Shown here piece after piece: positions 1 to 64,000 of a stretch of DNA of 64,000 nt. A program made the position numbers and the translations under genes. Below the pieces are notes generated by a model. That model searched no databases. It saw nothing but the letters and a program-made list of their open reading frames with translations, and was not told the origin of the DNA. The DNA is from Cellulomonas gelida (GTDB lineage Bacteria; Actinomycetota; Actinomycetes; Actinomycetales; Cellulomonadaceae), in contig NZ_BJLQ01000011.1 in assembly GCF_006538725.1 (NCBI RefSeq), positions 1 to 64,000 on the forward strand, written 5' to 3'. Numbering within the stretch: position 1 is the first letter of the stretch; every line of letters starts with the position of its first letter.

Positions 1-6
1 CCCGCC

Positions 7-60
7 GACCCAGCGTCTGCTCTGGCTTGCGGGCGTGAAGCCGCGAGCGACCGCTGGGTC
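7..60. repeat. REP-like palindrome family A, copy 1
   Basis: The left arm is GACCCAGCGTCTGCTCTGG. The right arm ends in CGCTGGGTC, so the two ends pair as GACCCAGCG/CGCTGGGTC, with a further GCTC/GAGC match inside. This is the first of 12 copies of the same ~54-bp element in the window; the others lie near 14.3, 33.7, 48.2 and 49.5 kb. Confidence 0.8.
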
Positions 61-232
61 GGGGGTGGGGGGATTGGCGAGGCAGTGGTTGTTCCGGCCA
101 ACGGGGGCTGGGGGGCGAGTAGGTGCTGGGTCGGCGAGGGGGGGTAGGGGGGTAGGGGGCGGGAAAAAGGGGTGGCAGGGGGCGGAGGGGGGCGTAGCGT
201 CGAAGCACACACGGAAGGAGGTGGTCCGAGAC

Positions 233-271
233 ATGAAGTTCTCCAGGACGCGTGAGGTGACTGTCCGCTAG
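233..271 (+). CDS. candidate 12-residue peptide with near-perfect Shine-Dalgarno
   Basis: ATG at 233 begins a 12-codon frame (peptide MKFSRTREVTVR) ending in TAG. It is preceded by AAGGAGGTG, an almost full complement of the 16S tail, about 10 bases upstream. Such a strong site is unusual in this genome, where many genes are leaderless, so translation is plausible. The peptide is basic and has no recognisable domain. No larger + strand gene follows before 1821, so an attenuator role for a downstream gene is not supported. It could be a small ribosome-associated peptide, a toxin-like peptide or a chance ORF. Confidence 0.4.
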   Translation: MKFSRTREVTVR

Positions 272-547
272 TCGCCCGAGCACTTCGGACGGATTGCATG
301 ATCCGCCCGCTGAGCCCGCCGGACCCCCAGGATCCGGACCAGGGCGGCGAGCGAGTCTCAGGCAGTCACCGCAGCCCGTGGGAGCCGCGACCTCGTCCTT
401 CGCGGCAGGGCCCCGTCAGGGGTTCCGGCCCACGGGCTGTCCCATGCCCACCTCCAGTACCCAGCAGCTCACGAGCCCATGCCGGGCGGTGCGGGCTCGC
501 CAGGGCTGGCCTCCGCACCGCGGCCCCGCCGCCAGGCGGCGGGCGGG

Positions 548-1648
548 CTACGCGATGGTGGTGCGGACCTCCTGGTCTGCGAAGGTCGCGTACCTCTGGA
601 GCTCGGCGAGGACCGCGTCGCGTTCGGCGACGGACAGGTCGCGCGCCGGGTGCACGCGGACCTCGATCACGCCGCGCTCGACGCGCCGCTGCCACCAGCC
701 CGCGAGCTGCTCGTCGACGAGCAGCACGTGCAGTGACGCGTAGTCGAGCGGGCGTCCGGCGGCCAGGCCCGCCGGGTCGACGAGCGAGCGCGTGGCGGGG
801 AACGAGCCGTACACCTCGTCGTACGCCTGCAGGAGGTCGACCCGCGGGCCCGGGCCCGACGAAGGTGCGCCCAGGTCTCGCGGCACCCACCACAGCTCGT
901 GCTCCTCGACCGTGAGCTGCTCGACGGCGTCGCCGAGACCCGCGAGGCCTCGTCGGACCTGCGTGAGCGTGAGGCTGGCCCACCACGCGAGGTCGCGCAC
1001 GGAGGCAGGACCGTGCCCGACGAGGAAGCGGCGCACGAGCTCGCTGAGGGCCTCGTCGCCCGTGAGGTCGCCGCGGGGACGGGACGCGCCGCGCTCGTCG
1101 GCCAGCGCGTAGGTGTGCAGGGTGCCGCGCGCGCGACCGCTCACGACGATGCCCTCGAGCTCGGCGTGCATCACGACGAACGACAGGCGGTCGGGGGTCG
1201 TCTCGACACCCTCGGTGGCGAGGGCGACGCCGAGCTCCGCACGCGTGGGGTGCCCGCCCGGCGTCAGGCGCTCGACGACGCGCGCGAGCGCCACGTCCGT
1301 GCGCACGAGCGTCTCGTCGTCGAGCCCGAGCTCGCGGCCCCGCGGCGCGCACTGCCGGAGCACCCGGGGAGACGTCAGCGCGAGCACCCAGCGCAGGTCC
1401 TCAGGTGTGAGCAGGTGCCACGTGGGCCGCAGCGCGTGCGTGCGCAGGATCGCGCCGTCGTCGAGCGCGCGCCGCACGTCGTCGTCCGACGAGTCCGCGC
1501 ACCGCTGGCCGAGGGACCACCGGGCGACCGGGAGCTCCTGCCCCTGCACGGCGAGCTGCTCGGCGACGACCTGACCTGCGCCTCGAGCCCGCGGGCCGCG
1601 CAGGCGCTGGGTCTCGAGCCGGCGGCGGACGACCTCGGCTGCGCGCAT
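548..1648 (-). CDS. AlkZ-like winged-helix DNA-binding protein (HTH_42 family)
   Basis: This 366-residue protein fits the winged-helix family that includes the DNA glycosylases AlkZ and YcaQ, which unhook interstrand crosslinks or bulky alkyl adducts. Near the N terminus the segment AVQGQELPVARWSLGQR carries a QxQ pair (Gln35 and Gln37) at the place of the AlkZ catalytic QxQ motif. It is followed by LRPTWHLLTPEDLRWVLAL, the typical family core. The length matches the family (about 350-400). The start is ATG at 1648. The gene stands alone, divergent from the desaturase with about 170 bases between them. The family is clear. Glycosylase activity is inferred from the QxQ motif and could be absent, since many members are uncharacterised. 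Confidence 0.82.
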   Translation of the reverse strand: MRAAEVVRRRLETQRLRGPRARGAGQVVAEQLAVQGQELPVARWSLGQRCADSSDDDVRRALDDGAILRTHALRPTWHLLTPEDLRWVLALTSPRVLRQCAPRGRELGLDDETLVRTDVALARVVERLTPGGHPTRAELGVALATEGVETTPDRLSFVVMHAELEGIVVSGRARGTLHTYALADERGASRPRGDLTGDEALSELVRRFLVGHGPASVRDLAWWASLTLTQVRRGLAGLGDAVEQLTVEEHELWWVPRDLGAPSSGPGPRVDLLQAYDEVYGSFPATRSLVDPAGLAAGRPLDYASLHVLLVDEQLAGWWQRRVERGVIEVRVHPARDLSVAERDAVLAELQRYATFADQEVRTTIA

Positions 1649-1820
1649 GCACCGAGGCTAGGACCGAGGTCCCACACACGACCCACGCAGAACACCCCTG
1701 GCGCGAACAGGCCCGCGGGGTACTCTGGCCAGGCGATCGGCACCCGCCCATGGCAACGACGCCCGCCCACGGCGGGCCCACCACCCCGGCAGGTGCTTCA
1801 TCGCCACAACCACTCCCCCC

Positions 1821-2918
1821 GTGACCTCGACCGTGCTGCGTGAGGGCTTCCGTCCCACGGTCGCCCGCGACACCACGTTCCCGCACCTCACGCATGCGTA
1901 CACGCAGGTCGCAGCCGTGGTGCGCGAACGCGGGCTCCTGCGCCGGGCGTACGGGTTCTACGGCGGGGTGGGCGCGGTGCTGCTCGCCGGGTTCGTCGGC
2001 GCCCTCGCGGGCTTCCTGCTGCTCGGCCACAGCTGGTTCCAGCTGCTGATCGCCGCGGGGCTCGGTGTCCTGCTCACGCAGACCGCGTTCCTCACGCACG
2101 AGGCCGCGCACAAGCAGGTGCTCGCGGGCGGCAAGGCCAACGACCGGCTCGCGCGCATCCTCGCGTGCGGCGTCGTCGGCGTGAGCCTGTCCTGGTGGGA
2201 GACCAAGCACAACCGGCACCACGCCAACCCGAACAAGGTCGGCAAGGACCCGGACATCGAGATCGACACGATCTCGTTCGTCGAGGAGGACGCGGCCACC
2301 GCGACCGGCCTGCGGGCGCTCATCACGCGGCGCCAGGGCTGGCTGTTCTTCCCGCTGCTCACGCTTGAGGGCCTGAACCTGCACCGCCTGGGCCTGCAGC
2401 ACCTGCTCGGCCGCGAGAAGGTCGACCGGCGCTGGCAGGAGCTCGTGCTCATCGGCGTGCGGTTCGTCGCCTTCTGGGTCCCGGTGTTCTGGCTGCTGCC
2501 GATCGGGATGGCGTTCGCGTTCGTCGGCGTGCAGCTCGCGGTGTTCGGCGTGTACATGGGGGCCTCGTTCGCCCCCAACCACAAGGGCATGCCGGTGATC
2601 GGCCGCGACTCCAAGCTCGACTTCTTCTCCAAGCAGGTGCGGACCTCGCGCAACGTCCGGGGCGGCTGGTGGGCGACGTCGCTCATGGGCGGCCTCAACT
2701 ACCAGATCGAGCACCACCTGTTCCCGAGCATGCCGCGCCCGCACCTGGCCCAGGCCCGCCTGCTGGTGCGCGAGCACTGCCGCACGCTCGACGTCCCGTA
2801 CGCGGAGACGACGCTGCTGCGCTCGTACGCGATCGTCGTGCGGTACCTCAACGAGGTCGGCCTCGCGGCCCGTGACCCGTTCGAGTGCCACATGGTGTCC
2901 CGCTTCCGGCGCGTCTGA
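1821..2918 (+). CDS. membrane fatty acid desaturase
   Basis: This 365-residue integral membrane di-iron desaturase has all three histidine boxes: H93xxxH97 (THEAAHKQ), H130xxH133H134 (KHNRHHANPN) and Q295xxH298H299 (QIEHHLFP). Hydrophobic stretches at about residues 50-70 and 75-90, and a later pair near 215-245, give the usual four-helix layout with the boxes on the cytoplasmic side. The Q-x-x-H-H third box is typical of front-end (delta-6-like) and linoleoyl-type acyl desaturases, but regiospecificity cannot be read from sequence. The start is taken as GTG at 1821, giving MTSTVLREGF. No good ribosome site precedes it, so the message may be leaderless. It is monocistronic and convergent with cspA across a strong hairpin. 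Confidence 0.9.
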   Translation: MTSTVLREGFRPTVARDTTFPHLTHAYTQVAAVVRERGLLRRAYGFYGGVGAVLLAGFVGALAGFLLLGHSWFQLLIAAGLGVLLTQTAFLTHEAAHKQVLAGGKANDRLARILACGVVGVSLSWWETKHNRHHANPNKVGKDPDIEIDTISFVEEDAATATGLRALITRRQGWLFFPLLTLEGLNLHRLGLQHLLGREKVDRRWQELVLIGVRFVAFWVPVFWLLPIGMAFAFVGVQLAVFGVYMGASFAPNHKGMPVIGRDSKLDFFSKQVRTSRNVRGGWWATSLMGGLNYQIEHHLFPSMPRPHLAQARLLVREHCRTLDVPYAETTLLRSYAIVVRYLNEVGLAARDPFECHMVSRFRRV

Positions 2919-3035
2919 CCCGACGGGTCGCGCCCGTCCCGCACGACCTCACACCCGCGCCCGCGCAGTCGGCGAGCGCGGGTGTCGTGCGTCCACGGGC
3001 GTCTGCGGGGGCGGGCAGGCGTGTGCGGGGACGAC

Positions 3036-3067
3036 GAAGGGGCCGTACCGGGAGGCACGGCCCCTTC
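3036..3067. terminator. bidirectional hairpin terminator between desaturase and cspA
   Basis: Perfect 11-bp arms (GAAGGGGCCGT at 3036-3046 and ACGGCCCCTTC at 3057-3067) enclose a 10-base loop. It lies between the convergent desaturase and cspA genes and can serve both. Confidence 0.8.
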
Positions 3068-3104
3068 GAGCTGATGCCGGCGGACCGGCGTCAGAAGTCT
3101 GGCT

Positions 3105-3308
3105 TCAGAGCGGGCGGATGTTCTCCGCCTGCGGGCCCTTGGGGCCCTGAGCAACGTCGAACTCGACCTGCTGGTTCTCCTCGAGGGAGCGGAACCCGGA
3201 GGACTGGATCGCGCTGTAGTGCGCGAACACGTCGGCGGAGCCGTCGGACGGGGCGATGAAGCCGTAGCCCTTCTCAGCGTTGAACCACTTCACAGTGCCG
3301 GTGGCCAT
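3105..3308 (-). CDS. cspA: cold shock protein
   Basis: This 67-residue single CSD domain is a cytoplasmic single-stranded nucleic-acid-binding protein and RNA chaperone. RNP1 (KGYGFIAP) and RNP2 (VFAHYSAI) are both present, and the start [10 protein letters not shown] and end [10 protein letters not shown] are typical of actinobacterial CspA. The length is standard (about 67). ATG at 3308 is preceded by an AGAGAAGAC purine stretch on the coding strand. The reading frame stays open for a further 128 codons upstream without any ATG, GTG or TTG, which is unusual (see the entry at 3309-3692). Confidence 0.96.
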
Positions 3309-3692
3309 GATGTCTTCTCTCGTTCGAGGGGCGTGGTCGCGGGCGCGACCTCGCTCGCCGCGCCCAGGGGGTCGCGGACGGTTGTGGGCGCGGGCTCGGC
3401 GAGCACGCGGGTGGGGACGGGTCGCACGGTGCGGGACCAGGAGCGCGTCGGCGGCCGCCCAGGTGGCGACGACGCCGAGCGACCGCGTGAAGCGGTCGCT
3501 GATGCGCAGACCGTCGGCGGTGCGCTGGGCCAGGCCCGCGTACTCGTCCGCGACGGTGGCGACCCAAAGGTCCTCGTCGGCCTGGCGCCAGCGCGGTGCT
3601 GCGGGCCGGGGACCTGTCTGGGACAGGGGATCAAGACTGGTGAAGATGCTGACTACTCTCGCGCCCCGCGCGTTCGTCGGGGTGGATGGATC
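3309..3692 (-). pseudogene. open, coding-like frame fused upstream of cspA, without a start codon
   Basis: On the - strand the cspA frame is open from just after a TGA (3693-3695) to the cspA ATG, 128 codons, yet contains no ATG, GTG or TTG. Between about 3600 and 3425 it reads as plausible protein: a segment [19 protein letters not shown], then [22 protein letters not shown]. This resembles small actinobacterial proteins of the pattern 'W.r....lwvA...gE.aG'. After that it becomes an Arg/Pro-rich, non-protein-like run into cspA. It could be a decayed small gene, a gene using a rare start such as ATC or CTG, or an accident of high G+C. The resemblance is from memory, not from a search. Confidence 0.35.
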
Positions 3693-3695
3693 TCA

Positions 3696-4012
3696 AGGTG
3701 AATCGGTGACGGCGGTCGCCGTCCGGGCTCGCGGTCCTGCTTCGATGCGATGAACCGAAGAGCTGCGACGGGGTGACCCGTCACGTGAACGCGTGTCCGA
3801 GAGTACACGACACGCCGCCAACCGCACAGGGTCGCCTCGGTCACGTGCTCTGCGGTCGGCTCGGCGCACGCGTCCGGGCGGCGCGGCAGTCCGACGAGAC
3901 CGCCTCGCCGACCGACTCGTCGAGCGCCCGCCGCAACGCGTTCACCTGCGGTTCCGTGCCCGGACACGCACGGTCGGCACAGTTCGGCGCGACCCCGTCC
4001 TGAGGAGAGCTG
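3696..4012. other. intergenic region upstream of the phytase-like secreted protein
   Basis: Nothing coding is supported here. The only clear signal is the ribosome site TGAGGAGAGCTG immediately before the ATG at 4013. The region presumably also carries the cspA promoter, because the two genes are divergent. Confidence 0.4.
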
Positions 4013-7000
4013 ATGCTGCCCGCACGCCCCCGCCGCGCGCTCGCCGGACCCACGGCGCTCGCCGTGACCGGCGCCCTGGCCGTCACGGGCCTGACCGTCG
4101 CCCCCGCGTCGGCCGCCCCCGTCCGACCCGCCGCATCCGTCATGTCCGCCGCGTCACTCGCGGCCGGCACCCCGGCGAACGGCTGGTCCGACGACGGCTG
4201 GACCGCGCCGACCCCCGGCTCCGCGTTCCACCGGCTCGCGACCTACCCCGTCTACCTCAACCGCCCGGCGGGCGTCGACGCCGCCGCCGCTACGGTCGCG
4301 GAGATCTCCGCGGTCTCCCAGGACGGCACGACCTTCGTCCACACGGACGCGCTGGCGCGCCGCATCGGCTTCGTCGACATCACCGACCCCGCGCACCCGG
4401 TGGGGCGCGGCACGCTCGATCTCGCGGCCGACCTCGGCGTCGGCGCGCACGCGGAGCCGACGAGCGTCGCCGTGGTCGGCGGGTACGTGCTCGTCGTCGT
4501 CGACACCTCGACGTCGTTCACGAGCCCGTCGGGTGCGCTCGTCGTCGTGGACCTGGCGACGCACGAGGTGGTGCGGACGCTCGACCTCGGCGGTCAGCCC
4601 GACTCGATCGCGCTGACGCCCGACCAGGCCCACGCCGCGATCGCGATCGAGAACCAGCGCGACGAGGACGCCAAGCCGGCGGGCGGCGCGAAGGGGGACC
4701 TGCCGCAGCTCCCGGGCGGCTTCCTGCAGCTCGTCGACCTGCCGGACCCGGCGAGCCCCGAGGGCTGGAGCCTGCGCGAGGTCCCGTTCACGGACGGCGG
4801 GGCCGCGCTGCCGGCGTTCACAGCCGCGGGGCTCGACACGCCGCAGGACCCCGAGCCGGAGTACGTGGCGATCGACCCGACGGGCACGACGGTGGCGGTG
4901 ACGCTGCAGGAGAACAACGGCGTCGTGCTGGTCGACGTCGCGACGGGCGCGATCACGAAGGTCTTCTCGGCCGGCACGCACGCGGTGACGGGCATCGACA
5001 CGAAGAAGGACGGCGTGATCGACCAGACCGGCGCGATCGCCGCGGTGCCGCGCGAGCCCGACGCGATCGGCTGGCTCGATGCGCGGCACGTGGCGACGGC
5101 CAACGAGGGCGACTGGAAGGGCGGCACGCGCGGCTGGTCGGTGTTCGACACGACCACCGGTGACGTCGTGTGGGACGCGGGTGCCTCGCTCGAGCGCCTG
5201 GCGGTGCGCGTGGGGCTGCACACCGAGGACCGGGCGGCCAAGAAGGGCGTGGAGATCGAGGGCCTCGCAGTCGCGACGTTCGGCGGTACGCCGTACGTGC
5301 TCGTCGGCTCCGAGCGCTCGAACTTCGTCGCGGCGTACGACGTGAGCGACCCGACCAGCCCGGTGTTCGAACAGGTCCTGGCCACGACGAACGGCCCCGA
5401 GGGCATCCTGCCGGTGCCGGCGCGCGACCTGCTGATCGTCTCCTCCGAGACGGACTCCGCGGCGGTGAACGTCCGCTCGGCGGTCACGGTCTACGGCCGC
5501 GGCGAGGGGTACACCTCCGCGGCCGGGGCGCCGACGTTCCCGTCCGTGGTCTCCGCGGACGCCGCGGGTGCGCCGATCGGCTGGGGCGCGCTGGGTGCGC
5601 TCGCGGCGGACCGTCGCGACGACGAGCGCCTCTGGTCCGCCACCGACGCGGCGTACGCCGACACGCGGCTGCTGTCGATCGACGTCAGCGGCACGCCCGC
5701 GGTGATCGACCGCCAGCTGCGGGTGACCGAGCGCGGCGTCGGGCTCACGCTCGACGTCGAGGGTGTCGCCACGCGGCGCGCGGGCGGGTTCTGGCTCGGC
5801 GTCGAGGGCGCGGCCGGGGCGGGCAACGAGCTCGTGCGGACCAACGCGTACGGCGCGGTCGTCGAGCGGGTCGCCCTGCCGGCCGACGTCGCGGCGGGGC
5901 TGTCGAAGTGGGGCGTCGAGGGCGTCACGACGACCGACGACGCCGACGGTGAGCACGTGTGGGTCGCGCTGCAGCGTGGCCTGACGAGCGACCCCGGCGG
6001 CCTCGGGGGCACCGCGCGGCTCGGGCGGTACGACACCGCCGACGGCACGTGGACGTGGTTCGCCTACCCGCTGGGCACGACGAGCGTGGCCGGCGACTGG
6101 CTGGGGCTCTCGGAGGTCGTCGCGGTCGACGACGACACGCTCGCGGTGATCGAGCGCGACAAGCTCAACGGCCCGAACGCCGCGGTGAAGCGCGTCTACA
6201 CCGTGGACGTCCCGGCCGACCCCGCACCCGGCGAGGTCGCGGTCATGACGAAGTCGCTCGCGCACGACGTCCTGCCCGACCTGCGCGCGACCGCGGGCTG
6301 GACGCAGGAGAAGCTCGAGGGCCTGACGATCGCCGGCGACGGCACGGTGTGGGCGATCACCGACAACGACGCGCTCGCCGACGCGACCGGCGAGACGGTG
6401 CTGCTCTCCCTGGGGACGCGCGCCGCTGTGTTCGGCGCGACCGCGACCAGCTCGACGCTCCGGGTCACCGGCGGCCTCGCCTACGGCCAGCGCCAGACGC
6501 TCACGGCCACCGTGACGCCTGCGGTCACCGGGACGGTCACGTTCCTCGACGGCTCGCGCACGGTCGCGAGCGCCCCGGCGGTGTCCGGGACCGCGACCGC
6601 GTCCGTGGCGCTCGCGGCGGGCACCCACGCGCTCGTCGCGCGGTTCACGCCGTCCGACGACACCGCCGCGCCCTCGTCGTCGCAGGCCGTCCGCGTGACG
6701 GTCCGCAAGGCGACGACGAGCACGACGACACGCGTCGCTGCGAGCACCCCGACCTACGGCACGCCGGTCAAGGTCACGGTGACCGTGACGGGTGCGACCG
6801 CCGCGCCCACCGGCCGCGTGCAGGTCCGCGAGGGGTCGAAGGTGCTGGGCACCGGGACGCTGCTCACGTCCGGGACGTCGGGCCGCGCGACGGTCACGCT
6901 CCCCGCGTCGCTCGCGGTGGGTCGCCACCGGCTCACCGCGGTGTTCGCGGGCACGTCCGACGTCGCGGGGTCGTCGTCGGCGGCCACGGTCACCGTCCGG

Positions 7001-7279
7001 CGCGCGACGCCGAAGGTGAGCCTCGCGGCGTCGTCGTGGACCGTGGCGAAGGGCACGCGGCCGACGATCGTCGTCCAGGTGACCGGCGCGGGCGCGACCC
7101 CCGGCGGCACCGTGACCGTGAAGGTGGGCCGCACGACGGTGGCGACCCGCACGCTCGTCGACGGCCGGCTCGTCGTGACGCTGCCCCCCGCGACCCGGAC
7201 CTCGGCGGTCACGATCCGCTACGCGGGCTCGACCTCGTACCTGCCGGTCACCGCGTCCCGCACGCTCACCGTGCGCTGA
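4013..7279 (+). CDS. secreted esterase-like phytase-family protein with C-terminal Ig-like repeats
   Basis: This is a 1088-residue exported protein. Residues 1-35 form a signal peptide (twin Arg near the start, hydrophobic core, ASAAP cleavage site). Residues about 60-500 look like a beta-propeller of the 'choice-of-anchor I' or YncE type (repeated VVVDL / FVDITDP blades). Residues about 510-800 match the esterase-like phytase domain (KWGVEGVTT, VIERDKLNGPNAAVKRVYTVD, EKLEGLTI). From about 805 to the end there are three Ig-like beta-sandwich repeats of roughly 90 residues rich in Thr/Val (LTATVTPAVTGTVTF, KVTVTVTGATAAPTG, IVVQVTGAGATPGG). No LPxTG or transmembrane anchor follows, so it is probably released or loosely wall-bound. 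The strong AGGAGAG site fixes the ATG. The substrate is unknown; phosphoester cleavage is inferred from family naming only. Confidence 0.8.
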   Translation: MLPARPRRALAGPTALAVTGALAVTGLTVAPASAAPVRPAASVMSAASLAAGTPANGWSDDGWTAPTPGSAFHRLATYPVYLNRPAGVDAAAATVAEISAVSQDGTTFVHTDALARRIGFVDITDPAHPVGRGTLDLAADLGVGAHAEPTSVAVVGGYVLVVVDTSTSFTSPSGALVVVDLATHEVVRTLDLGGQPDSIALTPDQAHAAIAIENQRDEDAKPAGGAKGDLPQLPGGFLQLVDLPDPASPEGWSLREVPFTDGGAALPAFTAAGLDTPQDPEPEYVAIDPTGTTVAVTLQENNGVVLVDVATGAITKVFSAGTHAVTGIDTKKDGVIDQTGAIAAVPREPDAIGWLDARHVATANEGDWKGGTRGWSVFDTTTGDVVWDAGASLERLAVRVGLHTEDRAAKKGVEIEGLAVATFGGTPYVLVGSERSNFVAAYDVSDPTSPVFEQVLATTNGPEGILPVPARDLLIVSSETDSAAVNVRSAVTVYGRGEGYTSAAGAPTFPSVVSADAAGAPIGWGALGALAADRRDDERLWSATDAAYADTRLLSIDVSGTPAVIDRQLRVTERGVGLTLDVEGVATRRAGGFWLGVEGAAGAGNELVRTNAYGAVVERVALPADVAAGLSKWGVEGVTTTDDADGEHVWVALQRGLTSDPGGLGGTARLGRYDTADGTWTWFAYPLGTTSVAGDWLGLSEVVAVDDDTLAVIERDKLNGPNAAVKRVYTVDVPADPAPGEVAVMTKSLAHDVLPDLRATAGWTQEKLEGLTIAGDGTVWAITDNDALADATGETVLLSLGTRAAVFGATATSSTLRVTGGLAYGQRQTLTATVTPAVTGTVTFLDGSRTVASAPAVSGTATASVALAAGTHALVARFTPSDDTAAPSSSQAVRVTVRKATTSTTTRVAASTPTYGTPVKVTVTVTGATAAPTGRVQVREGSKVLGTGTLLTSGTSGRATVTLPASLAVGRHRLTAVFAGTSDVAGSSSAATVTVRRATPKVSLAASSWTVAKGTRPTIVVQVTGAGATPGGTVTVKVGRTTVATRTLVDGRLVVTLPPATRTSAVTIRYAGSTSYLPVTASRTLTVR

Positions 7280-7315
7280 CCCGGGACGTCGGCACCCGCG
7301 ACCCGGAGCAGCAGT

Positions 7316-7354
7316 CCGTGCCGCGCGCACATCACCCGTGTGCGCGCGGCACGG
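7316..7354 (+). terminator. strong intrinsic terminator after the phytase-like gene
   Basis: The 15-bp perfect arms CCGTGCCGCGCGCAC (7316-7330) and GTGCGCGCGGCACGG (7340-7354) enclose a 9-base loop, 37 bases past the stop codon. There is no U-tract, as is usual in high-G+C actinobacteria. Confidence 0.8.
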
Positions 7355-7377
7355 CGCTGTCCGGCCGGCTGCGTCGT

Positions 7378-7401
7378 CGCTGATCAGGTCTACGATCAGC
7401 G
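7378..7401. promoter_or_regulatory. likely LacI-type operator overlapping the regulator's own promoter
   Basis: The perfect 8-bp inverted repeat CGCTGATC-N8-GATCAGCG lies 32 bases before the GTG of the LacI-family gene. The spacer plus right arm contains TACGAT, a good actinobacterial -10. The repeat is not found upstream of the glucanase or the phytase-like gene, so the evidence favours autoregulation. Confidence 0.55.
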
Positions 7402-7432
7402 CAGCCGTGCCGGGGTCGCGAGGAGGGGAGCC

Positions 7433-8416
7433 GTGCGGGTCACCAGTGCTGATGTCGCACGCGAGAGCGGCGTCTCCCGCACCACCGTGAGCTACGTGCT
7501 CAACGCGAAGCCCGGCGTCGTCATCACCGAGGCCACACGGCGGCGCGTGCTCGAGGCGGCCAGCCGGCTCGGCTACACGCCGTCCGCCGCTGCTCGCGCG
7601 CTGCGCTCCGGGCGCAGCGACCTCGTGCTGTGCGTCCTGCCCGACTGGACGGTCGGGCCGGTGCTCGACACGCTCATCGACCACGTCACCACCTCGCTCG
7701 CCGAGCACGGGCTGTCGGTGCTCGTGCACATCAGCCGCGGCTCGCGCCCGCTCGCGGAGCTGTGGCGCGCGGTGACGCCGTGCGCGGTGCTCGGGCTGGT
7801 GCCGTTCGCGGCAGCCGACGCGCGGGCGATGACCCGCTCGGGCATCGTCGTCGTCGGCTCGGCGCTCGACGAGGACCCGCACCCCGAGACGTTCGTCGTG
7901 CCGCAGACGAGCATCGGCCGCCTGCAGGTCGAGCACCTCGTGGCCCGCGGCCACCGCGCGCTGGCGTACGCCGCACCGGCCGACGACCGCCTGGTCGCTT
8001 TCGCCGACCGTCGCCTCGCCGGCGTGCGCGCCGAGTGCGCGCGCCTGGGTCTGCCCGAGCCGCGCGTGACGACCGTGGACCTCACCGTGGAGTCGGCGGC
8101 GGCGGCCGTGCGCGGGTGGCGGGACGACGCCGTACCCGTGACCGCCGTGGCGGCGTACAACGACGAGGTCGCGCTCGCGGTGCTGGCCGGCGCCACCGCC
8201 GCCGGGCTCGTGGTGCCGGACGACCTCGCGGTGATCGGGGTCGACGACATCCCCGTCGCGCGCCTCGCGTCGCCGCCGCTGACGACCGTGTGGCAGGCCA
8301 TCGACGCGCAGGCCGAGTACCTCGCGGCGTCCGTGCTGGCCGCGCTGGACCCGTCGCTCGAGCCGCCCGTCCGGCCCGACGACGTGTTCCACGTGCTCGA
8401 GCGCGCCTCGACCTGA
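7433..8416 (+). CDS. LacI-family transcriptional regulator
   Basis: This 327-residue cytoplasmic repressor has an N-terminal LacI helix-turn-helix (VTSADVARESGVSRTTVSYVLNA, residues about 2-25), then the hinge-helix region (GYTPSAAARALRSGRSDLV). A periplasmic-binding-protein-like effector domain follows to the C terminus, ending with the usual VPDDLAVIGVDDIPVARLASPPLTTV block. The GTG at 7433 is preferred over upstream in-frame starts because AGGAGGGG stands 7 bases before it and the HTH begins at once, as in the family. A palindrome overlapping the -10 suggests autorepression. The neighbouring GH81 glucanase is convergent, which makes a sugar-responsive link plausible but unproven. The effector cannot be predicted. 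Confidence 0.88.
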   Translation: MRVTSADVARESGVSRTTVSYVLNAKPGVVITEATRRRVLEAASRLGYTPSAAARALRSGRSDLVLCVLPDWTVGPVLDTLIDHVTTSLAEHGLSVLVHISRGSRPLAELWRAVTPCAVLGLVPFAAADARAMTRSGIVVVGSALDEDPHPETFVVPQTSIGRLQVEHLVARGHRALAYAAPADDRLVAFADRRLAGVRAECARLGLPEPRVTTVDLTVESAAAAVRGWRDDAVPVTAVAAYNDEVALAVLAGATAAGLVVPDDLAVIGVDDIPVARLASPPLTTVWQAIDAQAEYLAASVLAALDPSLEPPVRPDDVFHVLERAST

Positions 8417-8457
8417 GAGCGGCACTGCCTGAGAGAACGCGGCCTGAGAGCGACGCG
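8412..8457. repeat. three imperfect direct repeats of about 15 bp
   Basis: The motif CTGAGAG followed by a G/C-rich tail recurs three times (CTGAGAGCGGCACTGC, CTGAGAGAACGCGGC, CTGAGAGCGACGCG), beginning in the stop codon of the LacI gene. It looks like a local slippage duplication. Confidence 0.5.
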
Positions 8458-8466
8458 CCCGGACGC

Positions 8467-8511
8467 GAGCAGGGCCCCCGCCGGGTGCGAACGGCGGGGG
8501 CCCTGCTGCTC
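8467..8511. terminator. bidirectional terminator between lacI-type gene and GH81 glucanase
   Basis: Long arms (GAGCAGGGCCCCCGCCG at 8467-8483 and CGGCGGGGGCCCTGCTGCTC at 8492-8511) form a very stable hairpin between two convergent genes. Confidence 0.85.
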
Positions 8512-8526
8512 GGGACTACCTCACGG

Positions 8527-11439
8527 TCACTGGAACGTGAACCAGTTGACGTTCACGAAGTCCGCCGGCTGGCCGGACTCGAACGTGAGGTAGACGGTGT
8601 GCCGGCCGGTGGTGCCCGCGATGTTCGCCGGGACCGTGCGCCACGCCTGCCAGCCGCCGGTGCTCGCGATCGCGAAGCTCCCGACCGGTGCCGCGGTCGG
8701 GCTGTCGAGCCGGACCTGGACCAGGCCGCTCGCGCCGTTGATCGCACCCGAGGCCACCCGCGCCACGAACTGGGTGCGCGGCGTGCTGCCGAAGTCCACC
8801 CGGTCGAAGCGCAGCCAGTCGCCGTTCGAGATCCAGCCGACGTTCGAGCCACCGTCGAGGTCCTCGGTCGCCTCGACGGCGACCGCCGACGCCGCCGCGT
8901 ACGCCTCCGCCTGGATGCGGGACGTGGCGGGGATGCCCGTGCCGGGCGTCGGCGTGGGGCTGGGGGTCGGGCTGGGGGTCGGGCTCGGTGTCGGCGACGG
9001 CGTGGGGCTGGGGGTCGGCGACGGCGTGGGCGTCGGGCTGGGTGTGGGCGTGGGAGTCGGCGTGGGGTTCGTCGTGCCGCCCGTCGAGCTCGCGACCGAG
9101 CGCGCCGGGACGTTGAGCGTCACGCCGTTCGAGAACCGCACCGTCACGGCCGACGAGCCCATGTTCGCGGCCTGGTACGTCCGCACCCCGTTCTTGACGA
9201 ACACCGCGTGCAACGGGGTGTTCGCCGTGACCGACCGGTCGACCGTCCCCACACCGGCCAGGTTCTTCAGCCAGTAGAAGGTGTGGGCCCGCGACTCGCC
9301 CTCTTCGATCGTGTACGAGCCCGCCTGCGAGCGGAACTGGGACAGCGCGGTCGGGGCGTCGGCCAGGGCCTGGAACTCCCAGATGATGTCCTTCCACACC
9401 GTGGCCGGGCCGCCGTTGTTGCGTTCGAGCTCGGCGATGTTCCGGCCGATGTACGCGGGGTCGTAGCCCAGGTACAGGTGGCCGGCCGTGGACGGCAGCA
9501 GGTTGATGCCCTGGATCATCTCCGGCTCGGCGCTGAACCAGGTGGCGTAGGCGCCGCCGTCGCCCCACACCATGCCGACCGTGGAGTGCCCGAACGCTGC
9601 CGGGAACGCCTCGTCGTCGGTGTCGAACCAGTAGTTCTCGATGGCCGAGGCCTGCGTCGTGTAGAGGTAGATGCCCAGGTCACGAACGGTCTTGTTGTTC
9701 GTGACCTGACCCCACTGGATGAGCCCGCTCGCGAAGTTCATGCCCTCCGACGACGACTCCTGGTTGTTGCCCGCCCCGAACGCGCCGTGCCCGGCCGCCC
9801 AGTCGTGGCCCGCGTAGATGTCGAAGTCGCGCAGGAACGGGAAGCGCGTGTCGTTGCGGTCCCAGTTGGCGGCGTCCTTGATGACGGTGTTGACCATGCC
9901 GCCGTACGCCGAGTCCGCCGCCCAGGCCGGGTCGAACTGCGCGACGGTCGCGGCGCCCACCACGTAGTAGCCGTAGTGGAAGTGGTGGTCGTTGAGGTCG
10001 GTGTCCGAGCCGTACGACGCGGGGTAGCCGATGAGCGTGCCCCACCTCGAGTCGTACGCGAACAGCCGCTGCGTCTCGCCGGGCGAGGCGGTCATCCAGT
10101 CGGTGAGCCGCGTCTTGACCTTGCCGAGCAGCGCGTCGCGCGCGCCCGTGTTGCCGGTGAGGTTGGCGATCTGCGCGACCTGCGTGGCCCGCCCGATCGC
10201 CTTGCCCGTCCAGTACGTGTCCTCACCGAAGCCCGCGAACGGGTCCGTGCCCGCGACCTCGTTGACGTAGCCGTTGAGCTGGTTGACGTCGGCGCCGGAC
10301 GTGAAGCCGGTGTTCGCGAGCTGCGGCAGCACGCCGTTGAAGGGCGTGACGGTCTGGAACTGCGACGCACCGATCGCGACGCGCATCGGGCCGCGCGGGG
10401 AGACGTAGGAGTACGTGCTCAGCGTGGTCCCGGCGAGGTTGTCGCGCTGGTGCGGGTAGAGCGCGAAGACCGTTCCCGCGCTGCCGGCCTGCTTGGCGGT
10501 CGTCGTGAACTGGTACGTCGCGGTGAGCTTGGCCGCGGACTCGTCGTACGTCCACGAGACCTTGGTGCCCGTGACGTGGTTGTGCGCGTACGGGGCGTAC
10601 GCCGCGAGCGCCGCGGCGCGGCCGGACGCGCTGCCCGTCGACGGGAGCACCGCGACGGAGAAGTACGCGCCGCCGTTGAGCGACGAGCTGATCGTCGTGC
10701 CGGACACCGACCACGTGGAGCCCGTCGGGCCGAATGCCGCGTAGTCGTGGCCGTTGACGCTGAAGCCGACCGCGCCGTTCGCGGTGCTCCAGACCGTCGG
10801 CGTGCCCGTCGTCGTGAGCGTCGCGTTGCCGCCGGTCTTGGTCGCGTAGACGAACGGCAGGCCGTGGCCGAACGTGGTGCGCAGGCTGTTGCCGCCGCTG
10901 GCCCACAGCTCGCTCACGGTCCAGTCGGAGTAGCCGTCGACCTTGCCGTCGGCGGTCAGGCCCGCGATGCCGATGCGCACGTCCTCCGCGTACGAGTAGT
11001 GGTACTCGGAGACGCCCGTCGCCGTGCCGGAGATGCTCGCGTTCGTCGGGTAGCTCATGCCGAGCCCGTTGGTGAACGCGTGGAACGCCGCCGGGTGCGC
11101 CATGAGGTTCTCGGAGATCGAGGCGCAGTCGAACTTGCGCCACAGCAGCGAGGTCCACCAGTCGTTGGTCGGGATCGCGCCCGCCGGGAAGTTGCTCGTG
11201 ACGTGCGCGCGCGGGTTGGTGATCGGGGTGTTGTTGCACTCGGTGGGGACCGCGCCACCGGCCGGGATCGCGTCGGCGTAGCTCCCGGAGCCGACGTTCG
11301 CGGCGTCGGCACGTGGCGACATCGCCACGGCTTGGAGCAGCGACACGACGAGCGCCGCGGCCGCCACGAGGGCGACGACGACGCGGCGGTCGGGGATCGG
11401 GAGGGGGCGGGCGCGCGACGGATCGGCGTGGGCAGGCAT
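8527..11439 (-). CDS. secreted GH81 endo-1,3-beta-glucanase with CBM6
   Basis: This 970-residue exported enzyme hydrolyses beta-1,3-glucan (laminarin, curdlan, fungal wall or callose). A cationic N terminus and the hydrophobic run [20 protein letters not shown] form the signal peptide, cut near ADAA. The GH81 module occupies about residues 30-770. Its hallmarks are [22 protein letters not shown] (near 480, the acid-residue region) and [12 protein letters not shown] (near 555-560, with the catalytic Glu). A long Pro-Thr/Pro-Ser linker (about 790-830) leads to a C-terminal CBM6 ([40 protein letters not shown]). ATG at 11439 is chosen because GGAG lies about 10 bases upstream and the signal peptide then has normal length; an in-frame start 20 codons earlier exists. 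CBM6 domains often bind xylan or beta-glucan chain ends. Confidence 0.93.
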
Positions 11440-11785
11440 CCGGGCATCTCCGTTTCTCGGCTGCCGGACGCCGGGGACGGGTCGGGCAGCGTAGGTCACC
11501 GGCGGAGTCAGGGGGACATCCGCCGGACGCGATCCGACCGACTTCGCGCGACGTTGCGGGAAGCGGGTCGGTCAGAGCAGTGGTGACGGGCACCGGTTCG
11601 CAGCGCCCGCGACGCACGCCTCCACGTCGAGGCGCAATGTCCGTTGACTCGTGTCACCAGCGCTATGGCCAGATTGCTGCCGGGGGCGCCTGATGTCAAG
11701 CGGAACGGTCTGGCACCTGCTCGGACGCGCACGTGCGGGCGGTCGTTGGGGCCTTGTCCGGACCCGTGGGGCTCCGTGGGCCAAG
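11440..11785. other. divergent promoter region, GH81 glucanase / tyrosine phosphatase
   Basis: The gap has about 346 bases and no credible gene. A TACGCT -10-like box lies some 60 bases before the glucanase start on the - strand. Nothing similar to the lacI-type operator at 7378 is present. No hairpin of note was seen. Confidence 0.4.
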
Positions 11786-12304
11786 ATGACGGGCGTGACC
11801 TACCGCGTGATGACCGTGTGCACCGGGAACATCTGCCGCTCGCCCATGGCGGAGATCGTGCTGCGTGCGCGCCTCGAGGAGGCCGGGTTGGCCGACGAGG
11901 TCGTCGTCGACTCCTCGGGCGTGTCCGACGAGGAGCACGGCAACCCCGTCGACCGCCGCGCGCGGGCGGTGCTCGCTGCGCACGGCTATCCGACCGGCGA
12001 CGGGCACCACGCGCACCGGATCACCGCGACCGAGCTGAGCACGCGCGACCTGATCCTGCCCGCGACCGCGCAGCACGCCCGCACGCTGCGCCGCATGGCC
12101 CCCGCCGAGGTGGCCGACCGGATCGTCATGCTGCGCCGCTTCGACCCGGCCGCGCCGGTCGTCGGCCCCGGCGAGCCCGAGCACGTGCTCGACATCGACG
12201 ACCCCTGGTACGGCGGCATGCAGGACTTCGAGGACTGCCTCACCCAGATCGAGGCCGCCACCGCGGGCGTCGTCGCCCACCTCCGCGCCACCCTCCACCC
12301 CTGA
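11786..12304 (+). CDS. low-molecular-weight protein-tyrosine phosphatase
   Basis: This 172-residue cytoplasmic phosphatase has the P-loop CTGNICRSP near the N terminus, giving nucleophile Cys12 and Arg18 of the C(X)5R motif. The general-acid Asp lies in IDDPWYGG (Asp138/139). Size and layout match the LMW-PTP family (about 150-170). Bacterial members act on phosphotyrosine proteins, often partners of polysaccharide-synthesis kinases, or serve in stress signalling. No BY-kinase is adjacent, so the partner is unknown. ATG at 11786 is chosen because it places the catalytic loop at the normal distance; a GTG three codons later is an alternative. The gene is transcribed singly. Confidence 0.92.
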   Translation: MTGVTYRVMTVCTGNICRSPMAEIVLRARLEEAGLADEVVVDSSGVSDEEHGNPVDRRARAVLAAHGYPTGDGHHAHRITATELSTRDLILPATAQHARTLRRMAPAEVADRIVMLRRFDPAAPVVGPGEPEHVLDIDDPWYGGMQDFEDCLTQIEAATAGVVAHLRATLHP

Positions 12305-12390
12305 CCCCACCCACCCCCACCCACCCCCTCCTGCTCCGCCGCGCCGCGGCCCCACCTGCCCTGCCCACCCCCGCCCCCCGCCGCGAGCCC

Positions 12391-12463
12391 GGTGGGTGCA
12401 GGGATGAATGCAGGGGAGGTGCCGTTCCAGGTGGTGTGATCTGCATTCATCCCTGCACTCACC
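12391..12463. repeat. palindrome family B, copy 1
   Basis: Arms of 23 bp with one mismatch (12391-12413, core GCAGGGATGAATGCAGG; and 12441-12463, core CCTGCATTCATCCCTGC) surround a 27-base spacer. It lies in the gap between the phosphatase and aminotransferase genes. A second, more diverged copy lies at 15692-15752. Confidence 0.8.
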
Positions 12464-12520
12464 GCGCGGTGAGTGGCGTGCTGCGCGGTGAGGGGAGTGC
12501 TGCGCGGTGGGTGGCGTGCC
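12464..12520. repeat. three tandem 19-bp direct repeats
   Basis: Units at 12464-12482, 12483-12501 and 12502-12520 all begin GCGCGGTG and end GTGCY, with up to three differences between units. They abut palindrome family B and lie just before the aminotransferase start. Confidence 0.7.
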
Positions 12521-12562
12521 CGTGGCGGGATCGTCGGGTGGGGGGTGGTGGGGGCGGGCAGG

Positions 12563-13747
12563 ATGGGGGGCGTGAAGGTTGCTGCTCGCGCGCATGTGCC
12601 GCCGTTCGCCGTCATGGAGATCATCGCCGCCGCCAACGCCCGGCGGGCGGCGGGGGAGGACGTGCTCAACCTGTGCGCGGGCGAACCCGCCACCGGGGCG
12701 TCCGACGTGGTGCGGCAGCGCGCGATCGAGCTGCTGACCAGCGGGGACCTCGGCTACACCGAGGCGCTCGGGGCGCCCGGGCTGCGCGCCGCGATCGCCG
12801 CGCACTACGGCGACTGGTACGGCGTCGCGCTCGACCCCGCGCGCATCGCGGTGACGACGGGCTCGTCGGGCGGGTTCATGCTCGCGTTCCTCGCGGCGTT
12901 CGACGTGGGCGACCGCGTGGCGCTCGCCCGCCCCGGCTACCCGGCCTACACGAACATCCTCGCGGCGCTCGGCTGCGAGGTCGTCGAGCTCGCCGCCGGG
13001 CCGCAGACCCGGTTCCAGCCGACCGTCGCGATGCTCGAGGCGGCGCACGCGACGAAGCCGCTCGACGGGCTCGTCGTCGCCTCACCCGCGAACCCGACCG
13101 GGACCATGATCGACGCCGCCGAGCTCGAGGCCCTCGCCGACTGGTGCGGCGAGCACGGCGTGCGCCTGATCAGCGACGAGATCTACCACGGCATCACCTA
13201 CACCGACGCGAGGGTCGCGACCGCCGCGCGCTACCTCGGCTCGGGCGCCGTCGTGGTGAACTCGTTCTCCAAGTACTGGGCGATGACCGGGTGGCGCCTG
13301 GGCTGGCTCGTCCTGCCCGACGACCTCGTCGCGCCCGTCGACGCGCTCGCGGGCAACGTGGCGCTGTGCCCGCCCGCCCTCGCGCAGCACGCGGGCATCG
13401 CGGCGTTCTCGCCCGAGGGCATGGCCGCCGCACGCGAGAACGTCGAGCGGTACGCGGCCGCCCGCGCACTGCTGCTGTCGCGACTGCCCGAGCTCGGCTG
13501 GACCCACGTCGCCCCCGCCGACGGCGCGTTCTACCTGTACGGCGACGTGTCCGCGTCCGGGCTCGACTCGGTCACGTGGTGCGCGCGCCTGCTCGACGAG
13601 GCGGGCGTCGCCCTGACGCCCGGCACCGACTTCGACCCCGTCGACGGGTCGCGGTACGTGCGGCTGTCGTTCGCGTCGTCGGTCGAGGTGGTGCGCGCGG
13701 CGGTCGACCGGATCGTCGCGTGGCAGCGCACGCTGGCGACCGCGTGA
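12563..13747 (+). CDS. PLP-dependent aminotransferase, class I/II
   Basis: This 394-residue cytoplasmic fold-type I enzyme shows the PLP-binding signature NSFSKYWAMTGWRLGW with the Schiff-base Lys in SFSK. It also has the family landmarks GEPATG (N-terminal substrate loop), SPANPTGTM (Asn binding the cofactor) and ISDEIYHGI (Asp/Tyr contacts). Members transfer amino groups between aspartate, aromatic or branched-chain amino acids and 2-oxoglutarate; the specificity here is not clear. The start is ambiguous between ATG 12563 and GTG 12572. The longer frame back to 12473 translates the tandem repeats and is unlikely. The upstream gap has both palindrome B and 19-bp repeats, which may affect expression. 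Confidence 0.9.
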   Translation: MGGVKVAARAHVPPFAVMEIIAAANARRAAGEDVLNLCAGEPATGASDVVRQRAIELLTSGDLGYTEALGAPGLRAAIAAHYGDWYGVALDPARIAVTTGSSGGFMLAFLAAFDVGDRVALARPGYPAYTNILAALGCEVVELAAGPQTRFQPTVAMLEAAHATKPLDGLVVASPANPTGTMIDAAELEALADWCGEHGVRLISDEIYHGITYTDARVATAARYLGSGAVVVNSFSKYWAMTGWRLGWLVLPDDLVAPVDALAGNVALCPPALAQHAGIAAFSPEGMAAARENVERYAAARALLLSRLPELGWTHVAPADGAFYLYGDVSASGLDSVTWCARLLDEAGVALTPGTDFDPVDGSRYVRLSFASSVEVVRAAVDRIVAWQRTLATA

Positions 13748-13826
13748 GCCCGACGAACCGGGCACGTCCGCGGCCGCTCGGTCGTTGGTGTGGCGTCAGC
13801 AGCCCTCATCCCGTCAGGAGCGCGCC

Positions 13827-14255
13827 ATGAAGTGCCCCGTCGACCAGGCCGAGCTGGTCATGTCCGAGCGGCAGGGGGTCGAGATCGACTACTGCCCGAC
13901 CTGTCGCGGCGTGTGGCTCGACCGCGGCGAGCTGGACAAGATCCTCGACCGCGCCGCGGCGGTCTCGACACCCGGGGCACCGCCGGCGCCCGGTGCCGCT
14001 GCGACGCCGCCCCCCTACGGCACGCCGCCCGCAGGCGCCGAGCCTCGCCATGACGCACCCCGCTACGACGCTCCTCGCTACGACGCCCCCCGCCACGACG
14101 GCCCCCGGTACGACGAGCCGCGCTACGACGAGCGGCGGCGCGACGACGACCGCTCGCGCTACGGCTCGTCGGGCGACCCGCGGTACGACGACCCGCGCTA
14201 CCGGCGCAAGAAGAAGCGCGAGTCCTGGCTGGGCGACCTCCTCGACTTCGACTGA
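13827..14255 (+). CDS. zf-TFIIB-like zinc-ribbon protein with repetitive Arg/Tyr/Asp tail
   Basis: This 142-residue protein begins with a zinc ribbon (CPVDQAEL...DYCPTCRGVWLDRGELDKIL: Cys3, then CPTC, with the family's GVWLDRGEL helix). A Pro/Ala linker follows. Then comes a low-complexity tail with repeats of the form PRYDAPRYDAPRHDGPRYDEP, and a basic end (YRRKKKRESWLGDLLDF). ATG at 13827 is set by CAGGAGCGCGCC just upstream. The conserved WLGDLLDFD ending is common in this actinobacterial family and may be a docking motif. The role is unknown, probably nucleic-acid or protein binding. The tail is encoded by tandem 12-15 bp units and so may vary in length between strains. Confidence 0.85.
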   Translation: MKCPVDQAELVMSERQGVEIDYCPTCRGVWLDRGELDKILDRAAAVSTPGAPPAPGAAATPPPYGTPPAGAEPRHDAPRYDAPRYDAPRHDGPRYDEPRYDERRRDDDRSRYGSSGDPRYDDPRYRRKKKRESWLGDLLDFD

Positions 14256-14273
14256 CCCCAGCCACGACCGGCC

Positions 14274-14397
14274 ACCCAGCGCTTGCTCCGGCCACCGCCG
14301 CCCTTCCCCGGAGCAGTCGCTGGGTCGTCCGGGTTCCTGGGGTGACCCAGCGCTTGCTCCGGCTGACGGCGCCGAGACCCGGAGTAGTCGCTGGGTC
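14274..14397. repeat. REP-like palindrome family A, copies 2 and 3
   Basis: There are two adjacent copies, 14274-14326 and 14344-14397. In copy 3 the left arm GACCCAGCGCTTGCTCCGG pairs with a right arm ending CCGGAGTAGTCGCTGGGTC, giving 19-nt arms with three mismatches. They fill the gap between the zinc-ribbon gene and moeB. Confidence 0.85.
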
Positions 14398-14435
14398 GTC
14401 GGGGGTCGGGGGCGGGACGGTCGTAGGTTGGGGGG

Positions 14436-15656
14436 GTGGGGAACTCAGCGCTGGTGCAGCCGGGCGGAGAGCTGACCGCTGAGCAGATGGCGCGCAGCTC
14501 GCGGCACCTGCTCCTGCCGGGGATCGGGCTCGTCGGGCAGCGGCGGCTGCGCGCCGCGCGCGTGTGCGTGCTCGGTGCGGGCGGGCTCGGGGCGCCCGTG
14601 CTGCAGTACCTCGCCGCGGCGGGTGTCGGGACGCTCGGGATCGTCGACGACGACGAGGTCGACGTGTCCAACCTGCAGCGGCAGGTCATCCACGGCTCGT
14701 CGGACGTGGGCCGGCCCAAGGTGGACTCGGCCCGCGACGCGGTGCACCACCTCGACCCGAGCATCGTCGTCGTGCCGCACGCCGTCCGCCTGACCAGCGA
14801 CAACGCGCGCGAGATCCTCGGCGGGTACGACGTCGTCGTCGACGGGACGGACAACTTCCCCACGCGCTACCTCGTCTCCGACGCCGCCGCGGCGCTCGGC
14901 ATCCCCGTCGTGTGGGGGTCGGTGCTGCGGTTCGACGCGCAGGTGTCGGTGTTCTGGTCCGCGGCGCCGGGCGGCGGCGTGACGCTGCGCGACCTGTTCC
15001 CGGTCGAGCCCGGGCCCGACGAGGTGCCCTCGTGCGCCGAGGCCGGCGTGCTCGGGGCGCTGTGCGGGCAGGTCGGCTCGCTCATGGCGACCGAGGTGGT
15101 CAAGCTCGTGTGCGGGCTCGGCGAGCCGCTGCTGGGTCGCGTGCTGGTGCTCGACGCACTGCGCTCGCGCTGGACCGAGGTTCCACTCGCGCGGTCGTCG
15201 CGTCCGGGGGCCGACGCGGGGCGGGCCGACGCGCGGGACGAGGCGCCGACGGGGGAGCCGTCGCCGGCGGGCTCGTCGGTGCAGGTCCCGGCGCAGGCGC
15301 CCGTGCCGTCGCCGGTCTCGCCCGCGGACCGCGTGCCCCAGGTCAGCGCCGACGAGCTCGCGGCGCGGATCGCCGACGCGGCCGACGGTGTCGTCGTCGT
15401 GGACGTCCGTGAGCCGTACGAGATCGCCGCTGCACCGTTCCCGGGCGCGGTGCCCGTGCCGCTCGCGACGGTGCTCGACGGCTCCGCGCTGCACGACTGG
15501 TCGCACGGTCCGGCGGTCGTCGTGGTGTGCCATGCGGGTGCCCGCTCGCACGCCGCCGCGCAGGTGCTGCGCGCGGCAGGGATCGACGCGTCGAACCTCA
15601 CGGGCGGCATCGTCGCCTGGCTCTCCCACGCGCCGACGGCGACTTCCCACCGCTGA
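14436..15656 (+). CDS. moeB: MoeB/ThiF-type adenylyltransferase fused to rhodanese
   Basis: This 406-residue cytoplasmic enzyme adenylates and sulfurylates the C-terminal Gly-Gly of a ubiquitin-like sulfur carrier (here most likely MoaD, encoded downstream) for molybdopterin synthesis. Residues 1-250 are the E1-like domain: the ATP-binding loop VLGAGGLGAPVLQYLAAAGVG, the DNLQRQ-like SNLQRQ, DGTDNFPTRYLV, and Cys200 in PSCAEAGVLG. After a Ser/Pro-rich linker, residues about 300-400 are a rhodanese domain with active Cys365 in the loop CHAGARS, a sulfur donor fused in cis. The bacterial MoeB zinc CxxC pairs are not evident. The GTG start at 14436 sits just behind palindromes A. It probably leads the + strand Moco operon, 178 bases before moeA. 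Confidence 0.93.
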   Translation: MGNSALVQPGGELTAEQMARSSRHLLLPGIGLVGQRRLRAARVCVLGAGGLGAPVLQYLAAAGVGTLGIVDDDEVDVSNLQRQVIHGSSDVGRPKVDSARDAVHHLDPSIVVVPHAVRLTSDNAREILGGYDVVVDGTDNFPTRYLVSDAAAALGIPVVWGSVLRFDAQVSVFWSAAPGGGVTLRDLFPVEPGPDEVPSCAEAGVLGALCGQVGSLMATEVVKLVCGLGEPLLGRVLVLDALRSRWTEVPLARSSRPGADAGRADARDEAPTGEPSPAGSSVQVPAQAPVPSPVSPADRVPQVSADELAARIADAADGVVVVDVREPYEIAAAPFPGAVPVPLATVLDGSALHDWSHGPAVVVVCHAGARSHAAAQVLRAAGIDASNLTGGIVAWLSHAPTATSHR

Positions 15657-15691
15657 CCCACCAGCCGGCGCCCCCGTCGTCGGGCGCTCGA

Positions 15692-15752
15692 TGCACGAAT
15701 GAATGCAGGACGGATGCCTCTGCGCTGCGCGCACCCTGCATCCATCGCTGCA
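15692..15752. repeat. palindrome family B, copy 2
   Basis: The left arm TGCACGAATGAATGCAGG (15692-15709) and right arm CCTGCATCCATCGCTGCA (15735-15752) match at 14 of 18 positions. It shares the GAATGCAGG/CCTGCAT core with the copy at 12391-12463. It lies between moeB and moeA, where it could act as a weak terminator or a processing site. Confidence 0.65.
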
Positions 15753-15834
15753 CCGACGGGACGGCGGGGCGCGTGGTGCGGCGCACGGGGTGGGGCGGGC
15801 GTGGGAGCATCGGGCGACGACGAGAGGGGTACAC

Positions 15835-17175
15835 GTGCGGTCGCTCGACGAGCACCGGGCAGCGACGCTCGCGCTGGCGGCGCCGCTGCCGGCCATCGAG
15901 GTCCCGCTGCTCGACGCGCTGGGGCTCGTCCTCGCCGCCGACGTGACCACGCAGGCCGCGCTGCCGCGATGGGACAACTCCGCGATGGACGGGTACGCGG
16001 TCCGCGCGGCGGACGTCGCGGCGGCGGCCGTGGACGCGGGTGTCGTCCTGCGCGTGGTGGGTGACGTCGCGGCCGGCTCCGCCGACGAGCCCGAGGTCGC
16101 CCCGGGCACCGCGGTCCGGATCATGACCGGCGCACCGCTGCCCCCGGGCGCGGACGCCGTGGTCCCGGTCGAGCAGACCGCCGTGCCCGACGCGCCCGCC
16201 GGAGACCCGGCCGAGCCGCAGTGGGCCGACGGCGGCGGCGCGGGGCTCGTCGAGGTGCGTGCGGCGGTCGCGCCCGGCGCGCACGTGCGACGTGCCGGCG
16301 AGGACGCCGACGCGGGCGAGGCCGTGCTGCCGGCGGGCGCGCTCGTCGGCCCGACGCACCTCGCAGCCGCGGCGTCGGTCGGGCGCGCGACGCTCGTCGT
16401 GCACCGTCGGCCGCGCATCGCGGTGATCTCGACCGGCGACGAGCTCGTCGAGCCCGGCGCCGAGCTGCGGCGCGGTCAGATCCCCGACTCCAACTCCTGG
16501 CTGCTCGCTGCCGCGGTGCTGGACGCGGGCGCCGAGCCGCTGCGCCTCGGCCCTGTCGCCGACGACCCCGCCGCCCTGCACCGACTGCTCGTCGGCCTCG
16601 ACGCCGGTGAGCACGGGACGGTCGACGGCATCGTGACCTCGGGCGGTGTGAGCGTCGGGGCGTTCGACGTGGTCAAGGCCGCGCTCGCCGACGAGCGGGG
16701 CGTCGAGTTCGTGCGCGTCGCGGTGCAGCCGGGCAAGCCGCAGGGTCTCGGCCGGCTCCCGGGCGGCACCCCGATCTGGACGCTGCCGGGCAACCCCGTG
16801 AGCACGCACGCGTCGTTCGAGGTGTTCGTGCGGCCCGCGATCCGCCGCATGCTCGGCCTCGCCGACGTCGAGCGGCCGCGCACGCGCGTCGTCGTCGGCG
16901 AGGGCTGGCGCACCCCGCCCGCGCGCGCCCAGCTCATGCCGGTCCGCCGCGTGCCGTCCGACGAGGTGCCGGCCGACGACGTGCGGTCCGACGACGTGCG
17001 GTCCGACGACGTGTCGTCCGACGAGGGAGGCCTCCCGCGCGTCCGGCGCGCGACGGCGCGGGGCTCCGGCTCGCATCTCGTCGCGCGGCTCCCGCAGGCG
17101 CACGGACTGGCGATCGTGCCCGCCGACGTGGACGAGGTCCGCGCCGGCGACACCCTGGAGGTCTTCTGGACATGA
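15835..17175 (+). CDS. moeA: molybdopterin molybdenumtransferase
   Basis: This 446-residue cytoplasmic enzyme inserts molybdate into MPT-AMP, releasing AMP. The domain order is typical: a MoeA N-terminal domain (SLDEHRAATLALAAPLPAIEV, then PRWDNSAMDGYAVRAADV), IMTGAPLPPGADAVVPVE, a MogA-like MoCF domain (ISTGDELVEPG, DGIVTSGGVSVGAFDVVK, QPGKPQGLG, LPGNPVSTHASFEVFVRP) and a C-terminal beta domain. GTG at 15835 is chosen because GAGAGGGG precedes it and the longer frame would translate palindrome B. Around 16970-17030 the coding DNA has tandem 15-bp units giving DDVRSDDVRSDDVSSDE, an acidic insert within the C-terminal domain. Its stop overlaps the moaC start (ATGA), so translation is coupled. 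Confidence 0.95.
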   Translation: MRSLDEHRAATLALAAPLPAIEVPLLDALGLVLAADVTTQAALPRWDNSAMDGYAVRAADVAAAAVDAGVVLRVVGDVAAGSADEPEVAPGTAVRIMTGAPLPPGADAVVPVEQTAVPDAPAGDPAEPQWADGGGAGLVEVRAAVAPGAHVRRAGEDADAGEAVLPAGALVGPTHLAAAASVGRATLVVHRRPRIAVISTGDELVEPGAELRRGQIPDSNSWLLAAAVLDAGAEPLRLGPVADDPAALHRLLVGLDAGEHGTVDGIVTSGGVSVGAFDVVKAALADERGVEFVRVAVQPGKPQGLGRLPGGTPIWTLPGNPVSTHASFEVFVRPAIRRMLGLADVERPRTRVVVGEGWRTPPARAQLMPVRRVPSDEVPADDVRSDDVRSDDVSSDEGGLPRVRRATARGSGSHLVARLPQAHGLAIVPADVDEVRAGDTLEVFWT

Positions 17176-17645
17176 GCGAGTTCACGCACCTCGACGCGCG
17201 CGGTCACGCGCGCATGGTCGACGTCACCGAGAAGAAGCCGACCGTCCGGTCCGCGACGGCGTCCGGGCTCGTGGCGTGCGGTCCTGCGGTGGTCGCCGCG
17301 CTGCGCGACGGGTCCGTGCCCAAGGGTGACGTGCTCGCGGTCGCACGCATCGCGGGCATCGCCGCGGCCAAGCGCACGCCCGAGCTGTTGCCGCTCGCGC
17401 ACGTCATCGGGGTGCACGGCGCGTCCGTGGACCTGTCGATCGACGACGACGGCGTCCGGATCACCGCGACCGTGCGCACCGCCGACCGCACGGGGGTCGA
17501 GATGGAGGCGCTCACGGCGGTGAGCGTCGCGGCGCTCGCGGTGGTCGACATGGTCAAGGGCCTCGACAAGTCCGTGCGCATCGCGGACGTCCGGCTCGAG
17601 GCGAAGACGGGCGGCAAGTCGGGCGACTGGCACCGGGCGTCCTGA
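17172..17645 (+). CDS. moaC: cyclic pyranopterin monophosphate synthase
   Basis: This 157-residue cytoplasmic enzyme, usually hexameric, converts the MoaA product 3',8-cyclo-GTP to cyclic pyranopterin monophosphate. The family motifs are MVDVTEKKPTVRSATASG near the start, KGDVLAVARIAGIAAAKRTPELLPLAHV (with the catalytic KR/T and His of LAHV), VEMEALTAVSVAALAVVDMVKG, and a final ADVRLEAKTGGKSG with the catalytic Lys. The ATG overlaps the moeA stop by 4 bases, and mobA follows after 1 base, so it sits inside a tightly packed operon. Confidence 0.97.
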   Translation: MSEFTHLDARGHARMVDVTEKKPTVRSATASGLVACGPAVVAALRDGSVPKGDVLAVARIAGIAAAKRTPELLPLAHVIGVHGASVDLSIDDDGVRITATVRTADRTGVEMEALTAVSVAALAVVDMVKGLDKSVRIADVRLEAKTGGKSGDWHRAS

Positions 17646-17646
17646 G

Positions 17647-18420
17647 GTGTGGGACGCGATCGTGCTCGCGGGCGGCGCCGGTCGTCGGCTGGGAGGTCCC
17701 GAGGCGGGCGTGGTGAAGCCCGAGGTCGTCGTCGCCGGGCGGGCGCTCGTCGACCACGCGCTCGCGGCGGTCGCGCAGGCGCGTACGCGCGTGCTCGTCG
17801 CCCCGGACGCCCTGGCCCGCCCGGACGTCCCGACGACCCTCGAGGACCCACCGCTCGGCGGCCCGGTCGCGGGGATCGCCGCGGGCCTCGCGCTGCTGGA
17901 GGGGCTCGAGGAGGAACGCGAGCACGGGGCGGCCGACGTGGTCGTCGTGCTCGCGTGCGACGTGCCGCGCGCGGGCCTCGTCGTGGGGGCGCTCGTCGCG
18001 GCGGCGCAGGACCCCGGTGTGGACGGCGCCCGGCTCGTCGACGACGAGGGTCACCCCCAGCACCTCGTCGCCGCCTACCGCCGCACCGCGCTCGTCCGCG
18101 CGCTCGCAGCGCTCCGCGCCGGTGCCGACGACGCCGACGACGTCGCCGCCGACCACCGCGCACCCGCTCACGACCGTGGTGTGCGCGGCGCCTCCGTCCG
18201 CCGGCTCGTCGCGACGCTGAGGCTCGCGGACGTCCCGGACCCGGGCGGCGCAGCCGCGGACGCCGACACCTGGCCGGCCATCCACCGGCTGGACGCCGAG
18301 CTCGCGTCGGCCGCACCCGACCGCCGGGGGGAGACTCGTACGACCGAACGGGCGGACGCGCACCCGGAGGGTGGCACCATCAGGGAAGCGCACAGCGAGC
18401 CGAGGGAGCGTCATGAGTGA
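17647..18420 (+). CDS. MobA-like molybdenum cofactor guanylyltransferase
   Basis: This 257-residue NTP-transferase-fold protein carries the nucleotide-binding start IVLAGGAGRRLGG with a downstream Lys (VVKPEV), then EDPPLGGPVAGIAAGL and VVVLACDVPRAG (the metal-binding Asp). These are the MobA signatures for attaching GMP to Mo-MPT; the same fold also serves MocA (CMP), so the nucleotide is not certain. The Lys spacing is longer than in E. coli MobA (LAGGxSxRMGxxK). The C-terminal ~50 residues are Arg/Glu-rich and extend past the fold, overlapping the start of the next gene by 8 bases (ATGAGTGA). It starts at GTG one base after moaC ends. Confidence 0.85.
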   Translation: MWDAIVLAGGAGRRLGGPEAGVVKPEVVVAGRALVDHALAAVAQARTRVLVAPDALARPDVPTTLEDPPLGGPVAGIAAGLALLEGLEEEREHGAADVVVVLACDVPRAGLVVGALVAAAQDPGVDGARLVDDEGHPQHLVAAYRRTALVRALAALRAGADDADDVAADHRAPAHDRGVRGASVRRLVATLRLADVPDPGGAAADADTWPAIHRLDAELASAAPDRRGETRTTERADAHPEGGTIREAHSEPRERHE

Positions 18421-18682
18421 TCCGCGTCGAGCACCCGGGGCCGACCTGCCGCTGTGGGTCGACCACCTGACCGACCGGCTCGGCGTCGAGCGTGGGCTCG
18501 TCGACGTCGACCGCCTGCTCGACCTGTCCAGCGAGGTCGCGCACTCGGTCGCGCGGCCCGCGGTGCCGGTGTCGATGTTCGTCGCCGGGCTCGCGGCCGC
18601 GGGACGCACGCCCGACGAGATCGCGGCGATCCTCGCGGACGTCGAGGCGGCCGCGAGCGCGTGGGACGACGAGTCCGCATGA
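18413..18682 (+). CDS. DUF6457-type small protein of the Moco operon
   Basis: This 89-residue, mostly helical, acidic protein (LPLWVDHLTDRLGVE, VDVDRLLDLSSEVAHSVARPAVPVSMFVAGLAAAGRT, DEIAAILADVEAAASAW) has no transmembrane segment or Cys. I recognise the pattern as the family annotated DUF6457, which in actinobacteria is found next to or fused to mobA-like genes. Its start overlaps the mobA-like stop and its stop overlaps the moaD start (ATGA), so it is translated as part of the Moco operon. The function is unknown; a structural partner for the guanylyltransferase is a reasonable guess. ATG 18413 is preferred to earlier in-frame starts because of GAGGGAG just upstream. Confidence 0.8.
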   Translation: MSDPRRAPGADLPLWVDHLTDRLGVERGLVDVDRLLDLSSEVAHSVARPAVPVSMFVAGLAAAGRTPDEIAAILADVEAAASAWDDESA

Positions 18683-18912
18683 TCACCGTCCGCTACTTCG
18701 CCGCCGCGGCGGAGGCCGCCGGTCGTGACGCCGAGCAGGTCCCGGCGGGCACGGGTGAGGCGCTGCGCGCCGCGCTGGTCACGCGACACCCGGCCCTCGA
18801 GCCGATCCTCGGCCGGTGCGCGCTGCTGGCCGACGGGCGCCGCGTCGAGCCGTCGGACCAGGTCGCGCCCGGCGCGACGCTCGACGTCCTGCCCCCCTTC
18901 GCGGGCGGCTGA
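18679..18912 (+). CDS. moaD: MoaD/ThiS-family sulfur carrier
   Basis: This 77-residue ubiquitin-like beta-grasp protein is the small subunit of molybdopterin synthase. The start MITVRYFAAAAEAAGRD and the C-terminal PPFAGG are diagnostic; the terminal Gly-Gly is the site of thiocarboxylation by the MoeB encoded upstream. It works with MoaE, encoded in the convergent operon only 1.1 kb away. Length is standard (about 80). It is the last gene of the + strand operon and its ATG overlaps the preceding stop. Confidence 0.93.
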   Translation: MITVRYFAAAAEAAGRDAEQVPAGTGEALRAALVTRHPALEPILGRCALLADGRRVEPSDQVAPGATLDVLPPFAGG

Positions 18913-18960
18913 GCCCTGCCGGCGAGCCGCCGAGCGGGCGGGAGGGGACGGGGCGGGTGG

Positions 18961-20019
18961 TCAGCCGCCGATCGCGCTCATGGGACGGCGCGGCTGCAGG
19001 AACGTGGGGTCGTCGATGTCGTGGCCGGCCTTCTTGCCGGCCAGGCACTGCCGGTACGCGGCCGCGAGGCCCTCGTCGATCAGGGGCGCGGGCTCGTCGG
19101 ACCGGAGGACGTCGCGCGTGTCGACCTCGGTCTGCGAGAACAGGCACGCACGCAGCTGCCCGTCGGCGGTGAGGCGCAACCGGTCGCACGCGCCGCAGAA
19201 CGGCGCGGACACCGACGCGATGACGCCCACGGTCGCGGGCCCGCCGTCGACGTGCCAGAGCTCGGCGGGCGCCGCACCCCGGCCGGGGACCTCGGTCAGC
19301 GTGAACGCCGCCCGCAGCCGCTCGAGGATCTCCGCCTGCGTGACCATCTCGGTCCGGTCCCAGGTGTGTCCGCCGTCGAGCGGCATCTGCTCGATGAACC
19401 GCATCTGGTAGCCGCGTTCGACGGCGAACCGAGTGAGTGCGACGACCTCGTCGTCGTTCACGCCGCGCATCGCGACCGCGTTGATCTTCACCGGGTGCAG
19501 CCCGGCGGCGTCGGCCGCCGCGATGCCGGCGAGCGTCTCGACCAGCTTGTCGCGGCGCGTGAGCTCGGCGAAGCGCGCCCGGTCGAGCGTGTCGAGGGAG
19601 ACGTTGACGCGGGTGAGGCCGGCGTCGCGCAGCGGGGCGGCGAGGGCGGGCAGGCGCAGCGCGTTGGTGGTGAGCGAGACCTCGACAGGCGCCCCGTCGG
19701 GGGTGGTGAGCGCGGTCAGGCGGCGCACGACGTCGACGACGTCCACGCGCAGCAGCGGCTCGCCGCCCGTGAGCCGGATCTCCCGGATGCCGAGCGCGAC
19801 GCCCACCCGGGCGACGTGGACGATCTCGTCGGTGCTGAGCATGGTCGAGCGCGCGAGCCACGGGACGCCCTCGGCGGGCATGCAGTAGGTGCAGCGCAGC
19901 GAGCAGCGGTCGGTGAGCGAGATGCGCAGGTCGTGGTGCGCGCGGCCGAACCGGTCGACGAGCGTGCCCCGAGGAGGCACAGCGGGCCCGGGCGGCGAGG
20001 TCGGCGGCGGAGTGGTCAC
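18961..20019 (-). CDS. moaA: GTP 3',8-cyclase
   Basis: This 352-residue radical-SAM enzyme carries out the first step of Moco synthesis, rearranging GTP to 3',8-cyclo-GTP. The N-terminal [4Fe-4S] motif is C39xxxC43xxC46 (DRCSLRCTYCMP), followed by RLTGGEPLLR (SAM-binding GGEP) and NVSLDTLD. The C-terminal cluster is FCGACDRLRLTADGQLRACLF. The protein ends in Ala-Ile-Gly-Gly, the C-terminal GG needed for activity in MoaA. GTG at 20019 is chosen because it overlaps the moaE stop by 4 bases (GTGA) and gives the family length; the frame extends upstream but would translate moaE in another frame. Confidence 0.96.
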   Translation of the reverse strand: MTTPPPTSPPGPAVPPRGTLVDRFGRAHHDLRISLTDRCSLRCTYCMPAEGVPWLARSTMLSTDEIVHVARVGVALGIREIRLTGGEPLLRVDVVDVVRRLTALTTPDGAPVEVSLTTNALRLPALAAPLRDAGLTRVNVSLDTLDRARFAELTRRDKLVETLAGIAAADAAGLHPVKINAVAMRGVNDDEVVALTRFAVERGYQMRFIEQMPLDGGHTWDRTEMVTQAEILERLRAAFTLTEVPGRGAAPAELWHVDGGPATVGVIASVSAPFCGACDRLRLTADGQLRACLFSQTEVDTRDVLRSDEPAPLIDEGLAAAYRQCLAGKKAGHDIDDPTFLQPRRPMSAIGG

Positions 20020-20429
20020 AGCCCCACCCAGTGGTGGGTGCCGTCGGCGAGCAGCTCGCGCTTCCAGACCGGCAGCTCGGCCTTGACGGTCTCGACGAGC
20101 CGACGGCACGCGTCGAACGCCTCGGCCCGGTGCGCGGCCGCCACGGCCGCCACGATCGCCGCCTCGCCCACGCGCACGTGCCCGACCCGGTGGCTCACGG
20201 CGACGCCGAGCACGTCCTCGTCGGACGCGACCTGCGCGGCCAGCCGCTCGAGCGTGCGGCCCGCGTCCGGGTGCGCGCTGTACTCGAGCCCGACGACCTC
20301 GCCGACCACCGACGGGTCGTGGTCCCGGACCAGCCCGACGAACGTCGCCACCGCGCCCGCGCGGGGCCCGGACACATGTTCCACGTGAAACAGCAGGTCA
20401 AGCGGCTGGTCCGTGACGGCCGCGATCAC
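20016..20429 (-). CDS. moaE: molybdopterin synthase catalytic subunit
   Basis: This 137-residue cytoplasmic subunit, with MoaD, converts cyclic pyranopterin monophosphate to molybdopterin. Motifs: GAVATFVGLVRDHD near the N terminus, LEYSAHPDAGRTLERLA, VSHRVGHVRVGEAAIVAAVAAAHRAEAFDACRRLVETVKAELPVWKREL with the catalytic Lys of the KAELPVWK segment. GTG at 20429 overlaps the mogA stop by 4 bases and its own stop overlaps the moaA start, giving two coupled junctions in a mogA-moaE-moaA operon. Confidence 0.95.
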   Translation of the reverse strand: MIAAVTDQPLDLLFHVEHVSGPRAGAVATFVGLVRDHDPSVVGEVVGLEYSAHPDAGRTLERLAAQVASDEDVLGVAVSHRVGHVRVGEAAIVAAVAAAHRAEAFDACRRLVETVKAELPVWKRELLADGTHHWVGL

Positions 20430-20905
20430 CCGTGGTCTCCGCCCTCGACCTGGCTCAGCAGGTGGGGGAGCAGCGGCACGAGCACGACGAGCCCCTCCCG
20501 CACGCCGCCCGTCGAGCCGGGCAGGTTCACCACGACGACGCCCTCGGCGGTCACCCCGGCCAGCCCGCGGCTGAGCGTGGCGGTGGGCACGTCCGACGAC
20601 CGGCGCAGCAGCTCGGGCACGCCGGGCAGCTCCTTGGCGAGCAGCGGGCGGGTGCCCTCGGGCGTCTCGTCGCGGGGACCGACGCCCGTCCCACCGGACG
20701 TCACGACGAGCCGCGCCCCGCCGCTCACCGCCGCGAGCACCGCGGTGCGGACCGACTCGGCGCCGTCCGGCACGACGACCGGATCGCCCACGGCGTACCC
20801 GGCCGAGCGCAGCAGCTCGACCGCGGCAGGACCGGACCGGTCCTCGCGCGTGCCGGCCGCGCAGCGGTCGGAGACGACCACCACGACCGCACGGGGTTCG
20901 CTCAC
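20426..20905 (-). CDS. mogA: molybdopterin adenylyltransferase (MogA/MoaB family)
   Basis: This 159-residue cytoplasmic MoCF-fold protein adenylates molybdopterin to MPT-AMP, the substrate of MoeA. Motifs: VVVVVSDRCAAGTREDRSGPAAVELL at the N terminus, VVTSGGTGVGPRDETPE (the SGGTG pterin-binding loop) and VVVNLPGSTGGVREGL. It starts at GTG 20905, with a TAGCCT box some 10 bases upstream, so the operon is probably leaderless. It heads the - strand Moco operon and diverges from the glycine riboswitch and gcvP. Confidence 0.93.
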   Translation of the reverse strand: MSEPRAVVVVVSDRCAAGTREDRSGPAAVELLRSAGYAVGDPVVVPDGAESVRTAVLAAVSGGARLVVTSGGTGVGPRDETPEGTRPLLAKELPGVPELLRRSSDVPTATLSRGLAGVTAEGVVVVNLPGSTGGVREGLVVLVPLLPHLLSQVEGGDHG

Positions 20906-21000
20906 CCGGCCAGGCTAACCACGCCTGCGCCCGATCTGCCCGGCGTCTCGCCGTGGAAACCCGGACCGGCACCCGCCGTCACCCGGCAGCGGTGAGCGGG

Positions 21001-21006
21001 TAGCCT
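21001..21006 (+). promoter_or_regulatory. candidate -10 box of the gcvPTH operon
   Basis: TAGCCT at this point lies about 65 bases before the first glycine aptamer, consistent with transcription starting near 21013 and a leader of about 325 bases. No good -35 box was seen, as is common in actinobacteria. Confidence 0.4.
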
Positions 21007-21068
21007 TGCCCCAGCGTCGTCGGCCGGTCCGGTCTCAGCGGCGGACAACTGAACACGCTGCTCGAACC

Positions 21069-21293
21069 GAGGCGGGAGAGTCCCGCAGGAGCGGGCGCCG
21101 AAGGAGCAACCCTCCCCGGGAATCTCTCAGGCCCCTGTACCGCCACGGCGAGGCAACTCTGGAAAGCGGCCGGCCCACCACGGGACGGCCCACCGACGGT
21201 GCAAGCCGGCGCGCCCCGGGCTGGATCGACAGCCATGGCGGACCGGCAAAACTCTCAGGTCGTCGCGCCACGCGACGGATGACAGAGCGGGGA
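21069..21293 (+). promoter_or_regulatory. tandem glycine riboswitch
   Basis: Two consecutive glycine aptamers lie in the leader of gcvP. Aptamer 1 (about 21069-21168) shows GGCGGGAGAGTCCCG, GCGCCGAAGGAGCAA, then CTCTCAGGC and ACTCTGGAAAG. Aptamer 2 (about 21185-21291) shows CGACGGTGCAAGCC, GGCAAAACTCTCAGGT and GACAGAGCGGGGAG. These conserved blocks are the hallmark of the gcvT RNA element. The gene downstream makes glycine-cleavage protein P, so ligand-induced expression is the expected response. The 46 bases between the element and the GTG contain the short G+C stems likely to form the expression platform. Confidence 0.95.
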
Positions 21294-21339
21294 GCCCACC
21301 ACCCGTCCCGGCGTCGCCGGACGACCCCCGGAGCAGCTC

Positions 21340-24303
21340 GTGTCGATCACCACGCCCCCCGCAGCCACCGCCCCCACGGGCGCCGGGCGCGTCTCGCCCG
21401 CCGCGCAGCAGTTCGTCGACCGGCACGTCGGGCCCCGCGGCGACGAGACCGCGCGCATGCTCGCGACGGTCGGCTACGACTCCCTCGATGCCCTGATCGA
21501 CGCGGCCGTGCCGCAGAGCATCCGCAGCGGCCGCCCGCTGGACCTGCCGGAGGCGCGCGACGAGCACGACGTGCAGGGCGCGCTGCGCGCGATCGCGGAC
21601 AAGAACCAGGTGCTGCGCCCGATGATCGGCCAGGGCTACTCCGGCACGATCACGCCGCCCGTGATCCGCCGCAACGTGCTCGAGTCGCCCGCCTGGTACA
21701 CCGCGTACACCCCCTACCAGCCGGAGATCAGCCAGGGTCGTCTCGAGGCGCTGCTCAACTTCCAGACCATGGTCGAGGACCTCACGGGCCTGGCGATCGC
21801 GAACGCGAGCCTGCTCGACGAGGCGACCGCGGTGGCCGAGGCCGTGGCGCTCATGTGGCGCGTGCAGCGCGGCAAGGCGGGCACGGTCGTGCTCGACGAC
21901 CAGCTCTTCGCGCAGTCCCTCGCGGTGACCGTGGGCCGCGCGCAGGCGATCGGCCTGCCCGTGGTGGTGGCCGACCTGTCTCAGGGCCTGCCCGACGTCG
22001 AGGGTGACCTGATCGGTCTCGTCGTGCAGCAGGTGGCTGCGTCCGGCCAGGTCCGGGACCTGCGGGACGTGATCGCGACGACGAAGGAGCGCGGCGGGCT
22101 GGTCACGGCCGCGACCGACCTCCTGGCGCTCACGCTGCTCACCTCGCCGGGGACGCTCGGCGCGGACGTCGCGGTCGGCTCGGCGCAGCGGTTCGGCGTC
22201 CCGTTGTTCGGCGGCGGCCCGCACGCGGCGTTCATGGCGGTGCGCACGGGCCTCGAGCGCATGCTGCCCGGCCGCCTGGTCGGCGTGAGCGTCGACGCGG
22301 ACGGCGCGCCCGCCTACCGCCTCGCGCTGCAGACCCGCGAGCAGCACATCCGTCGCGAGAAGGCGACGAGCAACATCTGCACCGCGCAGGCCCTGCTCGC
22401 GATCGTCGCCTCGATGTACGCGGTGCACCACGGCCCCGACGGCCTGCGCGCGATCGCGGACCGGGTGCACGCACGCGCCCACCGGCTCGCGGAGCTGCTC
22501 GTCGAGCACGGCGTCGAGGTCGAGCACGACGCGTTCTTCGACACCGTCCGGACGGTCGTCCCGGGGCGGGCGCGCGAGATCGTCGCGCATGCCGCGCGCC
22601 TGGGCGTGAACCTCTTCGCGCCCGACGACGACCACGTGCAGATCGCCTTCGACGAGACGACGACCCCGGCGGACCTGTCGCCGGTGATCGGCGCCTTCGC
22701 GCTCGCCGGCGCCACGACGCTCGAGGTCGACGAGCAGGGTCAGGTCGACTTCGGCTTCGTCGCGCAGGACCGTCCGAGCGCACCGCTGCCGGACTGGGCG
22801 ACGCGCACCGACGAGTTCCTCACGCACCCGGTGTTCCACCTGTACCGCTCCGAGACCGCGATGCTGCGCTACCTGCGCCGGCTCTCGGACCAGGACCTCG
22901 CGCTGGACCGCACGATGATCCCGCTGGGATCGTGCACCATGAAGCTCAACGCGACCGCGGAGATGGAGCCCATCTCCTGGCCGCAGTTCGCGGACGTCCA
23001 CCCGTACGCGCCCGCCGACCAGACGGCCGGCTACGCCGAGCTCGTCACGCAGCTGCAGGACTGGCTCGCGGAGATCACGGGGTACGCGGCGGTCTCGGTG
23101 CAGCCGAACGGCGGCTCGCAGGGCGAGTTCGCGGGGCTGCTCGCGATCAAGGCGTACCACCACGCGCGCGGCCAGGCGCAGCGCGACGTGTGCCTCATCC
23201 CGGCCTCGGCGCACGGCACGAACGCGGCGAGCGCGGCGCTCGCGGGACTGCGCGTGGTCGTCGTCGCGACCGCCCCGGACGGCGAGATCGAGCTCGACGA
23301 CCTGCGCGCGAAGCTCGAGCAGCACGGCCCGCAGGTCGCGGCGATCATGATCACGTACCCGTCCACGCACGGCGTGTACGAGGAGCACGTGCGCGAGGTC
23401 TGCGACCTGGTGCACGAGGCGGGCGGCCAGGTCTACATCGACGGCGCCAACCTCAACGCGCTCGTCGGCCTGGCGCGCCCCGGCGAGATGGGCGGCGACG
23501 TCTCCCACCTCAACCTGCACAAGACGTTCTGCATCCCGCACGGCGGCGGCGGTCCGGGCGTGGGTCCGGTCGCGGTCGCGGCGCACCTCGTGCCGTACCT
23601 GCCGGGCAACCCGACGACGAGCCCGACGCGCCCGTCCACGGAGGCCGACCCCGCGGTGCACGTGCCGCCCGTGTCCGCCGCGCCGTGGGGATCGGCCGGC
23701 ATCCTGCCGATCTCGTGGGCGTACGTCGCGCTCATGGGCCCCGACGGCCTGCGCCGCGCGACCGAGGTGGCTGTGCTCGCCGCGAACTACCTCGCGACCC
23801 GCCTGCGCGAGCACTTCCCGGTGCTCTACACAGGCCCGAACGGGCTCGTCGCGCACGAGTGCATCCTCGACCTGCGCGAGCTCACCAAGGACACCGGCGT
23901 GACGGCCGAGGACGTGGCCAAGCGCCTGCAGGACTACGGCTTCCACGCCCCGACGCTGTCCTTCCCCGTGCCGGGCACGCTCATGGTCGAGCCGACCGAG
24001 AGCGAGGACCTGGCCGAGCTCGACCGGTTCGTCGACGCGATGGTCGCGATCCGCGCGGAGATCGACGAGGTCGCGGCGGGCACGTGGCCGCTCGAGGACT
24101 CGCCGCTGCGCAACGCGCCGCACACCGCGGCGTCGGTCACGGCCGACGAGTGGTCGCACCCGTACGGCCGCGAGCTCGCCGCCTACCCGCTGGCGAGCCT
24201 GCGCCGGAACAAGTACTGGCCGCCGGTCCGCCGGATCGACGGGGCCCGGGGAGACCGCAACCTGGTCTGCTCGTGCCCGCCGGTCGAGTCCTTCGCCGAG
24301 TGA
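21340..24303 (+). CDS. gcvP: glycine dehydrogenase (decarboxylating), P-protein
   Basis: This 987-residue PLP enzyme decarboxylates glycine and passes the aminomethyl group to the lipoyl arm of GcvH. It is the single-chain form with both half-domains, not split into GcvPA and GcvPB; length matches E. coli GcvP (957). The N-terminal half has [34 protein letters not shown]. The C-terminal half has [31 protein letters not shown] and the PLP lysine at Lys728 in [21 protein letters not shown] at 21340 is behind a GGAGCAG ribosome site. First gene of gcvP-gcvT-gcvH and under the glycine riboswitch. Confidence 0.97.
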
Positions 24304-24338
24304 ACCCCGCAGGACGAGAGCACACCGAGGAGCACCGC

Positions 24339-25508
24339 ATGAGCGAGCACGAGGCACGCCGGTCGCCGCTGCACGACGAGCACGTCGCGCTGGGCGCCGC
24401 GCTCACCGACTTCGCGGGGTGGCAGATGCCCCTGCGGTACGGCTCGGACGTCGCGGAGCACACCGCGGTGCGCACCGCGGCCGGGCTGTTCGACCTGTCG
24501 CACATGGGCGAGCTGTGGGTCACGGGACCGGGGGCGGGCGACGCGCTCGACCGCGCGCTCGTCGGGAACCTCACGGCGCTCGCGGTGGGCCGCGCGCGCT
24601 ACACGATGCTCTGCGCCCCCGACGGCGGCGTGCTCGACGACCTCGTCGTGTACCGCCTCGCCGACGAGGACGGCGCGGCGCAGGCCTCGCGCCGCTACCT
24701 CGTCGTCGCCAACGCCTCCAACGTGGACGTGGTGCGCGACGCGCTCACGGAGCGGCTCGCGGGCCGCGACGACGTGACGCTCACCGACCGTTCGCTCGAG
24801 ACCGCGCTCATCGCGGTGCAGGGCCCGCGTGCCGAGCAGGTCGTCGTCGGCCTGGTCGACGACCCGGCCGAGGCCGAGGCGGTGCGCACGCTCACGTACT
24901 ACGCGTCCGTGCCGGCGCGCGTCGCCGGGCTCGACGCGCTCGTCGCGCGCACCGGCTACACGGGCGAGGACGGCTACGAGCTGTTCGTGCCCGCGCCGGA
25001 CGCCCCCACGCTGTGGCGCGCGGTGCTGGACGCCGGCACGCCGCTGGGCCTGGTCCCCGCGGGCCTGTCCGCGCGCGACTCGCTGCGCCTCGAGGCCGGC
25101 ATGCCGCTGTACGGCAACGAGCTCGACACCACGACGACCCCGCACGACGCCGGCCTGGGCCGCGTGGTCAAGCTCGACAAGGTCGACGACGAGGGTGCGC
25201 CCCTGCCGTTCGTCGGCCGCGAGCCGCTCGCCGCGCGCGCCGCGTCGGCGCCCGCGCGCACGCTCGTCGGGCTGCAGGGTCTGTCCCGCCGCGCCGCACG
25301 CCACGGCTACCCGGTGGTCACCGGCTACGGCGCGGTCGTCGGGACCGTGACGTCCGGGGCGCCGTCGCCGACCCTCGGCCACCCCGTCGCGATGGCCTAC
25401 GTGACCCCCGAGGTCAGCGCCGAGGGCACCGAGCTGGCCGTGGACGTGCGCGGCCGGCACGAGCCCGTGCGAGTGGTTCCACTTCCCTTCTACCGCCGCG
25501 ACCGGTAG
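24339..25508 (+). CDS. gcvT: aminomethyltransferase, T-protein
   Basis: This 389-residue folate-dependent enzyme releases ammonia from aminomethyl-lipoyl-GcvH and forms 5,10-methylene-THF. Family motifs: RRSPLHDEHVALGAALTDFAGWQMPLRYG at the start, FDLSHMGELWVTGPGA, RARYTMLCAPDGGVLDDLVVYR (with the catalytic Asp), RTGYTGEDGYELFV, ARDSLRLEAGMPLYGNEL. A GAGGAGCACC site precedes the ATG. It lies 35 bases after gcvP in the same operon. The methylene-THF it makes feeds MetF, encoded 6 kb away on the other strand. Confidence 0.96.
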   Translation: MSEHEARRSPLHDEHVALGAALTDFAGWQMPLRYGSDVAEHTAVRTAAGLFDLSHMGELWVTGPGAGDALDRALVGNLTALAVGRARYTMLCAPDGGVLDDLVVYRLADEDGAAQASRRYLVVANASNVDVVRDALTERLAGRDDVTLTDRSLETALIAVQGPRAEQVVVGLVDDPAEAEAVRTLTYYASVPARVAGLDALVARTGYTGEDGYELFVPAPDAPTLWRAVLDAGTPLGLVPAGLSARDSLRLEAGMPLYGNELDTTTTPHDAGLGRVVKLDKVDDEGAPLPFVGREPLAARAASAPARTLVGLQGLSRRAARHGYPVVTGYGAVVGTVTSGAPSPTLGHPVAMAYVTPEVSAEGTELAVDVRGRHEPVRVVPLPFYRRDR

Positions 25509-25547
25509 ACCTCCTTAGTAGACGACGTACGAGAGCGGAGCACCTCC

Positions 25548-25919
25548 ATGACTGACCTCCCCGCCGACCTGAAGTACACGCTCGAGCACGAGTGGCTGAC
25601 CGACGGGAGCCCCGCGACGGTCGGCATCACGTCCGTGGCCGCCGAGGCGCTCGGCGACATCGTCTACCTCGAGCTCCCCGCGGTCGGTGAGTCGATCGAC
25701 GCCGGCACCGTGATCGGTGAGATCGAGTCCACCAAGTCCGTCTCCGAGCTGTTCTCGCCGGTCTCCGGCACCGTGGTCGAGGTCAACACCGCGGCCGTCG
25801 ACGACCCGTCGGTCGTCAACGCCGACCCGTTCGGCGCGGGCTGGCTCCTCAAGGTCGAGGTCACCACCGCCGGTCCGCTGCTCACCGCCGAGGAGTACGC
25901 CGCCCACGCGGCGGGCTAG
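25548..25919 (+). CDS. gcvH: glycine cleavage system H protein
   Basis: This 123-residue lipoyl carrier shuttles the aminomethyl group between P and T proteins. The lipoylation site is Lys63 in GEIESTKSVSEL; the start LKYTLEHEWL and the block VGITSVAAEALGDIVYLELPAVG are typical. Length is standard (about 128). It lies 39 bases after gcvT and is the third and last gene of the operon. No L-protein or lipoyl ligase gene is in the window. Confidence 0.97.
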   Translation: MTDLPADLKYTLEHEWLTDGSPATVGITSVAAEALGDIVYLELPAVGESIDAGTVIGEIESTKSVSELFSPVSGTVVEVNTAAVDDPSVVNADPFGAGWLLKVEVTTAGPLLTAEEYAAHAAG

Positions 25920-26210
25920 GCGACGCCGGTCGGGGGAACCGTCCGGCACCGCCGACGACGCCGCGTCGCGGGTGACGCGCACATGGGCCGAACGGGTGAA
26001 AGCCCGGGGCCGCACCGGGGTCGGGTGTATCAGGCCGACGACCTCGCGTTCATTGTGGGCACAAGCGGGACGACCCGTGGGTGCGGATCACGGTGAGAAA
26101 AAGAAGTCGGGCGAAACGGCGTCATGGACGCGTGCCCGGCCCCTCTCATCCACCGAATGACCCACGGATGCCCGGCACTGCCGGGCCCGTGCAGCCGATC
26201 GGAGGACAAG

Positions 26211-26441
26211 ATGAGCATGTTGGAGACCACCGGGACCGTGACGGTCGCGGAGACTCTCACCCGTCGTGAGCGCGTGGTGCTCGCGGAGCTTGCCGAGGAC
26301 GTCACGCTCGAGGAGATCGCCACCCAGCTCTTCGTCACGCGCAACACCGTCAAGTCGCAGGTCCGCAGCGTCTACCGCAAGATCGGCGTCTCGACGCGCG
26401 CCGAGGCCGTCGCGTGGGCGGTCGAGCACGGCATCCGCTGA
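26211..26441 (+). CDS. stand-alone LuxR/GerE-type helix-turn-helix protein
   Basis: This 76-residue protein is essentially one LuxR C-terminal HTH domain: LTRRERVVLAELAEDVTLEEIATQLFVTRNTVKSQVRSVYRKIGVSTRAEAVAWAVEHGI. The recognition helix is VTRNTVKSQVRSVYRKIGV. No receiver or ligand-binding domain precedes it, so activity must be set by abundance or a partner. ATG at 26211 has a strong GGAGGACAAG site. The leader contains GCCCGGCA-C-TGCCGGGC at about 26169-26187, a small perfect hairpin that may affect expression. It lies 291 bases after gcvH, so it probably has its own promoter. Confidence 0.85.
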   Translation: MSMLETTGTVTVAETLTRRERVVLAELAEDVTLEEIATQLFVTRNTVKSQVRSVYRKIGVSTRAEAVAWAVEHGIR

Positions 26442-26597
26442 CTCCCGCCTCGTCGACCCACGCCGCTCCACGACGAACGGTGGTCTCCGCTCCGGCGGAC
26501 ACACCCGACCGGCCCGCTCCCTCCAGGGCGGGCCGTCGTCGTCCCCGGGCCCCTTGGCGGTCCCGGTCGGGCGCAGTTCGACTGGCAGACTCACCGC

Positions 26598-27005
26598 ATG
26601 GATCCCGTGCTCGTCGTGGCCGCCGCGATCGTCGACGACCTCGACGCGCCGTACGAGCTGCTCGCCGCCCGACGCACGACGCCCGCGAGCCTCGCAGGGC
26701 GGTGGGAGTTCCCGGGCGGCAAGGTCGACGACGGCGAGTCCCCGGTCGACGCGCTGCACCGGGAGATCCGCGAGGAGCTGGGCGTGCGGATCACGCTCGG
26801 TGCCGAGGTCGTCGGGCCCGACGACGGGCTGTGGCGGCTCTCCGAGAAGTACGTGATGCGGCTGTGGTGGGCCGAGCTCGCGAGCGGTACGCCCGAGCCC
26901 CTGGTCGAGCACGACGAGCTGCGGTGGCTGCCCCGCGCGCACTGGATGGACGTGCCGTGGCTCGACGCGGACGTGCGCATCGTCGAGTCCCTGCGCGTGC
27001 CCTGA
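26598..27005 (+). CDS. MutT-like Nudix hydrolase
   Basis: This 135-residue Nudix protein has the complete box [23 protein letters not shown] (GX5EX7REUXEEXGU) at residues about 40-62, preceded by GRWEFPGG. The family resemblance is to 8-oxo-dGTP diphosphatase MutT, which sanitises oxidised nucleotides ([59 protein letters not shown]). It starts at ATG 26598, with a GGCAGACT stretch just before it. The gene is convergent with malY-type gene, 27 bases apart. Exact substrate not certain. Confidence 0.88.
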
Positions 27006-27032
27006 CCGCAGCGGTCAGGAGCCCCGCGCCGG

Positions 27033-28181
27033 TCAGGCGGGGGCCGGTCTGGCGAGTGCCGCCGCGATGCGGCTCACCGCGTCGGTGAGGATCGCCGGCG
27101 ACGTCGCGAAGTTGAGCCGCACGAACCCGTCGCCTGGAGCGCCGAACGTGTGGCCCGGATTGACCGCGACGCGCCCCTCGGTGAGCACGCGCGCAGCCGG
27201 GTTGGCGTCGCCCGGGAGCTGCGCGCGCAGGTCCAGCCACGCGAAGTAGGTGGCGTCGCCGGGCGTCCAGGCGACCAGCGGCAGGTGCTCGTCGAGCAGG
27301 CCGCGCAGGTGCGCGCGGCTCTCACGCAACGAGTCGAGCAGCGCGTCCAGCCAGTCCCCGCCACCGGTCAGCGCCGCCGCGTGCACGAGCACCGGGACGT
27401 GGCCGACGCCCATGCCGACCAGCTCGGAGAGCCGGGCCAGGTCGGCCACCGCGTCCGGGCCGGGCACCGCGAGCGCCGCCTTGAGGCCCGCGAGGTTGAA
27501 CGCCTTCGACGCGGAGTGCAGCGCGACCGCGTCGGGGATCACGGTCGTCGCCGAGGTGAACGGCTCGTCGAGCGCGAGCGGAGCGTGCACCTCGTCGGAC
27601 ACGACGCGCACGCCGTGCTCCGCCGCCAGCGCGCCGACCGCGCGCAGCTCGTCGGGCCGGTGCATCGTGCCCGTCGGGTTGTGCGGGTGGCACAGCAGGT
27701 AGGCCGCCCGGCGCCCGTCGGACCGGGCCCGCGCGAACGCCGCGTCGAGTGCCGCGAGGTCGAGGCGGCCGTCCGCGCCCAGGTCCGCCGTGACCACCCG
27801 GCGGCCGATGCGCTCGACGAAGCCGCGGAACGGCGGGTACACGGGCGGGTTGATGACGACCGCGTCCCCGGGGTCGGTGAGCAGCGACAGCACCTCGACC
27901 GAGCCCTGCATCACGTCGGGGACCAGCGCGATCGTCGCCGGGTCCACGGTCCAGCCCCAGCGACCCTCGGCGAACCCCGCGAACGCCTCCTGGTACGGCC
28001 GGCCCGCCGGGTACCCCGTGTCGCTGCGCCGCACGACGTCGGCCAGCGCCCGCTCGACCGGCTCGCACACGCGCACGTCCATCTCGGCGACGAACAGCGG
28101 CAGCACCTCGGCGGGGTAGCGTCGCCACTTCTGGCTCGTGCGGCTGCGCAGCTCGTCGAGGGGAACGTCGAAGACACTCAC
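27033..28181 (-). CDS. MalY/PatB family aminotransferase (cystathionine beta-lyase type)
   Basis: This 382-residue cytoplasmic PLP enzyme begins VSVFDVPLDELRSRTSQKWRRYP, the usual MalY/PatB opening. It has the cofactor-binding HPHNPTG, SDEVHAPL and the Schiff-base Lys in HSASKAFNLAGLK. Members cleave cystathionine or related C-S bonds to give homocysteine or a thiol, pyruvate and ammonia. With metF and metE 0.5 kb away on the same strand this fits sulfur amino-acid metabolism, although no operon is formed. GTG at 28181 is chosen over the upstream in-frame start because it gives the conserved N terminus and family length. Confidence 0.88.
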   Translation of the reverse strand: MSVFDVPLDELRSRTSQKWRRYPAEVLPLFVAEMDVRVCEPVERALADVVRRSDTGYPAGRPYQEAFAGFAEGRWGWTVDPATIALVPDVMQGSVEVLSLLTDPGDAVVINPPVYPPFRGFVERIGRRVVTADLGADGRLDLAALDAAFARARSDGRRAAYLLCHPHNPTGTMHRPDELRAVGALAAEHGVRVVSDEVHAPLALDEPFTSATTVIPDAVALHSASKAFNLAGLKAALAVPGPDAVADLARLSELVGMGVGHVPVLVHAAALTGGGDWLDALLDSLRESRAHLRGLLDEHLPLVAWTPGDATYFAWLDLRAQLPGDANPAARVLTEGRVAVNPGHTFGAPGDGFVRLNFATSPAILTDAVSRIAAALARPAPA

Positions 28182-28306
28182 GGCTCGGACACTACCCACC
28201 CGGGCGCCCCCCACCCTCCACAGCCTGCGCCCCAGATGTCCGGTTCGCCGCTACGGTCGTCTCCCATGGACGCGAGCACCCTGCCTCCCGAGCTCGGGAC
28301 CTCAGA

Positions 28307-28420
28307 GTGGCCCAGTCGGCGCCGGACCGGGTCGCGGTGGCCCTCGTCGCGGTCGCGTCCAGCAAGTACCGCAAGAGCATCAGCACGCCACGCAGGGTGA
28401 CGAGGAGGCGGCGACCGTGA
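28307..28420 (+). CDS. candidate 37-residue ORF overlapping the next small gene
   Basis: A GTG-initiated frame (MAQSAPDRVAVALVAVASSKYRKS, then a strongly basic end STPRRVTRRRRP) stops at a TGA that overlaps the GTG of the next small ORF (GTGA). The overlap is typical of coupled genes in this window. Another frame starting at ATG 28266 (MDASTLPPEL) overlaps it; the two might be parts of one gene broken by a frameshift. No family recognised. Confidence 0.3.
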   Translation: MAQSAPDRVAVALVAVASSKYRKSISTPRRVTRRRRP

Positions 28421-28620
28421 AGCAGAGCGATGCGACGTCCGGCCACACGGTCCGGCGTGGGCCCGCCCGCCGCCTGAGCGCGAGCGACCGTGCGGCATTC
28501 GAGGTCCTGGACGCCAAGCTCGCCCCTGGCGGTGAGTACGCCGTGAAGGCCGCGCAGCGTGAGAAGGATCGAGAAGCTCGCGATGCCGCGATCATGCGCC
28601 TGATCACCAAGGGTGCCTGA
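28417..28620 (+). CDS. small basic protein of unknown function
   Basis: This 67-residue frame from GTG 28417 has GAGGAGG nine bases upstream. The sequence reads KQSDATSGHTVRRGPARRLSASDRAAFEVLDAKL, then EYAVKAAQREKDREARDAAIMRLITKGA. It is highly charged, probably a helical hairpin, and has no Cys or transmembrane segment. The good ribosome site, coding-like composition and the 4-base overlap with the preceding frame support reality. No function can be assigned. It is convergent with metE across a hairpin terminator. Confidence 0.55.
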   Translation: MKQSDATSGHTVRRGPARRLSASDRAAFEVLDAKLAPGGEYAVKAAQREKDREARDAAIMRLITKGA

Positions 28621-28681
28621 GCGGCAGGTGGCGCAGGGCGGGGAGAGCCCCGGGCGGGTGAGCCGGGGTCGGTCACGACCA

Positions 28682-28714
28682 ACGGGCCGGCCCCCGCAGG
28701 GAGGACCGGCCCGT
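28682..28714. terminator. bidirectional terminator downstream of metE
   Basis: The 9-bp perfect arms ACGGGCCGG (28682-28690) and CCGGCCCGT (28706-28714) enclose a 15-base loop, between metE (-) and the small ORF (+). Confidence 0.75.
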
Positions 28715-28726
28715 CGACGGACTGCG

Positions 28727-31057
28727 TCAGAGCGTGGCGCGGACCGTGCGGGTCGCCGCCAGGATGCGCTCGAGCGAGGGGGTGACCTCCTCGTAGCGGC
28801 GGGTCTTCAGGCCGCAGTCCGGGTTGACCCAGAGCTGGTCGACCGCGATCGCCTTCACCGCGTCGGTGAGGAGCTCGGTGACCTCCTCCTCGGACGGGAC
28901 GCGCGGCGAGTGGATGTCGTAGACGCCCGGGCCGACCGCGCGCGGGTAGCCCGCCGCCGCGATGTCGCCGAGGATCTCCATCTTCGAGCGCGCGGCCTCG
29001 ATGGACGTCACGTCGGCGTCGAGGCCGTCGATCGCGCCCATGATCTGGCCGAACTCCGAGTAGCACAGGTGCGTGTGGATCTGGGTGTCCGGGCGCACGC
29101 CCGACGTCGAGAGCCGGAACGAGCTCACCGACCAGTCGAGGTAGTCCGCGTGGTCCGCCTCGCGCAGCGGGAGCAGCTCGCGCAGCGCGGGCTCGTCGAC
29201 CTGGATCACGGCGATGCCCGCGGCCTCGAGGTCGGCGATCTCGTCGCGCAGTGCCAGGCCCACCTGGTTGGCGGTCTCGCGCAGCGGCTGGTCGTCGCGC
29301 ACGAAGCTCCACGCGAGGATCGTGACCGGACCGGTGAGCATGCCCTTGACGGGCTTGTCCGTGAGCGACTGGGTGTACGTGGTCCAGTCGACGGTGATCG
29401 GCTTCGGCCGCGAGACGTCGCCCCACAGGATCGACGGACGCGTGCAGCGCGAGCCGTACGACTGCACCCAGCCGTTGCGCGTGACCGCGAACCCGTCGAG
29501 GTTCTCCGCGAAGTACTGGACCATGTCGTTGCGCTCGGGCTCGCCGTGCACCAGCACGTCCAGGCCGATCCGCTCCTGCAGCTCGACGACGCGGCGGATC
29601 TCCGCCTTCATCTCCTCGACGTACTGCTCGTCGGTCAGCTCGCCCTTGCCGTGCGCGGCGCGGGCCTTGCGGATCTCAGGCGTCTGCGGGAACGAGCCGA
29701 TCGTCGTCGTCGGCAGCGGCGGCAGGTTCAGGCGCGCGGCCTGGGCGATCTTGCGGTCGTCGAAGTCCCCGCGGTGGAACGCGTCCTCGGTCAACGAGCC
29801 GGTGCGCTCGCGGACCTCGGGCCGCACGACGCCCGGCGCACCGCGGCGCGAGGCGACGGCGTCGGAGGCCTCGAGCAGCTGCTCGTGGATCGCCTCGCGG
29901 CCCTCCGACAGGCCCTCGGCGAGCGTGACGACCTCGGCGACCTTCTGGTCGGCGAACGCGAGCCAGCTCTTCAGCGCGGGGTCCAGGTCCGGCTCGTCGG
30001 CCGTGTCGTGCGGCACGTGGAACAGCGACGTCGACGTGCCGACCGTGACGGCGGCGGCGCCCAGCACCTCGAGCTGCTCGAGCACCTGGAGCTTGGCGTC
30101 GAGGTCCGCGCGCCAGATGTTGTGCCCGTCGATGACCCCCGCGACCAGCGTCTTGGTCTCCAGGCCCGGGACGGCCTCGGCGGGCGCAGCGCCCTTGACC
30201 AGGTCCAGGCCGATCGCCTCGACATCGGTGGCGGCCAGCACCGGGAGCGCCGCGCCCAGGTCGCCGTACGGGGCGGCGACGAAGATCGCGGGCCGCTGCG
30301 GACGGGTCAGGTCGGTGCTCAGCGCGCGGTACGCCTCGACGGTCGCGGCGAGCAGGCGCTCGACCGGCACGTCGATGCTCTCCGAGACGAGCGCCGGCTC
30401 CTCGAGCTGCACCCACGTGGCGCCCGCGGCGGCGAGATCCTGCAGCAGGTCGGCGTAGACCGGCAGCAGGTCGTGCAGGCGGTCGATCGGGGAGAAGTCC
30501 GCGGGTGCGCCCTCGGTGGCCTTCGCGAGCGCGAGGTAGGTCACCGGACCGACGATCACAGGGCGCGTGAGCACGCCCTCGGAGAGCGCCTCGACGAACT
30601 CCGCGACCGGACGCGTGCCCGCGTAGCGGAACGTCGTCTCGGGGCCGATCTCCGGAACCAGGTAGTGGTAGTTCGTGTCGAACCACTTGGTCATCTCGAG
30701 CGGCAGGTCGTCGCCGCGGCCGCGCGCCACGGTCGAGTAGCCCGCGAGGTCGAGTGCGCCGTCCTCGTCGACCAGGTCGGCGAACCGCGCGGGGATCGCG
30801 CCGACGACCGCGCTCGCGTCGAGCACGTGGTCGTAGAACGAGAACGCGCTCGGGATCGCGGGGACGTCCTTCGGCAGGCCGAGCTCGACCAGGCGGTCAC
30901 GCGTCCGACGACGCAGCTGCGCGGCGGTCGCCTCGACCTCGTCGGCCGTCGACCGCCCGGCCCAGAACGCCTCGATGGCCTTCTTGAGCTCGCGGCGCGG
31001 CCCGATGCGCGGGTAGCCGAGCACGGAGCCGGTCGGGAACTGCGGGGTCTCGCTCAT
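28727..31057 (-). CDS. metE: cobalamin-independent methionine synthase
   Basis: This 776-residue cytoplasmic zinc enzyme transfers the methyl group of 5-methyl-THF (polyglutamate) to homocysteine. Two homologous barrels are present: the N-terminal opening is [25 protein letters not shown] and the C-terminal barrel starts at [19 protein letters not shown]. Zinc ligands align with E. coli MetE: His663 and Cys665 in [10 protein letters not shown] and Cys748 in [10 protein letters not shown], the same 22-residue offset at each (E. coli 641, 643, 726). It is the second gene of metF-metE, 114 bases downstream of metF, and should be repressed by SAM through the riboswitch ahead of metF. B12 control is not visible. 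Confidence 0.97.
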
Positions 31058-31171
31058 CAGGGTCCAGCCTTCGGTGTCGTGGTCGTGCAGGGGACTGACG
31101 TTCTGGGGTGGTGCTCGGGTGGTGCGTGGTTCTCGGGTCGTGCGTGGGTGCGGGCGGGCCGACGACGGGCG

Positions 31172-32242
31172 TCAGTCGCGACCGCGGCCGTCCAGGTCGG
31201 CGCCCTCGAGCAGGTCGAGCGCGGCGCCGTGGGTGTTGAACGTGTAGAGGTGCACGCCCGGTGCGCCGCCGTCGAGGATCCCGTTGATGAGGTCCACGCC
31301 CGCGCGGATCCCGCGGCGGTGCCGCTCGCGCTCGTCGTCCGCCGAGGCGAGCGTCTCGAGCAGCGCGCGGGGCACGGGGACGCCCGTGAGCGCCTGCACG
31401 CGCTCGAGGCGCGCCGGGTCGGTCGCCGGGATGATGCCCGGGATGATCGGGATGACCACGCCGGCCTCGCGCGCCTCGGCGACGAGCCCGAGGTACGCCT
31501 CGGCGTCGTAGAACACCTGAGTGATCGCGAAGTCCGCGCCCGCCTCCTGCTTGGCCAGCAGGGAGGCCACGTCCTGCGCTCGCGTGCCGCCCGTCGCCGC
31601 GTTGCCGCGCGGGAACGCGGCGACCGCGACCGACAGCGGCCGCACCCGCGCCCGCACCGCCTGGGCGGGGCTCGCCGTGCACCGGCGGCTCTCGATCTCG
31701 CGCAGCAGCCCGACGAGCTCGCTCGCGGTCGCCAGGCCGTCGGGGTGCGCCTGCCAGTCGTCCTGGCCCACAGGCGGGTCGCCGCGCAGCGCGAGGAACG
31801 AGCGGACGCCCTCGTCGAGGAACTCCTCGACGATCGTCGTGATCTCCTCGCGGCTCGTCCCGACGCACGTCAGGTGCGCGATCGGCGACAGCGACGTCTC
31901 CTGGAGCAGCCGGGACACCAGCGCGCGCGACGTCTCGCGCGTCTTGCCCGAGGCGCCGTAGGTCACCGAGACGAAGTCCGGGTGCACCGACTCGAGCGCC
32001 CGCACGGTCTCCCACAGGCGCGGGGCGGCCTGCGGGTTGCGCGGCGGGAAGAGCTCGAACGAGATCGTCGGGCGGTCGACGCTGCCCAGCGGACGCGGTG
32101 ACGGCGCGACGTGCGTGCCGGTCACGGCGCGCGTCTCGGTCGTCGTGGTGGCGCCGGGCGCGGCGAGCGCGTCGGAGGGCCGCGGGGCGGCCACGGGCGG
32201 GACTGCGGTCGCGGCGCTCACGCGGACGGACCGTTCAGACAC
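31172..32242 (-). CDS. metF: 5,10-methylenetetrahydrofolate reductase
   Basis: This flavoprotein of 356 residues reduces methylene-THF to 5-methyl-THF for MetE. The barrel begins TISFELFPPRN, with the catalytic Glu of FELFPP, then FVSVTYGASGKTRETS, HLTCVGTSREEI, RSFLALRGDPP, AITQVFYDAEAYLGLV, IIPGIIPATDPARLERV and a final GVHLYTFN. About 55 residues of Ala/Thr/Pro-rich sequence precede the barrel, longer than in E. coli MetF (296). So the true start may lie downstream of the GTG at 32242, but that GTG is only 22 bases from the riboswitch end and no better one is obvious. It heads metF-metE. Confidence 0.94.
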   Translation of the reverse strand: MSERSVRVSAATAVPPVAAPRPSDALAAPGATTTTETRAVTGTHVAPSPRPLGSVDRPTISFELFPPRNPQAAPRLWETVRALESVHPDFVSVTYGASGKTRETSRALVSRLLQETSLSPIAHLTCVGTSREEITTIVEEFLDEGVRSFLALRGDPPVGQDDWQAHPDGLATASELVGLLREIESRRCTASPAQAVRARVRPLSVAVAAFPRGNAATGGTRAQDVASLLAKQEAGADFAITQVFYDAEAYLGLVAEAREAGVVIPIIPGIIPATDPARLERVQALTGVPVPRALLETLASADDERERHRRGIRAGVDLINGILDGGAPGVHLYTFNTHGAALDLLEGADLDGRGRD

Positions 32243-32263
32243 GAGGTCTGCGACATGTCGACT

Positions 32264-32354
32264 CCATCGGTCCTGGCGGAAGCACCCACACCCTCGTCGC
32301 GGAGGGGGGTTGCTGCGGCGTCAACGAGCCAGGTCTCTCGGCCGCTCTGGATGG
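32264..32354 (-). promoter_or_regulatory. SAM (S-box type) riboswitch ahead of metF
   Basis: Read on the - strand the leader contains CCATCCAGAGCGGCCGAGAG, then ACCTGGCTCGTTGACGCC, GCAGCAACC, a hairpin, and GGTGCTTCC before GATGG. These are the conserved S-box blocks (AGAG...GAGGGA, GAcGCC, GCAACC, GGTGCtA.TTCC), and CCATC/GATGG closes P1. It lies 21 bases before the metF GTG, so in the ligand-bound state P1 could hide the start or end transcription. The TTGACGCC variant in place of TGAAACCC is usual in actinobacteria. Confidence 0.88.
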
Positions 32355-32370
32355 TTGTCGTGATCGTAGG

Positions 32371-32376
32371 CCGGGA
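32371..32376 (-). promoter_or_regulatory. candidate -10 box of metF-metE
   Basis: On the - strand GGCCTACGATCACGACAACC contains TACGAT, 17 bases before the riboswitch P1 stem. The exact coordinates are approximate to a few bases. Confidence 0.4.
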
Positions 32377-32397
32377 GCCCACATGCTGACCACGAGT

Positions 32398-32412
32398 TCT
32401 CACTTTGTGAGA
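32398..32412. promoter_or_regulatory. perfect palindrome upstream of the metF promoter
   Basis: TCTCACTTTGTGAGA is a 6-bp perfect inverted repeat around a 3-base centre, about 25 bases upstream of the TACGAT -10 box. Position and symmetry suit an activator or repressor site acting in addition to the riboswitch. The regulator is not identifiable from the window. Confidence 0.45.
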
Positions 32413-32511
32413 CCGGCGGGTCGCAGGGCGGACAGTCCACGACTGCGTCGGCCGTCGTGGAACGCGAGGGGGCGATCGCGTCCCTTGCTGGTGCGGCCCG
32501 GGGCGCGGAGG

Positions 32512-32697
32512 TCAGCCGAGCGGGCGCGGGCGCTGGTGGGGGATCTCGCCCCAGTTCAGGGCGCCGCCGGCCACCGACAGCAGGCCCGCCTCGACGGCCT
32601 CGAGCACGTCGGCGTCCGGTGCCTGGGCACCGGCCATGGCCTCCCGCGCACCGAGAACGGCTTCGAGCCGCATCTCGGGGTCGGGCATCTCGGTCAT
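32512..32697 (-). CDS. small acidic protein of unknown function, probably leaderless
   Basis: This 61-residue frame (MTEMPDPEMRLEAVLGAREAMA, then DADVLEAVEAGLLSVAGGALNWGEIPHQRPRP) looks coding: balanced amino-acid composition, two amphipathic helices and third-position G/C bias. TACAGT stands 7-13 bases upstream of the ATG, so the mRNA probably starts at the start codon, as seen for several genes here. A start at the second Met (three codons on) is possible. No family recognised. It sits between tag and metF on the same strand, about 100 bases before the palindrome at 32398. Confidence 0.5.
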   Translation of the reverse strand: MTEMPDPEMRLEAVLGAREAMAGAQAPDADVLEAVEAGLLSVAGGALNWGEIPHQRPRPLG

Positions 32698-32822
32698 GCG
32701 CGGAACTGTAGCCGCGGTCCTCGATCAGGCGAAGTCCCGGCGCAGCGATCACCCGAGCGGAGCACACGCCGCCGCGACGGACACGTGTCCCGGGACCGGC
32801 GGCCGCGCCCGGGGCAACCGGG

Positions 32823-33506
32823 TCAGTGGGGTGCGGAAGGGCAGGTCACGAGGTGGTCGTCGACGAGTCCGCACGCCTGCATCGCCGCGTAGGCGGTTGT
32901 CGGCCCGATGAACCGGAACCCTGCCGACTTGAGCTCGCGGGCGAGCGCGCGCGACTCGGGCGTGGCCGCCGGGACGTCCGCCCACGACGCGGGCCGCACG
33001 TGCTGCGAACGGTCCGGCGCGAACGACCAGAAGATCGCGTCGAGGGTTCGACCGGACGCGTGCAGGTCCAGCAGCGCGCGGGCGTTGGCGATCGTGGCCT
33101 CGATCTTCTGCCGGTTCCGCACGATGCCCGCGTCCCCCAGCAGCCGTTCGACGTCGTGCTCGTCGTACCCCGCGACGACCTCCGGATCGAACCCCGCGAA
33201 CGCCGCCCGGAACGACTCACGCTTGCGCAGCACCGTGATCCACGCGAGCCCGGACTGGAACCCCTCGAGGGCGATCCGCTCGAACAGCGCCGCCTCGCCG
33301 TGCACGGGGACGCCCCACTCCTCGTCGTGGTAGCGCTCGTAGAGCGGGTCCCCGTCCCCGAAGCACCGCCCGCTGACCCGAGGTGGCTCGGGTGCGCTCG
33401 CGGGCGCCGGCAGTGCGCTCAGGACATCGGGCGTGCGGGCATCGGGCGTGCGGGCATCAGGTGTGAGCGCGTCAGGTGTGAGCGCGTCAGGTGGGGATGC
33501 AGCCAT
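32823..33506 (-). CDS. tag: DNA-3-methyladenine glycosylase I
   Basis: This 227-residue base-excision repair enzyme removes 3-methyladenine. Family blocks: SGRCFGDGDPLYERYHDEEWGVPVHGEAALFERIALEGFQSGLAWITVLRKRESFRAAF, FDPEVVAGY, NRQKIEATIANARALL, and FRFIGPTTAYAAMQACGLVDDHLVTC. Cys and His in the first block and in the C-terminal DDHLVTC are the zinc-snap ligands. Ahead of the usual start there is an extra ~48 residues containing PDALTPDALTPDARTPDARTPD, encoded by a 15-bp tandem repeat. ATG at 33506 is the first in-frame start outside the palindromes upstream; no other start lies closer to the core, so the extension is probably real. Confidence 0.92.
   Translation of the reverse strand: MAASPPDALTPDALTPDARTPDARTPDVLSALPAPASAPEPPRVSGRCFGDGDPLYERYHDEEWGVPVHGEAALFERIALEGFQSGLAWITVLRKRESFRAAFAGFDPEVVAGYDEHDVERLLGDAGIVRNRQKIEATIANARALLDLHASGRTLDAIFWSFAPDRSQHVRPASWADVPAATPESRALARELKSAGFRFIGPTTAYAAMQACGLVDDHLVTCPSAPH
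33425..33492. repeat. 15-bp tandem repeat inside the tag N-terminus
   Basis: About four and a half units of GGGCGTGCGGGCATC / AGGTGTGAGCGCGTC follow each other in frame (15 bp = 5 codons), giving the repeated T-P-D-A-L/R motif. Unit gain or loss would keep the frame. Confidence 0.7.
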
Positions 33507-33653
33507 GGGGCGAGTCTGGCCCGTGGCACCGACACGCGTGGCCTCTTCGACACAACCTGTGGACGACGAGCGGTCACCCCCGCCGCACCCCCGCCCCCGC
33601 CCCGACTCGACCGGCCCCGACGCGACCCGCCTCGGCTCGACCCGACCCGGCTC

Positions 33654-33850
33654 GACCCAGTGTCTGCTCCGGCTTTGACGGTGGAATGCGCGAGTGGCCG
33701 CTGGGTCGTCGTCTTCCGGTCCGCGACCCAGCGTGTGCTCCGGCTCCGGCGGTGGAATGCGCGAGTAACCGCTGGGTCGTCGTCTTCCCAATCCGCGACC
33801 CAGCGTGTGCTCCGGCTTTGGCGGTGGGATGCGCGAGTAGGCGCTGGGTC
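33654..33850. repeat. REP-like palindrome family A, copies 4 to 6
   Basis: There are three copies in a row at 33654-33707, 33725-33778 and 33797-33850, each starting GACCCAG and ending CTGGGTC, with near-identical spacers. Copies 5 and 6 share the left arm GACCCAGCGTGTGCTCCGG. The block lies between hrpA and tag, both on the - strand. The rest of this 392-base gap (33507-33653) is a degenerate run of CGACCC-type triplets with no gene. Confidence 0.85.
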
Positions 33851-33898
33851 GTGGGGCTTCTAGTGATCGAGGCGGGGCTGCGGTGGCTCGGCGGAGCG

Positions 33899-36800
33899 TC
33901 AGGACAGCGCGGTGAGCAGCTTGCGGACGCGCTGCGGAGAGACCGGCGTCGGCGTGCCGAGCTGCTGCGCGAACAGGCTCACGCGGAGCTCCTCGATCTG
34001 CCACCGGACCTCGGCCCGGCGTGCCGGGTCAGCACCGGGCGCCGCGGCCAGCGCGTCCTCGAGGTCACGCACCTGCCACGCCAGGTCCGCGTCGCGCGCG
34101 GGGTTCTCCGCGGCCTTCGTCAGTCGGTACCGGGCCGCGCGCAGGTAGCGCGGCAGGTGCACCAGGCGGTCGGCACCCGTCTCGACGACGAAGCCCGCGT
34201 GCACCAGGCCGCCGGCCTGCGCCCGGACGTCCGAGGCGGTGGCCAGCAGCGCCAGGCTCGTCGTGCCCTTGAGGTCGACCTCGAGCTCGCGCCAGGCCGT
34301 GAGCACGTCGACGAGCGTGCCGACGAGCGCGTGCACCCGGTCCTCGAGCCGGTCGCGCAGCCACGTGCGCAGCTCGGCGTACTGCGCGGCGTCGCGGACA
34401 TCCTGCGGGGCGCGGCGCGGCGTCCCGGCGCCGAGGTGCTCGGCGACGAGCGCGTCGATCGCCGCGAGCTGCACGTCCTCGACCAGCGCCTCGCGGCTGG
34501 GGTAGGGGTTGGCGGCCAGCGCGAGCGCCTGCGCGCCGCTCCAGCGCGACGTGACGCGCGCCGGGGCGAGCCCGATGTCGAGCAGCAGCAGGCGTCGCAG
34601 CCCGGCGCGTGCGGCGGCCGGGCGCGCGGACTCGTCGGCGAGCGTGCGCACCGAGACCGTCGCCGGTCCGCCCGCGCGCTCCTCGACCAGCGAGGGGAAC
34701 GCGCGCACGAGCGTCGCGCCCGAGCGCACCTCGACCACCTCGGGGAGCGTGAGGTCGTCGGGCCACGTCGTGAGCCCGCTCCGCGTGACACCCTCCACGA
34801 GCGACCCCGCGGCCGACGAGCCCGTCCCCGACGGGCCCCCCGCCGACGAGCCGGCAGCAGACGGACCCGCAGACGACAAGCCCGCAGCCGACGAGGCTCC
34901 CGACGATCCCCCGGCGCCCGCGGACGCACCCGCGCGGTCCGACGAGCTGCCCGGCACCGCGCCGCCCCCGCCGCCCGGCCGACGCCGTTCGTCGTCCCGC
35001 CCACGCCCGCGCGGCGCAGGACGGCCCGCGTCGTCGGCCACCAGACCCGCCTCGCGCATCGCCTGCCGCAGCGCGGACCGCACCGCCGTGTCGACCGCGT
35101 CCTGCGCACGCCCCGCGAGCCGGTGCTGCAGCGCGGCGAGGTCCTTGCCCTCGTCGACCACCCCGCCGCGGTCGCCGACCACCCGGAACGTCACGCGCAG
35201 GTGCGCGGGCAGCCGCTCGTCGTCGAAGGCGTCGGCGGGGACGTCCACGTCCCGCACGGCGCGCACGGCCGAGGCGAACGCCTGGTGGAACGACGGAGCG
35301 GCGTCGCCGGCGCGGACCGTGTCGGCCCACGACGCGGTGTGCTCGCGCAGCCACGCGCTCACCGCGCGGCCCACGTCGGGTGCCGGGACCAGCTGCACGC
35401 GCACGGGCTTGGGCAGCGCGCGGATCGTCGCGACGACGAGCTCGTCGAGCAGCCCGGGCACCATCCAGCCGAACCCGTCGGGCGTGAGCCGCGGCAGCTG
35501 CGCGAGCGGGATGTGGACGGTGACCCCGTCGGCCTCGGTGCCGGGCTCGAACTGGTAGGTCAGCGGAAGCGACAGGTCGCCCTGCGGCCAGCGCGACGGG
35601 AACGACGACTCGTCGATCGCGTCCGCGTCGGACGAGACGAGCAGCTCGCGCGAGTACGTGAGCAGGTCGGGGTCGCGGCGCCGCGCGGTCTTCCACCACT
35701 GGTCGAAATGCCGCGCCGAGACGACGTCGGCCGGCACGCGCTCGTCGTAGAAGTCGAACAGCGCGTCCTCGTCGGCCAGCAGGTCCGCGCGGCGGGCGCG
35801 CGCCGCGAGCTCGGTGGCCTCGGCGAGCAGGCGCCGGTTCTCGTGGAAGAACTCGTGGTGCGTGGTCCACTCACCCTGCACGAGCGCGTGCCGCACGAAC
35901 AGCTCGCGCGCCGCCTCCGGGTCGACCTTCGCGTACAGCACGCGCCGCCCCGCGACGACGGGCAGGCCGTACAGCAGGACGCGCTCGGTGCACATCGCGG
36001 CGCCCTGCTTGGTGGACCACGCCGGGTCTGAGTACGAGCGCTTGACGAGGTGAGCGCCGAGCTCCTCGGCCCACGCCGGGTCGATGCGCGCGACGTCGCG
36101 CGCCCACAGCCGGGACGTCTCGACGAGCTCGGCGGACATCACCCAGGCGGGTGGCTTCTTCGCGAGCCCCGAGCCGGGGAAGATCGCGAACCGCGCGCCG
36201 CGCGCCCCGAGGTACTCGTTGCGGCCCCGGCGGTCGGGCTTGCCCGGGGTGCGTCGGTCGCCACGACGAGCGGGCGCGGCGACCTCGGTGGCCTCCTGCA
36301 TGCCCACGTGCGACAGCAGCCCTGCGAGCACCGAGCGGTGGATCGCGTCGGCGTCCCACTCCTGGCGCAGCTCGCCGCGCCGCGGCCCGCCACCCGCCTG
36401 CTCGTCGGCCGCGTCCCCGGTCCCGCCAGGTGAGCCCGCTGTGGCCGACGACCCGACGAGATCGGCAGTCCGGTCCGAGCTCGGCAGTCCGGACTGCCGA
36501 ACCGGCGTCGCTGTGCCGAGCTCGCCGCGGCCGCGCGCGCGGTCCGCCCCGGGCAGGTGCTTGGCCAGGTCCTTGAGCTGGGTCACCACGTCCTGCCACT
36601 CGCGGACGCGCAGGTAGTTGAGGTGCTCGCTGCGGCACAGGCGGCGGAACGCGTTGCCGGACAGCTCGCACTGCTGCTCGCGCAGGTACGTCCACAGGTT
36701 GAGGTAGGACAGCAGGTCGGAGGTCGGGTCGGCGAACCGTGCGTGCAGCGCGTCGGCCTTCTCGCGCTCCTCGGACGGGCGTTCGCGCGGGTCCTGGATG

Positions 36801-38623
36801 GACAGCGCGGCCGCGACGACGACGACCTCGCGCAGCACCCCGCGCCGCGCCGCCTCGACGACCATGCGCGCGAGCCGCGGGTCCACGGGCAGCTGCGCGA
36901 GCGCGCGACCCGTCTCGGTGAGCCGCGTCCCGCCCGCGCCCGTCTCGATCGCGCCGAGCTCGGTCAGCAGCTGCACGCCGTCGCGCACCGCGCGCACGTC
37001 CGGCGGGTCGACGAACGGGAAGTCCACGACGTCCTCGGGGGTCGCCGCGACGCCCACCGCGATCATCTGCAGGATCACGGACGCGAGCGACGTGCGCAGG
37101 ATCTCCGGCTCGGTGAACCGGTCGCGGCGCTCGAAGTCCTCCTGCGAGTACAGCCGGATCGCGATGCCGTCGGCCACACGACCGCACCGGCCCGACCGCT
37201 GGTTCGCCGACGCCTGGCTGATCGGCTCGATCGGCAGCCGCTGCACCTTGGTCGCCTTCGACCAGCGGCTGATGCGCGCCGTGCCCGGGTCCACCACGTA
37301 CCGGATGCCCGGCACGGTCAGCGACGTCTCCGCGACGTTCGTCGCGAGCACCACGCGGCGGCCCTGGTGCGACGAGAACACGCGGTGCTGCTCGGCCGCC
37401 GACAGCCGCGAGTACAGCGGCAGCAGCTCGACCGCCTGCGGGTGCCGCGGGTCGGTGACGCGCGTGCCGAGAGAGGCGCGCAGCGCGTCGGCCGCGTCGC
37501 GGATCTCACGCTCGCCGGACAGGAACACCAGGATGTCGCCGGGGCCCTCCGCGCTGAGCTCGTCGACGGCCTCGGTGATGCCCGTCATGAGGTCGCGCTC
37601 CCGGACCGCCTGACGTGCCGGCGCACGGGACGACGAGCTCGCGGCCGACGATCGCGCACCGCCCTTCGTCGGACGGGACGACGAGCGCCCCCCGCGACCC
37701 GGACGCTCGTCGGAATCCGTGAGCTCGTCCTCGTCGTCGACGCCGAGCGCGTCCGGCGACAACGGCCGGTACCGCAGCTCGACCGGGTACGTGCGCCCCG
37801 TGACCTCGACCACCGGGGCGGGGACGCCGTCGGGGTGCTCGGGCGTCGCCGGTCCCGCGAAGTGCCGCGCGAACCGGGCCGAGTCGATCGTCGCCGAGGT
37901 GATGACGACCTTGAGGTCCGGGCGGCGCGGCAGCAGGCGCGTGAGGTAGCCGAGCAGGAAGTCGATGTTGAGCGAGCGCTCGTGCGCCTCGTCGATGATC
38001 AGCGTGTCGTACGCCAGCAGCAGCGGGTCGCGCTGGATCGCCGCGAGCAGGATGCCGTCCGTCATGACCTTGACGAGCGTGTGCTCGCTGGACGTGTCCG
38101 TGAACCGCACCTGGTACCCGACGAGCTCGCCGAGCGGCGTGCCGATCTCCTGCGCGATGCGCTCCGCGACGCTGCGGGCCGCGATGCGCCGAGGCTGGGT
38201 GTGGCCGATCTGGCCCTCGCGGCCGCGGCCCAGGCCCAGCACGATCTTGGGGATCTGCGTCGTCTTGCCCGAGCCGGTCTCGCCCGCGACGACGACGACC
38301 TGGTGGTCGCGGATCGCCGCGGCGATGTCCTCGCGGCGCGCGCTGACCGGGAGCTCGGGCGGGTAGGTGAGCGGGGGCAGGACCGCCGCCGCACGTGCCT
38401 GCGCGGCCCGCGCTCGTCGTGCCGCGCCCCCGCCCCGCGGGTTCGTCGTCTGTCCACCCTGCGTCTGTTCGGTCGTCGTCCGGCCCTGCTGGCCCTGGCG
38501 TCGCTTGCCGGGGCGGCCCCGGCGCTGCCCTGCGGGCCGGTCTCCCGACTGCTCACCCGAGCGACCGGAGGCGCGGCGGGGACGGTCCGCGCGGTCCGGG
38601 TGCTGGGGCTGGTCGGTGGTCAC
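33899..38623 (-). CDS. hrpA: HrpA-like DEAH-box RNA helicase
   Basis: This 1574-residue ATP-dependent RNA helicase belongs to the HrpA family implicated in rescue of collided ribosomes and mRNA processing. A basic, Gln/Gly-rich N terminus (about 1-80) precedes motif I GETGSGKT, TQPRRIAA (Ia), DEAH in IIDEAHERSLN (II), SAT in ITSATID (III) and the motif VI region QRSGRCGR. Then come winged-helix and OB-fold regions and a long C-terminal DUF3418 module. It is longer than E. coli HrpA (1300) because of low-complexity inserts near 310-345, 725-790 and 1225-1285, the last almost pure Ser/Gly/Ala. GTG at 38623 follows GGGAGG closely (spacing is short). It is divergent from ybaK. Confidence 0.94.
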   Translation of the reverse strand: MTTDQPQHPDRADRPRRASGRSGEQSGDRPAGQRRGRPGKRRQGQQGRTTTEQTQGGQTTNPRGGGAARRARAAQARAAAVLPPLTYPPELPVSARREDIAAAIRDHQVVVVAGETGSGKTTQIPKIVLGLGRGREGQIGHTQPRRIAARSVAERIAQEIGTPLGELVGYQVRFTDTSSEHTLVKVMTDGILLAAIQRDPLLLAYDTLIIDEAHERSLNIDFLLGYLTRLLPRRPDLKVVITSATIDSARFARHFAGPATPEHPDGVPAPVVEVTGRTYPVELRYRPLSPDALGVDDEDELTDSDERPGRGGRSSSRPTKGGARSSAASSSSRAPARQAVRERDLMTGITEAVDELSAEGPGDILVFLSGEREIRDAADALRASLGTRVTDPRHPQAVELLPLYSRLSAAEQHRVFSSHQGRRVVLATNVAETSLTVPGIRYVVDPGTARISRWSKATKVQRLPIEPISQASANQRSGRCGRVADGIAIRLYSQEDFERRDRFTEPEILRTSLASVILQMIAVGVAATPEDVVDFPFVDPPDVRAVRDGVQLLTELGAIETGAGGTRLTETGRALAQLPVDPRLARMVVEAARRGVLREVVVVAAALSIQDPRERPSEEREKADALHARFADPTSDLLSYLNLWTYLREQQCELSGNAFRRLCRSEHLNYLRVREWQDVVTQLKDLAKHLPGADRARGRGELGTATPVRQSGLPSSDRTADLVGSSATAGSPGGTGDAADEQAGGGPRRGELRQEWDADAIHRSVLAGLLSHVGMQEATEVAAPARRGDRRTPGKPDRRGRNEYLGARGARFAIFPGSGLAKKPPAWVMSAELVETSRLWARDVARIDPAWAEELGAHLVKRSYSDPAWSTKQGAAMCTERVLLYGLPVVAGRRVLYAKVDPEAARELFVRHALVQGEWTTHHEFFHENRRLLAEATELAARARRADLLADEDALFDFYDERVPADVVSARHFDQWWKTARRRDPDLLTYSRELLVSSDADAIDESSFPSRWPQGDLSLPLTYQFEPGTEADGVTVHIPLAQLPRLTPDGFGWMVPGLLDELVVATIRALPKPVRVQLVPAPDVGRAVSAWLREHTASWADTVRAGDAAPSFHQAFASAVRAVRDVDVPADAFDDERLPAHLRVTFRVVGDRGGVVDEGKDLAALQHRLAGRAQDAVDTAVRSALRQAMREAGLVADDAGRPAPRGRGRDDERRRPGGGGGAVPGSSSDRAGASAGAGGSSGASSAAGLSSAGPSAAGSSAGGPSGTGSSAAGSLVEGVTRSGLTTWPDDLTLPEVVEVRSGATLVRAFPSLVEERAGGPATVSVRTLADESARPAAARAGLRRLLLLDIGLAPARVTSRWSGAQALALAANPYPSREALVEDVQLAAIDALVAEHLGAGTPRRAPQDVRDAAQYAELRTWLRDRLEDRVHALVGTLVDVLTAWRELEVDLKGTTSLALLATASDVRAQAGGLVHAGFVVETGADRLVHLPRYLRAARYRLTKAAENPARDADLAWQVRDLEDALAAAPGADPARRAEVRWQIEELRVSLFAQQLGTPTPVSPQRVRKLLTALS
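36481..36500. repeat. 20-bp perfect palindrome inside an hrpA insert
   Basis: TCGGCAGTCCGGACTGCCGA reads the same on both strands. The half TCGGCAGTCCGG occurs again 20 bases to the left as a direct repeat (36460 onward). It falls in the low-complexity insert of the helicase (around protein residues 705-720), not in the catalytic core. Confidence 0.75.
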
Positions 38624-38713
38624 GACCTCCCATCCTCCCAGGTCTGCCCGGAGGTCCGCCCCTGGATTCCGCTGAGCCGGGTGCGAGCGGTCCCCGTGTG
38701 ATGAGGTGGGGGC

Positions 38714-39199
38714 ATGACTGGGCAGGACGGAGAGCGCCGAGCGCTCGCGGCGCTCGAGGCGTCAGGGATCGGGTTCGAGATCACGCGGCACGGGCCGGTG
38801 CGCTCGCTCGCGGAGGCCGCGGCGGTGCGGGGCGTCGAGCCGGGGGACGTCGTGAAGTCGCTCGTCGTGCGGCGCGGCGACGACGACTACCTGTTCGTCC
38901 TCGTCACGGGTGACCGCGCGATCTCGTGGCCCAAGCTGCGCGCGCTGCTCGGCGTCTCGCGGCTGTCGCTGCCCGACGCCGGGACCGCGCTGGAGGTCAC
39001 CGGGTACGAGCGCGGCACGATCACGCCGTTCGGGTCGCTCACGGCCTGGCCGGTGGTCGCCGACGAGCGCGTGCGGGGGCGGCGGGTGTCGATCGGCGCG
39101 GGTGCGCACGGCGTGGCCGCGACCGTGGACGGCGACGACCTGGCGCGCGCGCTGGGGGCGACCTTCGCGGACGTCACGCAGGACGCGGCGCCTGCCTGA
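38714..39199 (+). CDS. YbaK/EbsC-type aminoacyl-tRNA deacylase
   Basis: This 161-residue protein has the YbaK fold, which clears mischarged tRNA such as Cys-tRNA(Pro) in trans. The expected Lys of the VVKSLVVR segment is present (GVEPGDVVKSLVVRRGDDDYLFVLVTGD), as are YERGTITPFG and SIGAGAHGVAA. ATG at 38714. It is divergent from hrpA with 90 bases between. Substrate specificity (YbaK, ProX or other subfamily) cannot be fixed by eye. Confidence 0.88.
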   Translation: MTGQDGERRALAALEASGIGFEITRHGPVRSLAEAAAVRGVEPGDVVKSLVVRRGDDDYLFVLVTGDRAISWPKLRALLGVSRLSLPDAGTALEVTGYERGTITPFGSLTAWPVVADERVRGRRVSIGAGAHGVAATVDGDDLARALGATFADVTQDAAPA

Positions 39200-39228
39200 G
39201 CGACGCCCGCCTGCGCGCCCGGCCGCTC

Positions 39229-39284
39229 GTCCTGCGGATCGCGTCCTGCGGATCGCGTCCTGCGGATCGTGTCCCGCGGATCGT
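39229..39284. repeat. four tandem 14-bp repeats after ybaK
   Basis: The unit GTCCTGCGGATCGC recurs four times (39229-39242, 39243-39256, 39257-39270, 39271-39284), the last two with T or C changes. It is non-coding, just past the ybaK-like gene. Confidence 0.75.
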
Positions 39285-39303
39285 GTCCCGGGGGGACGAG
39301 GAC

Positions 39304-39333
39304 GGGGGCCGCGACGCGGACGTCGCGACCCCC
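39304..39333. terminator. bidirectional terminator between ybaK-like and peptidase genes
   Basis: The arms GGGGGCCGCGACG and CGTCGCGACCCCC differ at one position that can pair as G-U, with a 4-base loop. It lies between two convergent genes. Confidence 0.75.
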
Positions 39334-39370
39334 GTCGGGATCGATCAGGACCTCACGAGGCCCAGGTCGC

Positions 39371-41191
39371 TCAGAGGTGCGGGGCGGTGCCCGGGACCGG
39401 CGGCGTGACGGGCGCGCGACCCTTGGCGTGCGTCAGCGCGAGCGAGGCCGACTCACCGGAGTCGAGCTTCCACGCGAACGGCTGAGCACCCGTGCAGGTC
39501 TTGGTGCCGAGCGCGGCCTTGCCCGTGAGCAGGTAGTTCGTCAGCGTCGTGTCGACGCACTTCGACGAGCCGAACGCGGTGTGGCCCCAGCTGTTGCTCG
39601 AGATGAACGAGGAGTTCTTCAGGAGCTTGGCGGCCTTGTACGCACCGCGGTAGTTGGTCGCGGGGTCCCACTTGTTGCCGATCACGAGGATCGGGGCGGA
39701 CGTGGCGGCCGAGAAGCTGCCGCGGTAGGAGTCCTCGTCCTTGGCCGTCCACGTGGACGACGCGCACGGCGCCGAGGCCCAGGTCCACAGCTGACCGAAG
39801 CCACCGCCGGTCTTCTCCGCCTCCTGGCCCGCCTTGGTCCATGCCGACGCGTTCGCCGGGTTGAGGCCGTCGGTGCACAGGACGGACTGGAAGGCCTCGG
39901 GCGAGTTGTCGTACGGGTACCCGAAGCCGGGTGCCTTCGCGAGCCTGGCGATCTCGCGCTCGTCGGCGTCCTTGAGGTCCGTGAAGTCCTTCATGCGCTT
40001 GGTGAGCTGCTTCTTCGCGGCGTTCCACGCCTTGCGCTCGGCGCTCGTCTGGGGCTGCTGCTGCAGCGTGATCAGCATGTCGAGGTCCATGTCGACCCAC
40101 GCCCAGCCGTCGGACGAGTACAGGTCGCTCAGGAGCAGCGACATGACGAACGGGTAGTCGATGATGAAGCCGTCGCCCAGGTCGATCGGCTTGGCCTTGA
40201 CCTTCTTCGCGAAGGAGTCGAACAGCGCGGTCGGGTTCGAGCTGCGCTGCGCGAGCATGCAGTACTTGGGGCCCTTCACGCCGCAGCGCCGCAGGATCTC
40301 GCGGAACGCCTTCCATGCGCCGTCACCGGAGGCGATGCGCTGCGTCTGCGGGATGTTGGCGGTCGCGGCGCGACCCTGCCAGCCGGCCGGGTCCACGACG
40401 CCGTCGATGACGATCGCGCGGACGCGGTCCGGGTAGAGGTTCGCGTACACGTTGCCGAGGTAGGTGCCGTAGGAGAAGCCCAGGAACGACAGCTTCGAGT
40501 CGCCGAGGGTGCGGCGCAGCACGTCCATGTCGCGCGCGACGTTCGCGGTCGACATCGACGCGGACAGCGGCTGGCCCGTGGTCGAGCAGGCCGTGCCGAA
40601 CTTCTTGGCGGCGTTGATGTAGTCGATCCGCGTCGCGACGGTCGCCGGGTAGGCGTTCTCGAGGATCGGCAGGAGCGCGTCGGTCTGCGCGCCGAGGTTG
40701 CGCCAGCAGGAGACGTTCGAGCTGAAGTTCGTGCCGCGCGGGTCGATGCCGACGACGTCGAACCGCTTGACGATGTCCGCCGGGAGGAAGTACGCCGCGT
40801 TGGCGGCGAGCGAGACGGCCGAGCCGCCCGGGCCGCCGGGGTTCACGAAGAGCGTGCCGAGCTTCTTGGTCGGCTGCGTGGCGCGCGAGCGCAGCACGGC
40901 GACGCTGGTCTGCTCACCGGTCGGGTCGTCGTAGTCCAGCGGGAGGTCGACCGTCCCGCAGTCGACGCCGGGGCCGACCACGTTGGTGCAGTCGAACCAG
41001 TCGATGTCAGCGGTGACGGAGTCGACGCGGGCCGCCTCCGCGGCGCTCGTGCGGTCGGCGGGCGTCAGGGCGGGCGTCGCGGCGGGCGCGGCAGCGGGGC
41101 CGGCCGCGGTGGCGGCGGTCATCGACGAGGCCGTCAGGGCCACCGTGACGACGAGCGCCGCGAGGGCGGACGCGCGAGTTCGGGCTTGCAT
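39371..41191 (-). CDS. secreted alpha/beta-hydrolase, S33 tripeptidyl aminopeptidase type
   Basis: This 606-residue exported peptidase has a signal peptide in residues 1-29 (RTRASALAALVVTVALTASSMTAATA). It is followed by an alpha/beta-hydrolase domain: LFVNPGGPGGSA (oxyanion region), FDVVGIDPRGTNFSS, and the nucleophile elbow GFSYGTYLGNVYANLYPDRV near residue 237. A C-terminal TAP-like domain carries ILVIGNKWDPATNY (Asp) and SWGHTAFG (His), completing Ser-Asp-His. Family members remove tripeptides from the N terminus of secreted proteins. ATG at 41191 has AGGGGG upstream; the frame goes 24 codons further but would spoil the signal peptide. It diverges from sbcD. Confidence 0.9.
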   Translation of the reverse strand: MQARTRASALAALVVTVALTASSMTAATAAGPAAAPAATPALTPADRTSAAEAARVDSVTADIDWFDCTNVVGPGVDCGTVDLPLDYDDPTGEQTSVAVLRSRATQPTKKLGTLFVNPGGPGGSAVSLAANAAYFLPADIVKRFDVVGIDPRGTNFSSNVSCWRNLGAQTDALLPILENAYPATVATRIDYINAAKKFGTACSTTGQPLSASMSTANVARDMDVLRRTLGDSKLSFLGFSYGTYLGNVYANLYPDRVRAIVIDGVVDPAGWQGRAATANIPQTQRIASGDGAWKAFREILRRCGVKGPKYCMLAQRSSNPTALFDSFAKKVKAKPIDLGDGFIIDYPFVMSLLLSDLYSSDGWAWVDMDLDMLITLQQQPQTSAERKAWNAAKKQLTKRMKDFTDLKDADEREIARLAKAPGFGYPYDNSPEAFQSVLCTDGLNPANASAWTKAGQEAEKTGGGFGQLWTWASAPCASSTWTAKDEDSYRGSFSAATSAPILVIGNKWDPATNYRGAYKAAKLLKNSSFISSNSWGHTAFGSSKCVDTTLTNYLLTGKAALGTKTCTGAQPFAWKLDSGESASLALTHAKGRAPVTPPVPGTAPHL

Positions 41192-41400
41192 GATGAGAAA
41201 CCCCCTGTCATCAGGTACGACGCCGGGCCGGGTCGGCCTGGTCTCCCGTCGTACTGAGAGCAACCCTGGCGTCTCGGCAGGCCGCGTGGGGTCCCCCCAG
41301 GGGATGATGTCGTGTGAAGAATCGGTGCAGGCGGTGCCGATCGGACGCTCGCGGCCTGTCCACCGCAGCGGTGTCGGACGTGGCGGATACCGTCCGGCTC

Positions 41401-42570
41401 ATGCGGATGCTGCACACGTCGGACTGGCACCTGGGCCGGTCGCTGCACGGGGTCGACCTGCTCGACCACCAGGCGGCGTACCTGGACCACGTGGTCGACG
41501 TCGTGCGCACCGAGCAGGTCGACGCGGTCGTCGTCGCGGGGGACGTCTACGACCGTGCGATCCCGCCGGTCGAGGCGGTCACGCTGCTCTCGGAGACGCT
41601 CGCGCGGCTCGCCGAGCTGACGACGGTCGTCCTGACGTCGGGCAACCACGACTCGGCGACGCGGCTGGGCTTCGGTGCCGCGCTCATGCGCGAGCGCGTG
41701 CAGCTGCGCACGCGCGTCGCGGGCCTGGACCGGCCGGTCGAGGTCACCGACGACGAGGGCGGCACGCTCCTCGTGTACGGCCTGCCGTACCTCGACCCGG
41801 ACACCGTGCGCTCGCAGCTCGCCGAGCCCGGCGCGCCCGTGCTGGCCCGCTCGCACGAGGCGGTGACCGCCGCCGCGATGGCGCGCGTGCGCGCCGACCT
41901 CGCCGCGCGCGCGGGCGGGCCGCGGACGCGCTCGGTGGTCGTCGCGCACGCCTTCGTCGTCGGGGGAGTGGCGAGCGAGTCGGAGCGGGACATCCGGGTG
42001 GGCGGCGTGGACCACGTGCCGTCGCACGTGCTCGGCGGCGTCGACTACGCGGCGCTGGGGCACCTGCACGGGCCGCAGGTGGTCAGCGGACCGGCCGGCA
42101 CGACGATGCGGTACAGCGGCTCGCCGTTGGCGTACTCGTTCTCCGAGCGGCACCACACCAAGTCCAGCGTGCTCGTCGACCTGTCGGGCGAGCAGGTGCG
42201 CACCGAGCTCGTCGCCGCTCCCGTGCCGCGCCGGCTGGCCGACGTCACGGGCACGCTCGAGGACGTCCTGGGCGCGGCGGGCGCGCCGCACGTGGACGAC
42301 TGGGTGCGCGTCGTGGTGACCGACGAGCGCCGGCCGCAGGACCTGTACGCGCGCGTGCGGGCGCGCCTGCCGCACGCGCTCGTCGTGCAGCACCGGCCTC
42401 CCGCAGCGGTCGGCGCACCCGCGCTGCGCGCGGTGACCGCCGCCGCCGACCCGGTCGAGGTCGCGTGCGACTTCGTCTCCCACGTCACGGGCGCACGCCC
42501 GGACGACGACGAGCTCGCGGTGCTCCGCGCCGCGCACGAGCACGCCGCGGCCGCCGAGCGGAGCGCCTGA
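41401..42570 (+). CDS. sbcD: SbcD exonuclease subunit
   Basis: This 389-residue calcineurin-like phosphoesterase is the nuclease subunit of SbcCD, the bacterial Mre11-Rad50 complex that opens hairpins and processes protein-blocked DNA ends. Metal-binding motifs are in order: MLHTSDWHLG (DxH), VVAGDVYDR (GD), TSGNHDS (GNHD), VVAHAFV (H) and GHLHGPQ (GHxH). ATG at 41401 has TACCGT about 12 bases upstream, so the transcript may be leaderless; a second ATG two codons later is possible. It is translationally coupled to sbcC by a TGATG junction. Confidence 0.95.
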   Translation: MRMLHTSDWHLGRSLHGVDLLDHQAAYLDHVVDVVRTEQVDAVVVAGDVYDRAIPPVEAVTLLSETLARLAELTTVVLTSGNHDSATRLGFGAALMRERVQLRTRVAGLDRPVEVTDDEGGTLLVYGLPYLDPDTVRSQLAEPGAPVLARSHEAVTAAAMARVRADLAARAGGPRTRSVVVAHAFVVGGVASESERDIRVGGVDHVPSHVLGGVDYAALGHLHGPQVVSGPAGTTMRYSGSPLAYSFSERHHTKSSVLVDLSGEQVRTELVAAPVPRRLADVTGTLEDVLGAAGAPHVDDWVRVVVTDERRPQDLYARVRARLPHALVVQHRPPAAVGAPALRAVTAAADPVEVACDFVSHVTGARPDDDELAVLRAAHEHAAAAERSA

Positions 42571-45500
42571 TGCAGCTCGTCTCGATGACGCTCCAGGCCG
42601 TCGGGCCGTTCGCGGGGCGTCACACGATCGACTTCGCCGAGCTCGGCGCCTCGGGCCTGTTCCTGCTCGAGGGCCCGACCGGCGCGGGCAAGTCCACCGT
42701 GATCGACGCCGTGGTGTTCGCGCTCTACGGCAAGGTCGCCTCGGCCGAGTCCAGCGGTGACCGCGTGCGCTCGGCCTACGCCGACGACGAGACGGAGTCG
42801 TTCGTCGACCTGACCTTCGAGGTCGGCGCCGGGCGGTTCCGCGTGCGCCGGACGCCCGCGTTCGACCGCGCGAAGAAGCGCGGCACCGGGACGGTGCGGC
42901 AGCAGGCGTCGGTGCGGCTGTGGCGGCTCGCCGCGGACGCACCGGCCTCGACGGACGACGAGCCGACGGGCGAGATGCTCTCGACGCGGCTCGACGAGGC
43001 GGGCGCGGAGATCCAGCGCGTCGTCGGGCTGGACCGTGAGCAGTTCGTCCAGACGATCGTGCTGCCGCAGGGCGAGTTCGCGCGCTTCCTGCGCGCGGAC
43101 CCCGAGAAGGAGCGGCCCGCGCTGCTGCAGAAGATCTTCGGCACGCAGGTCTACCAGCGGATGCAGGTGCGGCTCGTCGAGATGCGCCGCGAGGCGGACC
43201 GCGCGACCGAGGGGACCCGTCGGGTCGTCGAGGAGAAGGTCGCGCACCTCGCGGGTGCGGCCGGGCTCGACGAGACCGCGCTCGCCCCCGTGCACGAGGC
43301 CGTGTCCGCAGCGCTCGTCGGACGCTCCGACACTCGCGCGCTCGACGCCGCGCTGGCGGGGCCGCTGGGACTGCTCGCCGACGAGGCGGCGCGGGCCCGC
43401 GCCGAGGCTGACGCGGCCACCGCCGAGCACACCGCGGCCGGCTCCGCGGCCGAGCTCGCGCGGCGCACCGTGCGGCTGCTCGAGACGCGGGATCGGCTCG
43501 GTCGCGAGCACACCGCTCTCGAGGCGGCCGCCGGGGTGCAGGCCGAGCGCGGGCTCCGGCTGGTCCGCGCCCGCGCCGCCCGGACCGTGCGACCGCTGCT
43601 GCGCGCTGCCGAGGAGGCGACCGTGGCCGTCGACGCGGCGGCGAAGGGCCTCGCCGCGGCGCGTGACGTGGCACCGCCCGACCTGGCCGAGCTCGTCGGG
43701 GACGTGGTGCCGGGCGACGGCGTGCCTCCGAGCGCCGGACTCACGGCAACCGGTCCTGACGCCGCCGGGCGGGTCGGCGCCGAGCCGGGCGCGCGGGCGG
43801 GGCTCGTCTCGGCGTACGAGGACGCCGTGCGGGAGGCAGCGGCGCTCGAGCACGCGGTGCAGGTCGAGGAGTCGCTGCAGGGCCTTCGGCTCGCGCTGAC
43901 GACCGCTCGTGGCGCGGTCGAGAACCACGACACCGAGCTCGCCGCTCACGACGAGTGGCTCGCGGCGCGGCCTGCCGAAGCCGCAGTGCTGGGGTCGTCG
44001 CTCGAGCTGGCGCGGACCGCGTCGGCGGGCGAGGCGGACCTCGCGGTGGCGTTGCAGTCCGCGCGGCACCGCGTCGAGGCGCACCTGCGTCTCGCGGGGC
44101 TGCTGGAGCGTCGCGACGAGGCCGCGACGAAGGCCGAGCGGGCCACGCGCGACGCCCTGGTCGCCGTCGAGCGCGAGGCCGCCGCGCGCACCGCCCGGAT
44201 CGCCGGTCTCGCCGGTGAGCTCGCCGCCGGGCTGCGCGCGGGCGACGGCTGCCCGGTCTGCGGCAGCGTCGAGCACCCCGCCCCGGCCGCGCTCGGCGCG
44301 GACCACGTGACCGCCGACGAGGTGGCCCGCGCGGAAGCGGCGCGGCAGCGGGCCGAGGCGGCGCTGACCGGCGCCCGTGAGGCGCTCGCGGGGGTCGAGT
44401 CGCAGGTCGCGACGGCGCGCGACGCGACGGGCGGCGTCTCCGCGCAGGACGCGGCACGCCAGCTGACCGAGGCCGAGGCGCGCCTCGCGGCCGCCCGCTC
44501 GGCGCTCGCGGACGTGACGCGCCTGACGGCCGAGATCGACGCGCACGCCACCGCGACCGAAGAACGCCGCCGGGATCGGGCGCTCGCCCAGGCCGCGCGC
44601 GAGAAGGCCGTCATGGTCGTCGACGCGTGCACCGCCAAGGTCAGCGAGGCCGAGGCGGAGGTCGCACTCGCGCGAGCGGGACACCCGACCGTCGCCGCCC
44701 GGCACGCGGAGCTCGTCGAGCGCGCCGCGGTCGCCGCGGGTCTGCGCGCCGCGCTCGACGACCTCCTGGCCGCGCACCGCGAGCTGAGCCGGGCCGCGTC
44801 CGAGCTCGCCGCCGCGCTCGCCGAGCACGACTTCGCCGATGCGGCCGCCGCACGCGCGGCTGACCTGCCCGACGGCGAGGCCGCCGCGCTCGAGCGCGCC
44901 CTGCGCGAGCACGACGCGGCGCTCGACCGCGTCCGGACCGGCCTGCGCGAGCTCGAGGACGACCCGCTGCTCGTCGGACGCGACGCGCAGGACGGGCAGG
45001 CCGGCCCGGACCTGCCCCGCGCGCTCGAGGTCGAGCGTGAGGCGGCCGAGCACGCGCGCACAGCGGCCGCGCGGGCGGGCGTCTGCGCGTCACGTGCGCA
45101 GGCCGCGCAGGAGGCGGCACGGGCCGTGCGGCAGTCGGTCGAGCTCCATCTGCGCGGGCTCGGGGACGCGGCGCCGGTCCTGCGCATGGCCGGCCTGGCG
45201 AGCGGCACGGGGACGGACAACGACCACGGGCTGTCGCTCTCGACGTACGTGCTGGTCCGGCGCTTCGAGGACGTCGTCGCGGCGGCCAACGCACGGCTCG
45301 TCGGGATGTCCGACGGCCGGTACGAGCTCGTGCGCAGCGACCGCAAGGAGGACGTGAGCTCGCGACGCACCGGCCTGGCGATGCGGGTGCTGGACCACCA
45401 CACCGAGCAGCCGCGGGACCCGCGCACGCTCTCGGGCGGGGAGACGTTCTACGTCTCGCTGTGCCTGGCGCTCGGGCTGGCCGACGTCGTGACCGCCGAG

Positions 45501-45725
45501 GCCGGCGGGATCGACCTGGGCACGCTGTTCGTCGACGAGGGGTTCGGGTCGCTCGACCCGCACACGCTCGACCAGGTGCTCGCCGAGCTGGACCGGTTGC
45601 GCGCCGGTGGCCGCGTGGTCGGGGTCGTGTCGCACGTCGACGCGCTGAAGCAGACCATCGCGGACCGCATCGAGGTCCGGCGCACACCGGCCGGACCGAG
45701 CACGCTCACGGTCCGCGCGGGCTGA
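42570..45725 (+). CDS. sbcC: SbcC ATPase subunit
   Basis: This 1051-residue SMC-like ATPase is the partner of SbcD. The Walker A motif GPTGAGKST is near residue 36. Two long Ala/Glu/Arg-rich coiled-coil arms run about 230-540 and 580-880, meeting at the zinc hook Cys561-Pro-Val-Cys564 (GDGCPVCGSVEHP). The C-terminal lobe holds the signature LSGGETFYVSLCLALGLADV and Walker B LGTLFVDEGFGSLD. The ATG lies in the sbcD stop (TGATG). Length matches the family (about 1050). Confidence 0.96.
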   Translation: MQLVSMTLQAVGPFAGRHTIDFAELGASGLFLLEGPTGAGKSTVIDAVVFALYGKVASAESSGDRVRSAYADDETESFVDLTFEVGAGRFRVRRTPAFDRAKKRGTGTVRQQASVRLWRLAADAPASTDDEPTGEMLSTRLDEAGAEIQRVVGLDREQFVQTIVLPQGEFARFLRADPEKERPALLQKIFGTQVYQRMQVRLVEMRREADRATEGTRRVVEEKVAHLAGAAGLDETALAPVHEAVSAALVGRSDTRALDAALAGPLGLLADEAARARAEADAATAEHTAAGSAAELARRTVRLLETRDRLGREHTALEAAAGVQAERGLRLVRARAARTVRPLLRAAEEATVAVDAAAKGLAAARDVAPPDLAELVGDVVPGDGVPPSAGLTATGPDAAGRVGAEPGARAGLVSAYEDAVREAAALEHAVQVEESLQGLRLALTTARGAVENHDTELAAHDEWLAARPAEAAVLGSSLELARTASAGEADLAVALQSARHRVEAHLRLAGLLERRDEAATKAERATRDALVAVEREAAARTARIAGLAGELAAGLRAGDGCPVCGSVEHPAPAALGADHVTADEVARAEAARQRAEAALTGAREALAGVESQVATARDATGGVSAQDAARQLTEAEARLAAARSALADVTRLTAEIDAHATATEERRRDRALAQAAREKAVMVVDACTAKVSEAEAEVALARAGHPTVAARHAELVERAAVAAGLRAALDDLLAAHRELSRAASELAAALAEHDFADAAAARAADLPDGEAAALERALREHDAALDRVRTGLRELEDDPLLVGRDAQDGQAGPDLPRALEVEREAAEHARTAAARAGVCASRAQAAQEAARAVRQSVELHLRGLGDAAPVLRMAGLASGTGTDNDHGLSLSTYVLVRRFEDVVAAANARLVGMSDGRYELVRSDRKEDVSSRRTGLAMRVLDHHTEQPRDPRTLSGGETFYVSLCLALGLADVVTAEAGGIDLGTLFVDEGFGSLDPHTLDQVLAELDRLRAGGRVVGVVSHVDALKQTIADRIEVRRTPAGPSTLTVRAG

Positions 45726-45763
45726 CGCCGGGCCGGAGCTCAGCCCTGCTCAGGACCGGCGTC
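45724..45763. terminator. terminator after sbcDC
   Basis: The arms GACGCCGG (45724-45731) and CCGGCGTC (45756-45763) overlap the sbcC stop codon; an inner GAGCTCAGCCCTGCTC can extend the stem. It separates sbcC from the convergent gene at 45787. Confidence 0.6.
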
Positions 45764-45786
45764 CCTGCCCGGGTCTGGCCGCGCGC

Positions 45787-46206
45787 TCACCACGACCAGC
45801 CGCGGGAGGCGAGCTCGACCTCCTCGCGGAACCTCTCGGCGGGGTCGCCCAGCGGGCTCGGCACCACCTGCACGCCGGCGAGCCCGCAGGCCTTCGCGAG
45901 GAGCTGGTCGTAGGCGAGCTGCGAGGCGATGATCCGCTCGGCGCGCGCATACCCGCGGGTGTCGCTCTCGAGCTGCCGGACGTGGTCGGCGACCTTCGTC
46001 AGCCGGTCCTGGACCCACAGGGCGTCGAACGGGTTCGTCGTGACGGGTGGCTCGTGGCGCAGCGCGTGCGCCCAGCGCTCGAACCGCCGTGCGAGGGCCG
46101 CACGCCACCGCGGCGTCTCCTCCTCGCCGGGGAACAGCGACCACACCGCCCCGAAGAGGAGCGCCGGGAGCAGAGAGCTGAGTACCAGCAGCAGAACCCA
46201 CGTCAT
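45787..46206 (-). CDS. membrane-anchored protein of unknown function
   Basis: This 139-residue protein starts MTWVLLLVLSSLLPALLFGAVWSLFPG, one N-terminal transmembrane helix, then a charged cytoplasmic or external helical domain (WRAALARRFERWAHALRHEPP, DALWVQDRLTKVADHVRQLESDT, AERIIASQLAYDQLLAKACGLAGV). I do not recognise the family. ATG at 46206 is chosen because it begins the hydrophobic segment; the frame extends further upstream without coding character. The position, convergent with sbcC and divergent from the DUF2993 gene, gives no functional clue. Confidence 0.72.
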   Translation of the reverse strand: MTWVLLLVLSSLLPALLFGAVWSLFPGEEETPRWRAALARRFERWAHALRHEPPVTTNPFDALWVQDRLTKVADHVRQLESDTRGYARAERIIASQLAYDQLLAKACGLAGVQVVPSPLGDPAERFREEVELASRGWSW

Positions 46207-46445
46207 CGGGCGTCCCTCGTCGCGACCTCGACACCAGGCTAGGCGCGGGGCGTGACGCGCGCCACATGTTTGTGCCCGGATCTGGCGCGGCGTCGAGCAC
46301 CGCTCGGTGGCCACTCGGCGCCGCTCGGCGCGGCGATGACCTGGGCGAACGCCACGCCGTCGCCCGGCCCGCGAGGGGGTGGGCCACGAACCGCGTGTCG
46401 TCGTCCGGACGCGCGGCAGCGCCGCGGCTCTCCTACCGTGTCCGG

Positions 46446-47153
46446 ATGACGACGCATCGACGACGGACCGGGCTCGTGGTGGGCCTCACGCTGCTCGTCC
46501 TCGTGACGCTCGGGTTCGTCGTCGCCGACGTGGTCGCGGCGCAGCGCACCCGCGAGACGGTGTCCGACGCGATCGTCGAGAACGTCGACGAGGTCGTCGG
46601 GGTGCCCGCGGTCGACGTCGGCGGGTTCCCGTTCCTGCCGCAGCTCGCGCGCGGCGAGCTCGACCGGCTCGACGCGACGGTCGACGGCGCGACGCTCGGT
46701 GGCATCGCGATGACGGACCTGGTGATCGGCGCGGACGGGGTCTCGACGAGCACGCCGTACCGGGCGGACGAGGTCGTCGTGCACGCCACGATCCCGACGG
46801 CGTCGCTGCAGGGCGCGGTGGTCGAGCGCACGTCGCTCGAGCTCACCGTCGAGGTCGCCGGGGACGCGCTGCGTCTGAGCGGGCAGGTGCTCGGGCTCGA
46901 CCTGGCGGGCGAGCTGACGCCGCGTGTCGAGGATGGTCGACTGCTCGTCGACGTCGCGACGGTGAGCGTCGGTGGCGTGCGGGTCGAGGCCGCGGCGCTG
47001 CCGAGCGACCTCGCGTCGCGACTGCACGACCTCGAGATCCCCGTCGAGGACCTCCCGGACGGGCTGGTGCTCACCGACGCCGTCGTGCAGAGCGACGGCG
47101 TGCGCGTCACTGCGTCGGGCACGGACGTCGCGGTCCCGGGAGCCGCTCCCTGA
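46446..47153 (+). CDS. DUF2993 (LmeA-like) lipid-binding protein
   Basis: This 235-residue protein has an N-terminal signal or anchor (TGLVVGLTLLVLVTLGFVVADVVAA) followed by a DUF2993 domain. The pattern VDVGGFPFLPQLARGELDRLDATVDGATLGGIAMTDL is typical of the family. Mycobacterial LmeA of this family is a periplasmic phosphatidylinositide-binding protein that supports lipomannan maturation. A similar role in envelope lipid handling is inferred. The ATG at 46446 is preceded at once by a TACCGT box, so the mRNA is probably leaderless. The 239 bases upstream (46207-46445) hold no gene and include the promoter of the divergent gene. Confidence 0.85.
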   Translation: MTTHRRRTGLVVGLTLLVLVTLGFVVADVVAAQRTRETVSDAIVENVDEVVGVPAVDVGGFPFLPQLARGELDRLDATVDGATLGGIAMTDLVIGADGVSTSTPYRADEVVVHATIPTASLQGAVVERTSLELTVEVAGDALRLSGQVLGLDLAGELTPRVEDGRLLVDVATVSVGGVRVEAAALPSDLASRLHDLEIPVEDLPDGLVLTDAVVQSDGVRVTASGTDVAVPGAAP

Positions 47154-47270
47154 GCGTCCGAACCGGCACCAGCCTGCCCGGCACCTGACGCCCGGAACCG
47201 GGGCCTGCGCCGACAGCACACGCCCGAGGCGTCAGGACCGGCATCGGAGCCGACGCTGGCGCGCCCACGG

Positions 47271-47993
47271 TCAGGCGGTGACGCAGGTGTCCAGCGCGTC
47301 GTCGAGGGCCGCGCGCTCGTCGTCGGCGACCGACAGGCCGTACGCCGCCTTCACGCGGATCTGGCGGAGCGCGTAGACGCACGCGAAGCCGGGATCGGGC
47401 GGGAGCCAGGCGGCGGCGTCGTACGCGCCCTTGTCCTGGTTCGCTGGCCCGTCGACGGCGAGCAGGTTGGCGGGGTCGTTCGCGAACGCCTCGCGTGTGC
47501 GCCGGTCCCACGACGCCGCTCCCGACGACCACGCCGCGGCGAGCGCGACCACGTGGTCGATCTGCACCAGCGCCGAGCCCTTGCCCCGCGCGAACACGAT
47601 GCGGCGCCCCGTGTACGGGTCGGCGAGGACGCCGGTCAGCACCGTGCAGCCGTCGGCGTCGATCGTGGTGGCCGTCAGGTCGCGGCGCAGCACGTCGTTG
47701 CGCGTGTCGCACCCGTTGCGATCGACGTCCGCCCACGCCGTCCCGAACTGCTCGCGCTCGTACGACGAACCGTCCGCCACCCTCGACCCGTCCGGCACCG
47801 CCGATCCGTCCGCCGCGGCCGGGCGCTGATCTGGCCCCGCGAGCGCAGCCAGCGCCGACCGCCCCGCCGCGAGGTCCGCGGCCGTGACGGGGTACCGCGC
47901 GCTGGCCCGCTCGCGCAGCACCACGGGCCCGCCGAGCCCCACCGCCACCCCGACGACGACCACCACGACCCACCCCACCCACCACCGGCTCAC
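47271..47993 (-). CDS. HNH family (DUF1524-like) secreted or membrane-anchored protein
   Basis: This 240-residue protein starts SRWWVGWVVVVVVGVAVGLGG, an N-terminal transmembrane or signal segment. The C-terminal part is of the HNH class related to the GmrSD/DUF1524 nuclease domain: DRNGCDTRNDVLRRDL, DPYTGRRI, VQIDHVVALAAAWSSGA (the Asp-His pair of the nuclease core), RREAF-like REAFANDPANLLAV and NQDKGA. Actinobacterial homologues are mostly annotated 'HNH endonuclease family protein' and are exported; a role as secreted nuclease is inferred. GTG at 47993 is chosen because it begins the hydrophobic region. The frame is open to GTG 48128, and that extra piece is a 30-bp tandem repeat encoding a Gly/Arg/Asp-rich tail. 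Confidence 0.83.
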   Translation of the reverse strand: MSRWWVGWVVVVVVGVAVGLGGPVVLRERASARYPVTAADLAAGRSALAALAGPDQRPAAADGSAVPDGSRVADGSSYEREQFGTAWADVDRNGCDTRNDVLRRDLTATTIDADGCTVLTGVLADPYTGRRIVFARGKGSALVQIDHVVALAAAWSSGAASWDRRTREAFANDPANLLAVDGPANQDKGAYDAAAWLPPDPGFACVYALRQIRVKAAYGLSVADDERAALDDALDTCVTA

Positions 47994-48027
47994 CCCACGC
48001 CCCCACCGACCCGCACCACCCGCCCCA

Positions 48028-48117
48028 CGACCAGTCCCCACCCTCCGCCCCACGTCACGACCAGTCCCCACCCCCCGCCCCACGTCACGACCAGTCCCCA
48101 CCTCCCGCCCCTCATGG
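48028..48117. repeat. three tandem 30-bp repeats before the HNH gene
   Basis: Units 48028-48057, 48058-48087 and 48088-48117 each begin CGACCAGTCCCCACC and are nearly identical; the third diverges at its end. 30 bp is 10 codons, so the repeats keep the frame if translation starts upstream (GTG 48128). Confidence 0.8.
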
Positions 48118-48148
48118 CGCCCCTCCACCCCGTGCCCACCCCGACCTC

Positions 48149-48420
48149 GACCCAGCGACTGCTCAGGCTCTGAGTCCTTGAGGCCTGAGCAGGTGCTGGT
48201 TCGTGCGGGTCTCGTGCTCGACCCAGCGGTTGCTCAGGCTCTGAGTCCGCGAGCCCGGAGCAGGTGCTGGGTCGCGTTCGATGCCCTGCGCGACCCAGTG
48301 GTTGCTCAGGTCTTGGCTCCTTGAGCCCGGAGCGACCGCTGGTTCGTCTCGGGGCTTGTGCGTGAGCCAGTGGTTGCTCGCGGTTGGCGGGCGGCGGGCC
48401 GGAGCAGCGAGTGCCGGGGG
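48149..48420. repeat. REP-like palindrome family A, copies 7 to 10
   Basis: There are four copies at 48149-48203, 48220-48273, 48292-48345 and 48364-48420. Copies 7 and 8 show compensating arms: CTCAGG in the left arm pairs with CCTGAG in the right in copy 7, where other copies have CTCCGG/CCGGAG. Copy 10 is degraded. The block lies in the divergent gap between the HNH gene and the GlpF-like gene. Confidence 0.85.
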
Positions 48421-48633
48421 GCGTGGTCGGGGTGGGTGGTCGGTATCAGGGTCGTCGGGTCGGTGGGGTGTGGGGGTGTGGGGGTCGGTGGGTGGGGACG
48501 AGGGGGGCGGGGACGAGGGCTGGGGTCGGGTCAGTGTCCGGCCGATGAGACGGGCAGGGCGGGCGGGCGGTGAGCCGGGGTGTCGCGGGCGTGGCTACGC
48601 CGGAGGGGCAACCACCGCTGTCAGAGTTGGCGC
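48421..48633. other. G-tract-rich region upstream of the GlpF-like channel
   Basis: The + strand between about 48414 and 48535 has many runs of three to six G (for example GGGGGTGTGGGGGTCGG), so G-quadruplex formation is possible. A CAGAGT sequence just before the ATG at 48634 may be the -10 of a leaderless transcript. No gene seen. Confidence 0.4.
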
Positions 48634-49371
48634 ATGGATCCGTCGTTCGACCTCACCACGCGCCTGGCCTGCGAGTTCATCGGGACCGCGATCCTGATCA
48701 TCCTGGGCAACGGCACCGTGGCGAACGTGCACCTCAAGGGGTCGAAGGGCTACCGCGGCGGGTGGTCGCTCATCGCGATGGGCTACGGCTTCGGTGTGAT
48801 GATCCCCGCGCTGATGTTCGGCGGGATCAGCGGCAACCACATCAACCCGGCATTCACGCTCGGGCTCGCGACCTGGGGGCTGTTCCCGTGGGCGGAGGTG
48901 GCGCCGTACATCGTCGCGCAACTGCTGGGCGCGATGGCCGGCCAGCTCGCGATCGTCGCGACCCACAAGCCCTACTACGACCGCACCGAGGACCCTGACG
49001 ACATCTTGGCCACGTTCTCGACGGTCAACGCAGCCAAGTCACGCCTCAACGGGTTCGCGAACGAGCTGCTGGGCTCGGTGGTCCTGTTCTCGTGCGCGCT
49101 GGCCATCACGCACTCGCCGCTGACCGCGAACGAGCCCGGCACCGCGCACCTGGCGCTCGGGTTCTTGGTCTGGGGCCTGGTCGCGGGCCTCGGCGGGCCG
49201 ACCGGTCCGGCGCTCAACCCCGCGCGTGACCTCGGGCCGCGCATCGTGCACGCCCTGCTGCCGCTCAAGCACAAGGGGAGCTCGGACTGGCGGTACGGCT
49301 GGGTGCCGGTCGCCGCACCGCTCGTCGCGGGCGTCATCGGCGTCGGCGGCTGGCACCTCCTCCTGGGCTGA
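48634..49371 (+). CDS. MIP-family channel, GlpF-like
   Basis: This 245-residue inner-membrane major intrinsic protein has six transmembrane helices. The two NPA boxes are HINPAFTLG (loop B) and ALNPARDLGPR (loop E); NPARD with Asp is the glycerol-facilitator form rather than a strict water channel. The N terminus LTTRLACEFIGTAILIILGNGTVANV is typical. It allows passive passage of glycerol and small polyols. No glycerol kinase or regulator is adjacent. The ATG at 48634 is chosen over an in-frame start 18 codons earlier because the family begins with this segment. It is flanked on both sides by palindrome family A clusters. Confidence 0.92.
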   Translation: MDPSFDLTTRLACEFIGTAILIILGNGTVANVHLKGSKGYRGGWSLIAMGYGFGVMIPALMFGGISGNHINPAFTLGLATWGLFPWAEVAPYIVAQLLGAMAGQLAIVATHKPYYDRTEDPDDILATFSTVNAAKSRLNGFANELLGSVVLFSCALAITHSPLTANEPGTAHLALGFLVWGLVAGLGGPTGPALNPARDLGPRIVHALLPLKHKGSSDWRYGWVPVAAPLVAGVIGVGGWHLLLG

Positions 49372-49423
49372 CCCTCCTCGGCTGACCGCTCCTGGGCAGA
49401 CCGCACGCGGCGCCCGAGACCAC

Positions 49424-49549
49424 CACCCAGCCTTCGCTCCGGCCTCCCCGGCTGAATGCCTGAGCAACCGCTGCGTCGCGTCGTCTCGTGGCGGTGAGCC
49501 AGTGGCTGCTCCGGGTATGAGGTCGAGATGCCTGAGCAGGCGCTGGGTC
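49424..49549. repeat. REP-like palindrome family A, copies 11 and 12
   Basis: Copies lie at 49424-49478 and 49495-49549. The right arm of the last is CCTGAGCAGGCGCTGGGTC, and its left arm is the variant GAGCCAGTGGCTGCTCCGG. They fill the convergent gap between the GlpF-like gene and the F420-type oxidoreductase, the last copy ending 5 bases before that gene's stop. Confidence 0.8.
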
Positions 49550-49554
49550 GGGGG

Positions 49555-49992
49555 TCAGGGGGTGGGGGTGAGGACGAAGAGCGGGATCGTGCGGGTGGTG
49601 CGCGTGACGTACTCGTCGTAGTCCGGCCAGGTCGCGACCGCGCGCGCCCACCACTCGTCGCGCTCCGCTCCGGTGGCCTCGTGGGCTACGTAGCTGCGCA
49701 CCGTCGGGCCGTCCTGGAGGTCGACGAGCGGGTGCGCGACGACGTTGTGGTACCAGGACGGGTGCTGCGGAGCACCGCCCAGCGAGGCGACGATCGCGTA
49801 CCGGCCCTCGTGCTCGACCCGCATCAGCGCGGTCTTGCGCAGCTTGCCCGACGAGGCCCCGACGGTCGTGAGGATCACGACGGGCCGGCCCCGCATGGTG
49901 GTGCCCTGGGTTCCCCCGCTGGCCTCGTACAGCTCGACCTGGTTGCGGGTCTGGGCCGACGTGCTCGGGACGTACTCGCCAGTCAACGTCAT
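49555..49992 (-). CDS. deazaflavin (F420)-dependent nitroreductase-family oxidoreductase
   Basis: This 145-residue split-beta-barrel protein of the Ddn family uses F420H2 to reduce nitroaromatics, quinones or similar compounds. Family blocks: [44 protein letters not shown] (the F420-phosphate-binding RKTALM region), [24 protein letters not shown] and [25 protein letters not shown] at 49992 is chosen to match the family's start ([10 protein letters not shown]). The physiological substrate is unknown. Confidence 0.9.
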
Positions 49993-50631
49993 GCACAGGG
50001 GAACGACCGCGCCGCGTCGTCGATTCCCGCCCTCGGCAGGGGAGCCCACAGGTGCCGTCCACGCAGCCGCGGCGCGCGCGGCGTGAGCGCGGGATCGTCG
50101 ACCTCGCGGACGGTCCCGAGGGCGAAGGCGGGAGGCTGAGGCACAATGGACGGTGGCTGCTCGAGGCAGCCGGGCGCGGCAGAGCGCGACCGGGCACCGG
50201 GGTGCACGGATCAGAGACGGACGAGGAGAGCGCGGATGCATCGCATCGCAGGTTGTGGGGTGGCCGTTGCGGCCTGCTCAGGCCGCGCCGCGCGCCGCGT
50301 CTGAGTCCACCGCACACACCGCCCCCCGGACACACCGCCCCGCCGCTGCGCGAGGCATGACCGGGCACGTCCCGGACGGGTGAGCGACGTCCCGCGCACC
50401 GCCCGCCGGGCGGGGCCGCACCTGATCCGGTGCGCCACGAGCGCGAGGACCGGTCCGACGACGCGATCGACCACTTCACCGCCCTCCTCCGCCGACGGGC
50501 GGGACGCACCGGCCAGGCCCGCGGGCCGCGCCGTCGCGACCAGCCCACGCGCGCCGCACGATCGACGACGGACGACCGTCGCCGTCCACGCGCGCCCGGC
50601 GGAGACCTCGAACCCCGGAGAACCACGACTC
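49993..50631. other. 640-bp divergent intergenic region
   Basis: No large gene here has convincing codon bias. A small frame at 50236-50304 has its own ribosome site (see that entry). The stretch 50310-50600 is mixed C/G-rich with Arg/Pro/Thr-type frames only. It carries the promoters of the F420-type oxidoreductase (-) and the FBP-domain gene (+). Confidence 0.4.
50236..50304 (+). CDS. candidate 22-residue leader peptide
   Basis: ATG at 50236 follows GAGGAGAG by about 5 bases and begins a 22-codon frame ([22 protein letters not shown]) ending in TGA. Two Cys codons sit close together. It is 330 bases upstream of the FBP-domain gene on the same strand, so it could be a regulatory leader, but no alternative hairpins were worked out. 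Could be chance. Confidence 0.25.
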
Positions 50632-51138
50632 ATGGAACCCCTGACCGACAAGCAGATCCGCGCGTCCTTCGTGAACGCGAGCCGACGCGAGGCCGCGCAG
50701 GCGGTGCTCCCCGTGCTCGACACGCTCGACTGGGAGCGCCTCGACTACCTCGGGTGGCGTGACCGCAAGGCGCCGCTCGTGGCGTACGCGGTCGTCCCCG
50801 TGGACGGCACGCCCACGGGCGTGCTGCTCCGCTCGACCGACGCCAAGGAGCGCATCCGACGCCGCGCGGTGTGCGCGTGGTGCGAGGACGTCGTCGTGAC
50901 CGACGACGTGAGCCTCTACGTCGCACGACGAGCGGGCGCGTCCGGCCGCCGCGGCAACACCATCGGCACGCTCATCTGCACGCACTTCCTGTGCTCGGCC
51001 AACGTGCGCCGTCCTCCGACGCGGACCGAGGCAGGCTCGGCGATCGAGGAGGTGCGGGCGCAGATGGTCGCGAACCGCATCGAGGGTCTGCGCACGCGCT
51101 CGGCCGCGTTCGTCGCCGAGGTCCTGCGCGAGCACTGA
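50632..51138 (+). CDS. FBP-domain (EF-G-binding, FusB-like) zinc protein
   Basis: This 168-residue protein matches the treble-clef zinc-finger family named for the C-terminal domain of FusB/FBP proteins, which bind elongation factor G. It has paired zinc ligands CAWCEDVV and CTHFLCSANVRR, joined by a segment SLYVARRAGASGRRGNTIGTLI, and a helical N-terminal half (TDKQIRASFVNASRREAAQAVLP). In staphylococci FusB rescues EF-G from fusidic acid; for actinobacterial members a general role in translation is only inferred. ATG at 50632 has CCGGAG 12 bases upstream. It ends in a strong terminator. Confidence 0.85.
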   Translation: MEPLTDKQIRASFVNASRREAAQAVLPVLDTLDWERLDYLGWRDRKAPLVAYAVVPVDGTPTGVLLRSTDAKERIRRRAVCAWCEDVVVTDDVSLYVARRAGASGRRGNTIGTLICTHFLCSANVRRPPTRTEAGSAIEEVRAQMVANRIEGLRTRSAAFVAEVLREH

Positions 51139-51144
51139 CGAGCG

Positions 51145-51179
51145 GTGCGGTGCCCGTCCGACGAGGGCGGGCACCGCAC
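51145..51179 (+). terminator. strong terminator after the FBP-domain gene
   Basis: The 12-bp perfect arms GTGCGGTGCCCG (51145-51156) and CGGGCACCGCAC (51168-51179) enclose an 11-base loop and lie 7 bases past the stop. Confidence 0.85.
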
Positions 51180-51258
51180 CCGCCGGACCCGCACGGAGCC
51201 GTGGTCGAGCGCCCGTCTCCGACGGGCCGGCATCCGCCCCGGCACCGGCGGCCCGGCG

Positions 51259-51720
51259 TCAGGCGTGGCCCGTGTACTCCTCCGCCGCGGCGTCCTCGGC
51301 GCCGTCGACGTGCATCCACGGGGTGTGGGAGATCCCGACGAGCAGGCCCTCGGGGCTCTGCAGGCGCGCGGTGGTCTGGCCCCACGGCTCGAGGTGGGCC
51401 TCGCGCAGGAGCCGGTGCCCGAGCCCGACGAGCTCGGCGGCGGCCTCGGCCACTGCCTCGTGCGTGGCCACGTCGAGCTCGAGCCACGCCTGCGGGACGG
51501 GGTGCGACTCGGGCCACTGCGGCGTGCCGAACGTCGACTCGGCCGCCTGCGCGAGCGGCCACAGCGCGAAGGCCTTGACGCCCTGGAGCGTGTCGTTGGT
51601 CAGGTACCCGGGCGCGGGCTCCTCGAGCGGGATGCCCAGCCCGCCCTCGGACCAGAACGTGCGGGCGGCGTCGGCGTCGCGCGTGATCGGGCCGAAGCCT
51701 GCGACGAAGGAGATCTCCAT
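51259..51720 (-). CDS. VOC (glyoxalase/dioxygenase superfamily) protein
   Basis: This 153-residue single-domain protein has the betaalphabetabetabeta module twice: ISFVAGFGPITRDADAARTFWSEGGLGIPL at the start, and AWLELDVATHEAVAEAAAELVGLGHRLLREAHLEPWGQTTARLQSPEGLLVGISHTPW at the end, with the metal-site-like His and Glu positions only partly kept. Such proteins serve as resistance, isomerase or binding proteins; no specific role can be read. ATG at 51720 with GGAGATC just before. It is the gene downstream of the UDG gene on the same strand, about 100 bases on. Confidence 0.8.
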   Translation of the reverse strand: MEISFVAGFGPITRDADAARTFWSEGGLGIPLEEPAPGYLTNDTLQGVKAFALWPLAQAAESTFGTPQWPESHPVPQAWLELDVATHEAVAEAAAELVGLGHRLLREAHLEPWGQTTARLQSPEGLLVGISHTPWMHVDGAEDAAAEEYTGHA

Positions 51721-51818
51721 GCGGCCACCCTGCACCAGGCCACCGACACCCGCACCGCCCGCACCCGCCCCCGGCATCCGCGCCCGCCGACACCCGCCGA
51801 CGCCCGCGGCCCCCGGTG

Positions 51819-52628
51819 TCAGTCGCGCGCGAGGTCCTGCGCGCGGCGCAGCACGTCGTCGAGCATGTCCGGCGTGAGGCGGCCGGTGAAGGTGTTCTGC
51901 TGGCTCACGTGGAAGCACCCGAGCAGGGTGAGCGTGCGTGGCCCGCGGTGCACCACGACCTCGGCGCCGTGCCCGAACCGGGGTGCGGGCCGCGGCACGG
52001 CCCATCCCAGGTCGCGCAAGGTGTCGAGCAGCGCGGCCCAGCCGAACGCGCCGAGCACCACGGCGACGCGCGGGTCGACGATCTCGAGCTCGCGTGCGAG
52101 GAACGGCGCGCACGCGCGGCGCTCGTCGGGCGTGGGCTTGTTCGCGGGCGGCGCGCACCGCACGGGCGCGGTCGCGCGGATGCCGGTCAGGCGCAGCCCG
52201 TCGTCGGCGGAGACGGACGTGGGCTGGTTCGCGAGCCCGACGCGGTGCATCGCGGCGAACAGGAAGTCGCCCGAGCGGTCGCCGGTGAACATGCGGCCGG
52301 TCCGGTTGGCGCCGTGCGCGGCGGGCGCGAGCCCGACGACGAGGATGCGCGCGGCCGCGTCACCGAAGCCCGGGACCGGACGCGCCCAGTAGGTCTCGTC
52401 GCGGAACGCGGCGCGGCGCTCCCGCCCCACCTGCTCGCGCCACGCGACGAGCCGCGGGCAGCGCCGGCACTCCACGACGTCGGCGTCGAGCGAGGCCAGT
52501 GCCGGTGAGTGCGCGGCGTCGGGGTCGCCGGGCGGGATCGTCGTCGGCGCACCAGGACCGCGCGCAGCCGGGCCCCGCGCACCCGGGGGCGGGGCGGGCT
52601 CGTCGGACCGGTGACGCGGGCCGCTCAC
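51819..52628 (-). CDS. uracil-DNA glycosylase, family 4/5 (iron-sulfur type)
   Basis: This 269-residue repair enzyme excises uracil (and in family 5 also hypoxanthine) from DNA. Motif 1 is [28 protein letters not shown], motif 3 region is [13 protein letters not shown]. Cysteines in [10 protein letters not shown] (N-terminal pair) and in [20 protein letters not shown] are placed as [4Fe-4S] ligands. The AHGANRTG loop without a catalytic Asn/Asp and the long protein favour family 5 (UdgB). GTG at 52628 overlaps the stop of the Sua5/YciO gene by 4 bases, so the two are coupled. The N-terminal ~50 residues are Pro/Gly-rich. Confidence 0.9.
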
Positions 52629-53245
52629 TGGAACCGGTCGGGGTCTCCCGCACCCACGCGGACCACCTCGGGCGCGCCCGAGGTCCAGTCGACCACCGTG
52701 GTCGGCGTCGTCCCGCAGTCGCCCGCGTCGACGACCGCGTCGAGCTCGTGGTCGAGCTCCTCGCGGATCTGCCAACCCTCGGTCAGCGGCCAGTCGTGGC
52801 CCGGCATGAGCAGGGACGACGACAGGAGGGGTTCGCCGAGCTCGCGCACGATCGCGGCCGCGACGGGGTGGTCGGGGATGCGCACCCCGACCGAGCGCTT
52901 CTTGGCGTGCGCGAGGCGGCGCGGCACCTCGGGGGTCGCCTGCAGGATGAACGTGTACGGGCCCGGGGTCGCGGCCTTGATCGCGCGGAACGCCGCGTTG
53001 TCGAGGTGCACGAGCTGACCGAGCTGGGCGAAGTCGGCGCACACGAGCGTGAAGTGGTGCTTGTCGTCCAGGTGGCGCAGGCGGCGGATGCGGTCCGCGC
53101 CGTCGTGCGAGCCCATCGTCGTACCCAGCGCGTAGCACGAGTCCGTGGGGTACGCGATGACGCCGCCGTCCCGCAGCACCGCGACCGCCTGGGCGACGAG
53201 ACGCGGCTGCGGGTCGTGCGGGTGCACGTCGAGGTAGCGGGCCAT
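52625..53245 (-). CDS. Sua5/YciO/YrdC-family protein
   Basis: This 206-residue protein has the YrdC fold: [30 protein letters not shown] (KRxxxPTDT-like), [49 protein letters not shown] and the [12 protein letters not shown]-like end [12 protein letters not shown]. Members make threonylcarbamoyl-AMP for tRNA t6A (TsaC/Sua5). YciO-type paralogues, with [15 protein letters not shown] at the start as here, are distinct. The sequence fits YciO better. ATG at 53245. It is operonic with the UDG gene. Confidence 0.87.
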
Positions 53246-53401
53246 GCCGCCACCGTAGTGCGCGGCACCGGCGGCTGCCTGGCCGCACGGGGGTGCCCGG
53301 GTCGTCCCGAAGCGCCGCCGCGGGATGCCGCCGGCGAGCGCCGCCGCGAGCGCTCGGACGTGCCCGGAACGCGCTGACCAGGACGTTCGTCCATGAGGGG
53401 C

Positions 53402-53432
53402 ACCCTGAGGCCACCCCCACGACTCTCAGGGT
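53402..53432. promoter_or_regulatory. candidate operator of the ABC exporter operon
   Basis: The perfect 8-bp inverted repeat ACCCTGAG-N15-CTCAGGGT is centred about 75 bases before the GTG of the ATP-binding subunit. The arms lie on one face of the helix about two turns apart, as for a dimeric regulator. No regulator gene lies next to it. Confidence 0.5.
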
Positions 53433-53489
53433 CGGATCCGGGGGGAAACCCGATCGCTTCTGTGGGCGGGGAGGGCAAGGATCAGTCAC

Positions 53490-54311
53490 GTGAACACGCC
53501 GACCACTACCCCGGACCCTGCTGCCGTGATCGCCTCCGCGCGCGGCCTCGTCAAGACCTACGGCCGCGGAGACACCGCAGTCCACGCCCTCGCGGGCATC
53601 GACGTCGACTTCGAGCGCGGTCGCCTGACCGCGACGATGGGCCCCTCGGGCTCCGGCAAGTCGACCCTCATGCACTGCATGGCGGGCCTCGACCGCCCGA
53701 CCGCCGGCACCGTGACCGTCGACGGCGAGACCGTCTCCGCCATGTCCGAGCGCGGCCTGACCAAGCTGCGCCGCGACCGTCTCGGCTTCGTCTTCCAGGC
53801 CTTCAACCTGGTCCCCACGCTCACCGCGCTCGAGAACATCCTGCTGCCGCTCGACATCGCGCGGCGCTCGGTCGACAAGGACCACCTCGACGCCGTGGTG
53901 CGCGCGGTGGGCCTGCAGGACCGCCTGTCGCACAAGCCCGCGGAGCTGTCCGGCGGGCAGCAGCAGCGCGTCGCGTGCGCCCGTGCGCTCGTCACGCGGC
54001 CCGCGGTGGTCTTCGCCGACGAGCCGACCGGCAACCTCGACTCGACGTCCGCGCGCGACGTGCTCGGCTTCCTGCGTCGCAGCGTCGACGAGCTCGGGCA
54101 GTCGGTCGTCATGGTCACGCACGACCCGACCGCGGCGTCCTACGCCGACCGCGTCCTGTTCTTGGCCGACGGCCGGATCGTCGACGAGCTGCGCGACCCG
54201 ACGCCCGACACGGTCCTCGAGCGCCTCGGTGCCCTGACGCGTCGCGTCGAGGCCGGCGCCGACTCGGCCCCGTCCGCCCTGCTGGACGCCACGCCCGCGC
54301 AGGTGCGCTGA
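53490..54311 (+). CDS. ABC exporter ATP-binding protein (MacB/LolD type)
   Basis: This 273-residue cytoplasmic ATPase has Walker [11 protein letters not shown]-loop [16 protein letters not shown], signature [15 protein letters not shown], Walker [15 protein letters not shown] and H-loop [13 protein letters not shown]. The [11 protein letters not shown] and PTLTALEN pattern is the MacB/LolD group, which drives FtsX-like permeases. The C-terminal ~35 residues are extra, Pro/Ala-rich. GTG at 53490. Its stop overlaps the permease ATG (TGATG). Cargo unknown: peptides, lipids or antibiotics are all possible. Confidence 0.93.
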
Positions 54312-56881
54312 TGCTGCGCGTCACGCTCCGCGGGGTCCGGGCGCACGCGGTCCGGTTCCTGCTGTCGATCCTCGCCGTGGCGCTGGGGGTCGCGTTCGTC
54401 GCGGGCACGTTCAGCCTGCGCACCATGATGTCCAGCACGTTCGACGGGATCGTCGACGCGTCCGCTCCCGCCGACGCGTACGTGCGCGGCGCGACGCAGG
54501 TCGCGGGCGGCGACGCCGGCTTCAGCGTCGGCGAGACCCGCAACCCGGTCCCGATCGCGCTGGCCGACGAGCTCGACGACCTGGACGGCGTGCAGATCGC
54601 GCTGCCGGACGTGTCGGGCATGGTCGTCCTCGTCGGTGCCGACGGCACCGCCGTCCAGTCCACGCAGGCGCCGTCGTTCGGTCTGAGCTACGACGAGCGC
54701 GACCCCGGCCTGACGCTCGTCGACGGCGCGATGCCGTCCGGGCCCGACGAGGTCGCGCTCGAGATCGCGACGCTCGAGTCGTCCGGGCTCGCCCTGGGCG
54801 ACGAGACGAACCTCGTGATCGGTGGCGAGGTCCGACAGGTGACGGTCGTCGGCGAGGTCGACGCGGGTGGCCCCATGGCCGGCGCGACGATCGTGCTCCT
54901 CGACCCCGCCACCGCGCAGGCCGCGTTCGCGCCGGACGGGAACGTCGCGCAGATCGCCGTCTTCGGCGACGAGGGCGTGACCGAGTCCGCGCTCACCCAG
55001 ACGCTGGCCGCGGCGCTGCCCGGGCTTGACGGGGGCAGCGACGCGTCGGCGGTCGAGGGCTCGCAGATGCGCGAGGCGCTGCAGTCGGACATCGGCGAGA
55101 TGCTCGGCTTCGTCACGACGTTCCTGCTGATCTTCGCGGTGATCGCGCTGTTCGTCGGCGCGTTCATCATCGCGAACACGTTCGCGATGTCGGTCCGCCA
55201 GCGGGTGCGCGAGTTCGCCCTGCTGCGCGCCGTGGGGGCGTCGCCGACGCAGGTGTTCTCGGTCGTCGTCGGGCAGGCGGCGGTCGTCGGGCTCGTCGGC
55301 TCCGCGCTCGGTGTGCTCGGCGGGCTGGGGCTCGTGCAGCTCGTGCGCGTCGCGCTCTCGGGCATGGGCATGGACCTCGCGAAGGACATCCCGCTCAGCA
55401 CGACGACGGTCGTCGGCTGCCTCGTGCTCGGCACCCTGGTCTCGGCCGTGGCGGCCGCGTTCCCGGCGCGCACCGCGGCGCTCGTCGCACCCGTCGAGGC
55501 GATGCGCGGCGACATCACGGTGCACGAGCGCTCGCTGCGGCTGCGCGGCGTGCTCGGTGTCGCGGTCGCGGCGGCCGGCGCTGCGAGCGTGGTCGCCGCG
55601 GCGATCAAGGCGGAGGCGGACTTCGCCGACGCGCTGCTCGGCCTCGGGGCGACGCTCGTGCTCGTCGGGGTGCTGGTCGCCTCGCCGATGCTCGCGCGGT
55701 CCGCGATGCGCTTCCTGGCCGCGCCGTTCGTGGCGCTGCTCAAGCCGGTCGGCCGGCTCGCGCGCGGCAACGTGGTCCGCAACCCGCGCCGCACCGCCAA
55801 CACCGCGGGTGCGCTGACGATCGGCATGGCGCTGGTCGGGGCGGTCTCGGTGATCGCGGCGTCGGCGACCGCGTCACTGTCGAGCGTCGTGGAGAGCTCG
55901 ACCAACGCCGACCTGATCCTGCAGTCCGCGACGTTCGCGATCCCGCAGGGCGCGGTCGACGACGTCCGGGACCTGCCCGAGGTGGGCAAGGTCGCCGAGC
56001 TCGCGTTCAGCTACGCGGGCGTCTCGCCCTCGCCGGGTGTCGCGCCCACGCCGCAGGACTCCGGCGGCGTCGTGTCGCTCGAGCCCGGGGTGCTGGGTTC
56101 GACGCTCCTGGTCGACGTCACGGCAGGCTCGACCGACGACCTCGCCGACGACACCGCGCTGCTCAACACCGACTTCGCCGGTGACGACTGGGCGGTGGGC
56201 GACACGGTCACCGTGACCACCGCGACGGGCACGCGCGACCTGCGGGTCGGGGCCTTGTTCGAGAGCCAGATCATCGGCTCGTCGGTGGTCGTCACGCCCG
56301 CGGTGCTCGACGAGCTCGCGCCGGGCGAGGCCCAGGTCATCGACACGGTGACCCTGGACGCGGCATCGGGCGTCTCGCAGGCGGACCTGCGCGCCGCGGT
56401 CACGTCGGCCGTCGCGCCGTACGTGGTCGTCTCGGTCCAGGACCGCGACGAGTTCGTCGACGAGATGGCCGGCCAGGTCGACCAGCTCCTGGTGATCCTG
56501 TACGCGCTGCTCGGGCTGTCGCTCGTGATCGCGGTGCTGGGCATCGTCAACACGCTCGCGCTGTCGGTGATCGAGCGGACCCGTGAGATCGGGCTGCTGC
56601 GAGCCGTCGGGCTCGGGCGGACGCAGCTCGCGGGGACCGTCACCGTCGAGTCGGTGCTGACGGCGCTGTTCGGGACGGTCCTGGGGCTCGTCGTCGGCGT
56701 GGGGCTCGCGTCCGCACTGCCGACCGTCTACGCCGACGAGGGGCTCGACCAGCTCGTCGTGCCGTGGGGCGGGCTCGGGACGATGGTGGCGCTGGCCGTC
56801 GTCGTGGGCGTCGTCGCGGCCCTGTGGCCCGCGATCCGGGCGGCGCGGATGCGTGCGCTCGACGCGATCGCGAGCGAGTAA
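54311..56881 (+). CDS. FtsX-like ABC permease with two permease halves
   Basis: This 856-residue membrane protein pairs with the ATPase just upstream. It has the N-terminal helix ([21 protein letters not shown]), a MacB-like extracellular domain, and an FtsX domain with three helices around residues 270-390 ([45 protein letters not shown]). A second duplicated half follows, with an own extracellular part and FtsX helices near 710-850 ([32 protein letters not shown]). This duplicated form matches the actinobacterial 'FtsX-like permease family'. Translation is coupled to the ATPase. Confidence 0.92.
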
Positions 56882-56886
56882 GGCGT

Positions 56887-56930
56887 CGGGCCGGGCGCGC
56901 GGGTCGGAGGGGACCCGCACGCCCGGCCCG
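56887..56930 (+). terminator. strong terminator of the ABC exporter operon
   Basis: The 19-bp arms (56887-56905 and 56912-56930; core GGGCCGGGCG / CGCCCGGCCC) with one mismatch and a 6-base loop begin 6 bases past the permease stop. Confidence 0.85.
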
Positions 56931-56944
56931 CGAACCGTCCCACC

Positions 56945-56974
56945 GACGCCCCCGCGGGTGCCTGCGGGGGCGTC
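56945..56974 (-). terminator. terminator of the EF-G-like gene
   Basis: The arms GACGCCCCCGC (56945-56955) and GCGGGGGCGTC (56964-56974) form a perfect stem overlapping the stop codon of the - strand gene. Confidence 0.75.
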
Positions 56975-59030
56975 AGCTCGTCACGAGGTGGTCGGGGCAG
57001 ATCTCGTAGGTGCTCGGCGAGACCACGAGCTCGGCGCGGCCGCCCGTGAGTGAGCGCAGGTCGAGCACGTACCGCGTGAGCTCGGACTGCGGCACGTCCG
57101 CCTCGATCACGACCGTCCCGTCGTCGAGCGCGGTCGAGGCGGTGATCCGCCCCCGACGCCCGGACAGGTCGCCCATCACGTCGCCCTGCACCGACGACGG
57201 CACGGTCACCGCGACGTGGTCGATGGGCTCGAGCACCACGGTCCCCGCCGCGGCCAGCGCCTCACGCACTCCGTTGGCGGCCGCGGTGCGGAACGCCATG
57301 TCGGACGAGTCCACCGAGTGCGACTTGCCGTCGTAGACCTCCACGCGCAGATCCACCACCGGGTGCCCGTGCGGACCGCCGTGCGCCATCGCCTCGACGA
57401 CGCCCTTCTCGACCGCGGACAGGTAGTTGCGCGGGATCGCGCCGCCCACCACGGAGTCCACGAACTCGAGCCCGGCGCCGTGCGGTGCGGGCCCGACCCG
57501 CAGGTTCGCGACCGCGAACTGCCCGTGCCCGCCCGACTGCTTCTTGATCTTCCCTTCGGCCTCGACCTTGCGCCGGATCGTCTCCCGGTAGGCGACGGGC
57601 ACGGGCGAGGTGGTGACGTTGACGCCGAACACGCGCGAGAGGCGCTCGAGCGCGACGGCCAGGTGGGTGTCGCCCAGCCCGCGCAGGATCGTCCGGTCCG
57701 ACGAGCGGTCGACGACGAGCGTCGGGTCCTCGGCGACCAGGCGCGCGAGCGCCGCGGAGAGGCGGTCGTCGTCGGACTGCGTGACCGGCGACAGGACCAG
57801 CCCGTAGACGGGCGGGCGCGGACGCAGCGCGGGCGCCGACATCGCGGCGCCCGGTCCGGACCTGTCCGCCAGCAGCGAGCCGCTGGGCGTACCCGTCAGC
57901 TTCGCGACGGCCACCACCTGCCCCGCGGGCGCCGCGTCCAGCGGCAGGTGCTCCTTGCCGCGCAGGCGGAACAGGCCGGGCACGCGCTCCTCGGTGCGGG
58001 TCGCGGTGTTGAGCAGGCGGTCGCCGGGGCGCAGCGTGCCGGACAGCACGCGCAGCAGCGTGACCTGCCCGACGAACGGGTCGGCGACGGTGCGGAACGC
58101 GTGCACGAGCAGGGGCCCGGCAGGGTCGGCCGCCACCTCGACGGGGGTCTCGCCGGCCAGGACGCGCGCGGGTCGGTCGGCCGGCTCGGGCCCGAGCTCG
58201 CAGATCAGGTCGGCGAGCCGGTCCACGCCGACGCCCGTCACACCCGAGACGACGAGCACGGGGAACGCCTCGAGGTCGCGCACCTCGTGCGCGAGCGACC
58301 GCTCGAGCTCGGGCGCGCTCGGCTCGTCGCCGCCGAGGTACCGCTCGAGCGCGTCGTCGTCGTGCGACACGATCTCCTCGACGACCTCGTCGTGCAGGCG
58401 GTGCTCCTCGTCGGCCACGTCGTCGGGCAGCGCGCCCGTGCTGTGGCGCCCGTCGGCTGAGTACTCGAGCCCTTCCTGCGAGAGCAGGTCCGCGACACCG
58501 TGGAACGCGTGCTCCTCGCCGAGCGGCAGCTCGAGCGGCACGAACCCGTCCCCGAGCTCGGTGCGCAGGTCGTCGAGCACGTGGTGGTAGTCCGCGCGCG
58601 CCTTGTCCTCCTTGGTGACGACGACGAGCCGCGGCACCCCGGCCTCGGCCGCGAGCCGCCAGGCGACGTGCGTCCCGGCCTGCACGCCGTCGACCGCGCT
58701 CACCACGACGACCGCGAGGTCCGCCACGGCCAGTGCCGCGTCCACGGCCCCCGCGAAGTCCGCCGAGCCGGGGGTGTCGAGCAGCGTCACGTCGTAGCTC
58801 AGGCCGTCCGGGGCCTTCCACGTGAACGGCGCCGACGAGAGCGTCAGCGAGATCCCGTGCGCGATCTCCTCGGGCTCGTGGTCGCTCACGGTCGAGCCGT
58901 CCTCGACCTTGCCCGGGCGTGCGATCACGCCGGCGCGGTGCAGGAGCGCCTCGGTGAGGGTGGTCTTGCCCGCTCCGGCGGCGCCCACCAGGGCCACGGT
59001 GCGGATCCTGGGCGTCGTTGCCTGGTCCAT
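56973..59030 (-). CDS. elongation factor G-like GTPase (EF-G2 type)
   Basis: This 685-residue translational GTPase has G1 GAAGAGKTT, G3 DTPGSADF, and a G4 site VVTKEDKA (TKED in place of the usual NKMD). Then come domain II (LRVLSGTLRPGDRLLN), domain IV (VAYRETIRRKVEAEGKIKKQSGGHGQFA) and domain V (MGDLSGRRGRI). It is shorter than canonical EF-G (about 700) and the G2 region reads EEIAHGISLTLSS rather than ERGITI. This places it with the actinobacterial paralogue annotated 'elongation factor G-like protein EF-G2', whose exact role is not known. ATG at 59030 with GGGGAGACGAGC just before. Confidence 0.93.
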   Translation of the reverse strand: MDQATTPRIRTVALVGAAGAGKTTLTEALLHRAGVIARPGKVEDGSTVSDHEPEEIAHGISLTLSSAPFTWKAPDGLSYDVTLLDTPGSADFAGAVDAALAVADLAVVVVSAVDGVQAGTHVAWRLAAEAGVPRLVVVTKEDKARADYHHVLDDLRTELGDGFVPLELPLGEEHAFHGVADLLSQEGLEYSADGRHSTGALPDDVADEEHRLHDEVVEEIVSHDDDALERYLGGDEPSAPELERSLAHEVRDLEAFPVLVVSGVTGVGVDRLADLICELGPEPADRPARVLAGETPVEVAADPAGPLLVHAFRTVADPFVGQVTLLRVLSGTLRPGDRLLNTATRTEERVPGLFRLRGKEHLPLDAAPAGQVVAVAKLTGTPSGSLLADRSGPGAAMSAPALRPRPPVYGLVLSPVTQSDDDRLSAALARLVAEDPTLVVDRSSDRTILRGLGDTHLAVALERLSRVFGVNVTTSPVPVAYRETIRRKVEAEGKIKKQSGGHGQFAVANLRVGPAPHGAGLEFVDSVVGGAIPRNYLSAVEKGVVEAMAHGGPHGHPVVDLRVEVYDGKSHSVDSSDMAFRTAAANGVREALAAAGTVVLEPIDHVAVTVPSSVQGDVMGDLSGRRGRITASTALDDGTVVIEADVPQSELTRYVLDLRSLTGGRAELVVSPSTYEICPDHLVTS

Positions 59031-59110
59031 GCTCGTCTCCCCGGCCGCCAGGCGGGTACGAGGGTGGTTCCCACGGCGATCGTCGGCGACCTGCGGCCCA
59101 CACTAACGAC

Positions 59111-59156
59111 GCACCCCCGGTCCCGTCAGGACGAGAGTCCTGGGGACCGGGGGTGC
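59111..59156 (-). terminator. terminator of the FKBP gene
   Basis: The arms GCACCCCCGGTCCC (59111-59124) and GGGACCGGGGGTGC (59143-59156) form a 14-bp stem between the - strand FKBP gene and the EF-G-like gene. Confidence 0.85.
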
Positions 59157-59178
59157 GGTCGGAGGTGCCAGCCCGGGG

Positions 59179-60171
59179 TCAGGAGGCCCAGAGGATGTCG
59201 ACGACGAACACCAGCGTGGAGTTGGCGGGGATCGAGCCGCTCTCCTTGTCGCCGTAGCCCTTGTCCGGCGGGACGACGAGCAGCACCTGGCTGCCGACCT
59301 TCTGCCCGACGAGGCCCTCGTTCCAGCCGTCGATGACCTGCGCCTGGCCGATCGAGCTCACCTGGAACGGTGCGCCGCGGCTCCAGCTGTCGTCGAACGG
59401 GGTGCCGTCCCACAGGACGCCGGAGTAGTGCACGAGGACGTTGTCGCCCGCCTCGACCTCCTTGCCGGAGCCCTCGATGAGCGGCTGGACGGTCAGCGTG
59501 GTCGGGGCGTCGCCCGTGGCGGCCGTGACCGTGGGGGTGCCGTCGTCGGCGAGCGTGACGGTCGGGAGGCCCTCGACGGGGGCGACCGCGGTGCCCTCGG
59601 CGCGCGTCGGGATCTTCGCGACCGGCTCGAGCACGTAGACCTGCGTCACGCCGTCGGAGGCGAGAGCGAACAGCACCTGCGCGCCGACCTTCGTGGTGAG
59701 CAGGACCTCGTCGAGCGCGGGGATGCCGCTGCCGTCGTCCTTGACCGTCCACGTGCCCGTGGCCTCGTCGGTGTACGTGCTGCCGATGACCTTGCCGTCC
59801 TCGCCGTTGACGGCGGTCAGCTGGATCTCGACCGTGTCGCCGGCCCCGAGGGCCTCGCCGTCACCGTCGGTCGCGACGCGCGCGACGGCGGCCGAGACGC
59901 TGAACGGCGCGCTGGGCAGCGTGATCGTCGGCTGCGTCCCGGGCTCACCGTCGATGGTGACCTTCTCGAGCGCGGCGATGTCCTCGGCGCTCGCCGTGGG
60001 CTCCGCGCTCGCGCTCGGGTCGGCGTCAGCCGTCGACGTGGCGGTCGCCGTGGCGCTCGGCTTGCCGTCCGAGTCGTCCCCGCCGCACGCGGTGAGCGCG
60101 AGGGCGAGAGACGCTGCGAGAGCGGCGGCTGCGAGACGGCGGGTGGTCGTGCGGCGCACGATCGACTGCAC
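59179..60171 (-). CDS. FKBP-type peptidyl-prolyl isomerase lipoprotein
   Basis: This 330-residue exported lipoprotein has a signal with lipobox LALTACGG (Cys30 lipidated), and a Ser/Thr/Ala-rich spacer. It carries two FKBP-like halves: a degenerate first (VEIQLTAVNGEDGKVIGSTYTDE) and a complete C-terminal one (NVLVHYSGVLWDGTPFDDSWSRGAPFQ, GWNEGLVGQKVGSQVLLVVPPDKGYG, IPANSTLVFVVDIL). The enzyme acts outside the membrane as a folding catalyst. GTG at 60171 is chosen because GGAGTCCACC stands just before it and gives a normal signal peptide. Confidence 0.92.
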   Translation of the reverse strand: MQSIVRRTTTRRLAAAALAASLALALTACGGDDSDGKPSATATATSTADADPSASAEPTASAEDIAALEKVTIDGEPGTQPTITLPSAPFSVSAAVARVATDGDGEALGAGDTVEIQLTAVNGEDGKVIGSTYTDEATGTWTVKDDGSGIPALDEVLLTTKVGAQVLFALASDGVTQVYVLEPVAKIPTRAEGTAVAPVEGLPTVTLADDGTPTVTAATGDAPTTLTVQPLIEGSGKEVEAGDNVLVHYSGVLWDGTPFDDSWSRGAPFQVSSIGQAQVIDGWNEGLVGQKVGSQVLLVVPPDKGYGDKESGSIPANSTLVFVVDILWAS

Positions 60172-60294
60172 GGTGGACTCCGGGGGTTGGGGCAGGGGCC
60201 GCGGTGGCGGCGCCCCCGGCACGGTACGCGACGAACCTGGGAGCTGTCTGTGCTTCTCGGCCCGCGAGCGGCCCGCGGACCGATTCGGGCCCGG

Positions 60295-60924
60295 TCAGGA
60301 CGAGCCTGCGACCGGTGTGCCGAGCCGTGCCCGACGAGGCATGCGGCGGTCGATCAGGACGATCAGCAGACCCAGCAGGTAGAAGCCGGTGCCGTAGATC
60401 AGCACGTTGAGCAGCAGCCCGCCCCAGCCGTGCGCGTCGAGGTCGATGAACCCGTACGGGTAACCGAGGTCCCAGACCGTCCCGCGGATCGTCGTGAACG
60501 TGACGTACGCGAGCAGGTACGTCAGCCACCACCACGCGTATCGCCAGCGCATGCGGCGGTGCGGGTCGAGCAGCAGGAAGTCGAGGAACGCGAGCACCGG
60601 GTTGAGCTGGTGCTCGATCTGGCCGGACGTGAGCCCGATCGTGAGGTCCGGCGTGCCTGCCGCCTCGGGGTCGAGGACGAAGTACGCGACGAGGCCGGTG
60701 ATCGCGAGGAACAGCGTCACGCCGCCCTTGAACCAGGCGGGCGGCTGCCGCTTGCGCAGCAGCGAGGAGATCCCGGCCCACGTCATCACGACCGCCAGCA
60801 GGATCCCCGACTGGTTGGTGAAGTAGAGCAGGTCGTCGACCTGGCCGTCCCGCCAGATCTCCCGCGTGCCCATGAGCGCCAGGTAGACCATGAAGAACCG
60901 GAACAGCGCGACGACGACGTTCAC
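60295..60924 (-). CDS. Pr6Pr (FAR-17a/AIG1-like) family membrane protein
   Basis: This 209-residue protein has six transmembrane helices: VVVALFRFFMVYLALM, ILLAVVMTWAGISSLL, VTLFLAITGLVAYFVL, HQLNPVLAFLDFLLL, YAWWWLTYLLAYVTFTTIRG, LLLNVLIYGTGFYLLGLLIVLI. Conserved motifs include YFTNQSG and YPYGFIDLDAHGWGG, which mark the Pr6Pr family. Function not established. GTG at 60924 is chosen because GAGGAGGTCTCG stands directly before it. 71 bases upstream have no gene. Confidence 0.87.
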   Translation of the reverse strand: MNVVVALFRFFMVYLALMGTREIWRDGQVDDLLYFTNQSGILLAVVMTWAGISSLLRKRQPPAWFKGGVTLFLAITGLVAYFVLDPEAAGTPDLTIGLTSGQIEHQLNPVLAFLDFLLLDPHRRMRWRYAWWWLTYLLAYVTFTTIRGTVWDLGYPYGFIDLDAHGWGGLLLNVLIYGTGFYLLGLLIVLIDRRMPRRARLGTPVAGSS

Positions 60925-61012
60925 CGAGACCTCCTCGTCGGGTGACCGGACCGACGCGAGCACGCTGCCACGCAGCGCCCCGACGTGCCAGGACGCGCGC
61001 GGTGTGTCCTGA

Positions 61013-61651
61013 TCAGGAGCCGTCGCACTCGGCGGACGGGTGATGCGACTTCTCGGTCATGATGGCGACCGAGGAGCCGCCCGGGACGTCGACCGTGCGG
61101 GTGAGGCCGAGCGTGGTCACGTCGAGGCGCAACGAGTCGATCCCCGTGCCGCTGCCTCCCGCGAACTCGGCGCACCCGAACCCGAGCGCGAACTGCACGC
61201 CGAACGACTCACCGGGACCGACCGTCAGGACGTCGGCCGCGCGGTCGATGATCTCGTCGGTCACGCTGCCGTCGTCCGGCAGGCTGAACAGGTGCGCGCG
61301 CCACTCGTAGGTGCTCGGCTCGAAGGCGGCGAGCCGCACGTCGACCGGGACGCGTCCGTCGTTGCGGAAGCTCCACACGCCGTCGTAGGTGCCGTCCGAC
61401 GGATCGACGACCGTCGACTCGTCGGGGCCGAACAGCCCGAACCCGAAGGGTTCCTCGAGCGCGTCGGGATCTGCGGCCCCGGTGTAGCTCGACGACAGCG
61501 TCGGGTTCAGCCCGACGACGAGCCACGCCCCGAGGACGAGCGCGACGGCGCCGCTGACGGCCCATGGCAGCCACCGTCGCAGCCGGACCGGCGTCGACGC
61601 GACGGACTCGTCCGGTACGGCGGGAGGAGCGGTTGGCTCCGGCGTGGTCAT
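61013..61651 (-). CDS. membrane-anchored protein of unknown function
   Basis: This 212-residue protein has a Pro/Thr-rich N terminus, one transmembrane helix (RRWLPWAVSGAVALVLGAWLVVGL) and an extracytoplasmic beta-rich domain (TYDGVWSFRNDGRVPVDVRLAAFEP, VGPGESFGVQFALGFGCAEFAGGSGTG, RTVDVPGGSSVAIM, ending HPSAECDGS). I do not recognise the family; the outer domain looks like a fibronectin-like or immunoglobulin-like fold. ATG at 61651 is preferred, with GGGGGAAC upstream. GTG at 61702 is an alternative with a TACTTT box in front. Two Cys may form a disulphide. Confidence 0.7.
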   Translation of the reverse strand: MTTPEPTAPPAVPDESVASTPVRLRRWLPWAVSGAVALVLGAWLVVGLNPTLSSSYTGAADPDALEEPFGFGLFGPDESTVVDPSDGTYDGVWSFRNDGRVPVDVRLAAFEPSTYEWRAHLFSLPDDGSVTDEIIDRAADVLTVGPGESFGVQFALGFGCAEFAGGSGTGIDSLRLDVTTLGLTRTVDVPGGSSVAIMTEKSHHPSAECDGS

Positions 61652-61800
61652 GGCGTCCGTTCCCCCGCGCTCGGGACCTGCGGCGTCGTCGGTGGCGTGC
61701 ACCTTTCACCCGGGAAAGTAGCGCGAGCAGGGGAAGCCAGGGGCCGGTCTGTGGATGAAGCGGGGACACGGTTAGGGTCGCAGGCGACGAGGAGGTCGCG

Positions 61801-62880
61801 ATGGCGCAGCTGCGGTTCGGGATCGTGGGGAGTGGGTGGCGCGCGGAGTTCTTCGCGCGGGCGGCGCGGGCGCTGCCGGAGCGGTTCGCGTGCACGGGAG
61901 TCGTGACGCGGTCGGCGGAGCGCGGCGCGCACGTCGAGGCCGAGTGGGGCGTGCCGACGGTCCGCTCGATCGCCGAGCTCGTCGCGGGCCCGGACCGGCC
62001 CGACATCGTCGTGGTGTCCGTGCCGTGGCCCGTGACGCCGGAGGCGACGCGCGCGCTCGTCGCCGCGGGCGTCCCCGTCCTCGCCGAGACGCCACCCGCC
62101 CCGGACGTCGAGGGGCTTGAGCGGCTGTGGGCCGACGTGGGCGCCTCGGGGCTCGTGCAGGTGGCCGAGCACAGCCCGTTCATGCCCGCGCACCAGGCGC
62201 GTCGCGCCGTGGTCGACGCCGGGCTGATCGGTGCGGCGACGAGCGTACAGATATCGTCCACGCATCTGTACCACGCGGTCGGTCTCATCCGTCACCTGCT
62301 CGACGCCGGCCGCGACGAGGTCGTCGTGCGCGCCCACCGGTTCACCGCGCCGCTGCTCGAGCCCCTCGCGCGCGACGGCTGGACCGGCGAGACGCAGCCG
62401 CGCGACGCCCGCACGCTCATCGCGACGCTCGACTTCGGCGGCGGCCGCTCCGGCACGTACGACTTCACGGACAACCAGTGGCACAACCCGCTGCGCACCA
62501 ACCGGATCGTCGTGCGCGGGTCGCACGGCGAGATCGTCGGCGACGACGTCACGTGGTTCGCGGGCGAGCGCACGGTGCTGGCCAGCTCGATCGAACGGCG
62601 GGTGAGCGGGCGCGAGCAGAACCTCGACGGGTTCGACCTGGAGCACCTGAGCCTGGGCGAGCGGGTGCTGTACCGGAACCCGTTCCTCGGGTCGCGGTTC
62701 GCCGACGACGAGCTCGCGGTCGCGCACCTGCTCGCGGCGTGCTCGTCGTGGCTGCACGACGGCGGCCCGGAGCCCTACCCGCTCGCGGACGGCTGCCACG
62801 ACCACCGCGTCGCGCTGGCGATGGAGGAGGCCGCGGACACCGGCCGCACCGTCACCGTCCCGACGCCGCCCTGGCGCTGA
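61801..62880 (+). CDS. Gfo/Idh/MocA-family oxidoreductase with altered EKP motif
   Basis: This 359-residue NAD(P)-binding protein starts LRFGIVGSGWRAEFFARAARALPER (Rossmann GxGxxG). A second alpha/beta domain holds HLYHAVGLIRHLLDAG and RFTAPLLEPLARDGWTG. The family's catalytic lysine sits in an EKP tripeptide; here the equivalent position reads Glu96-Thr97-Pro98 (LAETPPAP), so the lysine is missing. It may still use another residue or may act as a binding protein. ATG at 61801 follows GAGGAGGTCGCG closely and a TTAGGGT box upstream. Its substrate (sugar or inositol) is unknown. Confidence 0.88.
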   Translation: MAQLRFGIVGSGWRAEFFARAARALPERFACTGVVTRSAERGAHVEAEWGVPTVRSIAELVAGPDRPDIVVVSVPWPVTPEATRALVAAGVPVLAETPPAPDVEGLERLWADVGASGLVQVAEHSPFMPAHQARRAVVDAGLIGAATSVQISSTHLYHAVGLIRHLLDAGRDEVVVRAHRFTAPLLEPLARDGWTGETQPRDARTLIATLDFGGGRSGTYDFTDNQWHNPLRTNRIVVRGSHGEIVGDDVTWFAGERTVLASSIERRVSGREQNLDGFDLEHLSLGERVLYRNPFLGSRFADDELAVAHLLAACSSWLHDGGPEPYPLADGCHDHRVALAMEEAADTGRTVTVPTPPWR

Positions 62881-62903
62881 CGGGCGGGCTCACCCCGAGG
62901 AGG

Positions 62904-63854
62904 TCAGTCCCCGTCGTGCGCGAACAGCGCGCTCACGGACTCCCCGGAGTGGATCCGGCGCACGGCCTCCGCGAACGCGGGCGCGACCCCCAGCACGGTC
63001 ACGCGGTCGTCGTCGGCGAGGTCGTCGTGCGGGACGGTGTCCGTGCAGACCACCCCGGAGACACGGCCTGACGCGGTGATGCGGTCGAGCGCGCCGTGCG
63101 AGAACAGCCCGTGCGTGCAGGCCACCTGGATGCGCCGCGCACCGGCGTCCTCGAGCAGGCGGACGATCGCCAGGATCGTGCTGCCGTTGGCGATCTCGTC
63201 GTCCAGCACGATCACGTCGCGGCCCGCGACGTCGCCGATGATCGTCGAGATGGTCACCGCGTCCCCGTCGAGCCGCTCCTTGGACCCCGCGGCCACGGGC
63301 GTGCCGAGCATCTTCGCGAACAGCGTCGCGGTCTTGGCGTTGCCGAGGTCGGGGGAGACGACCGTCGTGCGGGAGAGGTCCTGCAGCGAGAAGTGCGTCG
63401 CGAGCTCGTGCAGCGCGTGCAGCTGGTCGGTCGGGACGCGGAAGAACGCGTGCACCTGCGGGGCGTGCAAGGACATCGTCAGGATGCGGTCCACACCGGC
63501 GGTGGTCAGCAGGTCCGCGACGAGCCGGCCGCCGATCGAGATGCGCGGCGCGTCCTTCTTGTCGGAGCGCGCGTAGGCGAAGTGCGGCATGACCGCGGTG
63601 ATCCGCTTGGCGGAGGCGCCGCGTGCCGCGTCGATCATCAGCAGGAGCTCCATGAGGTTCTCCTGCACGGGCGCGACGATCGGCTGCACCAGGAACACGT
63701 CCCGCTCGCGGCAGTTCGCCAGGAGCTGGACCTGCAGGCAGTCGTTGGCGAACCGCTGCAGCCGTGACCCGCTCAGCGGGACCTGGAGGTAGTCGCACAT
63801 CCCTGCCGCGAAGCTGCGACCCGCCTGCCCCGCGAACACCCGGATCTTCCTCAC
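62904..63854 (-). CDS. divergent ribose-phosphate pyrophosphokinase paralogue
   Basis: This 316-residue protein has the Prs fold: KIRVFAGQAGRSFAAGMCDYL, LMELLLMIDAARGASAKRITAVMPHFAYARSDKKDAPRISIGGRLVADLL, the ribose-5-P/PRPP loop VIVLDDEIANGSTI. Typical PrsA has DDMIDTxGTI in that loop, and DLHAxQIQGFF where this has SLHAPQVHAFF. So it is a paralogue and may prefer another metal, effector or substrate. Its product would be PRPP for nucleotides, histidine and tryptophan. GTG at 63854. Whether a canonical prs exists elsewhere cannot be seen here. Confidence 0.85.
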   Translation of the reverse strand: MRKIRVFAGQAGRSFAAGMCDYLQVPLSGSRLQRFANDCLQVQLLANCRERDVFLVQPIVAPVQENLMELLLMIDAARGASAKRITAVMPHFAYARSDKKDAPRISIGGRLVADLLTTAGVDRILTMSLHAPQVHAFFRVPTDQLHALHELATHFSLQDLSRTTVVSPDLGNAKTATLFAKMLGTPVAAGSKERLDGDAVTISTIIGDVAGRDVIVLDDEIANGSTILAIVRLLEDAGARRIQVACTHGLFSHGALDRITASGRVSGVVCTDTVPHDDLADDDRVTVLGVAPAFAEAVRRIHSGESVSALFAHDGD

Positions 63855-63986
63855 CAGGCGGATGCTAGCGGCGTGCGACCTCCGCGGCGCGGCGGAACCG
63901 CGGGGCCCTCCGGAACGGTGGATTCGGCTCGGCGAACTCGCGCTCGTGACCGGAATGTCCGATGCCCGCCTGGCACGATGGCGGCG

Positions 63987-64000
63987 TGACGACCCCGACC
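63987..64000 (+). CDS. first codons of a gene cut by the window end
   Basis: GTG at 63987 begins GTGACGACCCCGACC and runs off the window. CACGAT stands about 8-13 bases before the GTG as a likely -10, so the transcript may be leaderless. Nothing can be said about the product. Confidence 0.35.

Follow-up and report, generated by a model that had tools for sequence, protein, structure and literature searches.

The window, a 64,000-nucleotide stretch of Cellulomonas gelida DNA (contig NZ_BJLQ01000011.1, positions 1 to 64,000), contains palindromes at 12391-12463 and 15686-15758 that are two copies of one repeat, here called family B. The core of copy 1 begins 93 nt past the end of a forward-strand gene for a low-molecular-weight protein-tyrosine phosphatase (11786..12304, a script gene call like the three genes named next; PF01451, E 9.5e-35), and downstream lies a forward-strand class I/II aminotransferase gene (12596..13747, start approximate; PF00155, E 6.8e-60). 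The core of copy 2 begins 36 nt past the end of a forward-strand MoeB-like gene with ThiF and rhodanese domains (14436..15656; PF00899, E 6.3e-73; PF00581, E 2.5e-11), and is followed on the same strand by a MoeA-like gene (15835..17175, start approximate; PF03453, PF00994 and PF03454). The sequence-only reading had the two copies flanking the aminotransferase-to-moeB region. That region was matched in all 81 genomes of the genus, and the family B model gave no match with E of 1 or less in the orthologous stretches fetched from ten relatives, so the flanking looks coincidental. The pair of copies does not enclose a unit.

The whole dyad of copy 1 (12387..12467) has 27-nt arms (12387-12413 and 12441-12467) that are 93% complementary across a 27-nt gap, and it scored 69.1 bits with model R1 over 12391-12463. 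Its left half-site, TGCAGGGATGAATGCAGG (12397..12414, plus strand), has no mismatch to the family 18-mer and its right half-site (12440..12457, minus strand) has one, with a variable centre of 25 bp between them (12415..12439). Copy 2 (model span 15686..15758, 65.7 bits) carries the half-sites TGCACGAATGAATGCAGG (15692..15709, plus strand) and TGCAGCGATGGATGCAGG (15735..15752, minus strand), each with two mismatches, around another 25-bp centre (15710..15734); its 18-nt arms (15692-15752) can pair at 14 of 18 positions, and the copy retains TGCA-N8-TGCAGG. Searching the window with the 16-mer TGCAGGGATGAATGCA at up to three mismatches returned four matches, which are both arms of both copies, compared with a mean of 0.08 and a maximum of 2 in shuffled windows, and a loose two-arm pattern (up to three mismatches) matched twice against a shuffled mean of 0.01. 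The observation of two related palindromes is thereby confirmed. DNA of high G+C content yields many weak palindromes, but the count of four was reached in none of 100 shuffles and a genome-wide search gave 19 matches against 0 for its reversed control, so an artefact of chance or composition is refuted and retains a negligible probability. Neither copy matched Rfam at the gathering score, and plasmid sequences searched with copy 1 gave no match.

The 3.79-Mb genome that holds the window (G000) has ten clear copies of family B. The unit is intergenic, about 71 bases long, and consists of an inverted 18-mer half-site, TGCAGSGATGAATGCAGS, present twice per copy around the variable centre; each half-site amounts to about two 12-bp repeats. 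The 19 matches to the 18-mer (up to three mismatches) lay at just ten places, and every one of these places had a partner arm at no more than four mismatches. The arm-to-arm span was exactly 61 bp and the centre 25 bp in all ten copies, with the sequence of the centre varying; identity between copies was 0.37 in the centre and 0.39 in the flanks. One extra model match (C23:46771), without proper half-sites or the usual length, was dropped from the context table.

Family B is not limited to the window or to this genome: besides the ten copies in G000, eight other genomes of the genus are clear carriers (9 of 81 with G000), and an Actinomycetales MAG also carries it. Across the taxonomic family, model R1 at E 1e-5 matched in 10 of 221 genomes, all of one genus. 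Among them G072, with a single match, was not counted as a carrier, nor were thirteen further genomes of the genus with one to five weak matches at E 0.01; the second of the matches in G076 (C37) was also left out of the context table. One match in viral contigs (L054) and eight single matches outside Cellulomonas and the MAG were judged on sequence to be chance. The version of the arm differs by carrier, with one version per genome, and in G008 the units form tandem arrays.

Examination of 97 family B sites showed that the midpoint was inside a called gene at none of them. Thirty sites lay between convergent genes and 11 between divergent genes, and 42 of the 48 sites between tandem genes were closer to the upstream stop; family B is thus over-represented in convergent gaps and close to the stop of the preceding gene. 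The 102 neighbour proteins scanned, a chosen subset of 182, had no gene family in common: they represented 143 Pfam families, and MarR_2, the commonest, was found in 5 of the 102. An operator for a transcription factor in the promoters of a coherent gene set does not fit the orientation counts or this diversity of Pfam families.

The position behind genes would also be expected of RNA hairpins that act as terminators or as stabilisers of mRNA 3' ends. The RNA fold of copy 1 has an energy of -55 kcal/mol (z -7.84), and strong hairpins were formed by 14 of 16 copies in G058 and by all 18 in G008. However, copy 2 folds no better than its shuffles (z -0.63), and in G000 4 copies out of 10 had z above -3, as did 4 of 5 in G031. 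No T-run followed the hairpin at any of the 107 copies listed, a number in which two from G030 appear twice, no terminator-like site was found in 11500-16500, 11 sites are divergent, and a stem alone would not require the degree of conservation seen in primary sequence and length. RNA hairpins are therefore an improbable explanation for the family.

The internal spacing of family B is almost perfectly constant. Four genomes were searched with a single half-site; the inward half-site pairs had an offset of 43 in 13 of 13 cases from three genomes and of 42 in 22 of 22 cases from G008, and the longer variants of the family differ by 12 bp. Arm pairing within a copy exceeded that between copies in four of the eight genomes tested (G058, G047, G033 and G019) and did not exceed it in G000, G031, G008 and the MAG. 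The pairing in the first four genomes and the strong hairpins of G058 and G008 speak for the REPIN-like reading given below. The longer sub-type loci L177, L195 and L196, together with L204 and L205, were excluded from the analysis of arm pairing and arm folding.

Pairs of units at unrelated sites were found in the MAG, G058 and G047, with centres identical at 23 of 25 positions and flanks at 15-17 of 50. The near-identity of these units, centres included, shows that entire family B units were copied into intergenic positions unrelated to one another. No recent copy pair was found in G000, where the best centre identity was 14 of 25. At 11 orthologous sites, the arms were 80%, the centre 65% and the flanks 39% identical, with indels in no unit (L177, L195 and L196 were excluded from part of this comparison), indicating that the units outlast the sequence around them. 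Their retention in place after the flanks had diverged suggests host-level selection as well as spread. Comparisons with relatives gave no exact 71-bp empty site because the intergenic DNA was too diverged, and one G047 site absent from G033 differed by more than the unit.

A discrete, copied unit with inverted ends around a short interior resembles a classical MITE, in which joined inverted ends of a transposon are moved by its transposase with duplication of the target. No target duplication stood out in four sets with about 100 width/offset combinations each (best z 3.2), and the draft G000 assembly contained no unpaired arm at up to three mismatches, hence no sign there of a longer element with family B ends. 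We consider this origin very unlikely. A search for a Y1/RAYT gene (Y1_Tnp, PF01797) was negative in all nine carriers of the genus, G000 included, and the same search gave a match in 5 of 14 control genomes. With no family shared by the neighbour proteins either, of which 102 out of 182 were scanned, the suggested association with transposase genes found no support.

The constant spacing with a free centre, and the 12-bp step of the longer variants, would also fit host sites at which an architectural or regulatory protein binds paired half-sites in duplex DNA, with fixed functional copies drifting together with the protein. Consistent with this are the lack of within-copy compensation in G000, G031, G008 and the MAG, the half-sites kept by copy 2 and others that fold no better than shuffles, and the conservation of arms over centre and flanks, without indels in the unit, at the 11 orthologous sites. 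Fixed sites are argued against by the copying of whole units, centres included, the tandem arrays in G008, the above-chance within-copy arm pairing in G058, G047, G033 and G019 or the 30 of 97 sites between convergent genes, and no protein was found for the role. Duplex host sites are unlikely in our judgement.

Across these data, half-sites and length are conserved around a variable centre, the arm version is specific to the genome, and most copies are located behind genes. RAYT transposases account for REPINs; for other palindrome families, no mover is known. We favour, with a probability of roughly 0.6, the reading that family B is a REPIN-like mobile palindrome family without a RAYT that is recognised by a putative factor; it was not filed as a REPIN because a RAYT was sought and not found. 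A putative trans-acting protein would recognise both ends of the unit, as duplex or as folded hairpin, and would then copy the unit to new places. Because such a protein would read both ends and copy the unit, arms and spacing would be selected in an active lineage, following the protein as it evolves. Copies would persist downstream of genes because they do the least harm in that position or are of use there. A more specific version, which is possible though doubtful, is a RAYT-independent system of Actinobacteria in which a putative protein reads the exactly spaced half-sites, spreads the unit and uses the resident copies, with the arms tracking it. If so, family B and a second palindrome family of the same genome, family A, would be two such systems of different specificity. 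The pairing of arms inside copies of G047, G033 and G019 lowered the rating of this version and of the duplex-site explanation. Being compact, with near-constant spacing, genome-specific arms, visible copying and persistence in place, family B offers a clean case in which to look for the protein that would recognise such units and to tell selfish spread apart from use by the host.

Family A (CCCAGCGNNTGCTCCGG-N16-inverse) had 52 matches in G000 at up to three mismatches, some in arrays at 71-72 bp, its own spacing being set by the search pattern and so not a free measurement. Both families have inverted arms around a variable centre, and in G030 the arm version of family A is also genome-specific, but they share no sequence similarity. 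The presence of two like-shaped families within a single genome gives added leverage. MITEs and family B are both short, non-coding copied units with inverted ends; no target duplication and no parent transposon was found for family B. No description of family B appeared, by title or start of abstract, among the matches listed from a limited literature collection.

CGTC-tagged REPs, which like family B are without a known dedicated transposase, have stems of 8-9 bp, loops of 4-5 bp and, at one end, a tag that stays unpaired (PMC3733652); passages of that source name other phyla, and 'Actinobacteria' occurs 0 times in its main text. Family B does not match the CGTC/GTAG-tagged class, since its arms are 18-23 nt and its ends symmetrical (TCG/CGA on both sides). 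REPs are located behind genes, and the CGTC-tagged REPs, like family B, lie mostly between co-directional or convergent genes, behind coding regions (PMC3733652). In REPINs each end is itself an imperfect palindrome, a REP. Single arms of family B folded alone into at least six pairs in only 2 of 20 cases in G000, 3 of 10 in G031 and 1 of 8 in the MAG, and in 17 of 32 in G058. REPINs have a RAYT, and no Y1/RAYT gene was found in the nine carriers. The sequence-only reading of a second REP-like family thus holds for its dispersal, its independence of family A and its REP/REPIN-like architecture and location; the suggested transposase link is not supported. As described in PMC3116915, REPINs consist of two inverted ends and a spacer, 71 bp in one family; with these REP doublets, family B shares short conserved inverted ends, a less conserved spacer of set length, and an extragenic, dispersed, genome-specific and sometimes clustered distribution.

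Two copies of family B, an intergenic palindrome of about 71 bases with two inverted 18-base half-sites around a centre, were found in the window. Copy 1 (12387-12467) is a dyad with 27-nt arms that are 93% complementary and 27 nt apart, and copy 2 (15686-15758) is weaker, with 18-nt arms complementary at 14/18 positions. The 16-mer TGCAGGGATGAATGCA, allowing ≤3 mismatches, matched the window four times (expected 0.08), all in the arms of the two copies. RNA folding was very good for copy 1 (z -7.84) but not for copy 2 (z -0.63). A 19-nt G-rich repeat in three tandem copies (12464-12520) adjoins the 3' side of copy 1. The gene between the aminotransferase gene and moeB encodes a TFIIB-type zinc ribbon and contains a coding tandem repeat with a 15-nt unit (14036-14155). 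Rfam matches in the window were an Ms_IGR-5 sRNA (207-445), a glycine riboswitch (21063-21152) and a SAM riboswitch (32261-32357).

The distribution of family B was examined by pattern and profile searches. The strict two-arm pattern was found in 3/81 genomes of the genus, and R1, a profile model made from 24 copies, matched 22/81 at E 0.01. Nine of these are clear carriers, namely C. gelida (G000) and the Cellulomonas genomes G008, G019, G030, G031, G033, G047, G058 and G076; the remaining 13, with 1-5 weak matches each, were left out of the carrier count. At E 1e-5, R1 matched 10/221 genomes of the taxonomic family, all of one genus. A looser exact pattern retrieved 21 stretches from the GTDB species collection, including five in Cellulomonas sp. 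JH27-2, three in C. persica, one in C. uda and four in an Actinomycetales metagenome genome (MAG); eight single matches elsewhere look like chance. The window's region was matched in 81/81 genus genomes, and the model found no family B copy in the orthologous stretch of ten fetched relatives. In six relatives, aligned in part, the intergenic DNA was too diverged for an exact empty site to be seen.

Genome-wide in G000, the family B 18-mer (≤3 mismatches) gave 19 matches and its reversed control 0. All 19 fell in ten places, each with an inverted partner (≤4 mismatches) that makes the unit exactly 61 bp long, and one place (C26) carries one additional 12-bp repeat outside the core. The half-site consensus from 16 copies (10 from G000, 5 from G031 and 1 from G076) was gTCGrTGCAGSGATGAATGCAGSnnnnGTGC, in which TGC boxes fall at 1, 13 and 24. 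Since the initial fetches used fixed-spacing patterns, a single half-site search of four genomes was added, which yielded 130 half-sites and 35 pairs, the partner of many half-sites being too diverged to match the exact pattern. Inward pairs ≤120 bp apart had an offset of 43 in G000 (7/7), G031 (2/2) and G058 (4/4), and of 42 in G008 (22/22). A free-spacing scan of the fetched loci gave 61 bp in G000 (10/10), G031 (5/5), G076 (1/1), G058 (15/16), G047 (3/3), G019 (1/1), G033 (1/1) and the MAG (4/4), and 60 bp in G008 (62/62); half-sites without a pair numbered two in G000, seven in G008 and one each in G058 and G047. Copies 12 bp longer were found once in G058 and in 1/2 of G030 (60 and 72), and some R1 matches in G033 and G047 were 11 bp longer.

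Location was scored at 97 sites, counting each G008 array as one and orthologous sites per species: 48 lie in tandem, 30 in convergent and 11 in divergent gaps, and 8 at contig edges. Gaps of ≥71 bp that hold no element, taken from these loci and from the ten moeB loci, comprised 58 tandem, 10 convergent and 33 divergent. By gene calls from a simple codon-bias script, in which starts are approximate, 0/97 site midpoints fall within a called gene, three sites run 3-15 nt into the end of a gene, and 42/48 sites in tandem gaps are closer to the preceding stop codon (median distance 57 nt) than to the following start (127.5 nt).

The best copy pair in each of the MAG, G058 and G047 has centres identical at 23/25 positions, at unrelated sites with flanks matching at 15-17/50; in the MAG pair the likeness breaks off no more than a few bases from either end of the unit. 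The best G000 pair reaches 14/25 in the centre, so there has seemingly been no recent movement in G000, where mean centre likeness between copies (0.37) is not above that of the flanks (0.39). Eight examined loci of G008 hold local arrays of 4-8 units, with the inter-unit DNA often repeated as well. Target-site duplications were sought at the copies, and none stands out.

Eleven copy pairs with orthologous neighbours, each from two species, had mean identities of 80% in arms, 65% in centres and 39% in adjoining intergenic DNA (gaps scored as mismatches; 0 gaps in any centre). Seven G033/G047 pairs had centres at 0.68-0.92, above non-orthologous copies (mean 0.48, sd 0.13), indicating that they were inherited. 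Centres of the four more distant pairs were not above that level, and these pairs may therefore reflect independent arrival. Outside the aligned pairs, sites recur in several species, for example at nadE/AbiEi-like gene/glnA and at eno/PadR-like gene; the NAD synthase and AbiEi_4 assignments come from Pfam, and glnA, eno and PadR are provisional names judged from the protein sequences. In G058 (L150) two family B copies enclose a gene that matches AbiEi_4 weakly, and the arrangement is apparently the same in G000, across a contig break (L209/L208 on C34 and C14); genes related to the AbiEi_4-like gene lie beside copies in G019 and G008. A copy at locus L154 of G047 is absent at the orthologous L215 of G033; the difference, which may be an insertion or a deletion, extends beyond the unit and has short sequences resembling each other at its borders.

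The arm version follows the genome: positions 8-12 are mostly ATGAA/ATGGA in G000, ATGGT in G058, ATGGG/ATGGA in G008 and mixed in G033 and G047. Within-copy arm match showed no excess over between-copy match in G000 (150/180 vs 151.8), G031 (71/90 vs 73.4), the MAG (63/72 vs 61.7) or G008 (273/324 vs 272.8, one copy per locus). The absence of arm compensation in these four, the near-constant spacing of half-sites and the persistence at orthologous sites are compatible with a host protein binding the sites as duplex. Within-copy match was above between-copy match in G058 (225/270 vs 214.5, p 0.009; not seen in its five-copy set alone), G047 (169/216 vs 156.6), G033 (205/270 vs 187.3) and G019 (91/126 vs 83.6), so that in this half of the tested genomes either arm pairing is under favour of selection or the palindromes undergo correction. 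Pooling all species gave 81.6% standard pairs vs 79.4% in shuffles (4/500), an excess that joint change of the two arms from species to species would also produce. Hairpin z was below -3 in 6/10 copies of G000, 1/5 of G031, 14/16 of G058, 3/4 of the MAG, 18/18 loci of G008 and 20/31 of G033 with G047.

Family A of G000 (CCCAGCGNNTGCTCCGG-N16-inverse), unrelated in sequence, has the same shape as family B and lies in the window at 14274-14396, 33656-33815, 48151-48343 and 49426-49547. A fixed-spacing search (≤3 mismatches) gave 52 matches in G000, some in arrays at 71-72 bp, and 6 in G030, 3 in G076 and 1 each in G019 and G031; a variant version, CCCCGCG, occurs in G030 and G076. G033 and G047 also carry, in many places and often adjoining family B copies, a third palindrome family that seems unrelated, GGGTGTGCGACACGCCG...CGGCGTGT/CGCACACCC (for example L155, about 1525-1595). 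Around the aminotransferase gene of the window, G000 and G076 share about 85% identity, and L016 (1383-3018, G000 C36) matches L021 (G076 C60) over 1637 bp at 99.1% identity, which may represent recent exchange or assembly contamination.

The sequence-only reading had suspected a REP-like family. In layout, spread and location, family B agrees with published descriptions of REPINs and REP-type repeats (PMC3116915, PMC3733652). RAYT (Y1_Tnp, PF01797), the transposase of REPINs, was detected in 0/9 carriers, and family B lacks the short tagged stem of the CGTC repeats. An inner hairpin of six or more pairs within a single end was seen in 2/20 arms of G000, 3/10 of G031, 1/8 of the MAG and 17/32 of G058. 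Family B is therefore classed as REPIN-like in its working rather than as a REPIN.
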